A program made the translations under genes and the position numbers. The notes under the pieces are model-generated. The model saw nothing but the letters and a program-made list of their open reading frames with translations. It had not been told where the DNA came from and searched no databases. A DNA stretch of 35,745 nucleotides from Clostridia bacterium. GTDB lineage: Bacteria > Bacillota > Clostridia > Oscillospirales > CAG-382. Below are positions 1-35,745 of the stretch, one piece after another; the first letter of the stretch is position 1; the number at the start of each line of letters is the position of its first letter. The stretch lies in assembly GCA_017434845.1 (NCBI GenBank), contig JAFSGD010000001.1:1-35745 (forward strand). The letters run 5' to 3'.

Positions 1-33
1 AGGTTGGGGGTTCGACTCCCTTCACCAGCTCCA
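1..33 (+). tRNA. tRNA-Thr, 3' end only
   Basis: The window opens inside a tRNA. A T-arm (stem 6-10 with 18-22, loop TTCGACT at 11-17), the 3' acceptor strand CACCAGC at 23-29, a U discriminator at 30 and an encoded CCA at 31-33 are visible. The acceptor strand implies a 5' end GCTGGTG, which is typical of bacterial tRNA-Thr, and Thr-Tyr clusters are common in Bacillota. The anticodon lies outside the window, so the amino acid is inferred. Confidence 0.75.
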
Positions 34-70
34 AACACCAACAATGCTCAGTTCAATTTAATATTAAAAT

Positions 71-155
71 GGGGGAATTCCCGAGCGGCCAAAGGGGGCA
101 GACTGTAAATCTGTTGTCACTGACTTCGGTGGTTCGAATCCACCTTCCCCCACCA
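71..155 (+). tRNA. tRNA-Tyr (anticodon GTA)
   Basis: This is a complete class II tRNA. The acceptor strand GGGGGAA (71-77) pairs with TTCCCCC (145-151), followed by discriminator A and an encoded CCA at 153-155. The anticodon stem GCAGA/TCTGT closes a seven-base loop with anticodon GTA at 105-107. A long variable arm precedes the T-arm loop TTCGAAT, as expected for bacterial tRNA-Tyr. It sits 37 bases after the preceding tRNA and is probably cotranscribed with it. Confidence 0.95.
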
Positions 156-156
156 G

Positions 157-190
157 AAAAAGACCTTGTCGAAAGACAAGGTCTTTTTCA
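157..190 (+). terminator. Intrinsic terminator of the tRNA cluster
   Basis: A perfect stem (AAAAAGACCTTGTC at 157-170 with its complement at 175-188) closes a GAAA tetraloop and ends in a run of T. It begins two bases after the tRNA-Tyr CCA, so it ends the tRNA transcript. Confidence 0.92.
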
Positions 191-366
191 GCGAAATAAA
201 TCCCTGCGGGATTTGTGAAATGCACTTCGTGCGTGAAATACGCCTGCGGCGTGTGAAATGCCTGCGGGCGTGAGTAGATTTATTTCATTTCACTTGATGC
301 GTAAGCATCAAATTTCACAATTCACAAAGTGAATTATTTCACCGTGAGCGAAGCGAACGATTTCAC
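191..366. repeat. Inverted array of small hairpins with GTGAAAT/ATTTCAC spacers
   Basis: About 175 bases hold a string of short GC-containing hairpins (for example around 201-211, 222-232, 241-252, 260-269, 294-311, 319-335 and 343-359). In the left half they are separated by the heptamer GTGAAAT (215-221, 233-239, 253-259). In the right half they are separated by its complement ATTTCAC (287-293, 312-318, 336-342, 360-366). The whole block is therefore an imperfect large palindrome with side hairpins, like a multibranched cruciform or RNA. No ORF is convincing inside it. It could be a MITE-like or REP-like element. Function is unknown. Confidence 0.7.
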
Positions 367-534
367 TAAAAGCTAACGATTTATTCAATAATCCAAACCA
401 ATAATCAAAGCCGACGAAAACGACATTTTCTTATTACTCAAACAAAAATAGAATATGAAAAAAGTCCCTTACCAAAAGGGACTTTTTATTTATTGCGGAT
501 TTTTAAACAATTTGATACTATTACGCAAAACTAC
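367..534. other. Non-coding gap between hairpin array and lipoprotein promoter
   Basis: This AT-rich stretch contains no credible gene. The only structure seen is the terminator-like hairpin listed separately at 459-488. No gene lies directly upstream of that hairpin, so either an unrecognised small transcript ends there or it is left over from a lost gene. Confidence 0.6.
459..488 (+). terminator. Terminator-like hairpin
   Basis: AAAAGTCCCTT pairs with AAGGGACTTTT around a short ACCAA-type loop, followed by a T run. The stem core is the same as the one at 1729-1765, which points to a terminator motif reused locally. No upstream gene is evident. Confidence 0.7.
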
Positions 535-563
535 TTGACGTAGAGTAGAATATATGTTACACT
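535..563 (+). promoter_or_regulatory. Sigma-A-type promoter for the lipoprotein at 643
   Basis: TTGACG at 535-540 and TACACT at 558-563 are 17 bases apart. The expected start near 570 would begin the transcript with a stem-loop: GCGG at 570-573 pairs with CCGC at 594-597, enclosing ACTCG/CGAGT at 578-589. Such a 5' hairpin may stabilise the mRNA. Confidence 0.7.
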
Positions 564-642
564 ATTCATGCGGTAGAACTCGAACGAGTGAGCCCGCAAT
601 CCGTATATTCAAAACAACACAAATTGAAAGGAGAGAATTATT

Positions 643-1707
643 ATGAAAAAATTAATATGTTTGCTCATTGCATTGATGATGTTAACGGCTGTGGCGTGCA
701 ACGAATCGACTGATTCCGAGAATAGCTCTTCCGCAAACGAATCGTCGGTTATCGTCTCCGATGATATAAACAGCAATTCTTCAACCGAAACCGAAAGCTC
801 TGAAACCGAAAGCTCCGTTTCGGACGAAACCTCCTTTGAGACCTCGGATGAAACCTCTGATGAGTCCTCCTTGCCCTATGTTTTTGAACCGCAGAGTCGG
901 GCGGAAGGTTATCTTGTATGCGACCATGGTGCTAACTTTCAAGATAATTGGTTTCATTATATTGATGTGCCGTCTGTAAGTTTTTCCGATTGTTATATGG
1001 GAGAAGTCACGGAAGAGTTTCTCAAAGACCGGGGTGTGGTTATAATGACTAATGATGAGCTTCAGGACTGGTATCGTTCCGAAACACCGGACGAATATAA
1101 ATTCGAGTGCAATATTCATAACCCGGATGAAATTATATCCGACGATTTTGAGGGAACTGATCCCGAACCTTATAAAAACAAAAACATTGTTATGTTTCTC
1201 AGACAATTCAACGCGGATAAAGAAGAGTTTAAAAGATTATATTACAATTATAGTAATTACTACAGTATGTATCATGATATTGACGTGCTTTTCGATTGGG
1301 AATATCAGGATGCATGTAATTGGTATCTCGATTATTACAATAAGTACAGACATATTTTGGAAGCGAAACAAGTTATGTGGAACGTTCAGGATTATATCTC
1401 AAATAAATATGGCGGTGGCATAAACGAAATGAATCATTTATCTTTTGCACAAACGATTTATGAAACGAATGTCCCGAGAAAAGTTGTGGAAGAAAGAATA
1501 GAAGAAAGACTGAATTATTTTAAAAGCCATAACGAAAAGCTTCACACCGGCGAGATTGTAATAAACTTTAAGCTTGATGAAGTATATAACCGTTCCGAAG
1601 AATTCATGGATTTGCTCGAAAAGGTCAACAACGGCGAGATCTATCCGATGGAATTGGATGACTGGTTTGTGTCTTATGAAATCAACGCTTCGAACACGAA
1701 CGACTAA
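643..1707 (+). CDS. Unknown secreted lipoprotein with Ser/Glu-rich linker
   Basis: A 354-residue protein with a lipoprotein signal peptide (LTAVAC lipobox, Cys19). It is followed by a linker of about 55 residues made almost only of Ser, Thr, Glu and Asp, which would hold the rest away from the membrane. The remainder (about residues 80-354) is rich in Tyr, Asp and Asn and predicted mixed to helical, with a Tyr-dense stretch near residues 195-235. I recognise no enzyme motif or family. An AAAGGAGAG ribosome binding site lies 8-10 bases before the ATG. It has its own promoter and a terminator shared with the convergent gene, so it is monocistronic. Probably a surface protein of unknown role. 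Confidence 0.85.
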   Translation: MKKLICLLIALMMLTAVACNESTDSENSSSANESSVIVSDDINSNSSTETESSETESSVSDETSFETSDETSDESSLPYVFEPQSRAEGYLVCDHGANFQDNWFHYIDVPSVSFSDCYMGEVTEEFLKDRGVVIMTNDELQDWYRSETPDEYKFECNIHNPDEIISDDFEGTDPEPYKNKNIVMFLRQFNADKEEFKRLYYNYSNYYSMYHDIDVLFDWEYQDACNWYLDYYNKYRHILEAKQVMWNVQDYISNKYGGGINEMNHLSFAQTIYETNVPRKVVEERIEERLNYFKSHNEKLHTGEIVINFKLDEVYNRSEEFMDLLEKVNNGEIYPMELDDWFVSYEINASNTND

Positions 1708-1728
1708 GCATATTTGAATTAAATCAAT

Positions 1729-1765
1729 AACAAAAAAGTCCCTTTTGATAAGGGACTTTTTGTTA
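1729..1765. terminator. Bidirectional terminator between convergent lipoprotein genes
   Basis: AACAAAAAAGTCCCTT pairs with AAGGGACTTTTTGTT around a short loop. A-rich and T-rich flanks on the two sides let it work on both strands. It lies between the stop at 1707 and the convergent stop at 1766. Confidence 0.9.
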
Positions 1766-2899
1766 TTATTCGGCGTCGGGCACAAACTTAAACAGCCAAA
1801 TACATTCGGTGTGGAATTCTCCGCCCGCTTTGATCGGGGTAACCGAAGCGTTGCTGAATTTGGTGAAATAAAGCTTGTTGCTTGTGCTCATATCCCAAAA
1901 CGCGGTTTTGTAATCGCCTCTGAAATTATCAAGCGAATCAAAAACGGTGTTAACTCGAACGTCAAACTGATATCTCGGGTCCTCGTAGCCATACATGACT
2001 GCGCGCGTTGCCTTGTTGTTTTCGTTGTTGTCGCCCTTGTAGTTTGAATTTTCCTTCGGGGTAACTATCTTGTTAACGAGCTCGCCTTTGTTGTTATACA
2101 TTTCGCAGGTAAGCCCATATTGCTTGGTAATGGGGAACATGCAGTTATAAGATCTGCTCATGTTGGTGTCCTTAACGTATTTATAGTCGACGTTAAGCTT
2201 TATCTGCGGACCGGTAACGGTATATTTTCGGGTAACCTCGGCATAAACGTCGTTTTCGGTGTAGCCCGAAATATCATCGCGCACGCTTGTGGGGTTGGGA
2301 AGACACAAAAGCTTGGTCTTTTCGATAATGTGAAGCACGTTCACTGTTGCGGATTCGTTGTTTTTAAGCTCGATCTTTTCGCCGGTCTCGCCGTTATAAA
2401 GCTCAAGCGACATAAGCGCCTCGTTGCCGTGGTTTCCGCCCGACCAAACGCCGTTTGCAATATGAACGTATTCAAGATCGGTATAGCCCTCAACAAGCTG
2501 ATGCTTTTTGCCGTTCTTGTCGATAAGGTAATACATTCCTATGTTAAAGGTGCCCCATTTGGTCTCCTGAAAGGTCGTATAAAGCCTGCCCGCATCGGTT
2601 TCGCATTCGAAAAGATATTCCGAAATATAACCCCATGCGCTTGCGGTGGGCTTTCTTGTGATCTTTGTTTCATAAGAGGTTATCTCTTCGGGCGCACCGA
2701 CGTTTTCGGTTATGTTATAGTCGGAATAGCCCCAATATTCGGGATAAACCTTTTCGGGCTCTTTGCTTTCCTCAACCGAAACCTCCAAGCTCGTGTCTGA
2801 AGCAACAGAAGATTCATCTGTGCTTTTGTTGCAGGCGGAGAGGGAAGAAACGCACATCAGCGATGCAAGAGAAAAAAGAAACAGCTTTTTAACTTTCAT
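1766..2899 (-). CDS. Unknown lipoprotein, probably beta-rich
   Basis: A 377-residue protein with signal peptide and lipobox (SLSAC, Cys23), then a short Ser/Glu-rich linker to about residue 50. The exported domain alternates hydrophobic and polar residues, with many Tyr, Thr and Asn, suggesting an all-beta fold. A Gly/Asn-rich turn (WSGGNHGNE) lies near residue 150. A carbohydrate-binding or sugar-processing beta-sandwich is possible, but no catalytic motif is recognised, so this is only a guess. It is convergent with the lipoprotein at 643 and divergent from the sugar ABC operon, with its own promoter and an AAGGTG-type ribosome binding site. Confidence 0.85.
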   Translation of the reverse strand: MKVKKLFLFSLASLMCVSSLSACNKSTDESSVASDTSLEVSVEESKEPEKVYPEYWGYSDYNITENVGAPEEITSYETKITRKPTASAWGYISEYLFECETDAGRLYTTFQETKWGTFNIGMYYLIDKNGKKHQLVEGYTDLEYVHIANGVWSGGNHGNEALMSLELYNGETGEKIELKNNESATVNVLHIIEKTKLLCLPNPTSVRDDISGYTENDVYAEVTRKYTVTGPQIKLNVDYKYVKDTNMSRSYNCMFPITKQYGLTCEMYNNKGELVNKIVTPKENSNYKGDNNENNKATRAVMYGYEDPRYQFDVRVNTVFDSLDNFRGDYKTAFWDMSTSNKLYFTKFSNASVTPIKAGGEFHTECIWLFKFVPDAE

Positions 2900-2933
2900 T
2901 TCAACACCTTTTCTTATTTATATACTTTATTTT

Positions 2934-2962
2934 ATTATAACCGCAATTTTTTGTTTTTGCAA
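2934..2962 (-). promoter_or_regulatory. Promoter for the minus-strand lipoprotein
   Basis: Read on the minus strand, TTGCAA (2962-2957) is followed after 17 bases by a perfect TATAAT (2939-2934). It points into the gene starting at 2899. Confidence 0.7.
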
Positions 2963-3006
2963 CAATAATTAATTAAGAATAGCGGTTTTGATTATAACGA
3001 AAAATC

Positions 3007-3035
3007 TTGAAATAAAGAAATAAATGGTATATAAT
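3007..3035 (+). promoter_or_regulatory. Promoter of the sugar ABC operon
   Basis: TTGAAA at 3007-3012 and TATAAT at 3030-3035 are 17 bases apart, about 35 bases before the ATG at 3070. No palindromic operator or catabolite-repression-like site was recognised around it. Confidence 0.8.
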
Positions 3036-3069
3036 AAATAAAATCCGCTTGCGAAAGGATAAACGCATT

Positions 3070-4161
3070 ATGAAAGTAACGTTGCAGAACCTTACAAAAA
3101 TATATCCGAGCCGTAATAAAAAGCAACCCAAAGAGGTTGTTGCCGTAAGCAATTTCAATTTCGAAATCGCCGATGGTCAGCTTATCGGCTTGCTCGGCCC
3201 CTCGGGCTGCGGAAAATCAACAACGCTTAATCTGCTTTCGGGTCTTCAAAAGCCCACAAGCGGAAAAATATTCTTCGGCGATGACGACGTAACCGACCTT
3301 CCCGCCGAAAATCGCGGCGTCGGTCTCGTTTTTCAAAACTATGCGCTCTATCCTCATCTTACCGTTAAGCAAAACATAACCTTTCCTTTGGAAAACCTAA
3401 AGGGCAAGGATAAGCTTTCGAAGGAAAAAATGGCGGAAATGGCGCTTGAAGCGGCAAGGCTTGTTCAGATAGACGAGCTTATGGACCGCAAGCCCGCTGA
3501 GCTTTCGGGTGGACAGCAGCAGCGCGTTGCGATTGCCCGTGCACTTGTTAAGAACCCCCGAATTCTGCTTCTTGATGAACCGCTCTCCAACCTTGATGCC
3601 CGCCTGCGCCTGCAAACACGCGAGGAGATACGCCGAATTCAGCGCTCGACCGGTATAACCACGATTTTCGTAACTCACGATCAGGAAGAGGCAATGTCGA
3701 TATCCGACCTTATCGTCGTTATGAAAGAGGGCGTGGTTCATCAGATAGGCAAGCCCCAAGAGGTTTATGATGAGCCCGCAAACCTTTTCGTTGCAAAATT
3801 CCTCGGAACGCCTCCCATTAACGTTTTTAATGCGGCTGTCAAAGAGGGCAAGCTTTTCATAGGGGAAGAAGCGGTTCTCAATGTCGGAAACATTGCCGAG
3901 GGCGAGGTCGTTGCCGCAATTCGCCCCGAGGGCTTTGTTGTCGACAAAAACGGCGTGTTCACCTGCGATCTCGAGCGTGTTGAAGTAATGGGCAGAGATA
4001 TCAGCGTTGTGGCAACGCATAAGGAATCTCAAAATGAGGTCATCCGCGCTATCGTCGGCTCGGAAAACCTTGCTTCCGTTAACGGTGCAACCGTTCGCTT
4101 TTCTCTAAAGCGCAATAAGGTTTATGTTTTCAAGAAAGAAAACGGCGAAAGACTCTTTTAA
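3070..4161 (+). CDS. CUT1 sugar ABC transporter ATP-binding protein (MsmK/UgpC/MalK type)
   Basis: A 363-residue cytoplasmic ATPase that energises the two permeases encoded next. All key motifs are present: Walker A GPSGCGKST at 43-51, Q-loop Gln89, signature LSGGQQQR at 145-152, Walker B ILLLDE at 165-170 and H-loop His203. After about residue 235 comes the C-terminal regulatory OB-like domain typical of MalK-type proteins (HQIGKPQEVYDEPAN, then AAIRPEGF). I chose the ATG at 3070 because an AAAGGA site lies about 10 bases upstream. An in-frame TTG at 3049 lies before that site and is unlikely. It is first in an operon with the permeases at 4175 and 5081 and the binding protein at 5941. Confidence 0.95.
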   Translation: MKVTLQNLTKIYPSRNKKQPKEVVAVSNFNFEIADGQLIGLLGPSGCGKSTTLNLLSGLQKPTSGKIFFGDDDVTDLPAENRGVGLVFQNYALYPHLTVKQNITFPLENLKGKDKLSKEKMAEMALEAARLVQIDELMDRKPAELSGGQQQRVAIARALVKNPRILLLDEPLSNLDARLRLQTREEIRRIQRSTGITTIFVTHDQEEAMSISDLIVVMKEGVVHQIGKPQEVYDEPANLFVAKFLGTPPINVFNAAVKEGKLFIGEEAVLNVGNIAEGEVVAAIRPEGFVVDKNGVFTCDLERVEVMGRDISVVATHKESQNEVIRAIVGSENLASVNGATVRFSLKRNKVYVFKKENGERLF

Positions 4162-4174
4162 AAGGTGAAATGGA

Positions 4175-5065
4175 ATGAAAAACAATAATCTGAAAGCGTG
4201 GCTGTATTTGCTGCCCGCGGTTCTGTTTCTCGGTTTCTTTTTGGTATATCCGCTTATCGACGTGTTGATATATTCCTTTGAAGAGGGCTATAACTATGCC
4301 TCGCAAACCTATTTCGGCGTGGGAAGCTATAACTTTTCTTATGTTCTTCACGACCCTTATTTTCTTCAGGCATTGAAAAACACCTTTATTCTCGTTATCA
4401 TAACGGTTCCCGTTTCAACAGCGCTTTCAATGCTTATATCGGTTGCACTCAGCTCGATACAAAAGCTTCGCAACCTTTTCCAAACCGTATATTTTCTTCC
4501 TTACGTAACAAACACGCTGGCGGTCGGCCTCGTTTTTATGATCCTTTTCAAGCAAACACCCTATTCCGACGGCTTGGTAAACACGGTTTTGAGCTGGTTC
4601 GGTATTTCGGCAATCGATTTTATCAGCGGACCCTATTGGGCAAAAATGCTGGTTTTGTGCATCTATACCGTTTGGGTGGTAATGCCCTTTAAGATTCTTA
4701 TTCTCACGGGCTCGCTTGCCTCTGTTGATGAAATTTACTATAATGCCGCCAAGGTCGACGGAACGTCGAAATGGCGCATTTTCAGAAAGATAACGCTTCC
4801 GATGATATCGCCGACCGTTTTTTATCTTATAATAACCGGCTTTATCGGCGCGTTCAAGGCATATTCCGATGCCGTTGCGCTTTTCGGAACCGACCTTAAC
4901 GCCGCTGAAATGAATACGATCGTAGGATATATCTACGATATGCTTTACGGCACCTCGGGCGGTTACCCCTCCTATGCGTCCGCCGCGGCTATAATCCTTT
5001 TTGTTATCGTGCTTACCATAACCTGCATTAACCTTCTTGTAAGTAAAAAGCACGTTCATTATTAA
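4175..5065 (+). CDS. Sugar ABC transporter permease, MalF type
   Basis: A 296-residue inner-membrane permease with about six transmembrane helices, starting with LLPAVLFLGFFLVYPLIDVL. The EAA loop that docks on the ATPase is visible near residues 188-206 (YYNAAKVDGTSKWRIFRKI). It starts 13 bases after the ATPase stop behind an AAAAGGTG site. It pairs with the next gene to form the channel. The substrate cannot be read from the sequence. CUT1 systems import oligosaccharides, glycerol phosphate or related polyols. Confidence 0.95.
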   Translation: MKNNNLKAWLYLLPAVLFLGFFLVYPLIDVLIYSFEEGYNYASQTYFGVGSYNFSYVLHDPYFLQALKNTFILVIITVPVSTALSMLISVALSSIQKLRNLFQTVYFLPYVTNTLAVGLVFMILFKQTPYSDGLVNTVLSWFGISAIDFISGPYWAKMLVLCIYTVWVVMPFKILILTGSLASVDEIYYNAAKVDGTSKWRIFRKITLPMISPTVFYLIITGFIGAFKAYSDAVALFGTDLNAAEMNTIVGYIYDMLYGTSGGYPSYASAAAIILFVIVLTITCINLLVSKKHVHY

Positions 5066-5080
5066 AAAGGCGGTATGAAC

Positions 5081-5944
5081 ATGGATTATGAAAAAATAGA
5101 AAAAGCCGCCCGAAATCGTAAAAGGGCGCTTAATACGGTTATATATATCCTTCTTGCTGTTTGGGCTTTGGTGGTTCTTTTCCCGTTTTATTGGATGATT
5201 TTAACCTCGCTTAAAAGCTATGCGGCATACAACTCCGAATGGGTGCCTCAGCTTATAACCTTTTCGCCGACGCTTCAGAACTATGTTGATGCATTCACGG
5301 CTGTTCCCCTCGGCGGTTATTTTGTAAACACGCTTATCTTCACGCTTGCAACAACTGCAATAATGCTTGTTGTTACGGTGTTGGCTGCGTTTGCGTTCTC
5401 ACGACTTGAATTCAAGGGCAAAAACCTTGTTTTCACTTTGTTCCTTTCGCTTATGATGATCCCGAGCGAGCTTGTTGTTATAACCAACTACGTAACAATA
5501 ACCGATCTGGATATGAGAAACACCTTTCTCGGCTTGATACTTCCTTCTGTTGCATCGGTGTTTTATATCTATCTTCTTAAAGAAAATTTTTCGCAGATAC
5601 CCGACGAGCTCTATTATGCCGCCAAGGTCGACGGCACAAGCGACCTTCGCTATCTTCTTAAGGTTATGCTGCCTATATGTAAGCCCACGGTTATAACCGT
5701 AACGGTACTTAAGGTTATCGAGTGCTGGAACTCTTACGTCTGGCCGCGCTTGGTAACCGACGATCAGGCATATTTTCTTGTTTCAAACGGAATACAAGAA
5801 ATTCGCGAAAACGGCTTCGGTAGGGAAAACATCCCTGCAATGATGGCTGCTGTCGTTGTCATTTCGGTTCCGCTTATCGTTCTTTTCCTGATCTTCCGCA
5901 AAAAGATCATGGCGGGCGTTTCGAGAGGGGGAATGAAGGGATGA
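5081..5944 (+). CDS. Sugar ABC transporter permease, MalG type
   Basis: A permease of 287 residues from this start, with six predicted transmembrane helices and the EAA loop YYAAKVDGTSDLRYLLKV in the second half. The WMILTSLKS segment after helix 1 is typical of MalG-type subunits. An ATG at 5075 is also in frame, but the AAGGCGG ribosome binding site (about 5067-5073) ends one base before it. The ATG at 5081, with normal spacing, is therefore preferred. The stop overlaps the start of the binding-protein gene by ATGA (5941-5944), indicating translational coupling. Confidence 0.92.
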   Translation: MDYEKIEKAARNRKRALNTVIYILLAVWALVVLFPFYWMILTSLKSYAAYNSEWVPQLITFSPTLQNYVDAFTAVPLGGYFVNTLIFTLATTAIMLVVTVLAAFAFSRLEFKGKNLVFTLFLSLMMIPSELVVITNYVTITDLDMRNTFLGLILPSVASVFYIYLLKENFSQIPDELYYAAKVDGTSDLRYLLKVMLPICKPTVITVTVLKVIECWNSYVWPRLVTDDQAYFLVSNGIQEIRENGFGRENIPAMMAAVVVISVPLIVLFLIFRKKIMAGVSRGGMKG

Positions 5945-7509
5945 AAAAGCTTATTGCTCTGCTTCTCGTTCTCTGCACCGTTCTGCCGATCGCGTCTTGC
6001 CACGGCACCGAAGACAGCGTCGCGTTTTCCGTTCCCGAAAGCTTCGATACCTCACGCGAATACGAAATATCCTTCTGGGCGAAAAACGACACCAATATCG
6101 CTCAGGTAAATATCTATAAGCAGGCGATCGCCGATTTTCAAGAGCTATACCCGAATATAACCGTAAACCTTAAGCTCTACACCGATTACGGCAGGATCTA
6201 TAACGATGTTATAACAAATATTTCCACCGATACGACTCCCAACGTTTGCATAACCTATCCCGACCATATAGCAACCTACTTAACCGGCAAGGATACCGTT
6301 GTTCCGCTTGACGAGCTCTTCGACGATGCAAAATACGGTCTCGGCGGAAGCGAGGTTCGCTTCGAGAGCCCCAAGGAAAGCGAGATAGTTCCCAAATTCC
6401 TCGAGGAATGCGCATTTAACGGCTATTATTATGCCGTTCCGTATATGCGTTCTACCGAGGCTTGCTATATCAACAAGACCTATGTTGAAAAGCTCGGCTT
6501 CACCCTTCCCGAAACTCTTACTTGGGATTTCGTTTGGGAGGTTTCCGAGGCGGCGATGAAAAAGGATGCAAACGGCAACTTCGCTGTGAACGGTCAAAAG
6601 ACCATGCTTCCGTTCATCTATAAATCCACCGATAATATGATGATACAGATGCTCAGGCAGAAGGGCGCGGGATATTCCGATATCTACGGCTCGGTTGAGC
6701 TGTTCAACGATACCACTGCCGAGATTTTAAAAACCGTTGAAGAGCACGCGGCAACCGGCGCATTCGATACCTTCAAGCGAAGTGGCTATCCCGCAAACTA
6801 TCTAAATGCGGGTCAATGCATCTTCGCTATTGATTCAACCGCGGGTGCAACCTGGATGGGCACCGATGCACCGCTCGTTGATATCCCCGAGGAAAAGCTG
6901 GTTGAGTTCGAAACGGTCGTAATGAGTATTCCTCAGTTTGATCCCGAAGACCCCAAAATGATCTCGCAAGGTCCTTCGATGTGCATTTTTAATAAAGAGG
7001 ATCCGCAGGAGGTTCTCGCCTCGTGGCTGTTCATGCAGTTCATGCTCACCAACGAGGTTCAGATAGCCTATTCTCAAACCGAGGGCTACGTTCCCGTAAC
7101 CGAAAAGGCACAAAAATCGGATGAATACCTCGATTATCTCTCCCGCGCGGGCGAGGATAACGAGCTTTATTACAAAATTAAGCTCGATGCAGCTAAGCTT
7201 CTTCTCGAAAATACCGATAACACCTTTGTAACGCCCGTTTTCAACGGCTCGGCTTCGCTTCGTAACGCCGCGGGTCAGCTTATCGAAAACGTCAACAAGG
7301 GCGTAAGACGTAAGCAGGAGCTCGACGTTAACGCGCTTTACGACGAGGTGATTTCGCTTTATCGCCTCGATCAGATCCAAACCTCGTCGGATAAGGTATC
7401 CTTCGGCGATTTGCCCAACGGCTCTGTCGCTTTGCTTGCTGCGCTTTGCGTTTGCTGGATCGGAATGGGCATATATGTCGTTATAGACAAAACAAAAAGG
7501 AAAAAGTAA
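5941..7509 (+). CDS. Sugar ABC transporter solute-binding lipoprotein with C-terminal membrane helix
   Basis: A 522-residue extracellular binding protein of the MalE/UgpB type. It has a signal peptide with lipobox (LPIASC, Cys20), then the type I start (YEISFWAKND) and typical mid-region elements (YYYAVPYMRSTEACYINK near 160-180; WLFMQFMLTNEVQ near 360). The predicted fold ends near residue 485. It is followed by an extra hydrophobic helix (about 495-515, SVALLAALCVCWIGMGIYVV) and a basic tail KTKRKK. The protein would therefore be anchored at both ends, which is unusual for this family. It is last in the operon and overlaps the permease gene by four bases. Substrate unknown. Confidence 0.9.
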   Translation: MKKLIALLLVLCTVLPIASCHGTEDSVAFSVPESFDTSREYEISFWAKNDTNIAQVNIYKQAIADFQELYPNITVNLKLYTDYGRIYNDVITNISTDTTPNVCITYPDHIATYLTGKDTVVPLDELFDDAKYGLGGSEVRFESPKESEIVPKFLEECAFNGYYYAVPYMRSTEACYINKTYVEKLGFTLPETLTWDFVWEVSEAAMKKDANGNFAVNGQKTMLPFIYKSTDNMMIQMLRQKGAGYSDIYGSVELFNDTTAEILKTVEEHAATGAFDTFKRSGYPANYLNAGQCIFAIDSTAGATWMGTDAPLVDIPEEKLVEFETVVMSIPQFDPEDPKMISQGPSMCIFNKEDPQEVLASWLFMQFMLTNEVQIAYSQTEGYVPVTEKAQKSDEYLDYLSRAGEDNELYYKIKLDAAKLLLENTDNTFVTPVFNGSASLRNAAGQLIENVNKGVRRKQELDVNALYDEVISLYRLDQIQTSSDKVSFGDLPNGSVALLAALCVCWIGMGIYVVIDKTKRKK

Positions 7510-7531
7510 AGTAAAATCTATAACTCATACA

Positions 7532-7559
7532 TTGATTTTAAATCATTTTGCGGTATAAT
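7532..7559 (+). promoter_or_regulatory. Promoter for the lipoprotein at 7606
   Basis: TTGATT at 7532-7537 and a perfect TATAAT at 7554-7559 are separated by 16 bases. It lies 23 bases beyond the ABC operon stop, and no terminator was seen between the two, so read-through is also possible. Confidence 0.7.
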
Positions 7560-7605
7560 GAAATAAGTATACGATTTTCAAGCAGAATTAAAAAGGAGTA
7601 AAAAA

Positions 7606-8451
7606 ATGAAAAAGATCATTGCTATGATGTTGGTTCTCGTTATGGTTGCCGCATTTGCAGCTTGCACCGATAACGATGAAACCTCGAAAACTTCTTCTGT
7701 TGCCGAATCCTCTGCGGTTGAATCTTCCGTTGCAGAGTCTTCTGTTGCAGAATCCTCCGATGCAGAATCTTCCGATGCTTCCTCCGAGGCTGAAGACAAC
7801 GGCGTTATGACCTATGAAGAATACATCGCCGCTGAACTCGAAAGCGAAGTTGTTATCGAAGCATACGTTCAGGCACATCAGTCCTGGTGGGAAGACAAGA
7901 TCACCGTTTACTGTCAGGATAAAGACGGCGCTTACTTCCTCTATGAGCTCGCTTGCTCCGAAGAAGACGCTGCAAAGCTCATTCCCGGCACCAAGATCCG
8001 CGTTAAAGGCTTCAAGACCGAATGGGAAGGCGAAGTAGAAGTTGCTTCCGGCGCTACCTTCGAATTCATCGAAGGCGCTGATACCTTCATCGCTGATGCT
8101 CTCGACGTTACCGCACTTCTCGGCACCGACGATCTCATCAAGCATCAAAACGAATTCGTATCCTTCAAGGGTATGACCGTTGCAGCATCCAAGGATGCCG
8201 AGGGCAACGACGTTGCATTCCTTTACAACTGGGATGGCTCGGGCGAACAGGGCAACGACCTTTACTTCAACGTAAGCATCAACGGTGCAACCTATAACTT
8301 CTGCGTTGAGTCTTACCTCTGCGGTAAAGACACCGACGTTTACAAGGCTGTTGAAGCTCTTGAAATCGGCGACGTTATCGATATGGAAGGCTTCCTCTAC
8401 TGGTATCAGGGCGCTAACCCCCACATCACTTCTGTAACCGTTGCCGAATAA
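7606..8451 (+). CDS. Lipoprotein with OB-fold-like domains
   Basis: A 281-residue lipoprotein: signal peptide with lipobox (FAAC, Cys21), a linker of about 40 residues with repeating V/D-AESS units, then an exported domain. That domain contains two similar halves built around phrases such as VVIEAYVQ, GTKIRVKGF and FVSFKGM, IGDVIDMEGF. This pattern of short beta-strands resembles OB-fold modules seen in clostridial lipoproteins. No enzymatic residues are evident. Codon choice is strongly biased to C-ending codons, as in the opp binding-protein gene, suggesting high expression. Strong AAGGAG site, own promoter and own terminator. Ligand and role unknown. Confidence 0.85.
   Translation: MKKIIAMMLVLVMVAAFAACTDNDETSKTSSVAESSAVESSVAESSVAESSDAESSDASSEAEDNGVMTYEEYIAAELESEVVIEAYVQAHQSWWEDKITVYCQDKDGAYFLYELACSEEDAAKLIPGTKIRVKGFKTEWEGEVEVASGATFEFIEGADTFIADALDVTALLGTDDLIKHQNEFVSFKGMTVAASKDAEGNDVAFLYNWDGSGEQGNDLYFNVSINGATYNFCVESYLCGKDTDVYKAVEALEIGDVIDMEGFLYWYQGANPHITSVTVAE
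7690..7790 (+). repeat. Short tandem repeats encoding the AESS linker
   Basis: Inside the lipoprotein gene, near-identical 15-base units (GTTGCAGAATCTTCC-like) repeat several times and encode V/D-A-E-S-S. Repeats of this kind can change number by slippage without breaking the frame. Confidence 0.7.
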
Positions 8452-8460
8452 TTAAATCCG

Positions 8461-8494
8461 AAAAAAACGAGAGGTGAAAACCTCTCGTTTTTTG
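8461..8494. terminator. Bidirectional terminator
   Basis: AAAACGAGAGGT pairs with ACCTCTCGTTTT around a GAAA loop, with A and T runs on either side. It serves the lipoprotein gene ending at 8451 and the convergent dehydrogenase ending at 8519. Confidence 0.92.
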
Positions 8495-8518
8495 TTTGCA
8501 TATACTGATAATCGGACT

Positions 8519-9475
8519 TTAAACGATTCTGTTTCTGCTTCCGCCTTTATAATAAACACGTATGTTTTCGCATATTTCGTTCATACAGCGTTCTCTTGCC
8601 TCAAAGGCGCCCCAAGCCATGTGCGGTGTAAGGCAAACGTTTTCTCGCTCTTTAATGCGATAGAAGGGGTGCTCCTTGGGCATCGGCTCGGTTGAATATA
8701 CGTCGCAGCCGAGAAATCCGATCTTGCCCGATTCAACCGCCTTCGCGGCGGCCTCTTCGTCAAAAACGGCACCGCGCGCAACGTTAACGACAATAACGCC
8801 GTCCTTCATCGCCGAAAATTCATTCTCACCGATCATTCTTTTCGTCGAATCGTTAAGAGGAACGTGAACTGTTATAATATCCGATCTTTCCAACAGCTCG
8901 CCAAGCGAAACACACTCGGCATCCTCAACGGGAGTTCGCTTGTTAACGATAACCTTGCAGCCGAGCGCTCTTGCCGCTTCGCTAACCTTTTTACCTATTC
9001 CGCCATATCCGATTATGCCCCAGGTTTTTCCTGCAAGCTCATGGTAAACGGGAGTTAAAATATTTTGAACGTTGCCGCTTGAATATCTTCCGCTTGCGAC
9101 CGATTCTCTGAAAACGTTAAGATTGACCGATGCCGAAAGCACCATCGCAAGCGTTAATTGCGAAACCGAATTCGCCGAATATCCCGCAACGTTGCAAACG
9201 GCAATGCCGTTTTGCCTGCAATATTCAGTGTCTATGTTGTCATAGCCGGTTGCCGCAACGCAAATAAGTTTCAACGCCTTCGAGTGCTTCAAAACCTCTG
9301 CATCAAGCTTAACCTTGTTTATAACGCAAACGTCTGTGTCGCCGATTCTTTCTGCGATCGTTTCGCGCGGCGATAGGGAATAGACGGCCGTTTTTCCGAT
9401 GCTGTCAAATCCCGAAAGGTCGATATCTTCGCCGAGCGTTGCCGCATCAAGAATCGCAATTTTAATTTTTTCCAT
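8519..9475 (-). CDS. D-2-hydroxyacid dehydrogenase (glycerate dehydrogenase/hydroxypyruvate reductase type)
   Basis: A 318-residue NAD(P)-dependent cytoplasmic oxidoreductase that interconverts 2-keto acids and D-2-hydroxyacids. The Rossmann glycine motif GYGGIG lies at 156-161. The catalytic triad of the family is visible as Arg234 (NVARGA), Glu263 (VYSTEP) and His285 (TPHMAWG). Length fits the family (about 310-330). The substrate cannot be fixed; hydroxypyruvate, glyoxylate or a branched keto acid are options. Ribosome binding site GGAGA precedes the ATG. Monocistronic, divergent from the opp operon. Confidence 0.93.
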   Translation of the reverse strand: MEKIKIAILDAATLGEDIDLSGFDSIGKTAVYSLSPRETIAERIGDTDVCVINKVKLDAEVLKHSKALKLICVAATGYDNIDTEYCRQNGIAVCNVAGYSANSVSQLTLAMVLSASVNLNVFRESVASGRYSSGNVQNILTPVYHELAGKTWGIIGYGGIGKKVSEAARALGCKVIVNKRTPVEDAECVSLGELLERSDIITVHVPLNDSTKRMIGENEFSAMKDGVIVVNVARGAVFDEEAAAKAVESGKIGFLGCDVYSTEPMPKEHPFYRIKERENVCLTPHMAWGAFEARERCMNEICENIRVYYKGGSRNRIV

Positions 9476-9511
9476 TTTTATTTCTCCAAATAACTTTTTG
9501 CCGTTTGTTAT

Positions 9512-9540
9512 ATAATATCATATATCTGCGTGAATGTCAA
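9512..9540 (-). promoter_or_regulatory. Promoter of the D-2-hydroxyacid dehydrogenase
   Basis: On the minus strand, TTGACA (9540-9535) and TATTAT (9517-9512) are 17 bases apart. This is about 100 bases from the divergent opp promoter. Confidence 0.8.
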
Positions 9541-9644
9541 AACAAGCTTTTTGCTTTAAAAACGCAAAAATATAACCGCTTTTATTAAAAAATACCGCAA
9601 AACAAAGCGTAAAACGATAAAATATTCGTACTTTGAACTTTTTA

Positions 9645-9673
9645 TTGACAAATAAGCAAATTAATTGTATAAT
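9645..9673 (+). promoter_or_regulatory. Strong promoter of the opp operon
   Basis: A perfect consensus: TTGACA at 9645-9650, 17-base spacer, TATAAT at 9668-9673. It fits the strongly biased codon use of the first gene. Confidence 0.88.
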
Positions 9674-9679
9674 ACTATC

Positions 9680-9793
9680 CGTACTACTTTGCGGTGGTTT
9701 GCGTTCGCGCAAATTCAAGTCGGGAAACTCGCCGTCAAAGCGGTATAAACTCGCAGCTCATATTATTTATATTTTTTAAGGAGGCTTATTTCA
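9680..9793 (+). promoter_or_regulatory. Structured 5' leader of the opp mRNA
   Basis: About 115 bases separate the promoter from the ATG. TTTGCG (9698-9703) and CGCAAA (9708-9713) form a hairpin with a TTCG loop. CTTTG (9687-9691) can pair with CAAAG (9736-9740) to enclose that hairpin and a weaker one near 9721-9731. A perfect AAGGAGG site follows at 9778-9784. I recognise no riboswitch class. The structure may stabilise the message or control it. Confidence 0.45.
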
Positions 9794-12013
9794 ATGAGCA
9801 AGAAGATTCTTTCGATGCTTCTCGCTGCTCTCATGGTTGTGGCTGTAGTTATCACCACCACTTCCTGCGTCAACAGCGGCACCGAAACTTCCAAAACCGA
9901 AAGCAACACTTCGGGCACATCTTCCACCACCGAAGAAGTTGTTTACACCGATCCTTTCGCTGATCTCGAAGGCGACGAACGTTACGAGGCTATCTATAAC
10001 GAAGCTCTCGGCGAATTCCTCGAAGCTTACGAGGCTGCAAAAGCAGAAACCGACAGTCTTTCCAAGAGATTTGCTCTCATGGCAATCGCAGAGGCAAAAC
10101 TTCTTGAGTCCGGCGTTATGCTTCCCCTTACTACCCGTGGCGGTAACTATGCTATCTCCAGAGTAGCTCCCTACACCGTTCCCTCTATGCTTTGGGGCAA
10201 CGACTCCGACAGATTCCACGATGCTATCGTTGCAACCGATCTCATCAAGGCTGAAGACAGAGCTGAGATGAAGGTTAAGTACAACGAGCTCAAGGGCACG
10301 GGCGAATACCTTGCATGGGTTAAGACCTTCCTCACCGAGAAGGGCTACACCACCAAGGATTCCTACACCATCGCTTACTCTTCCGATCCTCAGACTTGGG
10401 ACGCTCTCGCTACCTCCATGGCAGCAGACTCCGAAGCTATCGTTAACACCTATGACGGTCTCTACGAATATGACGTAGAAGGCACTCTTAAGCCCGCTCT
10501 CGCTCTCAGCCACACCGTTACCACCACCGGCGAAGGCGATGAAATGCGCACCGTTTACACCTTCAAGATTCGTGAAGGTCAGATCTGGGTTGACAGCCAG
10601 GGCAGAAAAGTTGCTGATCTCACCGCTAACGACTTCGTTACCGGTATGCAGCACATGATGGATGCTGAAGGCGGTCTCGAATACCTTATTCAGGGCGTTA
10701 TCGTTAACGCAAGCGAATACATCGCAGGCGACATCACCGATTTCGCAGAAGTTGGCGTTAAGGCTACCGACGATTACACCCTCGAATACACCCTCATCGG
10801 CAACCCCACCTACTTCCTCACCATGCTCGGCTACAACTGCTTTGCTCCTATGAACAAGGAATACTATGTAGCACAGGGCGGTAAGTTCGGCGCTGATTTC
10901 AACGCTGAAGCTGAAGATTACAACTACGGTAAGACTCCCGACAACATCGCATACTGCGGTCCTTACCTTGTTGAGAACCTCACCAAAGAAAGCACCATTA
11001 AGTTTGTTCTTAACGATTCTTACTGGAACAAGGATAACGTTAACATCAAGACTCTCACCTGGCTCTTCAACGACGGTAAAGATACTACCAAGACCTATGA
11101 AGACTGTAAGGCAGGCATTCTCGATGGTGCCGGACTCAATCCTTCCACCATCGAACTCTCCAGAACCGAAAACTACTTCGAGCCCTATTCCTATATCTCT
11201 TCTACTGACGCAACCTCTTTCATGGGCTTCTACAACCTCGACAGAGCTACTCTTCACAACTTCAACGATGAAAACATGGCAGTTTCTCCCATGACCGAAG
11301 AAGATGTTCTCAGAACCAACGCAGCTATCCGTAACGCAAGCTTCCGTCGCGCTCTTAACATGGCACTTGACAGAGGCGGTTACAATGCTCAGACTCAGGG
11401 CGAAGAGCTCAAGCTCAACTCCCTCAGAAACTCCTACACTCCCGGTACCTTCGTATCTCTCGAAGAAGAGACCACCGTTTCCATCAACGGCACCGACAAG
11501 ACCTATCCCGCAGGCACCTGGTATGGCCAGATCATGCAGGATCAGATCGATGCAGACGGCGTTAAGATCAAGGTTTGGGATCCCGCTGCAGATGACGGCG
11601 TAGGCTCCACCGACGGTTTCGACGGCTGGTACAACGCTGAAAATGCAGTTGCAGAACTCAACAAGGCTATCGAAGAACTCGCTGCTATCGGTATCGAAGT
11701 TTCTGCTGAGAACCCCATTCAGATCGACCTTCCCTACTGGTCCGGCAACGAAAGCTACACCAACCGTTCCAACGCTTACAAGCAGTCTATCGAGACCGTT
11801 CTTGGCGGCAAGGTTAAGGTTAACCTTCTCGATTGTCCCACCAGCGGCGATTGGTACAACGCTGCATACTATCCTACCTCCGGCGCTGATATGAACTACA
11901 CCATCGCAGACGTTTCCGGTTGGGGCCCTGACTACGGTGATCCTCAGACCTACCTCGACACCATGCTTCCCGACTACGTTGGCTACATGGTTAAGAGCCT
12001 TGGTATTTATTAA
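9794..12013 (+). CDS. oppA: Oligopeptide-binding lipoprotein (SBP_bac_5), apparently circularly permuted
   Basis: A 739-residue exported peptide-binding protein with signal peptide (Cys25, TTTSC) and a Ser/Thr linker. The canonical N-terminal start of the family appears only at about residue 190 (YTIAYSSDPQTWDAL, then VNTYDGLYEYD). The protein runs through normal OppA landmarks (VYTFKIREG; AYCGPY; FRRALNMALDR; GWGPDYGDPQTYLDTM) and stops about 25 residues later. The last stretch of ordinary OppA proteins is absent there. A segment of that kind lies instead at about residues 58-148 (KRFALMAIAEAKLLESGVMLP, SRVAPYTVP), before the canonical start. This order suggests a circular permutation. First gene of the operon, perfect AAGGAGG site, codon bias of a highly expressed gene. 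Confidence 0.92.
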   Translation: MSKKILSMLLAALMVVAVVITTTSCVNSGTETSKTESNTSGTSSTTEEVVYTDPFADLEGDERYEAIYNEALGEFLEAYEAAKAETDSLSKRFALMAIAEAKLLESGVMLPLTTRGGNYAISRVAPYTVPSMLWGNDSDRFHDAIVATDLIKAEDRAEMKVKYNELKGTGEYLAWVKTFLTEKGYTTKDSYTIAYSSDPQTWDALATSMAADSEAIVNTYDGLYEYDVEGTLKPALALSHTVTTTGEGDEMRTVYTFKIREGQIWVDSQGRKVADLTANDFVTGMQHMMDAEGGLEYLIQGVIVNASEYIAGDITDFAEVGVKATDDYTLEYTLIGNPTYFLTMLGYNCFAPMNKEYYVAQGGKFGADFNAEAEDYNYGKTPDNIAYCGPYLVENLTKESTIKFVLNDSYWNKDNVNIKTLTWLFNDGKDTTKTYEDCKAGILDGAGLNPSTIELSRTENYFEPYSYISSTDATSFMGFYNLDRATLHNFNDENMAVSPMTEEDVLRTNAAIRNASFRRALNMALDRGGYNAQTQGEELKLNSLRNSYTPGTFVSLEEETTVSINGTDKTYPAGTWYGQIMQDQIDADGVKIKVWDPAADDGVGSTDGFDGWYNAENAVAELNKAIEELAAIGIEVSAENPIQIDLPYWSGNESYTNRSNAYKQSIETVLGGKVKVNLLDCPTSGDWYNAAYYPTSGADMNYTIADVSGWGPDYGDPQTYLDTMLPDYVGYMVKSLGIY

Positions 12014-12059
12014 TAAAAATTAATATTTATCACCGAAGTTTTAACTAAACTTTGAAAAT

Positions 12060-12096
12060 ATGGTAGAGGGAGGACTTTTTGTTCCTTCCTCTATCA
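12060..12096 (+). other. Intercistronic hairpin after oppA
   Basis: A 15-base-pair stem with two G-T pairs (12060-12074 with 12082-12096) closes a loop of about seven bases. No T run follows, so it is less likely to terminate than to protect the oppA 3' end or reduce expression of the downstream permease genes. Binding protein in excess over permease is the usual need in such operons. Confidence 0.6.
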
Positions 12097-12117
12097 TGTA
12101 TTAATTAGGGGATTGCA

Positions 12118-13695
12118 ATGACGAAATATTTATTAAAGCGCCTGTTGCACGGTTTGCTTTCATTGGCTGTCGTCGTCGCTATCGTAATGCTTCTTATATA
12201 TTCGTTCCTTGAAAAAGATCTCATTTTTGCCGGAGATCCTAATTTCTCGAAGCTCAAACATAACTCAAAAGACACCTATATGTATCAGCAGTGGGAAAAG
12301 TACGGATATCTTGATTACGTTCCTTATGCAGATTACGTTCAGGAGCTTCTCAAGGCGGGCGAGATAACCCAAGAAGAATACAGCGACATCGCAAAGCTCG
12401 GCGCAACCGCAGAAAAAGACAGCGAAACCGCTGCTCCGTATATTCAAAAATTTATCGAAAAATATGAAGCCGATGGCTATCAGATCGAGCGCTTGCCCGG
12501 TAAGCTTAAGGGCAAGACCAAAAAATACCATGAGGGCGGTGAACCCCGTCTCTTTGCGTATAAAGATATTCCGCTGATCAACCGACTTGTTGATTATTTC
12601 GGCGGACTTATCAGCGTTGACGATATCGATTATGTAGAGCAAGATATCGAAGATCGCGGCATTTCCTTCACGCTCTACGACCCTGCCTATGGCGGCGAAA
12701 AATTTTCGCCTGCTATTATGGGCAACGGAACTAAACACAAGTATCTTTTATACTTTGATGATCAGTTCCCGTACATTCATCAGAATTTGGTAAAAATCAA
12801 CCTCGGTACCTCCTACAGCGTTAACCGCGGTATCGACGTTTTTGATACGATGACCACCTCTCAAGGTTCGTTTGTTAAAAGTGTAGTAACCTATCCCAGC
12901 GGTGTTGTTGAAGAAACTGCCGATAATATTCATAGTGCTACATATATGGCGGGTTCGCTTGAAAAAGGAACCGCAGTTACAAAGCAGTATTATGTCGACG
13001 ATTATACTGTTGTAACAACTCATAAAAACGGCCTTTCCAGAGTCGGATATTCCTTTGTTATAGGTATAATCTCGGTCATCCTTTCCTATCTTCTTGCCAT
13101 TCCCTTGGGAACCTTAATGGCTCTTAAGAAGGACAAGTTCATCGACCATCTCGGAACCTTCTATATCGTGTTCATTCTTGCCGTTCCTTCGCTTGCATAT
13201 ATCTTTATGTTCAAGGCGATCGGCGGCAGCATGGGCTTGCCGACAACGTTCAGCGTTGATGACGCAAGCTGGAAGATGTATGTGCTTCCCATCATTTCGC
13301 TTTCGCTTCCTTCGGTTGCAAACCTTATGAAATGGTTAAGACGCTATATCATCGACCAAATGAACTCCGATTACGTAAAATTTGCACGTTCGGGCGGTCT
13401 TTCCGAAGGCGAGATATTCAGCAAGCACATTCTTAAAAATGCTATGATACCGATAGTTCACGGTATCCCCGGAAGCATTCTCGGCGCATTGGTAGGTGCA
13501 ATTATAACCGAGCGCGTTTACGTCGTTCCCGGTGCAGGTAACCTGCTCACCAACGCGATCAACGCTTATGATAACGGCGTTATCGTCGGCGTAACACTCT
13601 TCTATGGCTTGCTTTCGGTTGTTTCTATCATCCTCGGCGATCTTCTTATGTCGATGGTAGACCCGAGAATCAACTTCACAGCGAAAAGGAGGTAA
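12118..13695 (+). CDS. oppB: Oligopeptide ABC transporter permease OppB with large extracytoplasmic insertion
   Basis: A 525-residue membrane permease; ordinary OppB proteins are near 310. Transmembrane helix 1 lies at about 10-32 and the remaining five helices begin near residue 308. The EAA-type loop is visible (YVKFARSGGLSEGEIFSKHILKNA, written here only in part of its context, near 420-445). The usual short outer loop (INLGTSYSVNRGIDVFD, about 235-252) is preceded by about 150-180 extra polar residues (about 38-220) and followed by another 50. This extra domain would sit outside the membrane facing the binding protein. Ribosome binding site AGGGGAT. Confidence 0.92.
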   Translation: MTKYLLKRLLHGLLSLAVVVAIVMLLIYSFLEKDLIFAGDPNFSKLKHNSKDTYMYQQWEKYGYLDYVPYADYVQELLKAGEITQEEYSDIAKLGATAEKDSETAAPYIQKFIEKYEADGYQIERLPGKLKGKTKKYHEGGEPRLFAYKDIPLINRLVDYFGGLISVDDIDYVEQDIEDRGISFTLYDPAYGGEKFSPAIMGNGTKHKYLLYFDDQFPYIHQNLVKINLGTSYSVNRGIDVFDTMTTSQGSFVKSVVTYPSGVVEETADNIHSATYMAGSLEKGTAVTKQYYVDDYTVVTTHKNGLSRVGYSFVIGIISVILSYLLAIPLGTLMALKKDKFIDHLGTFYIVFILAVPSLAYIFMFKAIGGSMGLPTTFSVDDASWKMYVLPIISLSLPSVANLMKWLRRYIIDQMNSDYVKFARSGGLSEGEIFSKHILKNAMIPIVHGIPGSILGALVGAIITERVYVVPGAGNLLTNAINAYDNGVIVGVTLFYGLLSVVSIILGDLLMSMVDPRINFTAKRR

Positions 13696-13701
13696 GGATA
13701 A

Positions 13702-14691
13702 ATGAACGAACAGAAGATCGATCTTCAGGAGTTCGGTATGTCCGATGAAGAGCTTTTTGCTCCCGTCGAGCACGACTTTATGGATTCCGAAAAGATAACT
13801 GCACCTCGTTATTCCTATTGGCAGTCTGTTTTCCGTGTTTTCTTCCGCAAGAAGATCAACATATTTGTCCTTTCGCTTCTTGCCGTTATACTTATTTTCA
13901 CCTATGTTTATCCCGCTGTTATCGGCTATGATGCCGAGGTCGATCCTTACATCAACCTCATGAACGGCGAGGCCAAGCACTTAACACCCTCTGCCGCAAT
14001 GGAAATGTTCGGTAAGAACATTCATTGGATTCTCGGCTCGGGTGCAAAGGGTGAATCTACCTTCGATGCTATTTGGTATGGCTCGAGCATTTCGGTAACT
14101 CTTGCGCTTATATGTGCTGTTATCAACATGGTTATCGGCGTTGTTATCGGTGCTGTTTGGGGCTTCTCCAAAAAGTTCGATATCTTCATGATCGAGGTTT
14201 ATAACATAGTTGCAAACGTGCCCTATATTCTTTTGATCTCGGTCGTTGTGCTTATCATGTCGGCAAGCTTCTGGTCAATGGTATTCGCGCTCACCGTAAC
14301 GGGTTGGCTGTCGATTGCTTATTTTATCAGAACTCAGGTTATTATCATTCGTGATAGGGAATATAACCTCGCGTCGCGCTGTCTCGGAACACCGATTTGG
14401 AGAATCGCGCTCAAGAATATTCTTCCCTTCATGACATCGGTTATCGTAACCCTTGCCGCAACCGAAATCCCCTCCTACATCTCCTATGAAGTGTTCCTTT
14501 CCTATATCGGAATGGGCTTAAAGGATATGTCGTTGGGTAAGCTTATCGAATCCGCTCAGGTTGCAATGGTAACTCCCGGTTGGGAAATCGAATTCTGGGC
14601 TCCCGTTGCTATCGCTTCCATCATAACCGTCGTTCTTTATGTCGTCGGACAAAATCTGGGTGACGCTTCCGATCCCAGAACCCATATGTAA
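13702..14691 (+). CDS. oppC: Oligopeptide ABC transporter permease OppC
   Basis: A 329-residue permease with an N-terminal cytoplasmic tail of about 45 residues and six predicted helices, of ordinary family length. Landmarks include the outer-loop stretch WILGSGAKGESTFDAIWYGS (related to the GTDxxGRD...GxRxSL region) and the EAA loop YNLASRCLGTPIWRIALKNI near 220-240. The ribosome binding site AAGGAGG (13687-13693) overlaps the oppB stop codon, so the two genes are translationally linked. It forms the channel with OppB. Confidence 0.95.
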   Translation: MNEQKIDLQEFGMSDEELFAPVEHDFMDSEKITAPRYSYWQSVFRVFFRKKINIFVLSLLAVILIFTYVYPAVIGYDAEVDPYINLMNGEAKHLTPSAAMEMFGKNIHWILGSGAKGESTFDAIWYGSSISVTLALICAVINMVIGVVIGAVWGFSKKFDIFMIEVYNIVANVPYILLISVVVLIMSASFWSMVFALTVTGWLSIAYFIRTQVIIIRDREYNLASRCLGTPIWRIALKNILPFMTSVIVTLAATEIPSYISYEVFLSYIGMGLKDMSLGKLIESAQVAMVTPGWEIEFWAPVAIASIITVVLYVVGQNLGDASDPRTHM

Positions 14692-14703
14692 GGGAGGGCG
14701 CTT

Positions 14704-16455
14704 ATGGAAGATAACAGAAAAGTATTGCTTTCCGTTAAGGATCTTCACGTAAAGTTCCGCGTCCGCGGAAGAGTGCTCACCGCAATTCGCGGTATTTCGC
14801 TCGATCTTTACGAAAACGAATCGATCGCCATAGTCGGCGAGTCCGGCTCGGGCAAATCGGTTTTCACCAAGACCTTTGCGGGAATGCTTGAAACAAACGG
14901 TTTTATCAGTAACGGCTCTATCGTGTTTAACGATGAAGAGCTTGCTAAAACCTCGGTTGCGCTCACCTCGGGCGCAAAAAACGCCATCATCGCCGCTCAC
15001 AAAAAGCTTAATGAATATTCCGCGCTTGAAAACGGCGCAAAGCTTTTCAATGAGATCGAAGCTCTCAAGGCCGACGATGTCGCACGCCGTTCGCTCACCG
15101 AAGAAGAAGAGCAGTCCTTCGCCATTCGCTTAAAAGAGCTTCTCTATAAGAAGACCCAGGCGTTCAACGAAAAGCAGACCGTTGATCCTTCTAAGGAAAA
15201 GACGCGTGCAAAAGAACTTTCTTCGCTTATTTCCGAATACGAATCCGATATCAAGGCTCTCGAGGCAGAGAAGAAGGCGCTTGTTGCAAAGCGCAAGGCT
15301 GCCGTTGATGCCGATACGGAATATAAGAATGCGTTCAACGAAAAGCTCGCAAAATTATCAGATGAATACAAAATAAAAATTTCCTTTGATGTATCTCAGG
15401 AAGTTAAAGCGCGCAACCTTATCATCGCGAAGGAAATATATCTTTCGGTCGGAAGATATGGCTTTGTAAAGCGTCAAAAGCTTATAAAAGCGCTTCTTAA
15501 AGAAATGAAGAAGGCGATGCAAAAGGGCCTTGATCTCATGGATGAAAACGTGCGCAACGAGATATTCGATAACGTCGTTTTCCGTGTTAAGTATATCGAT
15601 GAGACCGAATCTGTGCTCAACGGCGTTTGCATTCTCAATCTTGCAAAGGTTCGCTATTCAAAAGACTGGAACCAGATCCGCGGCGGCAAGATCGCAACCG
15701 TTTTCCAAGACCCGATGACGTCGCTTAACCCGATCATAACCATCGGTAAGCAGATAACCTCGGTAATCTTAAAGCATCAGAATTGCTCTGAGATTGAAGC
15801 CCGTGCCCGCGCGCTCGAGCTTATGAAAAAGGTTGGAATTCCCAATGCCGAACAGCGCTTCGATGATTATCCCTTCCAGTATTCCGGCGGTATGAGACAG
15901 AGAATCGTTATCGCTATCGCTCTTTCCTGCCAGCCCAAGATACTCATCTGTGATGAGCCCACCACCGCGCTCGACGTTACAATTCAGGCGCAGATCCTCA
16001 AGCTCATCAAGGATCTTCAAAAGGAATTCGGCTACACCATCGTGTTCATAACCCACGACCTTGGTGTCGTTGCGAATATTGCCGATCGCGTTGCCGTGCT
16101 TTATGCAGGCCAGATGATCGAGCTTGGCAACGTTGAAGAGGTATTCTATGATCCCCGTCATCCTTACACTTGGGCTCTGCTTTCCTCTTTGCCTCAGCTT
16201 GCCGAGCGCAATACCAAGCTCTATTCCATTTCTGGCACACCGCCTTCTCTCTATAACGAGATCGTCGGCGATTCGTTTGCGCCCAGAAACCCCTATTGCC
16301 TTAAGGTAGACACTCTTAAAGAGCCGCCCATGTTCAAGGTAACCGACACTCACTATGCAAAAACATGGCTGCTCGATCCCCGTGCGCCCAAGATTGAAAA
16401 GCCTGAAATCATTCAGGATATCCACGAAAAGCTTCAGCGCACGTTCAACATTTAA
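14704..16455 (+). CDS. oppD: Oligopeptide ABC transporter ATPase OppD with a long helical insertion
   Basis: A 583-residue ATPase; ordinary OppD is about 330-350. Walker A GESGSGKS is at 45-52, but the Q-loop (ATVFQDPMTSLNP, Gln335) comes only after about 235 inserted residues (about 84-318). The insertion is rich in Lys, Glu, Ala and Leu and looks helical to coiled-coil. Signature YSGGMRQR 393-400, Walker B ILICDEP 413-419 and His451 are intact, so ATP hydrolysis is expected. The C-terminal OppD domain is present (HPYTWALLSSLPQL), but the cysteine cluster is reduced: the usual GC-FAPRCP reads GDSFAPRNPYC. Cytoplasmic, partner of OppF. Confidence 0.93.
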   Translation: MEDNRKVLLSVKDLHVKFRVRGRVLTAIRGISLDLYENESIAIVGESGSGKSVFTKTFAGMLETNGFISNGSIVFNDEELAKTSVALTSGAKNAIIAAHKKLNEYSALENGAKLFNEIEALKADDVARRSLTEEEEQSFAIRLKELLYKKTQAFNEKQTVDPSKEKTRAKELSSLISEYESDIKALEAEKKALVAKRKAAVDADTEYKNAFNEKLAKLSDEYKIKISFDVSQEVKARNLIIAKEIYLSVGRYGFVKRQKLIKALLKEMKKAMQKGLDLMDENVRNEIFDNVVFRVKYIDETESVLNGVCILNLAKVRYSKDWNQIRGGKIATVFQDPMTSLNPIITIGKQITSVILKHQNCSEIEARARALELMKKVGIPNAEQRFDDYPFQYSGGMRQRIVIAIALSCQPKILICDEPTTALDVTIQAQILKLIKDLQKEFGYTIVFITHDLGVVANIADRVAVLYAGQMIELGNVEEVFYDPRHPYTWALLSSLPQLAERNTKLYSISGTPPSLYNEIVGDSFAPRNPYCLKVDTLKEPPMFKVTDTHYAKTWLLDPRAPKIEKPEIIQDIHEKLQRTFNI

Positions 16456-16470
16456 AAGGAGGAAAACGGT

Positions 16471-17775
16471 TTGTCAAACAGTAACGAAACCAAAAAACGC
16501 GTTAGCCATTTGCCCGAACACGGTCCTCTTGACGAAAACGGCAGAGAAATTCTGCTTTCGTTAAAAAATGTTGATATTACCTTCGGTAAGGGTGATAACG
16601 CGGTTAAAGCGGTTAAAAACGCAAGCTTCGATATCTATAAGGGCGAAACCTTCTCGCTCGTTGGCGAATCGGGCTCGGGTAAAACCACGATCGGCCGTGC
16701 CGTTATTCGCGTTAATCCCTGCGCAAAGGGCGAAATCTTTTATAAAGGCGTTAAAATATCGGGCAAGCTTCCTCGCAAGCTTGATCGTGAGGTTATCAGA
16801 AATATTCAAATGGTCTTCCAGGATCCCGCCGCTTCGCTTAACGAGCGCGCAACCGTAGACTATATCATTTCCGAGGGTCTCTATAACTTCCACTTGTTTA
16901 AAAATGAAGAAGAACGCGTTCGCAAGGTCGAAAAAATGATTGAAGAGGTTGGCTTGCTTCCCGAGCATCTAACCCGCTATCCCCACGAGTTCTCGGGCGG
17001 ACAGCGTCAGAGAATCGGTATTGCAAGAGCAATGGTAATGGAGCCTGAGCTTGTCGTTGCCGACGAGCCTATTTCTGCGCTCGACGTTTCGATTCGTGCT
17101 CAGGTTCTCAACCTGCTTAAAAAGTTCCAGAAGGAACGCAACGTAACCTATCTCTTCATCGCACACGACCTTTCGATCGTTCGCTTCATTTCCGACAGAA
17201 TCGGCGTTATCTATAAGGGCAACATCGTCGAGGTTGCCGATGCGGAAGAGCTCTTCAATTTCCCGCTTCATCCCTATACAAGATCGCTCATTTCCGCAAT
17301 TCCGATACCCGATCCTCTTCTCGAAAAGAAAAAGGTGCTCTTCACCTACGATCCTTCGGTTCATGATTATTCAAAGGAACAGCCCGAGCTCGTTTGTATC
17401 GGACATAACCATTATGTTTACGGTAACAGCGCAGAGATCGAGGAATACACCCGCATCCGCGAAAGCGGCGTTCCTCTTAAATCCATAACCATCGCCGAAA
17501 GCGAAGAAGAGCTCGAAGCCGCAAGCACCGAAGAGCAAACCGTTGCAGGCGCAGATTCGATCCTCGATGCACCTCTTCACGATACCGGAAATAAGCTTTA
17601 CAGCATCGGTTCGTTCTTGCTTCCTATTTTGGGTCTTATTGCAGGATTCATATTCAAGAAGCATAATTATATCAGAAACTTCAAGGCTTGCAAAAAGGGT
17701 GCTATCGCCGGTCTTGCAACCTTTGGCGGAATAGTGGCATTGTTCCTGCTGTTCCTGTTGATAGCAACTCTTTAA
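16471..17775 (+). CDS. oppF: Oligopeptide ABC transporter ATPase OppF with C-terminal membrane anchor
   Basis: A 434-residue ATPase; ordinary OppF is about 310-330. Walker A GESGSGKT 65-72, Q-loop region [12 protein letters not shown], signature FSGGQRQR 174-181, Walker B LVVADEP 194-200 and His232 are intact. After the nucleotide-binding domain comes an acidic linker (about 340-370) and two hydrophobic helices (about 378-395 and 409-432). These would tether the subunit to the membrane independently of the permeases. The usual C-terminal cysteine motif is not seen; [20 protein letters not shown] stands in its place. The start is TTG at 16471, set by AAGGAGG at 16456-16462; no ATG fits better. 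Confidence 0.92.
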
Positions 17776-17782
17776 TCGGTTT

Positions 17783-19030
17783 ATGGGTCTGTTTAACAGA
17801 AAACCGAAGCCGGTTGAGAACATCGAGGTTTCGGTATATCGTCCAAAGCTTAGGCTTGCGATAGTTCTCGGATTTCTGCTGATCGGCTTTATTGCCCTTG
17901 GCATCGGCTTGTTCGGCTTGTTGAATAAAAACAACGGCTGGACAGCCATTGAAATGACCGAGAAGCATCCCGAAATCGAATCCGAGCTTATATTCAACTA
18001 CAATCTCGGCAAAAGCGGCGTTAAAGCAACCGCCGAATATAAATCCATTTCGGCTCTTTATCAAGCCGAGGCAACAAAAGCATACCGCGTTTTCCATGCA
18101 ACTGAGGAATTCGAGGGAGTAAACAATCTTTCAACTCTTTCGTCTAATATCAACAAGGCGTTTGAAGTCGATCCCCTGCTTTATAACGCTTTGAAAATGT
18201 TAGAGGAAGAGGGAAGCCGTTTGATCTATCTCGCGCCTCTTTACAGCGAGCATGAAAGCCTTTGCATAAGCGAGCAAGACAGCTTTGCAGAGCTTCACGA
18301 TCCTGCGCTTAACAAAGAAGCCGCAGAATACAGCTTGGAAATATTGAAATATGCAATGAACCCCGACATGATCACGCTTGAGCTCCTCGAGGGCAATCGT
18401 GTAAGGCTTCGTGTTGCAAAGGTTTATCAGGATTTTGCCGAAGAAAACGAGATAACAAGCTTTGTTGACCTCTATTGGTTAAAAAACGCTTTTGTCGTTG
18501 ATGCGGTCGCCGATGCAATGATAAGCAACGGATACACCAACGGAAATATAACTTCTTTCGATGGCTTTACCCGCAATTTTGATAATTCGGGCGAGGAGTA
18601 TTCCATGAATGTTTTCAACTGCCGCGAAAGGCTTATTTATCCCGCGGGTGCGGTTAAATACAAGGGCGCTTCGGCGTTTGTGGCTTTCCGCAACTATCCG
18701 ATGAGCGATCGAGACGGGTTCCGCTATTACACGTATTCAAACGGAAATATCGTGAACCCCTATATAAACACCGCAAACGGATTCAGTAACACCAATAACA
18801 GCGAGCTTTTGGTTGCGTCGAAAACCAAGGGCTGTGCCGAAACGGCGTTAAAGGCGTTTGAATGCTTCGTTTCCGAAGAGCTTGGCGCTGATGCACTTAA
18901 GGATCTTCTTGCCGAAGATATCGCGTCGGTTTGGTGTGAGGAAACAACGGTTGTTTATAACAGCGATGAATTTCCCATCGGTGTAACCTTCTCCGAAGGC
19001 GGCGTTGCATATTCATCTAAAAAAGCATAA
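17783..19030 (+). CDS. Membrane-anchored ApbE-like protein, probably not a flavin transferase
   Basis: A 415-residue protein with one transmembrane helix (about 24-46) and an outside domain. Its plan follows ApbE (FAD:protein FMN transferase): FEGVNNLSTLSSNIN near 110-124 matches the 'S.ls.iN' start, FVDLYWLKNAFVVDAVADAM near 227-246 matches 'lDlGgiaKGyavD', and FRYYTYSNGNIVNPYINTANG near 313-333 matches the 'hIiDPkTG' region. KTKGCAETALKAF (347-359) matches the metal-binding 'aDalsTalf' helix. The His of HxIDP and the D/T of the metal site are replaced, so FMN transfer is doubtful. It starts eight bases after oppF with no good ribosome binding site, suggesting translational coupling. Role unknown, perhaps an Opp accessory protein. 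Confidence 0.75.
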   Translation: MGLFNRKPKPVENIEVSVYRPKLRLAIVLGFLLIGFIALGIGLFGLLNKNNGWTAIEMTEKHPEIESELIFNYNLGKSGVKATAEYKSISALYQAEATKAYRVFHATEEFEGVNNLSTLSSNINKAFEVDPLLYNALKMLEEEGSRLIYLAPLYSEHESLCISEQDSFAELHDPALNKEAAEYSLEILKYAMNPDMITLELLEGNRVRLRVAKVYQDFAEENEITSFVDLYWLKNAFVVDAVADAMISNGYTNGNITSFDGFTRNFDNSGEEYSMNVFNCRERLIYPAGAVKYKGASAFVAFRNYPMSDRDGFRYYTYSNGNIVNPYINTANGFSNTNNSELLVASKTKGCAETALKAFECFVSEELGADALKDLLAEDIASVWCEETTVVYNSDEFPIGVTFSEGGVAYSSKKA

Positions 19031-19037
19031 CTATCCG

Positions 19038-19065
19038 AAAAGCGGCTCGAAAGGGTCGCTTTTTG
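19038..19065 (+). terminator. Terminator of the opp operon
   Basis: AAAAGCGGCTC pairs with GGGTCGCTTTT (with G-T pairs) around a GAAA loop and ends in a T run, just after the stop at 19030. Confidence 0.85.
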
Positions 19066-19067
19066 TA

Positions 19068-19096
19068 TTGATATTATCAAATTATCGTGTTATAAT
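19068..19096 (+). promoter_or_regulatory. Promoter of the GNAT-NIF3/pepF operon
   Basis: TTGATA at 19068-19073, 17-base spacer, TATAAT at 19091-19096, directly after the opp terminator. Confidence 0.78.
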
Positions 19097-19120
19097 AAAT
19101 AATTGAACGGAGGTGTATGT

Positions 19121-20395
19121 ATGAATTTCAGGTTTATTGAAAACGCTCGGTTCGAGGATTTTGCAAGGCCTTTGTTCGATATACTTTTCGATAATATGTC
19201 TTCGGTAACGCCTTTTGAATCAAGCCGAGAAACCGAATTTCAAGCTTGGCGCGATGCCGTAGGGGAGGGAATGAAATCCCCAAAGCGCCACATTGTGCTT
19301 ATTGAAAGCAATAACGAAGCAATCGGCTTTTTTCAGTATTACACCAATAACGAAGTTTTTTGTATGGAGGAAATACAAATAAAGCCCGAGCATCGAAGCG
19401 GCGAAGCTTTTCGCGCTCTTTACGGGTTTGTTCTCGAAAGGCTTCCGAAACGGATTCGCAGGGTGGTTGCATTTGCCGATAAAAGAAATGAAAAATCCAT
19501 TTCTGTTCTCAAGCATCTCGGTCTTGAAATATGCGGCAAGATAAACGAAAACCTGTATAGGCTCGAGGGCAGCTTTAAAGCTTTGCGTAATTGGTTTTAT
19601 AAGGATGAAATAATGACAGCAAACGAAATTTTCCAAAAAGTGCTCGAACGCGCTAATTGTATTCGCACCGAAACCTGCGACGGATTGATTTTCGGCGATG
19701 AAAGCAAAACGGTTAATAAGGTTGGCGTGTGCTTTAAGCTAACTGTTGACGTTATACGCAAAGCGGTCGAGAAAAGCGTTGATATGATCATAACCCACGA
19801 GCCCTCGTTCGGCGCATGGGATAATATCGAAGGCGTGTTCGGCTATGATATAAAAAAGCTCGAGCTGTTAAAGCAAAGCGGAATTACGGTTTACCGATAT
19901 CACGACCATTGTCATGATTCAACACCCGATTATATCCACGAGGGCTTTATCCGCACGGTCGGCTTAAATATCGAAAAGAGCTATGAACGCGATTGGCTCG
20001 GTATTTCAAAATATGATCTTAAAGAGCCGATAACCGCTCGCGAGCTGGGATTGCTTATAAAAGAAAAGCTTTCGCTTGATGCGGTAAGAACAGTAGGTAA
20101 TATTGATTTTCCCGTTAAAAGCATATATCTCGGCTTGGGAAGCGTTGGTGTAAAGCACGTTGATTTTCTTCGCGAGCCGGGCGGCGATCTGTTTATAAGC
20201 GGCGAGATATTCGAGGTTTGCGATCTTGAGTATATTCGCGATGCCTGCGCTCTCGGTGAAAACAAAGCCGTGCTGTTGCTCGGTCATTACGGTGCGGAAT
20301 ATGCGGGAATGCGATATTTTGCCGAAGAGCTTAACGAAAGCCTTATTGAAACCGTTTATTTGGATAGCGGCGAGGTTTTCGGCGTTTTGAAATAA
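19121..20395 (+). CDS. GNAT acetyltransferase fused to NIF3/DUF34 metal-binding domain
   Basis: A 424-residue cytoplasmic fusion. Residues 1-155 look like a GNAT N-acetyltransferase (EAIGFFQYYTNN, then MEEIQIKPEHRSGEAFRALY as the acetyl-CoA region, and NEKSISVLKHLGLE). Residues 165-424 are NIF3/DUF34 (YbgI/YqfO family, dinuclear metal proteins of unclear biochemical role). Likely metal ligands are His226 (ITHEP, where the family often has HH), the HDHCHD cluster at 261-266, and GHYGAE with His389 and Glu393. The ATG at 19121 is set by AACGGAGG; a TTG at 19103 lies before that site. An internal in-frame ATG at 19613 has its own AAGGA site seven bases upstream and could yield NIF3 alone. Followed 28 bases later by pepF. 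Confidence 0.85.
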   Translation: MNFRFIENARFEDFARPLFDILFDNMSSVTPFESSRETEFQAWRDAVGEGMKSPKRHIVLIESNNEAIGFFQYYTNNEVFCMEEIQIKPEHRSGEAFRALYGFVLERLPKRIRRVVAFADKRNEKSISVLKHLGLEICGKINENLYRLEGSFKALRNWFYKDEIMTANEIFQKVLERANCIRTETCDGLIFGDESKTVNKVGVCFKLTVDVIRKAVEKSVDMIITHEPSFGAWDNIEGVFGYDIKKLELLKQSGITVYRYHDHCHDSTPDYIHEGFIRTVGLNIEKSYERDWLGISKYDLKEPITARELGLLIKEKLSLDAVRTVGNIDFPVKSIYLGLGSVGVKHVDFLREPGGDLFISGEIFEVCDLEYIRDACALGENKAVLLLGHYGAEYAGMRYFAEELNESLIETVYLDSGEVFGVLK

Positions 20396-20423
20396 TTTTA
20401 TCATATAAATCGGAGGAACAAAA

Positions 20424-22220
20424 ATGGCACAGAAGATCTTAAAAAGAAGCGAGGTTGCGGTTGAAAACACCTGGAACCTTGCCGATATGTTCGAAAGCGA
20501 CGATGCATGGCTTAAGGAATACGAAGCATTAAAGGAATTTCCCGGAAAAATCGCCGCATTCAAGGGCAAGCTGGGCGAAAGTGCGGCAGGCCTGCTTGAA
20601 TTTTTGCGCTTTGAGGATGAAATCGACGTTCGCCTTTCGGTTTTCTACGGCTATGCAAACTGCAAGGGCGATGAAGATACCGCAAACGGATTTTATCAGG
20701 ACCTTCGCGGTAAGGCAATGAGCACCTATATTGCCATTTCTAGCGCGGGCTCTTTTGCAACACCCGAAATTATGGCAATTCCCGAAGAAACCCTAAAGGG
20801 CTTTTTCGAAGAAGAAAAAGAGCTTGAAACCTATCGCAGAGTTATTCACAGCATTCGTCGCCGTGCGGCACATGTTTTAAGCCCCGAATGCGAAAAGCTT
20901 CTTGCTTCTGCAGGCGAAATGGCAGACGGTCCCGACAATATCGTCGGAATACTTCGCAACGCTGACCTCAAATTCCCCTCGGTAACCGATCCCGAAGGCA
21001 ACGAGCTTCCCTTAACCGGCGGTTCCTTTGTTCCTTATCTCGAAAGCGATAACGTAGAATTTCGTAAGCAGGTCTTCGAAACCTATTATAACCGTCTCGG
21101 TGAGTTCAAAAACACCATTGCGGCAACTCTCGACGCACAGTTCAAGCAGCTTCGCTTCTTCGCCGAAGCGCGTAAATACAATTCAACCCTCGAAGCCTCG
21201 CTCGATCGCACCGAGGTTCCCGTTGAGGTATACCATAACCTTATTCAAGCGGTTCATAATAATCTCGATAAAATGTATAGCTACGTTGCGCTTCGCAAAA
21301 AGCTTTTGGGAGTTGATGAGCTTCATATGTATGACGTTTACACCCCGATCGTTGCCGATGCCGCATCCGAGATAAGCTATGAAGAAGCAAAGGAAAACGT
21401 TCTCGAGGCACTTCAGGTTCTCGGCGAGGATTACGTCGAGCTTCTCAAGGAGGGCTTCAACAACCGTTGGATCGACGTTTACGAAAACGAAGGCAAGCGC
21501 GGAGGTGCATATTCCTCGGGCAACAGCCGTCCTCATCCCTATGTTCTTCTCAACCATAAGGATAACCTCGACAGCATGTTCACCCTCGCTCATGAAATGG
21601 GCCATGCGCTTCACAGCTATCACAGCACTCATAATCAGCCCATTTGCACAAGCGATTATGTTATTTTCGTTGCCGAGGTTGCATCGACCTGTAACGAAAT
21701 ATTGCTTATGCGCCACCTTCTTTCCAAAACCACCGATAAAAAGGAACGCGCATATCTTATCAATCATTTCCTCGATCAGTTCAAGGGCACCATCTATCGC
21801 CAGACAATGTTCGCCGAATTCGAGCTCGAAATGGGCAAAATGTCCGAAAGCGGTCAGACCCTCACGGCAGACGCACTTTCTGCTAAATACCATGAGCTCA
21901 ACAAGCTTTATTTCGGTTCCGATATGGTTTCGGATGACGGTATAGCTCTCGAATGGGCAAGAATTCCTCACTTCTTCTATAACTATTACGTGTTCCAGTA
22001 TGCAACCGGATTTTCTGCCGCAGTTGCGATAGCTTCGCGTATTCTCGAGGAAGGAAAGCCCGCTGTTGACGATTACAAACGCTTCCTTTCGGGCGGAAGC
22101 AGCACCGATCCTATCTCGCTTCTTAAGATCGCAGGCGTTGATATGAGCTCTCCCGAACCCATCAATTCGGCTTTGAAGCTGTTTGGTGATCTTATCAAAG
22201 AAATGGAAACTTTAATATAA
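20424..22220 (+). CDS. pepF: Oligoendopeptidase F (M3 zinc metallopeptidase)
   Basis: A 598-residue cytoplasmic zinc peptidase that cuts short peptides, usually after import. The zinc site HEMGH is at 390-394, with the third ligand Glu418 in the VAEVAST segment. Full family length (about 600), no signal peptide. The N-terminal helical lid begins TWNLADMFES, as in PepF. Ribosome binding site CGGAGGAAC before the ATG. It is the second gene of an operon with the GNAT-NIF3 fusion and lies 1.4 kb beyond the opp operon, so it may process peptides brought in by that transporter (inference from position and family role). Confidence 0.96.
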   Translation: MAQKILKRSEVAVENTWNLADMFESDDAWLKEYEALKEFPGKIAAFKGKLGESAAGLLEFLRFEDEIDVRLSVFYGYANCKGDEDTANGFYQDLRGKAMSTYIAISSAGSFATPEIMAIPEETLKGFFEEEKELETYRRVIHSIRRRAAHVLSPECEKLLASAGEMADGPDNIVGILRNADLKFPSVTDPEGNELPLTGGSFVPYLESDNVEFRKQVFETYYNRLGEFKNTIAATLDAQFKQLRFFAEARKYNSTLEASLDRTEVPVEVYHNLIQAVHNNLDKMYSYVALRKKLLGVDELHMYDVYTPIVADAASEISYEEAKENVLEALQVLGEDYVELLKEGFNNRWIDVYENEGKRGGAYSSGNSRPHPYVLLNHKDNLDSMFTLAHEMGHALHSYHSTHNQPICTSDYVIFVAEVASTCNEILLMRHLLSKTTDKKERAYLINHFLDQFKGTIYRQTMFAEFELEMGKMSESGQTLTADALSAKYHELNKLYFGSDMVSDDGIALEWARIPHFFYNYYVFQYATGFSAAVAIASRILEEGKPAVDDYKRFLSGGSSTDPISLLKIAGVDMSSPEPINSALKLFGDLIKEMETLI

Positions 22221-22228
22221 ATGAGAAT

Positions 22229-22258
22229 AAAGGAGCTGTTACTAAACAGCTCCTTTAA
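22229..22258 (+). terminator. Terminator after pepF
   Basis: AAAGGAGCTGTT pairs with AACAGCTCCTTT around an ACTA loop, directly after the pepF stop. The trailing T run is short. Confidence 0.85.
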
Positions 22259-22325
22259 TAATCTCATAACCCATGTCCGTTTTTCTTCACTTTTGCGGTT
22301 ATATTAAGTGAAAGGGGTGGTAATT

Positions 22326-22853
22326 ATGATTTTGTTTTCGACCATGAACGAAGAGTGCGACAACGCAATATGCGAATTGGCTCAGGGAAACAAAAATGCC
22401 TTGTCGGTCATCTATCGCGAATACGGAAGAATGATATATTCGGTTGGCTATAATATCGTAAAAAACAATGCCGATGCCGAGGACGTGCTTCAGGAAACGA
22501 TGATGAAGATATTAAAGCAGGCTCATACCTACCGCCGCGGAACGAATCCAAAAGCATGGGTGATGTCTATCGCCCGAAGCTGTGCGATAGATATTGCAAA
22601 AAAACAAAACGACACTTCGCCCTTGGAGGATGTTGAATTTGCCGTCGGAGCAAACGAATCGGCCGATGAAATGCTCTTGATAAAAGATGCAATGAAAAGG
22701 CTTTCTGCCGAAGAGCGAACGGTTATTAATCTTAAATTATATGTCGGGCTTTCTCATTCCGAGATAGCGTCTGTGCTTGGAATTAACCTGTTCGCCGTTC
22801 AAAAGAAATACCGCAGAGCATTGGCAAAGCTTAAAAAATATTGCGAGGAATAG
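22326..22853 (+). CDS. ECF-type RNA polymerase sigma factor
   Basis: A 175-residue sigma-70 family protein of ECF size. Region 2 runs from about 12 to 90 (NALSVIYREYGRMIYSVGYN, DAEDVLQETMMKIL, then the KAWVMSIARSCAID element). Region 4 helix-turn-helix is near 120-170 (LSAEERTVINLKLYVGLSHSEIA, then FAVQKKYRRALAKLKKY). I chose the ATG at 22326, seven bases after AAAGGGGTGG; a GTG at 22308 lies before that site. The next gene, 10 bases on, encodes a membrane protein fitting a cognate anti-sigma factor. No obvious autoregulated ECF promoter was recognised upstream. Confidence 0.92.
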   Translation: MILFSTMNEECDNAICELAQGNKNALSVIYREYGRMIYSVGYNIVKNNADAEDVLQETMMKILKQAHTYRRGTNPKAWVMSIARSCAIDIAKKQNDTSPLEDVEFAVGANESADEMLLIKDAMKRLSAEERTVINLKLYVGLSHSEIASVLGINLFAVQKKYRRALAKLKKYCEE

Positions 22854-22863
22854 GAGGATGGAT

Positions 22864-25263
22864 ATGAATGACAAAAACTTTGAATCCGTTGTTTCAAAGT
22901 ATTTAAAAGCAAGCGCCGATAGCTTTGTTCTCCCCGACGAGAAATGTATAAAGGCGTTTTCCGGGCCTCTCGTTTCCAATACCGTTTCGGTAAAACGAGG
23001 CTCGCTCAAGAAAAAATCGATAATTATCATTGCGGCAACGCTTGCGCTTTTCGTGTGCTTAACAACCGCGTTTTCTGCTTTCAACCGCCCCGATGCATCA
23101 ACCCCCGAGCAATCGATGTTTTCAAATACGGTCAAATGCAGCTCAGTTGCCGATTGGTATGTTTCGGGTGATTTCGAGGTAAACGCAATAACCTTAAAAC
23201 AGCAAAACGGCGGTTTGAATTTAACGCCCATGTCCTCGGCGGTTACGAAAAATACCGAAGCAGAGCTTCCTTATTGGGTAGAGCGCGTTAATATGCTTAA
23301 CGACCGCTATGCCGAGCTTTACTACGGTGAAGACGATCTGCCTGCCGAATATGAGCATTCGTTTTTGGTTTATGATATCTATGAGCAAAAAACGGTTAGC
23401 CTTGTCGAAAGGGTATATAACAAAGCGAAAGCGTTTTTTGAATCGAGAAATGTTAAAAACCGCAATCCCGATGAGCTGATTTTGATAGAAAAGCTGTGTC
23501 AAAACCCCGATCGGCTCATATTTTCAACTCCCTGCGAGGTTTTCGAAACAGGTTATTTAGAGCGGTTTATGATCGATCTCAAAAGCGGCGAGCTTAGATC
23601 CCTTCCCGCATATAAAACCGTGATAGCCGTTTCAGAGGATTGCGAGAAGATCGTTCTCGGTGAAGAGGTCTTCAACGGCGATGATCTCGAAAAACGCGTC
23701 ATTTCGGTATATAACACCAAAACCGAGCAAGAAATCGAAATCGAAACGACTTATAACGGACCGTTCGTTTTACAGCTAAACGCCGAGTTTTCCGAAAACG
23801 GAAGATACGTTATAGCGCACATCGCCGACCGACGCGGCGAAAGCATCGTTGCGGATCCCCAAACGCTTAGGTGGGTTATATATGATACCGAAAGCGGTGC
23901 TCGGCTTAAAGGAAGGGGACGCGTTGTGCGTTTTACCGAAAACGGCGATGCTATTGTAATACGCGATACCCATAAAGCAACGGTTCATCTTCTTGACGAT
24001 ATCGAAAGCGCTGTCGAGGATTATGAGCTTAAAGTGTATGAGCAATACGAGTTTATTGCCGAGCAATCAAGCAACGGAAAAACCGATTTGTATCTCGAAC
24101 CGATTTTCGGCAACGGCGGAATCGTAACGCTTGCCGAAAACGTCGATTCTTGGCTTGAATGGAAGGGATATATCTATATCTTTAAAGCCGATGCGAAAAA
24201 GGTTATGGTCTATTCGGTCAAGGAAAATGAATATTTCACCTGCGATGCGGTTTATCCGGCCTACCTCGGTGATAATTATAAATACACAATGTTCGTTACC
24301 GATTCGGGCAAGAAGTGCAACGTTGTGGCCTATGTCAAAAAAGAAAATCCCAACGCCGATATCTATGAAAGCAAAGGCGAAAAAATAGATCCCTTCGAGC
24401 TTGAGCTTCCGGAAAACGGCGAAAAGATAACCTATCAAGGCGGAAAACTTCTTTATGCATCCGAAAAGGGATATATTATAACCGTTACCGAAGCATATCG
24501 CGAAAACGATATAATATATTTCAACGTTAAGGAAAATGCCGATTATTATTTTGACCCGCTCGGAATAAGCGTTTTGACCAAGAATAACGAGCTGTTTGCT
24601 TCTTTAAATCCCGTAAGCGATAAATCGAAGGGCTATGATTATATGCTGGTTAAATGGCATAAAAGCGGCGATATGCGTAACGAGACCACAAGGCTTAAAT
24701 ATTGGAGCTTTTGTAAAAGCATAAGAGATTTCAACAGCGATAAGAATTATGCAATGCTCGGTGCTTTCGGTGTATATGAAAAGGGAAGTAATCGTCTGCT
24801 TGAATTCGGCGATGCGCTGTATCACGATTCGGTCTGTCCCAAAGAAATAGCTTATGAATATAAAGCGGTTTACACCGACAAAAAACGTGTCGACGGAATC
24901 TATCCTTACCATAACTATATCGGCAATATACAGCTGTTAAACATCTATAACGCTGATATAAACGAGCTTTACGTTACCGACCGCAGCTTCGGCGGTTCTC
25001 CTTCTTACGATGAATGGGTAACGCGCTATTCGGAAGAATGGCTGCGCGAAAATGCCGTTATAATGCTTGTTGTTGAGGCAAACGAGCAGGTTTTACCAAC
25101 CGTTGAATATATAACCGAGCTTAACGGCTATGTAGAAATAAAGCTCGCAAACACCGAGCACACCGACGATAATGCACAGGTGTATCATATCTTCATAGAC
25201 GTGAAAAAAAGCGATATCTCCGAAACCGACAGAATATGGGTGTTCGATAATTGCAATCAATAA
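22864..25263 (+). CDS. Putative transmembrane anti-sigma factor with very large outer domain
   Basis: A 799-residue single-pass membrane protein. A short cytoplasmic N-terminus of about 50 residues precedes one transmembrane helix (about 52-73, SIIIIAATLALFVCLTTAF). About 720 residues outside follow. The outer part has repeated Tyr/Asp/Gly-rich blocks of the kind seen in beta-propellers (for example LIFSTPCEVFETG, VISVYNTKTEQEIE, WVIYDTESGARLKG), but I cannot assign a family. Position directly after an ECF sigma gene makes an anti-sigma sensor likely. No zinc-binding HxxxCxxC motif is present. The ATG at 22864 is preferred, since AGGAGG (22852-22857) touches the alternative ATG at 22858. Confidence 0.75.
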   Translation: MNDKNFESVVSKYLKASADSFVLPDEKCIKAFSGPLVSNTVSVKRGSLKKKSIIIIAATLALFVCLTTAFSAFNRPDASTPEQSMFSNTVKCSSVADWYVSGDFEVNAITLKQQNGGLNLTPMSSAVTKNTEAELPYWVERVNMLNDRYAELYYGEDDLPAEYEHSFLVYDIYEQKTVSLVERVYNKAKAFFESRNVKNRNPDELILIEKLCQNPDRLIFSTPCEVFETGYLERFMIDLKSGELRSLPAYKTVIAVSEDCEKIVLGEEVFNGDDLEKRVISVYNTKTEQEIEIETTYNGPFVLQLNAEFSENGRYVIAHIADRRGESIVADPQTLRWVIYDTESGARLKGRGRVVRFTENGDAIVIRDTHKATVHLLDDIESAVEDYELKVYEQYEFIAEQSSNGKTDLYLEPIFGNGGIVTLAENVDSWLEWKGYIYIFKADAKKVMVYSVKENEYFTCDAVYPAYLGDNYKYTMFVTDSGKKCNVVAYVKKENPNADIYESKGEKIDPFELELPENGEKITYQGGKLLYASEKGYIITVTEAYRENDIIYFNVKENADYYFDPLGISVLTKNNELFASLNPVSDKSKGYDYMLVKWHKSGDMRNETTRLKYWSFCKSIRDFNSDKNYAMLGAFGVYEKGSNRLLEFGDALYHDSVCPKEIAYEYKAVYTDKKRVDGIYPYHNYIGNIQLLNIYNADINELYVTDRSFGGSPSYDEWVTRYSEEWLRENAVIMLVVEANEQVLPTVEYITELNGYVEIKLANTEHTDDNAQVYHIFIDVKKSDISETDRIWVFDNCNQ

Positions 25264-25264
25264 A

Positions 25265-25303
25265 AAACTGCCGCACCGATGATTTGGTGCGGCAGATTTT
25301 TTT
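25265..25303. terminator. Bidirectional terminator
   Basis: CTGCCGCACC pairs with GGTGCGGCAG around a seven- to eight-base loop, flanked by AAAAAA and TTTTTTT. It serves the anti-sigma gene and the convergent ATPase gene. Confidence 0.93.
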
Positions 25304-25304
25304 G

Positions 25305-27917
25305 TTATTTGTTCATCTTGGATTTTATGAACTTAACCAGCTCGGAAATAGGAAGTATAAGCACACCGATAACGAGCGCGAGCAGATATTCCCAAACGGT
25401 TATGGGCATGAACGAGAACGCGTTTCTGAGCGCGGGAACGAAAATAATCAACGCAGTAAGAACGAACGAAATTGCCATCGTTGCCCAAAGAAGCTTGTTG
25501 TGGTTGGTAAGCTTGAAAACGCTCTTTTCGCGCGAGCGCATATTAAACGAATGAACTATCTCGGCCATCGACATCGTAACAAATGCCATGGTAGTGCCGA
25601 AGTCATCTTGGAATGCATTTCCGATAAAGAACGAAATCAAGGTAAGCGCCGAAATGCAAGCACCCTGCCAAATAACGTCGATTCCGAGACCGCCCGCAAA
25701 AATGCCTTCCTTGCTGTCGCGAGGGGGAAGTGACATAACGTCGCCCTCTGCCTGCTCCATGCCCAAACCAAGCGCGGGCAGGCTGTCGGTAATAAGGTTG
25801 ATCCAAAGAATGTGAATGGGCTTGAAAACTGTCATTCCGAACAGCGAAGCAATAAACACGCTTAAAACTTCGCTGAGGTTAGAAGAAAGAAGGAACTGAA
25901 TCGTCTTTCTGACGTTGGAATATATTCTTCTGCCTTCCTCAACCGCAGTAACTATCGTTGCGAAGTTGTCGTCGCCGAGTATCATATCGGCAACGCCCTT
26001 GGTAACGTCGGTGCCTGTAATGCCCATGCCGATACCGATGTCGGCGCTCTTGATCGAGGGTGCGTCGTTAACACCGTCGCCCGTCATTGCGGTAATATAG
26101 CCAAGCTTCTTCCAAGCGTTAACTATTCTAACCTTATGCTCGGGCTGAACCCTTGCATAAACCGCATAATTGGCAATATCGCGGTAAAGCTGTTCATCTG
26201 AGATCTCATCAAGCTGTGCACCGGTAAGCGCTTGGCTTGCATCGGTAATAATTCCGAGCTCCTTGCCGATAGCAACGGCTGTGTCGATATGGTCGCCGGT
26301 GATCATAACGGGGCGAACGCCTGCGTTGCGGCATCTTGCAACCGCGTCGACAACCTCGGGGCGAACAGGGTCTATCATTCCCGAAAGGCCGATAAAGACC
26401 ATGTCCTTTTCGATCTCCTCGGGTGAATCAAACTTGGGAACCTCGGGATAGATCACGAATGCCGCCGCAAGAACGCGCAACGCCTTATCTGCCATCGCTT
26501 TGTTGTGAGCAAGCATTGCGGCACGCATTTTTTCATCCATTTCGCGTGTTTTGCCGTCTATGGGTGAGATATATTTGGTGCATCGCGAAAGAATAACATC
26601 GGGCGCACCCTTGGTATATTGAATGAACTTTCCGCCCAAAGAATGAATCGTCGACATCATCTTGCGTTCGGAATCAAAGGGAGCTTCGGCAACTCTCGGC
26701 TGCTCGGTGCCGAGCTTTCTCTTGTCAAAGCCGTTTTCATAAGCAAACTGCTGAAGTGCGGCTTCGGTGGGCTCGCCGGTAACTCTGCCAAGCTCGTCAA
26801 CCTCTGCATCGTTGCAAAGCGAATTACAACAGCAAAGCAGGTCTTTGTTGCCGGTAAAGTGCTCAACGACCGTCATTTTGTTTTGTGTAAGAGTGCCGGT
26901 CTTGTCGCTGCAGATAACCTGAGTACAACCCAACGTTTCAACAGCGGTAAGCTTTCTGATAATGGCGTTTCTTCCCGCCATTTTCGAAACACCCATCGAA
27001 AGAACGATGGTAACAACAGCGCTCAAGCCTTCGGGAATAGCGGCAACCGCAAGTGAAACGGCAACCATAAAGGTGTCGAGCAGAACGCCCGCGTCGATCG
27101 AATCGGCTGTTATAAGATTGATCGCAAACACAACAGCGCAAATGCCGAGAACCGCAACGGTAAGCACCTTGCTGAGCTGTGCAAGCTTCATCTGAAGCGG
27201 CGTTTTCTCTTCGCTTGCATCGGTTATAGCCTTTGCGATCTTGCCCATTTCGGTGTCCATGCCGGTTGCGGTAACGATAGCCTTGGCTCTGCCGTAAACA
27301 ATTGTCGTGCCGGTATAAACCATGTTGCTTCGGTCGCCGAGAGGAACCTCGCCGTTTTCCGAAACCAAGGTGTCGGCAGCTTTATTACTCGGAACCGATT
27401 CGCCTGTTAACGCCGATTCCTCGGCTTTAAGCGAAGCCGCCTCGATAAGTCTTGCGTCTGCGGGAACGGCGTCGCCCGCTTCAAGCAAAATAACGTCGCC
27501 GACAACAAGCTCTTCGCTGGTAATAATTCGAAGGTTTCCGTCACGTAAGACCTTGCATTTCGCTTTTGTCATCGCTTTAAGCGCATCAATGGCCTTTTCG
27601 GCTTTGCTTTCCTGAATAACGCCCAAAACCGCGTTCAGAACAACAACGAAAAGAATGATGAAAACGTCTGCAAGCGATTCCTCGGGCTCCATAAGCGCGG
27701 TTATAAAGCTAATAACCGCCGCAACCAGCAGAACGATTATCATCGGGTCTGCGAACTGCAAAAGAAACTTTTTCCAAATGGGAACCTTGGGCGGCTCTGC
27801 AAGCTTATTTGCGCCGTTTGCACTCAGGCGTGCCGATGCCTCCTCGGAGGAAAGACCTCCCGCTCCCGATCGAAGATGCGAAAACACATTTTCGATCTGT
27901 TCAAGATAATGCTTCAT
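25305..27917 (-). CDS. P2A-type cation ATPase, probable Mn2+ (or Ca2+) exporter
   Basis: An 870-residue P-type ATPase with about ten membrane helices. Motifs: TGES (171-174) in the actuator domain, PEGL (295-298) in M4, phosphorylation site DKTGT (Asp338) and hinge MTGDGVNDAP. Ion-site residues resemble those of SERCA: SSNLSEV in M5, NLITDSLPALGLG in M6 and SMAEIVHSFN in M8. Annotation pipelines would call it a Ca2+ ATPase. The leader, however, carries a yybP-ykoY manganese riboswitch, which in lactic acid bacteria controls Mn-exporting P2A ATPases, so manganese efflux is the better guess. The ATG at 27917 is preferred over an upstream GTG (27929) because GAGGA lies between them. Confidence 0.95.
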   Translation of the reverse strand: MKHYLEQIENVFSHLRSGAGGLSSEEASARLSANGANKLAEPPKVPIWKKFLLQFADPMIIVLLVAAVISFITALMEPEESLADVFIILFVVVLNAVLGVIQESKAEKAIDALKAMTKAKCKVLRDGNLRIITSEELVVGDVILLEAGDAVPADARLIEAASLKAEESALTGESVPSNKAADTLVSENGEVPLGDRSNMVYTGTTIVYGRAKAIVTATGMDTEMGKIAKAITDASEEKTPLQMKLAQLSKVLTVAVLGICAVVFAINLITADSIDAGVLLDTFMVAVSLAVAAIPEGLSAVVTIVLSMGVSKMAGRNAIIRKLTAVETLGCTQVICSDKTGTLTQNKMTVVEHFTGNKDLLCCCNSLCNDAEVDELGRVTGEPTEAALQQFAYENGFDKRKLGTEQPRVAEAPFDSERKMMSTIHSLGGKFIQYTKGAPDVILSRCTKYISPIDGKTREMDEKMRAAMLAHNKAMADKALRVLAAAFVIYPEVPKFDSPEEIEKDMVFIGLSGMIDPVRPEVVDAVARCRNAGVRPVMITGDHIDTAVAIGKELGIITDASQALTGAQLDEISDEQLYRDIANYAVYARVQPEHKVRIVNAWKKLGYITAMTGDGVNDAPSIKSADIGIGMGITGTDVTKGVADMILGDDNFATIVTAVEEGRRIYSNVRKTIQFLLSSNLSEVLSVFIASLFGMTVFKPIHILWINLITDSLPALGLGMEQAEGDVMSLPPRDSKEGIFAGGLGIDVIWQGACISALTLISFFIGNAFQDDFGTTMAFVTMSMAEIVHSFNMRSREKSVFKLTNHNKLLWATMAISFVLTALIIFVPALRNAFSFMPITVWEYLLALVIGVLILPISELVKFIKSKMNK

Positions 27918-27954
27918 CTTGTTCCTCACTTTATAAATAATTTTATTTACGAAA

Positions 27955-28004
27955 ACTAAAAAAATAAGCGAGCACAGTTATGGCAACTGCCATAAAAGTC
28001 TCGC
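27955..28004 (-). terminator. Riboswitch-controlled terminator of the ATPase leader
   Basis: On the minus strand GCGAG (28004-28000) pairs with CTCGC (27972-27968), enclosing an inner ATGGCA/TGCCAT stem, followed by TTATTTTTTT. The 5' half of this hairpin overlaps the closing P1 stem of the aptamer, so metal binding should prevent termination. Confidence 0.8.
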
Positions 28005-28090
28005 AATCAAACTTCCGCCCGGGCAATAATGCCGTGATGTCGAACGGTCGCGCACCTTTTTTTAAAGTGCAGCTACTCCCTTTTATTGGC
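27989..28090 (-). ncRNA. yybP-ykoY (Mn2+) riboswitch aptamer
   Basis: Read on the minus strand, the leader has the conserved elements in order: AAAAGGGAGTAGC (28084-28072), a variable hairpin, CGACATCAC in the second loop, GCCCGGG, and GCGAGACTTTTAT at the 3' side. The closing stem P1 is GCCAATAAAAG (28090-28080) with CTTTTATGGC (27998-27989). These elements define the yybP-ykoY class, which binds Mn2+ and usually turns expression on. The promoter start lies at the very 5' end of the aptamer. Confidence 0.88.
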
Positions 28091-28093
28091 AAT

Positions 28094-28122
28094 ATTCTAT
28101 CACAAACCGATGCCGCTGTCAA
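28094..28122 (-). promoter_or_regulatory. Promoter of the riboswitch-ATPase transcript
   Basis: On the minus strand, TTGACA (28122-28117), 17-base spacer, TAGAAT (28099-28094). The predicted start near 28087 coincides with the 5' strand of riboswitch stem P1. Confidence 0.85.
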
Positions 28123-28162
28123 TATGGTTTTGCGAAAAATATTTTCCGCGGCTCTGCCGCTA

Positions 28163-28191
28163 TTGACAAATCGGGCGCATTATAATATAAT
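28163..28191 (+). promoter_or_regulatory. Promoter of the gltX-glnS operon
   Basis: TTGACA at 28163-28168, 17-base spacer, TATAAT at 28186-28191. The leader before the ATG is only about 30 bases, too short for a T-box. Confidence 0.85.
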
Positions 28192-28227
28192 ATTTCATTA
28201 TTGTTATATGTTATTCGGAGGATATTT

Positions 28228-29868
28228 ATGAATAACGAACTTCTTGCCGAGCTTTTATATCCCAATATAAAAACACTTCCCGCCGATATCGAGGCGCGCT
28301 ATCCCAAAAGAGTGCTTCCCGAGGGCGCAAAGGTAACCCGTTTTGCTCCCAGCCCCACGGGCTTTTTGCATATCGGCAACCTTTACGGCGCCTTCACCGA
28401 TGAGCGCTTGGCTCACACCACAGGCGGTATTTTCTATCTTCGTATCGAAGATACCGATGCAAAGCGTACCGTTCCCAACGGCATTGCAATAATCATCGAA
28501 ACTCTTGCAAAATTGGGCGTTATCTTTGATGAGGGCGCGGTTATCGACGGCGATAACGGTGCTTACGGCCCCTACCGCCAAAGCGAACGCGCCGAAATAT
28601 ATCAAACATTTGCAAAACAGCTTATTCGCGAGGGCAAGGCATATCCCTGCTTCTGCACCGAAGAGGAGCTTGAAGCTATCCGCGAAAAGCAGGAATCCGA
28701 AAAGCTCAATCCCGGTTATTACGGCGAATTTGCGATCTGGCGCGATGCCCCCATCGAAAAGATCCAAGAAAAGCTCGATAACGGCGAAGCCTTCGTTCTT
28801 CGCTTCCGTTCCGAAGGTAATATAAACAACAAGCTTAAATTCGGCGATGAGATCAAGGGCACCATTGACGTTACCGAAAACGATATCGATCACGTTATTC
28901 TTAAAAGCGACGGAATACCCACCTACCACTTTGCTCATGCCGTCGATGATCATTTAATGGGCACAACCCACGTTGTCCGTGATGAAAGCTGGCTTTCCAC
29001 TTTGCCGTTCCATATTCAGCTTTTCAAGGCATTGGGCTTCAAAATGCCCAAATATTGCCATACCGCGCAGGTATTAAAGCTCGATAACGGCAACAAGCGC
29101 AAGATATCCAAGCGCAAGGATCCCGAAGCGGCGTTGACCTATTATCATTCTCAGGGCTATCCCGTTGCCGCGGTTCGTGAATATCTTATGACGCTTCTTA
29201 ACTCTAATTTCGAGGAATGGCGTCTTGCGAATCCCAACGCTCCCATTGAGGATTTTAAATTCACCACCAAGAAAATGAGCGTTTCGGGCTCGCTTTTCGA
29301 TCTTGATAAATTAAACGACGTTTCCAAAAACGTAATTTCCCGAATGACCGCAGAAGAGGTTTATGATCTCACGCTCGCGTGGGCAAAGGAGAATGACCCC
29401 GAATTTGCCTCTGTTCTCGAAGCCGATAAGGAATATGCCGTTCGCATTCTTTCGATCGGCAGAGGCGGCAAAAAGCCCCGTAAGGATATCGCGCTTTGGA
29501 GCGAGGTCAAGAATTATATGTCGTTCTTCTATAACGGCCTTTTCGCTCCCGTTGATGCTGTTCCCAAAACCTTCGAAAAGAGCGACGTGAGCGCAATACT
29601 CAATGCTTTCGCGGCCGCTTATGACGAAAACGATGCGCAGGACGTTTGGTTCTCTAAGATAAAAGAGATCGCATCGGCTAACGGCTTTTGCCCCGACATG
29701 AAGCTTTATAAGGCAGATCCGAGCGCGTTCAAGGGCTCGGTTGCCGACGTCAGCATGTTCCTTCGCGTTGCCGTAACCGGCAGAATGAACTCGCCCGATC
29801 TTTACGAGGTTATGCAAATCTTGGGCAGGGAAACGGTTCTTGCACGTATTAAAGCATTCGCTTCTTAA
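28228..29868 (+). CDS. gltX: Glutamyl-tRNA synthetase
   Basis: A 546-residue class I aminoacyl-tRNA synthetase that charges tRNA with glutamate. The HIGH-type signature appears as PSPTGFLHIGN about 45 residues in, followed by LRIEDTDAKR. The KMSKS-type motif is KISKRKD near residue 298. The C-terminal anticodon-binding region is helical. Length is within the range of clostridial enzymes, longer than the about 470 residues of E. coli. The ATG at 28228 is fixed by CGGAGGA eight bases upstream. Its stop overlaps the ribosome binding site of glnS. Confidence 0.96.
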   Translation: MNNELLAELLYPNIKTLPADIEARYPKRVLPEGAKVTRFAPSPTGFLHIGNLYGAFTDERLAHTTGGIFYLRIEDTDAKRTVPNGIAIIIETLAKLGVIFDEGAVIDGDNGAYGPYRQSERAEIYQTFAKQLIREGKAYPCFCTEEELEAIREKQESEKLNPGYYGEFAIWRDAPIEKIQEKLDNGEAFVLRFRSEGNINNKLKFGDEIKGTIDVTENDIDHVILKSDGIPTYHFAHAVDDHLMGTTHVVRDESWLSTLPFHIQLFKALGFKMPKYCHTAQVLKLDNGNKRKISKRKDPEAALTYYHSQGYPVAAVREYLMTLLNSNFEEWRLANPNAPIEDFKFTTKKMSVSGSLFDLDKLNDVSKNVISRMTAEEVYDLTLAWAKENDPEFASVLEADKEYAVRILSIGRGGKKPRKDIALWSEVKNYMSFFYNGLFAPVDAVPKTFEKSDVSAILNAFAAAYDENDAQDVWFSKIKEIASANGFCPDMKLYKADPSAFKGSVADVSMFLRVAVTGRMNSPDLYEVMQILGRETVLARIKAFAS

Positions 29869-29878
29869 GGAGTTAAAA

Positions 29879-31516
29879 ATGGAATCCACAAACTTTATAT
29901 TTGATTTTATAGATGAAGATATCGCGGCAAATCCTGCGCTTAAGGTGCACACGCGCTTTCCGCCGGAGCCCAACGGCTATCTTCATATCGGCCATTGCAA
30001 GGCGCTTGTTATCGACTTTTCAACCGCAGTTCGCTATGGCGGACTCTGCAATCTCCGCATGGATGATACCAATCCCGCAAAGGAAGATACCGAGTTTGTC
30101 GATGCAATAAAGGAAGATATCCATTGGCTCGGCTTTGACTGGGATGACCGCTTCTTCTATGGCTCTGATTATTTCGAAGAAACCTATAAGCTCGCCGAAC
30201 AGCTTATCATTAACGGCGATGCTTACGTTTGCGAGCTTACGCCCGAGCAGTTCAGCGAATACCGCGGCGATCTTCAAAAGCCCGCCGTTTCGCCCTACCG
30301 TGAAAGACCTGCCGAGGAAAGCCTCGACCTGTTCCGCAGAATGCGTGCAGGCGAATTTCCCGAAGGAAAGTATACTCTCCGTGCAAAGATCGATCTCGCA
30401 AGCGGCAACTTCAATATGCGCGACCCCGTTCTTTACCGCATCCGCTTTATCGACCATCACCGTCAGGGAAGAAAATGGTGCATTTTCCCTATGTACGATT
30501 TTGCTCATCCCATTCAGGATGCTCTCGAGGGCATAACCCATTCGCTTTGCTCGCTTGAATATGAAGATCACCGTCCTCTTTATAACTGGGTGATCGAGCA
30601 TTGCGACGTTCCCTCAAAGCCTCGTCAGATCGAGTTTGCGCGCCTAAACGTAACCAACACGGTAATGAGCAAGCGCTTCCTTCGCTCGCTTGTTGAAAAT
30701 AAGCTCGTTGACGGTTGGGATGATCCCCGTATGCCAACGCTTTGCGGTCTGCGAAGAAGAGGCTATACCGCCGCTTCTATCCTTGACTTCATTGACCGCG
30801 TAGGCGTCGCAAAGAATAACAGCCTTGTCGATCTTGCACTTTTAGAGCATTGCGTTCGTGAGGACCTCAACAAAAACGCGCTCCGTCGCGTTGCCGTGTT
30901 CGATCCCGTAAAGGTAACCGTAACCAACTATCCCGCAGATAAAACCGAATATTTCTCGCTTCCCAACAACCCCAACGATCCCGAAGCGGGAACTCGCGAG
31001 CTCCCCTTCACGCGCGAGCTTTATGTCGAGCGCGAGGACGTTTCGCTCGATCCTCCTCCTAAGTTCTTCAGAATGAAAAAGGGCGGCGAGGTTCGCTTAA
31101 TGGGCGGCTATATCGTTCGTTGCGACGATATCCTCACCGATGAAAACGGCAATATCACCGAAATCCTCTGCTCTGCCGACCTCGAGACCGGCAACGGAAT
31201 GCCTGCAGACGGCAGAAAGATCAAGGGAACTATTCATTGGCTTTCGGCGAGCGATTGCGCCGAGACCGACGTTGTTCTCTACGACCGTCTTTTCACCGAG
31301 GCTGATATGAATGCGGTTGAATCCTCTCGCTACGGCGAATATCTCAACCCCGAGTCCAAAAAGCTCGCAAAGGGCGTTAAGATCGAAAAGGCTCTTCTCG
31401 ATTGCGCTCCCGGCGAAAAGTTCCAGTTCGTGCGCAAGGGCTATTTCTGCCGCGACACGAAAGACACTTCTGTTTTCAACAGCATCGTCGAGCTTAAAGA
31501 CAGCAAAAAGTTCTAA
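29879..31516 (+). CDS. glnS: Glutaminyl-tRNA synthetase
   Basis: A 545-residue class I synthetase. PPEPNGYLHIGHCKA and LRMDDTNPAKED near the N-terminus mark GlnRS rather than GluRS (HIGH intact). The second signature is VMSKRFL near residue 262. A two-barrel C-terminal anticodon domain follows (GGEVRLMGGYIVRCDD; then LYDRLFTEADM). It starts ten bases after gltX, with AAGGAG overlapping the gltX stop, so the two are cotranscribed. Having GlnRS means the cell can make Gln-tRNA directly. Whether a GatCAB route also exists cannot be seen here. Confidence 0.97.
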   Translation: MESTNFIFDFIDEDIAANPALKVHTRFPPEPNGYLHIGHCKALVIDFSTAVRYGGLCNLRMDDTNPAKEDTEFVDAIKEDIHWLGFDWDDRFFYGSDYFEETYKLAEQLIINGDAYVCELTPEQFSEYRGDLQKPAVSPYRERPAEESLDLFRRMRAGEFPEGKYTLRAKIDLASGNFNMRDPVLYRIRFIDHHRQGRKWCIFPMYDFAHPIQDALEGITHSLCSLEYEDHRPLYNWVIEHCDVPSKPRQIEFARLNVTNTVMSKRFLRSLVENKLVDGWDDPRMPTLCGLRRRGYTAASILDFIDRVGVAKNNSLVDLALLEHCVREDLNKNALRRVAVFDPVKVTVTNYPADKTEYFSLPNNPNDPEAGTRELPFTRELYVEREDVSLDPPPKFFRMKKGGEVRLMGGYIVRCDDILTDENGNITEILCSADLETGNGMPADGRKIKGTIHWLSASDCAETDVVLYDRLFTEADMNAVESSRYGEYLNPESKKLAKGVKIEKALLDCAPGEKFQFVRKGYFCRDTKDTSVFNSIVELKDSKKF

Positions 31517-31528
31517 AAAATATCAATA

Positions 31529-31570
31529 AGAAATCTCGCCCGTGTTTTTAATTTCGGGCGAGATTTTTTG
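31529..31570 (+). terminator. Terminator after glnS
   Basis: AAATCTCGCCCG pairs with CGGGCGAGATTT around a loop of about twelve bases and ends in TTTTTT. Confidence 0.92.
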
Positions 31571-31671
31571 TTAAAAATTTCCTGTAATATTATTTGTATC
31601 TCTGCTAAAAATATAGGCGAGGAAAGAACCTCAATGCAATAAATTTGCAACTATAAAAAAGGAGATTCAAA

Positions 31672-31863
31672 ATGGCTAGAAACAAGATTTCGGTTCCCGA
31701 AGCTAAGGCGGCTCTTGATAAGTTCAAGATGGAAGCTGCCAACGAAGTCGGTGTTAACCTTAAGGATGGCTACAACGGCGACCTTACCTCTAAGCAGGCA
31801 GGCAGCGTCGGCGGTCAGATGGTCAAGAAGATGATCGAAACCGCAGAAAAGAATATGAAATAA
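31672..31863 (+). CDS. Alpha/beta-type small acid-soluble spore protein (SASP)
   Basis: A 63-residue protein with the strongly conserved SASP core: KMEAANEVGVNLKDGYNG, then the DLTSKQAGSVGGQMVKKMIE segment. These proteins coat spore DNA, shift it toward A-form, protect it from UV and heat, and are degraded by the Gpr protease at germination. The Glu of MEAANE fits the Gpr cleavage region (family usually E-I/F-A). AAGGAG site before the ATG. No clear sigma-G promoter was recognised in the 100 bases upstream. This gene shows that the organism comes from a spore-forming lineage. Confidence 0.96.
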   Translation: MARNKISVPEAKAALDKFKMEAANEVGVNLKDGYNGDLTSKQAGSVGGQMVKKMIETAEKNMK

Positions 31864-31878
31864 ACGGGATAACCCGAA

Positions 31879-31917
31879 AAAAGAAAAGAGCACTCTGCAT
31901 CGGTGCTCTTTCTTTTT
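31879..31917. terminator. Bidirectional terminator between SASP and sugar kinase
   Basis: AAGAGCAC pairs with GTGCTCTT around a nine-base loop, extended by A-rich and T-rich arms (AAAAGAAAAG and TTCTTTTT). It lies between the convergent stops at 31863 and 31918. Confidence 0.85.
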
Positions 31918-33006
31918 CTATTTGGTATATTTCGAAATTATGGCTTCAAATATCGGTCTGCGCGCTTCCATATCCATAACAAGCTTCATTTGGGTTCTTG
32001 CTCTGTCAAGGTTTTGTCCTTCATAATGGGTTCTGAAATAGGTGTCGCCGTCGAGATAGTCGGTAAGAAAACGCATTCCGCATTCAAGGGTCATCATAAT
32101 TGCGCCGTCGTGAAGATGCTTTAATTCCTCTTCGGTAACCGTATCCTTCATTTCCGAAAGGAAGCCCGCGGTGTATTCATCGTAAAGCTCGGGAACACAA
32201 TAAACCTTATCAAGATCCTTTTCGTCCTCTGCCGCGCTCGAAGCACCAAAGCGTATGCTGTCGCCGAAATCATAAAGCATCGAGCCTGGCATAACTGTGT
32301 CAAGGTCGATAACGCAAATTCCTTTTCCGCTTTCGTTGTCGATCATAACGTTGTTAAGCTTGGTGTCGTTGTGAGTAACTCTTGTGGGTATTCTTCCGTC
32401 GGCAAGACGATCGGTGATAAGCGAGCAATAATCCTTTTTGGAAAGATAAAATTCTATTTCCTTTTCGCAAAGAGCCTTTCTGCCCGCCTTGTCGTTTTCC
32501 AAAGCCTTAAGAAAGTTTGAAAAACGAACGGGAGTATTGTGGAAATCCTTTATTGTTTCCGAAAGGGTAGTGGCGTCGAACTCTGTAAGCAGATTTTGGA
32601 ATCTGCCGAACGCCTTTGCCGATTCGCCGAACATACCCGCTCTTTCTGCTTTGTTATAGCAGGTCGAATCGGTGATAAACAGATACATTCTGTATAAACC
32701 GCTTTCGTCATTGTGCGCGATCTCGCCCTTTTTGGTTTTAACAAGGGTAAGTGTTTCGCGCTCGGGGTCTCCGCCCGATTCGATAACCTTGCTTCTGAGA
32801 AACTCGGTAACCGAAAAAATGTTGTTCATCAGCCCGTCGGGGTTTTTGAAAATATCGGTGTTTATTCTTTGAAGAATATAGTCTCTTCCGTCCGAACGGA
32901 TTCTGTATGTAAGATTAATGTGCCCGTTGGGAATCTGCTCTATTTCATCAACCGAATCAATACCCGAAAAGCGGGTTGAGGCTTTAGTTATGATCTGTTC
33001 GTTCAT
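31918..33006 (-). CDS. Sugar kinase of the phosphotransferase (APH) fold, NahK-like
   Basis: About 362 residues, with the aminoglycoside-phosphotransferase/choline-kinase fold. The catalytic loop THNDTKLNNVM (near 212-222) and metal loop VIDLDTVMPG (near 234-243), followed by YDFGDSIRFGA, match N-acetylhexosamine 1-kinases such as bifidobacterial NahK, which make GlcNAc-1-P and GalNAc-1-P from ATP. Specificity is inferred. The preceding gene encodes a nucleotidyltransferase, which fits conversion of sugar-1-phosphate to a nucleotide sugar. An ATG at 33006 overlaps the upstream stop as ATGA; another ATG at 33012 is also possible. Confidence 0.85.
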   Translation of the reverse strand: MNEQIITKASTRFSGIDSVDEIEQIPNGHINLTYRIRSDGRDYILQRINTDIFKNPDGLMNNIFSVTEFLRSKVIESGGDPERETLTLVKTKKGEIAHNDESGLYRMYLFITDSTCYNKAERAGMFGESAKAFGRFQNLLTEFDATTLSETIKDFHNTPVRFSNFLKALENDKAGRKALCEKEIEFYLSKKDYCSLITDRLADGRIPTRVTHNDTKLNNVMIDNESGKGICVIDLDTVMPGSMLYDFGDSIRFGASSAAEDEKDLDKVYCVPELYDEYTAGFLSEMKDTVTEEELKHLHDGAIMMTLECGMRFLTDYLDGDTYFRTHYEGQNLDRARTQMKLVMDMEARRPIFEAIISKYTK

Positions 33007-33896
33007 TTCCATAAGTTCTCTGGATAAACTCCGCTTTCTATCGAATTTTTGATGTGGTCAACAACGGTTTGTCGGTCTTCCTTATAAGTAACGCCGTACC
33101 ATTTCGCCTCGGTCGTCAAAACCTTTGCGCTTTGTCCGCTTGCGGCAAGGAATTTCTTTACCGCATCGGGCAGATAAAACTCCTTCTTCATTTCGTCTCC
33201 GCCGTTGCCCAAAAATTCAATAAAGCTCTTTTGAGCATAGCCGAAGAATTCGTCCGAAAGCCCCCAACAGTTCATAGAAACTATGGTGTCCTCGGAAATC
33301 TCGTGCCATTCGTCGTTTTCGAAATAAGCGGTGTTGCCGTTTTCAAGCCTTTTTATCTTGGTGCGCTCGGTAATGTCGGTTAAGCTTCCGTCTGCCGAAA
33401 CCGCACATTCACCTCTCGAAACGGTGCCGTTCTCGGTCAACGTGTTTTTAAGAACAAAGCCTGCCATGCAACAGGGCGAATCGGGGTTGCTCTTTATATG
33501 CTCGGCAATAATCTCAAAGCTTTCTCTGCCGTAAAAATCATCGGAATTAACTGCAACGAACGGGCCCTTGATCTCGTTGCGTGCGGCAAGCACTGCGTGC
33601 GCCGTGCCCCATTGCTTGGTTCTTCCTTCGGGAACCGAATATCCTTCGGGCAGATCATCAAGTGCCTGGAAGCAATATGCAACGTTTATCTTTTCGCCGA
33701 TTCTGTTTCCGACCGTCTGCTTGAAAATATCAAAGTTTTCTTCTTTAATAACAAAAACAACTTTATCAAATCCGGCGGCGATAGCATCATAAACCGTATA
33801 ATCGAGAATAAATTCGCCGTTGGGTCCGATCGGATCAAGCTGCTTAAGTCCTCCGTAGCGGCTGCCCATTCCGGCTGCCATTACCAATAGGGTCAT
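33003..33896 (-). CDS. Sugar-1-phosphate nucleotidyltransferase
   Basis: A 297-residue nucleotidyltransferase of the GlmU/RmlA-like GT-A fold. The signature LVMAAGMGSRYGGLKQ lies at the N-terminus (loop binding the nucleotide triphosphate, with Arg and Lys). VAVNSDDFYG near 115-125 supplies the metal-binding Asp. It has no left-handed helix acetyltransferase domain, so it is not a full GlmU. Together with the kinase it likely makes UDP-HexNAc or a similar activated sugar (inference). The ATG at 33896 is fixed by AAGGAG on the minus strand; the track-style TTG at 33902 overlaps that spacing. First gene of a two-gene operon. Confidence 0.88.
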   Translation of the reverse strand: MTLLVMAAGMGSRYGGLKQLDPIGPNGEFILDYTVYDAIAAGFDKVVFVIKEENFDIFKQTVGNRIGEKINVAYCFQALDDLPEGYSVPEGRTKQWGTAHAVLAARNEIKGPFVAVNSDDFYGRESFEIIAEHIKSNPDSPCCMAGFVLKNTLTENGTVSRGECAVSADGSLTDITERTKIKRLENGNTAYFENDEWHEISEDTIVSMNCWGLSDEFFGYAQKSFIEFLGNGGDEMKKEFYLPDAVKKFLAASGQSAKVLTTEAKWYGVTYKEDRQTVVDHIKNSIESGVYPENLWK

Positions 33897-33932
33897 TGTC
33901 AAACTCCTTGCGTGTTATAATTTTATACATAT

Positions 33933-33961
33933 ATTATATAACACAAAAACGGCTTTGTAAA
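33933..33961 (-). promoter_or_regulatory. Promoter of the nucleotidyltransferase-kinase operon
   Basis: On the minus strand, TTTACA (33961-33956), 17-base spacer, perfect TATAAT (33938-33933). Confidence 0.8.
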
Positions 33962-33985
33962 GTGCGAAAAGCCCTAAAAGTTTTG

Positions 33986-33999
33986 TTTGTCGCGACAAA
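33986..33999. promoter_or_regulatory. Perfect 14-base palindrome, possible operator
   Basis: TTTGTCGCGACAAA reads the same on both strands. It lies between the divergent promoters, about 25 bases upstream of the kinase operon -35 box and 70 bases from the other -35. Size and symmetry suit a helix-turn-helix dimer. The regulator is unknown. Confidence 0.5.
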
Positions 34000-34068
34000 A
34001 ATTAAAATCAGCTTTAAACCTTTTCTCGTTATGATTATGTAACAAAAGGAATAAAATGTAATTTAATG

Positions 34069-34097
34069 TTGACAATCTCTTTTTTTGAAATTATAAT
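34069..34097 (+). promoter_or_regulatory. Promoter of the Gfo/Idh/MocA gene
   Basis: TTGACA at 34069-34074, 17-base spacer, TATAAT at 34092-34097: full consensus. Confidence 0.88.
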
Positions 34098-34136
34098 AGA
34101 TATCACCCTGAATTAATGATCTTCGGAGGATACGGT

Positions 34137-35381
34137 ATGGAAAATGTAAGAAAAGTCAAGGTTGGCGTTATAGGTCTCGGAGCACGCGGTCTCCCGCTTC
34201 TTAATGTTGTTTTTCTTCCTATGTGGGAGCATGGCTTGCTTGAGGTTACCGCTGTTTGCGATTATTATTCCGACCGTGCCGAAGAAGGCGCAAAGGCTGT
34301 CGAGACAAAAACGGGTGTGCGTCCCTTCTGCACAACCGATTGGCATGAGGTCATCGAGCATCCCGACGTTGAAGCTGTGCTCGTTCTCACCGCATGGGAA
34401 TCTCATATTGATATGTGCATCGCTTCCATGAAAGCGGGCAAGCGTGTCGGTGTGGAGGTTGGCTGTGCATATAGTATCGATGATTGCTTCCGCCTCGTTG
34501 AAACCTTCGAAGAAACCGGCGTTCATTGCATGATGCTCGAAAACTGTTGCTACGGTCGCCGCGAGCTTATGGGTCTTAATATGGCACGCCTCGGTGTTTT
34601 CGGAACCGTTGTTCATTGCTCCGGCGGATATATGCACGATCTCAGGGAAGAAATAGTTAACGGTGATATCAAGCGTCATTACCGTCAACGCAACTATATG
34701 CTTCGCAACTGTGAAAACTATCCCACTCATGAGCTCGGCCCCATAATGCCGGTTCTTAACATCAACCACGGCAATCGTTTTGTTTCTCTCAATTCGGTCT
34801 CCTCTTGTGCAAAGGGTCTTCATGAGTATGCCGTCGAGCACCGTCCCGATGATCCTATCGCAAAATGCGATTTCGCTCAGGGCGATATAGTAACTACTGT
34901 TCTCAAATGTGCCGATGGCAGAACTGCGGTTCTCACACTTGATACAACGCTCCCGCGTATCTATTCCCGCGGCTTTACCGTAAGAGGAACCAAGGGTATG
35001 TATTGCGGCGACGGTGATTATATCCATATGGACGGTGAAAGCGAATTCGATTCGCTTCAGTCCAAGGCGGGCAATGCCGAATCCTATGCCGAAAAGTACG
35101 AGCATCCCATCTGGAAGGAATATCATAAGAACCCCATCGGAGGCCACGACGGTATAGACTGGCTAGTGTATAACGCATTTATCGAATCGGTAAGGGAAGA
35201 TATAACTCCTCCTATCGATACTTATGATACCGCAACCCTCATGTGCATCTCTTCGCTTTCCGAACAATCGATCGCTATGGGCGGCGCTCCCGTTGCCGTT
35301 CCCGATTTCACGCGTGGAAAATGGATCGAAAGACAGGAAAAACCCGAAGAAGATAAAAGCACGTATTCTTTGTATAAATAA
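34137..35381 (+). CDS. Gfo/Idh/MocA family NAD(P)-dependent oxidoreductase
   Basis: A 414-residue cytoplasmic oxidoreductase. The N-terminal Rossmann fold starts VKVGVIGLGARGLPLL, and VTAVCDYYSDRAEE supplies the adenosine-ribose Asp. The usual EKP motif after strand 5 reads VGVEVGCAYS here, so the catalytic Lys is replaced by Val-Gly. The C-terminal substrate domain holds a His-rich stretch (CSGGYMHDLREE; NYPTHELGPIM), as in sugar-acting members such as the N-acetylgalactosaminidase-like GH109 branch. GH109 proteins use NAD to hydrolyse glycosides and are a reasonable alternative. The ATG at 34137 is set by CGGAGGA. Divergent from the HexNAc-type kinase operon, so amino-sugar metabolism is plausible. 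Confidence 0.85.
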   Translation: MENVRKVKVGVIGLGARGLPLLNVVFLPMWEHGLLEVTAVCDYYSDRAEEGAKAVETKTGVRPFCTTDWHEVIEHPDVEAVLVLTAWESHIDMCIASMKAGKRVGVEVGCAYSIDDCFRLVETFEETGVHCMMLENCCYGRRELMGLNMARLGVFGTVVHCSGGYMHDLREEIVNGDIKRHYRQRNYMLRNCENYPTHELGPIMPVLNINHGNRFVSLNSVSSCAKGLHEYAVEHRPDDPIAKCDFAQGDIVTTVLKCADGRTAVLTLDTTLPRIYSRGFTVRGTKGMYCGDGDYIHMDGESEFDSLQSKAGNAESYAEKYEHPIWKEYHKNPIGGHDGIDWLVYNAFIESVREDITPPIDTYDTATLMCISSLSEQSIAMGGAPVAVPDFTRGKWIERQEKPEEDKSTYSLYK

Positions 35382-35496
35382 CGCGAAAAACTAACCGAAA
35401 ACACCTTTTTTAAAAAACATTTTGGCGAAAAATCCTTTGTTTTCAAGGCTTTTCGAGCTTTTTCAAAAAAAAATTAAAAAAAGTTGAAAAAAGGGG
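35382..35496. other. AT-rich region upstream of the rRNA promoter
   Basis: No gene is seen. A weak hairpin near 35431-35446 may end the preceding transcript. A/T tracts at about 35461-35492 directly before the -35 box look like an UP element that would raise rRNA transcription. Confidence 0.5.
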
Positions 35497-35525
35497 TTGA
35501 CAAAGGCACGAAGGTGTGGTAGAAT
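35497..35525 (+). promoter_or_regulatory. rRNA operon promoter
   Basis: TTGACA at 35497-35502, 17-base spacer, TAGAAT at 35520-35525, preceded by A/T tracts. Confidence 0.88.
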
Positions 35526-35710
35526 AGCCAAGCTGTCCGCGAGAGAGCCGATGAGGCGAGCGAGCGGGTAGTGCGAACGGACATTGAAAATTGAACAACA
35601 AGTGTACTACAAAGTACGAAGTACTAGAAGTACGAGACTCGTTAATTCTTTAAAAAGTAAAGAGCAAAACAGGAAATTTACTCTATCGAAAGATAGATAA
35701 ATAAAACAAC
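35526..35710 (+). other. rRNA leader with antitermination-like and processing elements
   Basis: About 185 bases lie between promoter and 16S. It holds ACATTGAAAATTGAACAAC (about 35581-35599), a stretch common in clostridial rRNA leaders. Repeated GTAC-containing inverted repeats (about 35603-35637) follow, and a TCTATC-GAAA-GATAGA hairpin (35682-35697) lies just before the mature 16S end. These probably serve antitermination and RNase processing. Confidence 0.6.
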
Positions 35711-35745
35711 TCATTAGAGAGTTTGATCCTGGCTCAGGATGAACG
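35711..35745 (+). rRNA. 16S ribosomal RNA, 5' end only
   Basis: The universal 16S start AGAGTTTGATCCTGGCTCAG is at 35718-35737. By comparison with E. coli numbering the mature end is about 35711. The gene continues beyond the window. Confidence 0.97.

Follow-up and report, generated by a model that had tools for sequence, protein, structure and literature searches.

A predicted AmiA/AliB-type peptide receptor with a circularly permuted sequence order, and further permuted OppA-like proteins

Bacteria very commonly use OppA-type proteins as nutrient receptors, and these proteins are generally regarded as having a single, fixed architecture. PMC11192437 describes for AmiA, AliB, AliC and AliD of Streptococcus pneumoniae (8a42, 8qlj, 8qlh, 8qlc) a common SBP_bac_5 core and a C-terminal segment with an extra Ami helix, the extra C-terminal helix being a hallmark of Ali proteins. 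It also describes a common WGPD peptide-binding motif in the Ami/Ali system, with AliB W500 and D503 holding the peptide N-terminus, and an AmiC-like permease with a large extracellular part. Natural circular permutation of the binding lipoprotein of an ABC importer was described in PMC4990184 for TpMglB-2 (Tp0684, 'Cluster Bc') of Treponema pallidum, a type I/B sugar binder in which strands of the N lobe have moved to the C-terminus and a fourth hinge crossing has been created. Permuted proteins of the TpMglB-2 type were also reported there from many Gram-positive gut bacteria. Among the papers listed by open-access searches on circular permutation of binding proteins of this kind, none deals with a permuted OppA-type protein; in PMC2265533 the wording turned up in unconnected passages.

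The window, the whole stretch of 35,745 nucleotides from a Clostridia bacterium that was analysed, contains an oppA-like gene for which a sequence-only reading had proposed circular permutation. We call its permutation type A; two others, B and C, are treated below.

Order of the parts in the 739-residue protein

The gene has these features:
9794-12013, + strand: predicted AmiA/OppA-type peptide-binding protein of 739 aa in circularly permuted order, type A (PF00496, PDB alignments, homologous loci)
9794-9868, + strand: signal peptide and possible lipobox (TTSC, Cys25; loose pattern only), from the sequence
9869-9988, + strand: Ser/Thr-rich tether from Cys25 to the first helix, from the sequence
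9989-10291, + strand: moved C-terminal segment, residues 66-166 (PDB alignments, segment profile)
10292-10360, + strand: new connector, residues ~167-189, between the old C-terminal helix and the old N-terminal strand (alignment, ordinary relatives)
10361-12010, + strand: core, running from the ordinary N-terminus into lobe 2 and stopping at the new C-terminus (PF00496, PDB alignments)
11921-11932, + strand: W710-G-P-D713, the equivalent of AliB W500 and D503 (AliB alignment, invariant columns, PMC11192437 in its account of the motif)

The protein scored 113.9 bits against PF00496 (SBP_bac_5; cut-off 32.4) over residues 232-725, and SBP_bac_5 was the only Pfam family to pass its cut-off. By these matches and the alignments below, it is a cluster C peptide-binding protein of the AmiA/AliB type. 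Along the chain, AIAEAKLLESGVMLP stands at residue 97, SRVAPYTVP at 122 and GWGPDYGDP at 709. The canonical first strand, SYTIAYSSD, begins at residue 190, as the sequence-only reading had said; the stop, which it had put about 25 residues past GWGPDYGDPQTYLDTM, comes 15 residues past the end of that motif.

Searches of PDB sequences with phmmer aligned the protein out of order. Residues 189-724 matched AmiA 14-497 and residues 69-157 matched AmiA 521-611; for AliB, residues 186-737 matched 4-500 and residues 72-160 matched 515-603. In these single-sequence searches the moved segment alone was weak, with i-Evalues of 0.08 and 0.10. A profile was built on residues 64-186, taking the window protein together with 31 relatives (32 rows, the relatives being every second of 62). 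Against 177,635 distinct PDB sequences it gave just four matches with E <= 1, namely AliD, AliC, AliB and AmiA, with whole-sequence E-values of 8e-9 to 3e-8 and all at the C-terminal end (chain 513-626). A related segment profile reached near the last residue of ordinary relatives (643-736 of 738 in L104, 555-655 of 668 in L169, 520-612 of 620 in L105), and the eight ordinary relatives whose matches were printed all matched at their C-terminal ends, with E-values of 4e-7 to 1.5e-14.

Because the profile runs to the C-terminal helix of the ordinary relatives, the moved segment is taken to be about residues 66-166, with the start of the extra C-terminal helix included. It holds a KAE-type helix, a 'vmlP' strand, the SRVAPY loop and the start of the Ami-type C-terminal helix. 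A segment of C-terminal type had been proposed for residues 58-148; its presence and nature were confirmed, and its limits were not, the segment being longer. The connector columns 166-189 hold 24-26 residues in the 63 aligned type A rows, a nearly fixed length, and on this alignment the genuinely new connector is only about 23 residues (167-189), rather than the roughly 40 first suggested. The C-terminal segment ending in an extra helix, a trait of the AmiA/Ali subgroup, is thus by its alignments present and N-terminally placed, and the subgroup's linear order of N-terminal part, core and C-terminal part is absent.

Alignment of the two parts with SBP_bac_5, which the sequence-only reading had advised, proved indecisive: the core matched, no Pfam match fell within about residues 43-189, and the best SBP_bac_5 match ended at model position 361 of 368, inside the core. 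Standard models see permuted SBP_bac_5 proteins as truncated or oddly extended, and permutation explains why.

Operon context and distribution of type A

Downstream of the receptor gene lie:
12118-13695, + strand: OppB/AmiC-type permease, 525 aa (PF00528 at 327-518)
13702-14691, + strand: OppC/AmiD-type permease (PF00528, PF12911)
14704-16455, + strand: OppD-type ATPase, 583 aa, with a long insertion within the ABC domain (PF00005 in two stretches, oligo_HPY)
16471-17775, + strand: OppF-type ATPase, 434 aa, with a C-terminal tail carrying two hydrophobic segments (domain search)
17783-19030, + strand: unannotated 415-aa protein after OppF, with one N-terminal hydrophobic segment (conservation)

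The OppB-type permease has about 260 residues between its first hydrophobic segment and the remainder. The two hydrophobic segments in the OppF tail look as if the ATPase were membrane-attached. An M3 oligopeptidase is encoded further downstream (20424-22220); judged by sequence, it and the operon fit peptide uptake. The peptide-holding residues W710 and D713 are invariant in the 63-row type A alignment.

The gene corresponding to 17783-19030 is kept after OppF in 58 of the 64 type A loci, and its 415-aa product matched nothing in Pfam or NCBIfam at E 0.001, while its PDB matches got no better than E 0.17. The gene is missing from four loci whose OppD is of normal size, 358-370 aa (L040, L045, L073, L094), and from two with the long OppD (L025, L036). 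Separate OppB, C, D and F frames were found in 63 of the 64 type A loci with at least 6.4 kb downstream. The remaining locus (L028), from a metagenome-assembled genome, has one 1029-aa frame (8134-11220) that matches OppD at residues 15-595 and OppF at 613-1028, an apparent OppD-OppF fusion.

Related loci were collected from genome contigs, the best 80 of 229 related stretches giving 78 loci. All 78 have the segment model ahead of the core model within one frame, and none has the segment behind the core, although two frames, one cut by a contig end (L092) and one broken at unread bases (L079), cannot show that a C-terminal copy is absent. The permutation is therefore clade-wide, as the collection of homologues advised by the sequence-only reading was meant to reveal. 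L058 also holds a second frame, itself cut, in which the core stands by itself. In L057 and L081 a pair of type A genes, no more than about 5 kb apart, precedes a single operon; L058 has such a pair too, its first copy being cut. Three type A records carry strain titles: Fusicatenibacter saccharivorans (L044), Roseburia hominis (L052) and Lachnospiraceae bacterium A4 (L088). Almost all of the rest come from metagenome assembly or from uncultured organisms, and the names given to them need care.

Type A is patchy. Within the window's family, 6 of 63 genomes carry it, the window's own included. In the class sample 5 of 391 genomes had it (G000, G111, G262, G098, G360), as did 2 of 398 in the phylum sample, both inside the class; the own or centre genome is included in these counts. 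Among 99 relatives of G111, that centre genome counted, it was found in eight, all of one genus. An AmiA-like protein in the ordinary order occurs in another genus of the window's family (L009), and the window's genome itself has a second OppA-like gene (L002), cut by a contig end, with the C-terminal part in its ordinary place by eye.

Two readings would do away with the permutation. In one, residues 66-166 are an unrelated helix-strand domain on an ordinary receptor truncated at its C-terminus, which might account for single-sequence i-Evalues of only 0.08-0.10 for this region and for its failure to match any Pfam family. The profile, however, matched only the four Ami-family structures and at the one corresponding place, and the ordinary relatives matched at their C-terminal ends, so that this reading is very improbable. 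The other holds that the order is an artefact of assembly or gene calling, and the window's genome is indeed a fragmented draft of 77 contigs; yet the same order in one open frame recurs in all 78 loci, which come from many assemblies and include three records with strain titles, and the OppBCDF operon stands behind the type A gene in 63 of the 64 testable loci. The artefact, for which we see practically no chance, is refuted by that recurrence. An ordinary protein with an extra copy of the segment was likewise rejected, none having been found after the core in the 78 loci (the L092 and L079 frames being incomplete). The out-of-order alignments to four solved relatives, the lack of a second segment copy and the constant order in 78 of 78 loci fit circular permutation, and on these grounds we regard the window protein as a circularly permuted AmiA/AliB-type receptor, in line with the original proposal.

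Types B and C and the number of origins

Two other permutations were met among OppA-like proteins. In a type B protein (L122), residues 210-559 correspond to OppA 8are 17-364 (i-Evalue 3e-82) and residues 52-192 to 8are 367-508 (3e-26). In type C, residues 309-569 of L163 correspond to 8are 22-287 and residues 72-287 to 8are 294-507, while in L162 residues 300-564 correspond to 6npo 32-297 and residues 53-295 to 6npo 300-541. By eye, L165 has the same break as type C. Matches spanning the junction were found in the class sample of 391 genomes in at least G121, G176, G229 and G428 for type B and G454, G418 and G153 for type C; in G113 the two parts lie in two frames beside unread bases. The phylum sample of 398 genomes added at least nine genomes with type B matches, seven of which read as one frame; the match in G832 has an internal stop and that in G647 is known from the match alone. 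The permuted SBP_bac_5 proteins of types B and C include those of L120-L122, L132, L133, L140, L147, L165, L182-L186, L189 and L193. Of 74 loci with B-, C- or ordinary-type frames, some of which hold the same gene (e.g., L115 and L135), 65 were ordinary, seven permuted and two undecided (L012, L133). One ordinary AmiA-like receptor (L174) carries a long extra N-terminal region ahead of the core, which presumably resembles copper-amine-oxidase-type repeats.

Trees were made from the N-terminal stretch that is contiguous in all permutation types. The first set took in only 30 type A rows, and removal of four near-duplicates left 99 rows; eleven more, long branches and near-duplicates, were taken out for an 88-row tree. 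A 91-row tree was made after nine rows of type A and two type B duplicates had been left out. The 91-row tree needs six changes of order, one for type A, three for B and two for C; the earlier 88-row tree, without the type B rows from other classes, needs five. Type A forms a single clade beside ordinary AmiA-like proteins (support 100/98 in the 91-row tree). Monophyly of B or of C appeared in 0% of 200 bootstrap trees from the 91 rows, and the AU test rejected a single clade both for type B (p 3.5e-5) and for type C (p 0.024), with the provisos that the groups were named after the search and that the rejection for type C is modest. In the 91-row tree L190, whose frame contains a stop, belonged to no group; in the AU test it was placed with type B. 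One origin for all permuted proteins was thus rejected by the trees and the AU test. About six changes is the parsimonious reading, and the counting leaves room for reversals.

These trees raise the idea that oligopeptide-binding proteins of this phylum have been permuted repeatedly, about six times independently, by breaks at three loops that all lie in lobe 2, and that every such event took the two chain ends, and the tether if there was one, out of lobe 1 and into lobe 2. We put this forward tentatively, rating it as somewhat doubtful. If it is true, the tethered lobe would be the first captor of the peptide and lobe 1 the moving lid, and the way in which the receptor is presented to the permease would be changed.

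Chain ends, possible anchor and comparison with known systems

In the domain description of PMC11192437, AliD lobe 2 comprises residues 297-582 and lobe 1 residues 29-63, 191-296 and 583-617 plus 64-190. AliB W500 is chain residue 474, so chain numbers are about 26 below full-length numbers and the type A break falls at about AliB 526-541; the AliD offset is assumed to equal that of AliB. Because this interval falls inside the AliD lobe 2 limits, the break is placed in lobe 2. By these published limits the new N- and C-termini would both lie in lobe 2, the ends of ordinary proteins lying in lobe 1, and since the new N-terminus is so placed an anchor there would hold the protein differently. 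The type B and C breaks also map inside lobe 2, the type C mapping (about AliD 316) being approximate. Since matches were ranked by the N-terminal half of the core, the searches would miss or split proteins cut in lobe 1; because of this bias the finding that all breaks lie in lobe 2 is suggestive only.

A loose lipobox pattern was found in 55 of 63 type A rows (54 in a narrower scan, before the late start of L094 was added) and a strict pattern in 31 of 63; the window's TTSC at Cys25 fits the loose pattern and fails the strict one. In eight type A rows the signal peptide fails even the loose lipobox pattern (L025, L034, L046, L055, L062, L068, L069, L070). A twin-arginine-like start was seen in L055 and also in L057, L058 and L081. 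On these patterns, lipid anchoring of type A proteins is probable at most and is not universal. In the 55 proteins with a loose lipobox the tether, from the lipobox Cys to the equivalent of Y68 in the first helix, has a median of 44 residues. The corresponding median in ordinary AmiA-like proteins, from Cys to the first core strand, is 16.5 residues (22 of 30 loci); the end points differ in kind, and the eight ordinary loci left out (L172, L174, L175, L177-L181) mostly have long frames ahead of the core. Among types B and C, a loose lipobox occurs in the intact class-sample proteins L120, L121, L122, L132, L140, L147 and L165 and in the broken L133, and a strict one in five of these eight. Of the six distinct type B proteins from other classes, five have no lipobox (L182, L184, L185, L189, L193), and the loose one of the sixth (L183) is not common to its kin.

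Two views of why the order changed can be set against these data. The permutation may be selectively neutral: a cut in any loop would be tolerated as long as the fold survives, tandem duplicates would supply the raw material, and the position of the anchor would have no effect. The use of three break loops, two of them repeatedly, speaks for neutrality, as does the lack of a lipobox in some permuted proteins. In addition, L187 and L188, which belong to the ordinary-order sister group of a type B clade, carry tandem oppA-like genes, the raw material expected for permutation by duplication. Against it, all the breaks found map to lobe 2 and none to lobe 1, and the type A tether has over twice the length of the one in ordinary relatives, though search bias could explain the former and other causes either; neutrality keeps a substantial chance, a little short of even. 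Alternatively, selection may have favoured the permutation because it took the lipid anchor off lobe 1 and put it on lobe 2. The lobe 2 breaks of all three types, the loose lipobox in most type A rows and in seven intact class-sample B and C proteins, five of which pass the strict pattern too, and the longer type A tether would agree with such selection, but the type B proteins from other classes mostly have no lipobox, the strict pattern is confined to about half of the type A rows, and detection favours lobe 2 breaks. Selection for anchor position is thus rather unlikely, and a shift of the anchor cannot account for the permutations in general, given that a lipobox is missing from some type B proteins.

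Whatever drove the change, the window protein is very probably the receptor of an Ami/Opp-type importer with its C-terminal part moved before the N-terminus, its fold and binding site kept and both ends in lobe 2; fold and lobe assignment are read from homology and the published residue ranges. The gene would encode the peptide receptor of an Ami/Opp-type ABC importer, and the moved part would comprise the last helix of lobe 2, the return strand of lobe 1 and the Ami-type C-terminal helix. It would most likely have arisen when an ordinary amiA-like gene was duplicated in tandem, or fused, in frame and the outer halves were then lost, although no duplicated intermediate with the segment at both ends was found among the ORFs examined in the locus sets. 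Such an event would leave a short connector between the old C-terminus and the old N-terminus and a signal peptide at the new start in lobe 2, with the fold and peptide site preserved. The probable lipid anchor would then hold lobe 2 by a longer tether, and lobe 1 would be a free lid closing on the peptide and the permease.

The ordinary-order relatives of types B and C are 8are, 8ay0, 6npo and 1b05 (OppA/DppE); we take 8are and 8ay0 to be the Bacillus subtilis OppA and DppE structures, and the OppA of 1b05 to be enterobacterial. Relative to ordinary OppA and DppE, type B is cut at 8are 364/367 and type C at 8are 287/294 or 6npo 297/300, and the parts are rejoined. A clade-wide form together with repeated, apparently independent permutations would provide natural experiments on chain order and tether position in a Venus-flytrap receptor. 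AmiA and the Ali proteins keep the linear order; the window protein instead has the C-terminal segment in front and would end in lobe 2. TpMglB-2 is likewise a natural permutation, and its authors likewise considered tethering as a reason for it (PMC4990184). The window protein nevertheless appears to stand outside Cluster Bc, only SBP_bac_5 passing the cut-off and its best PDB relatives being peptide-binding proteins; it belongs with cluster C, and here the C-terminal part has moved to the front. In sum, natural circular permutation, known before for one sugar-binding cluster, is extended to cluster C.
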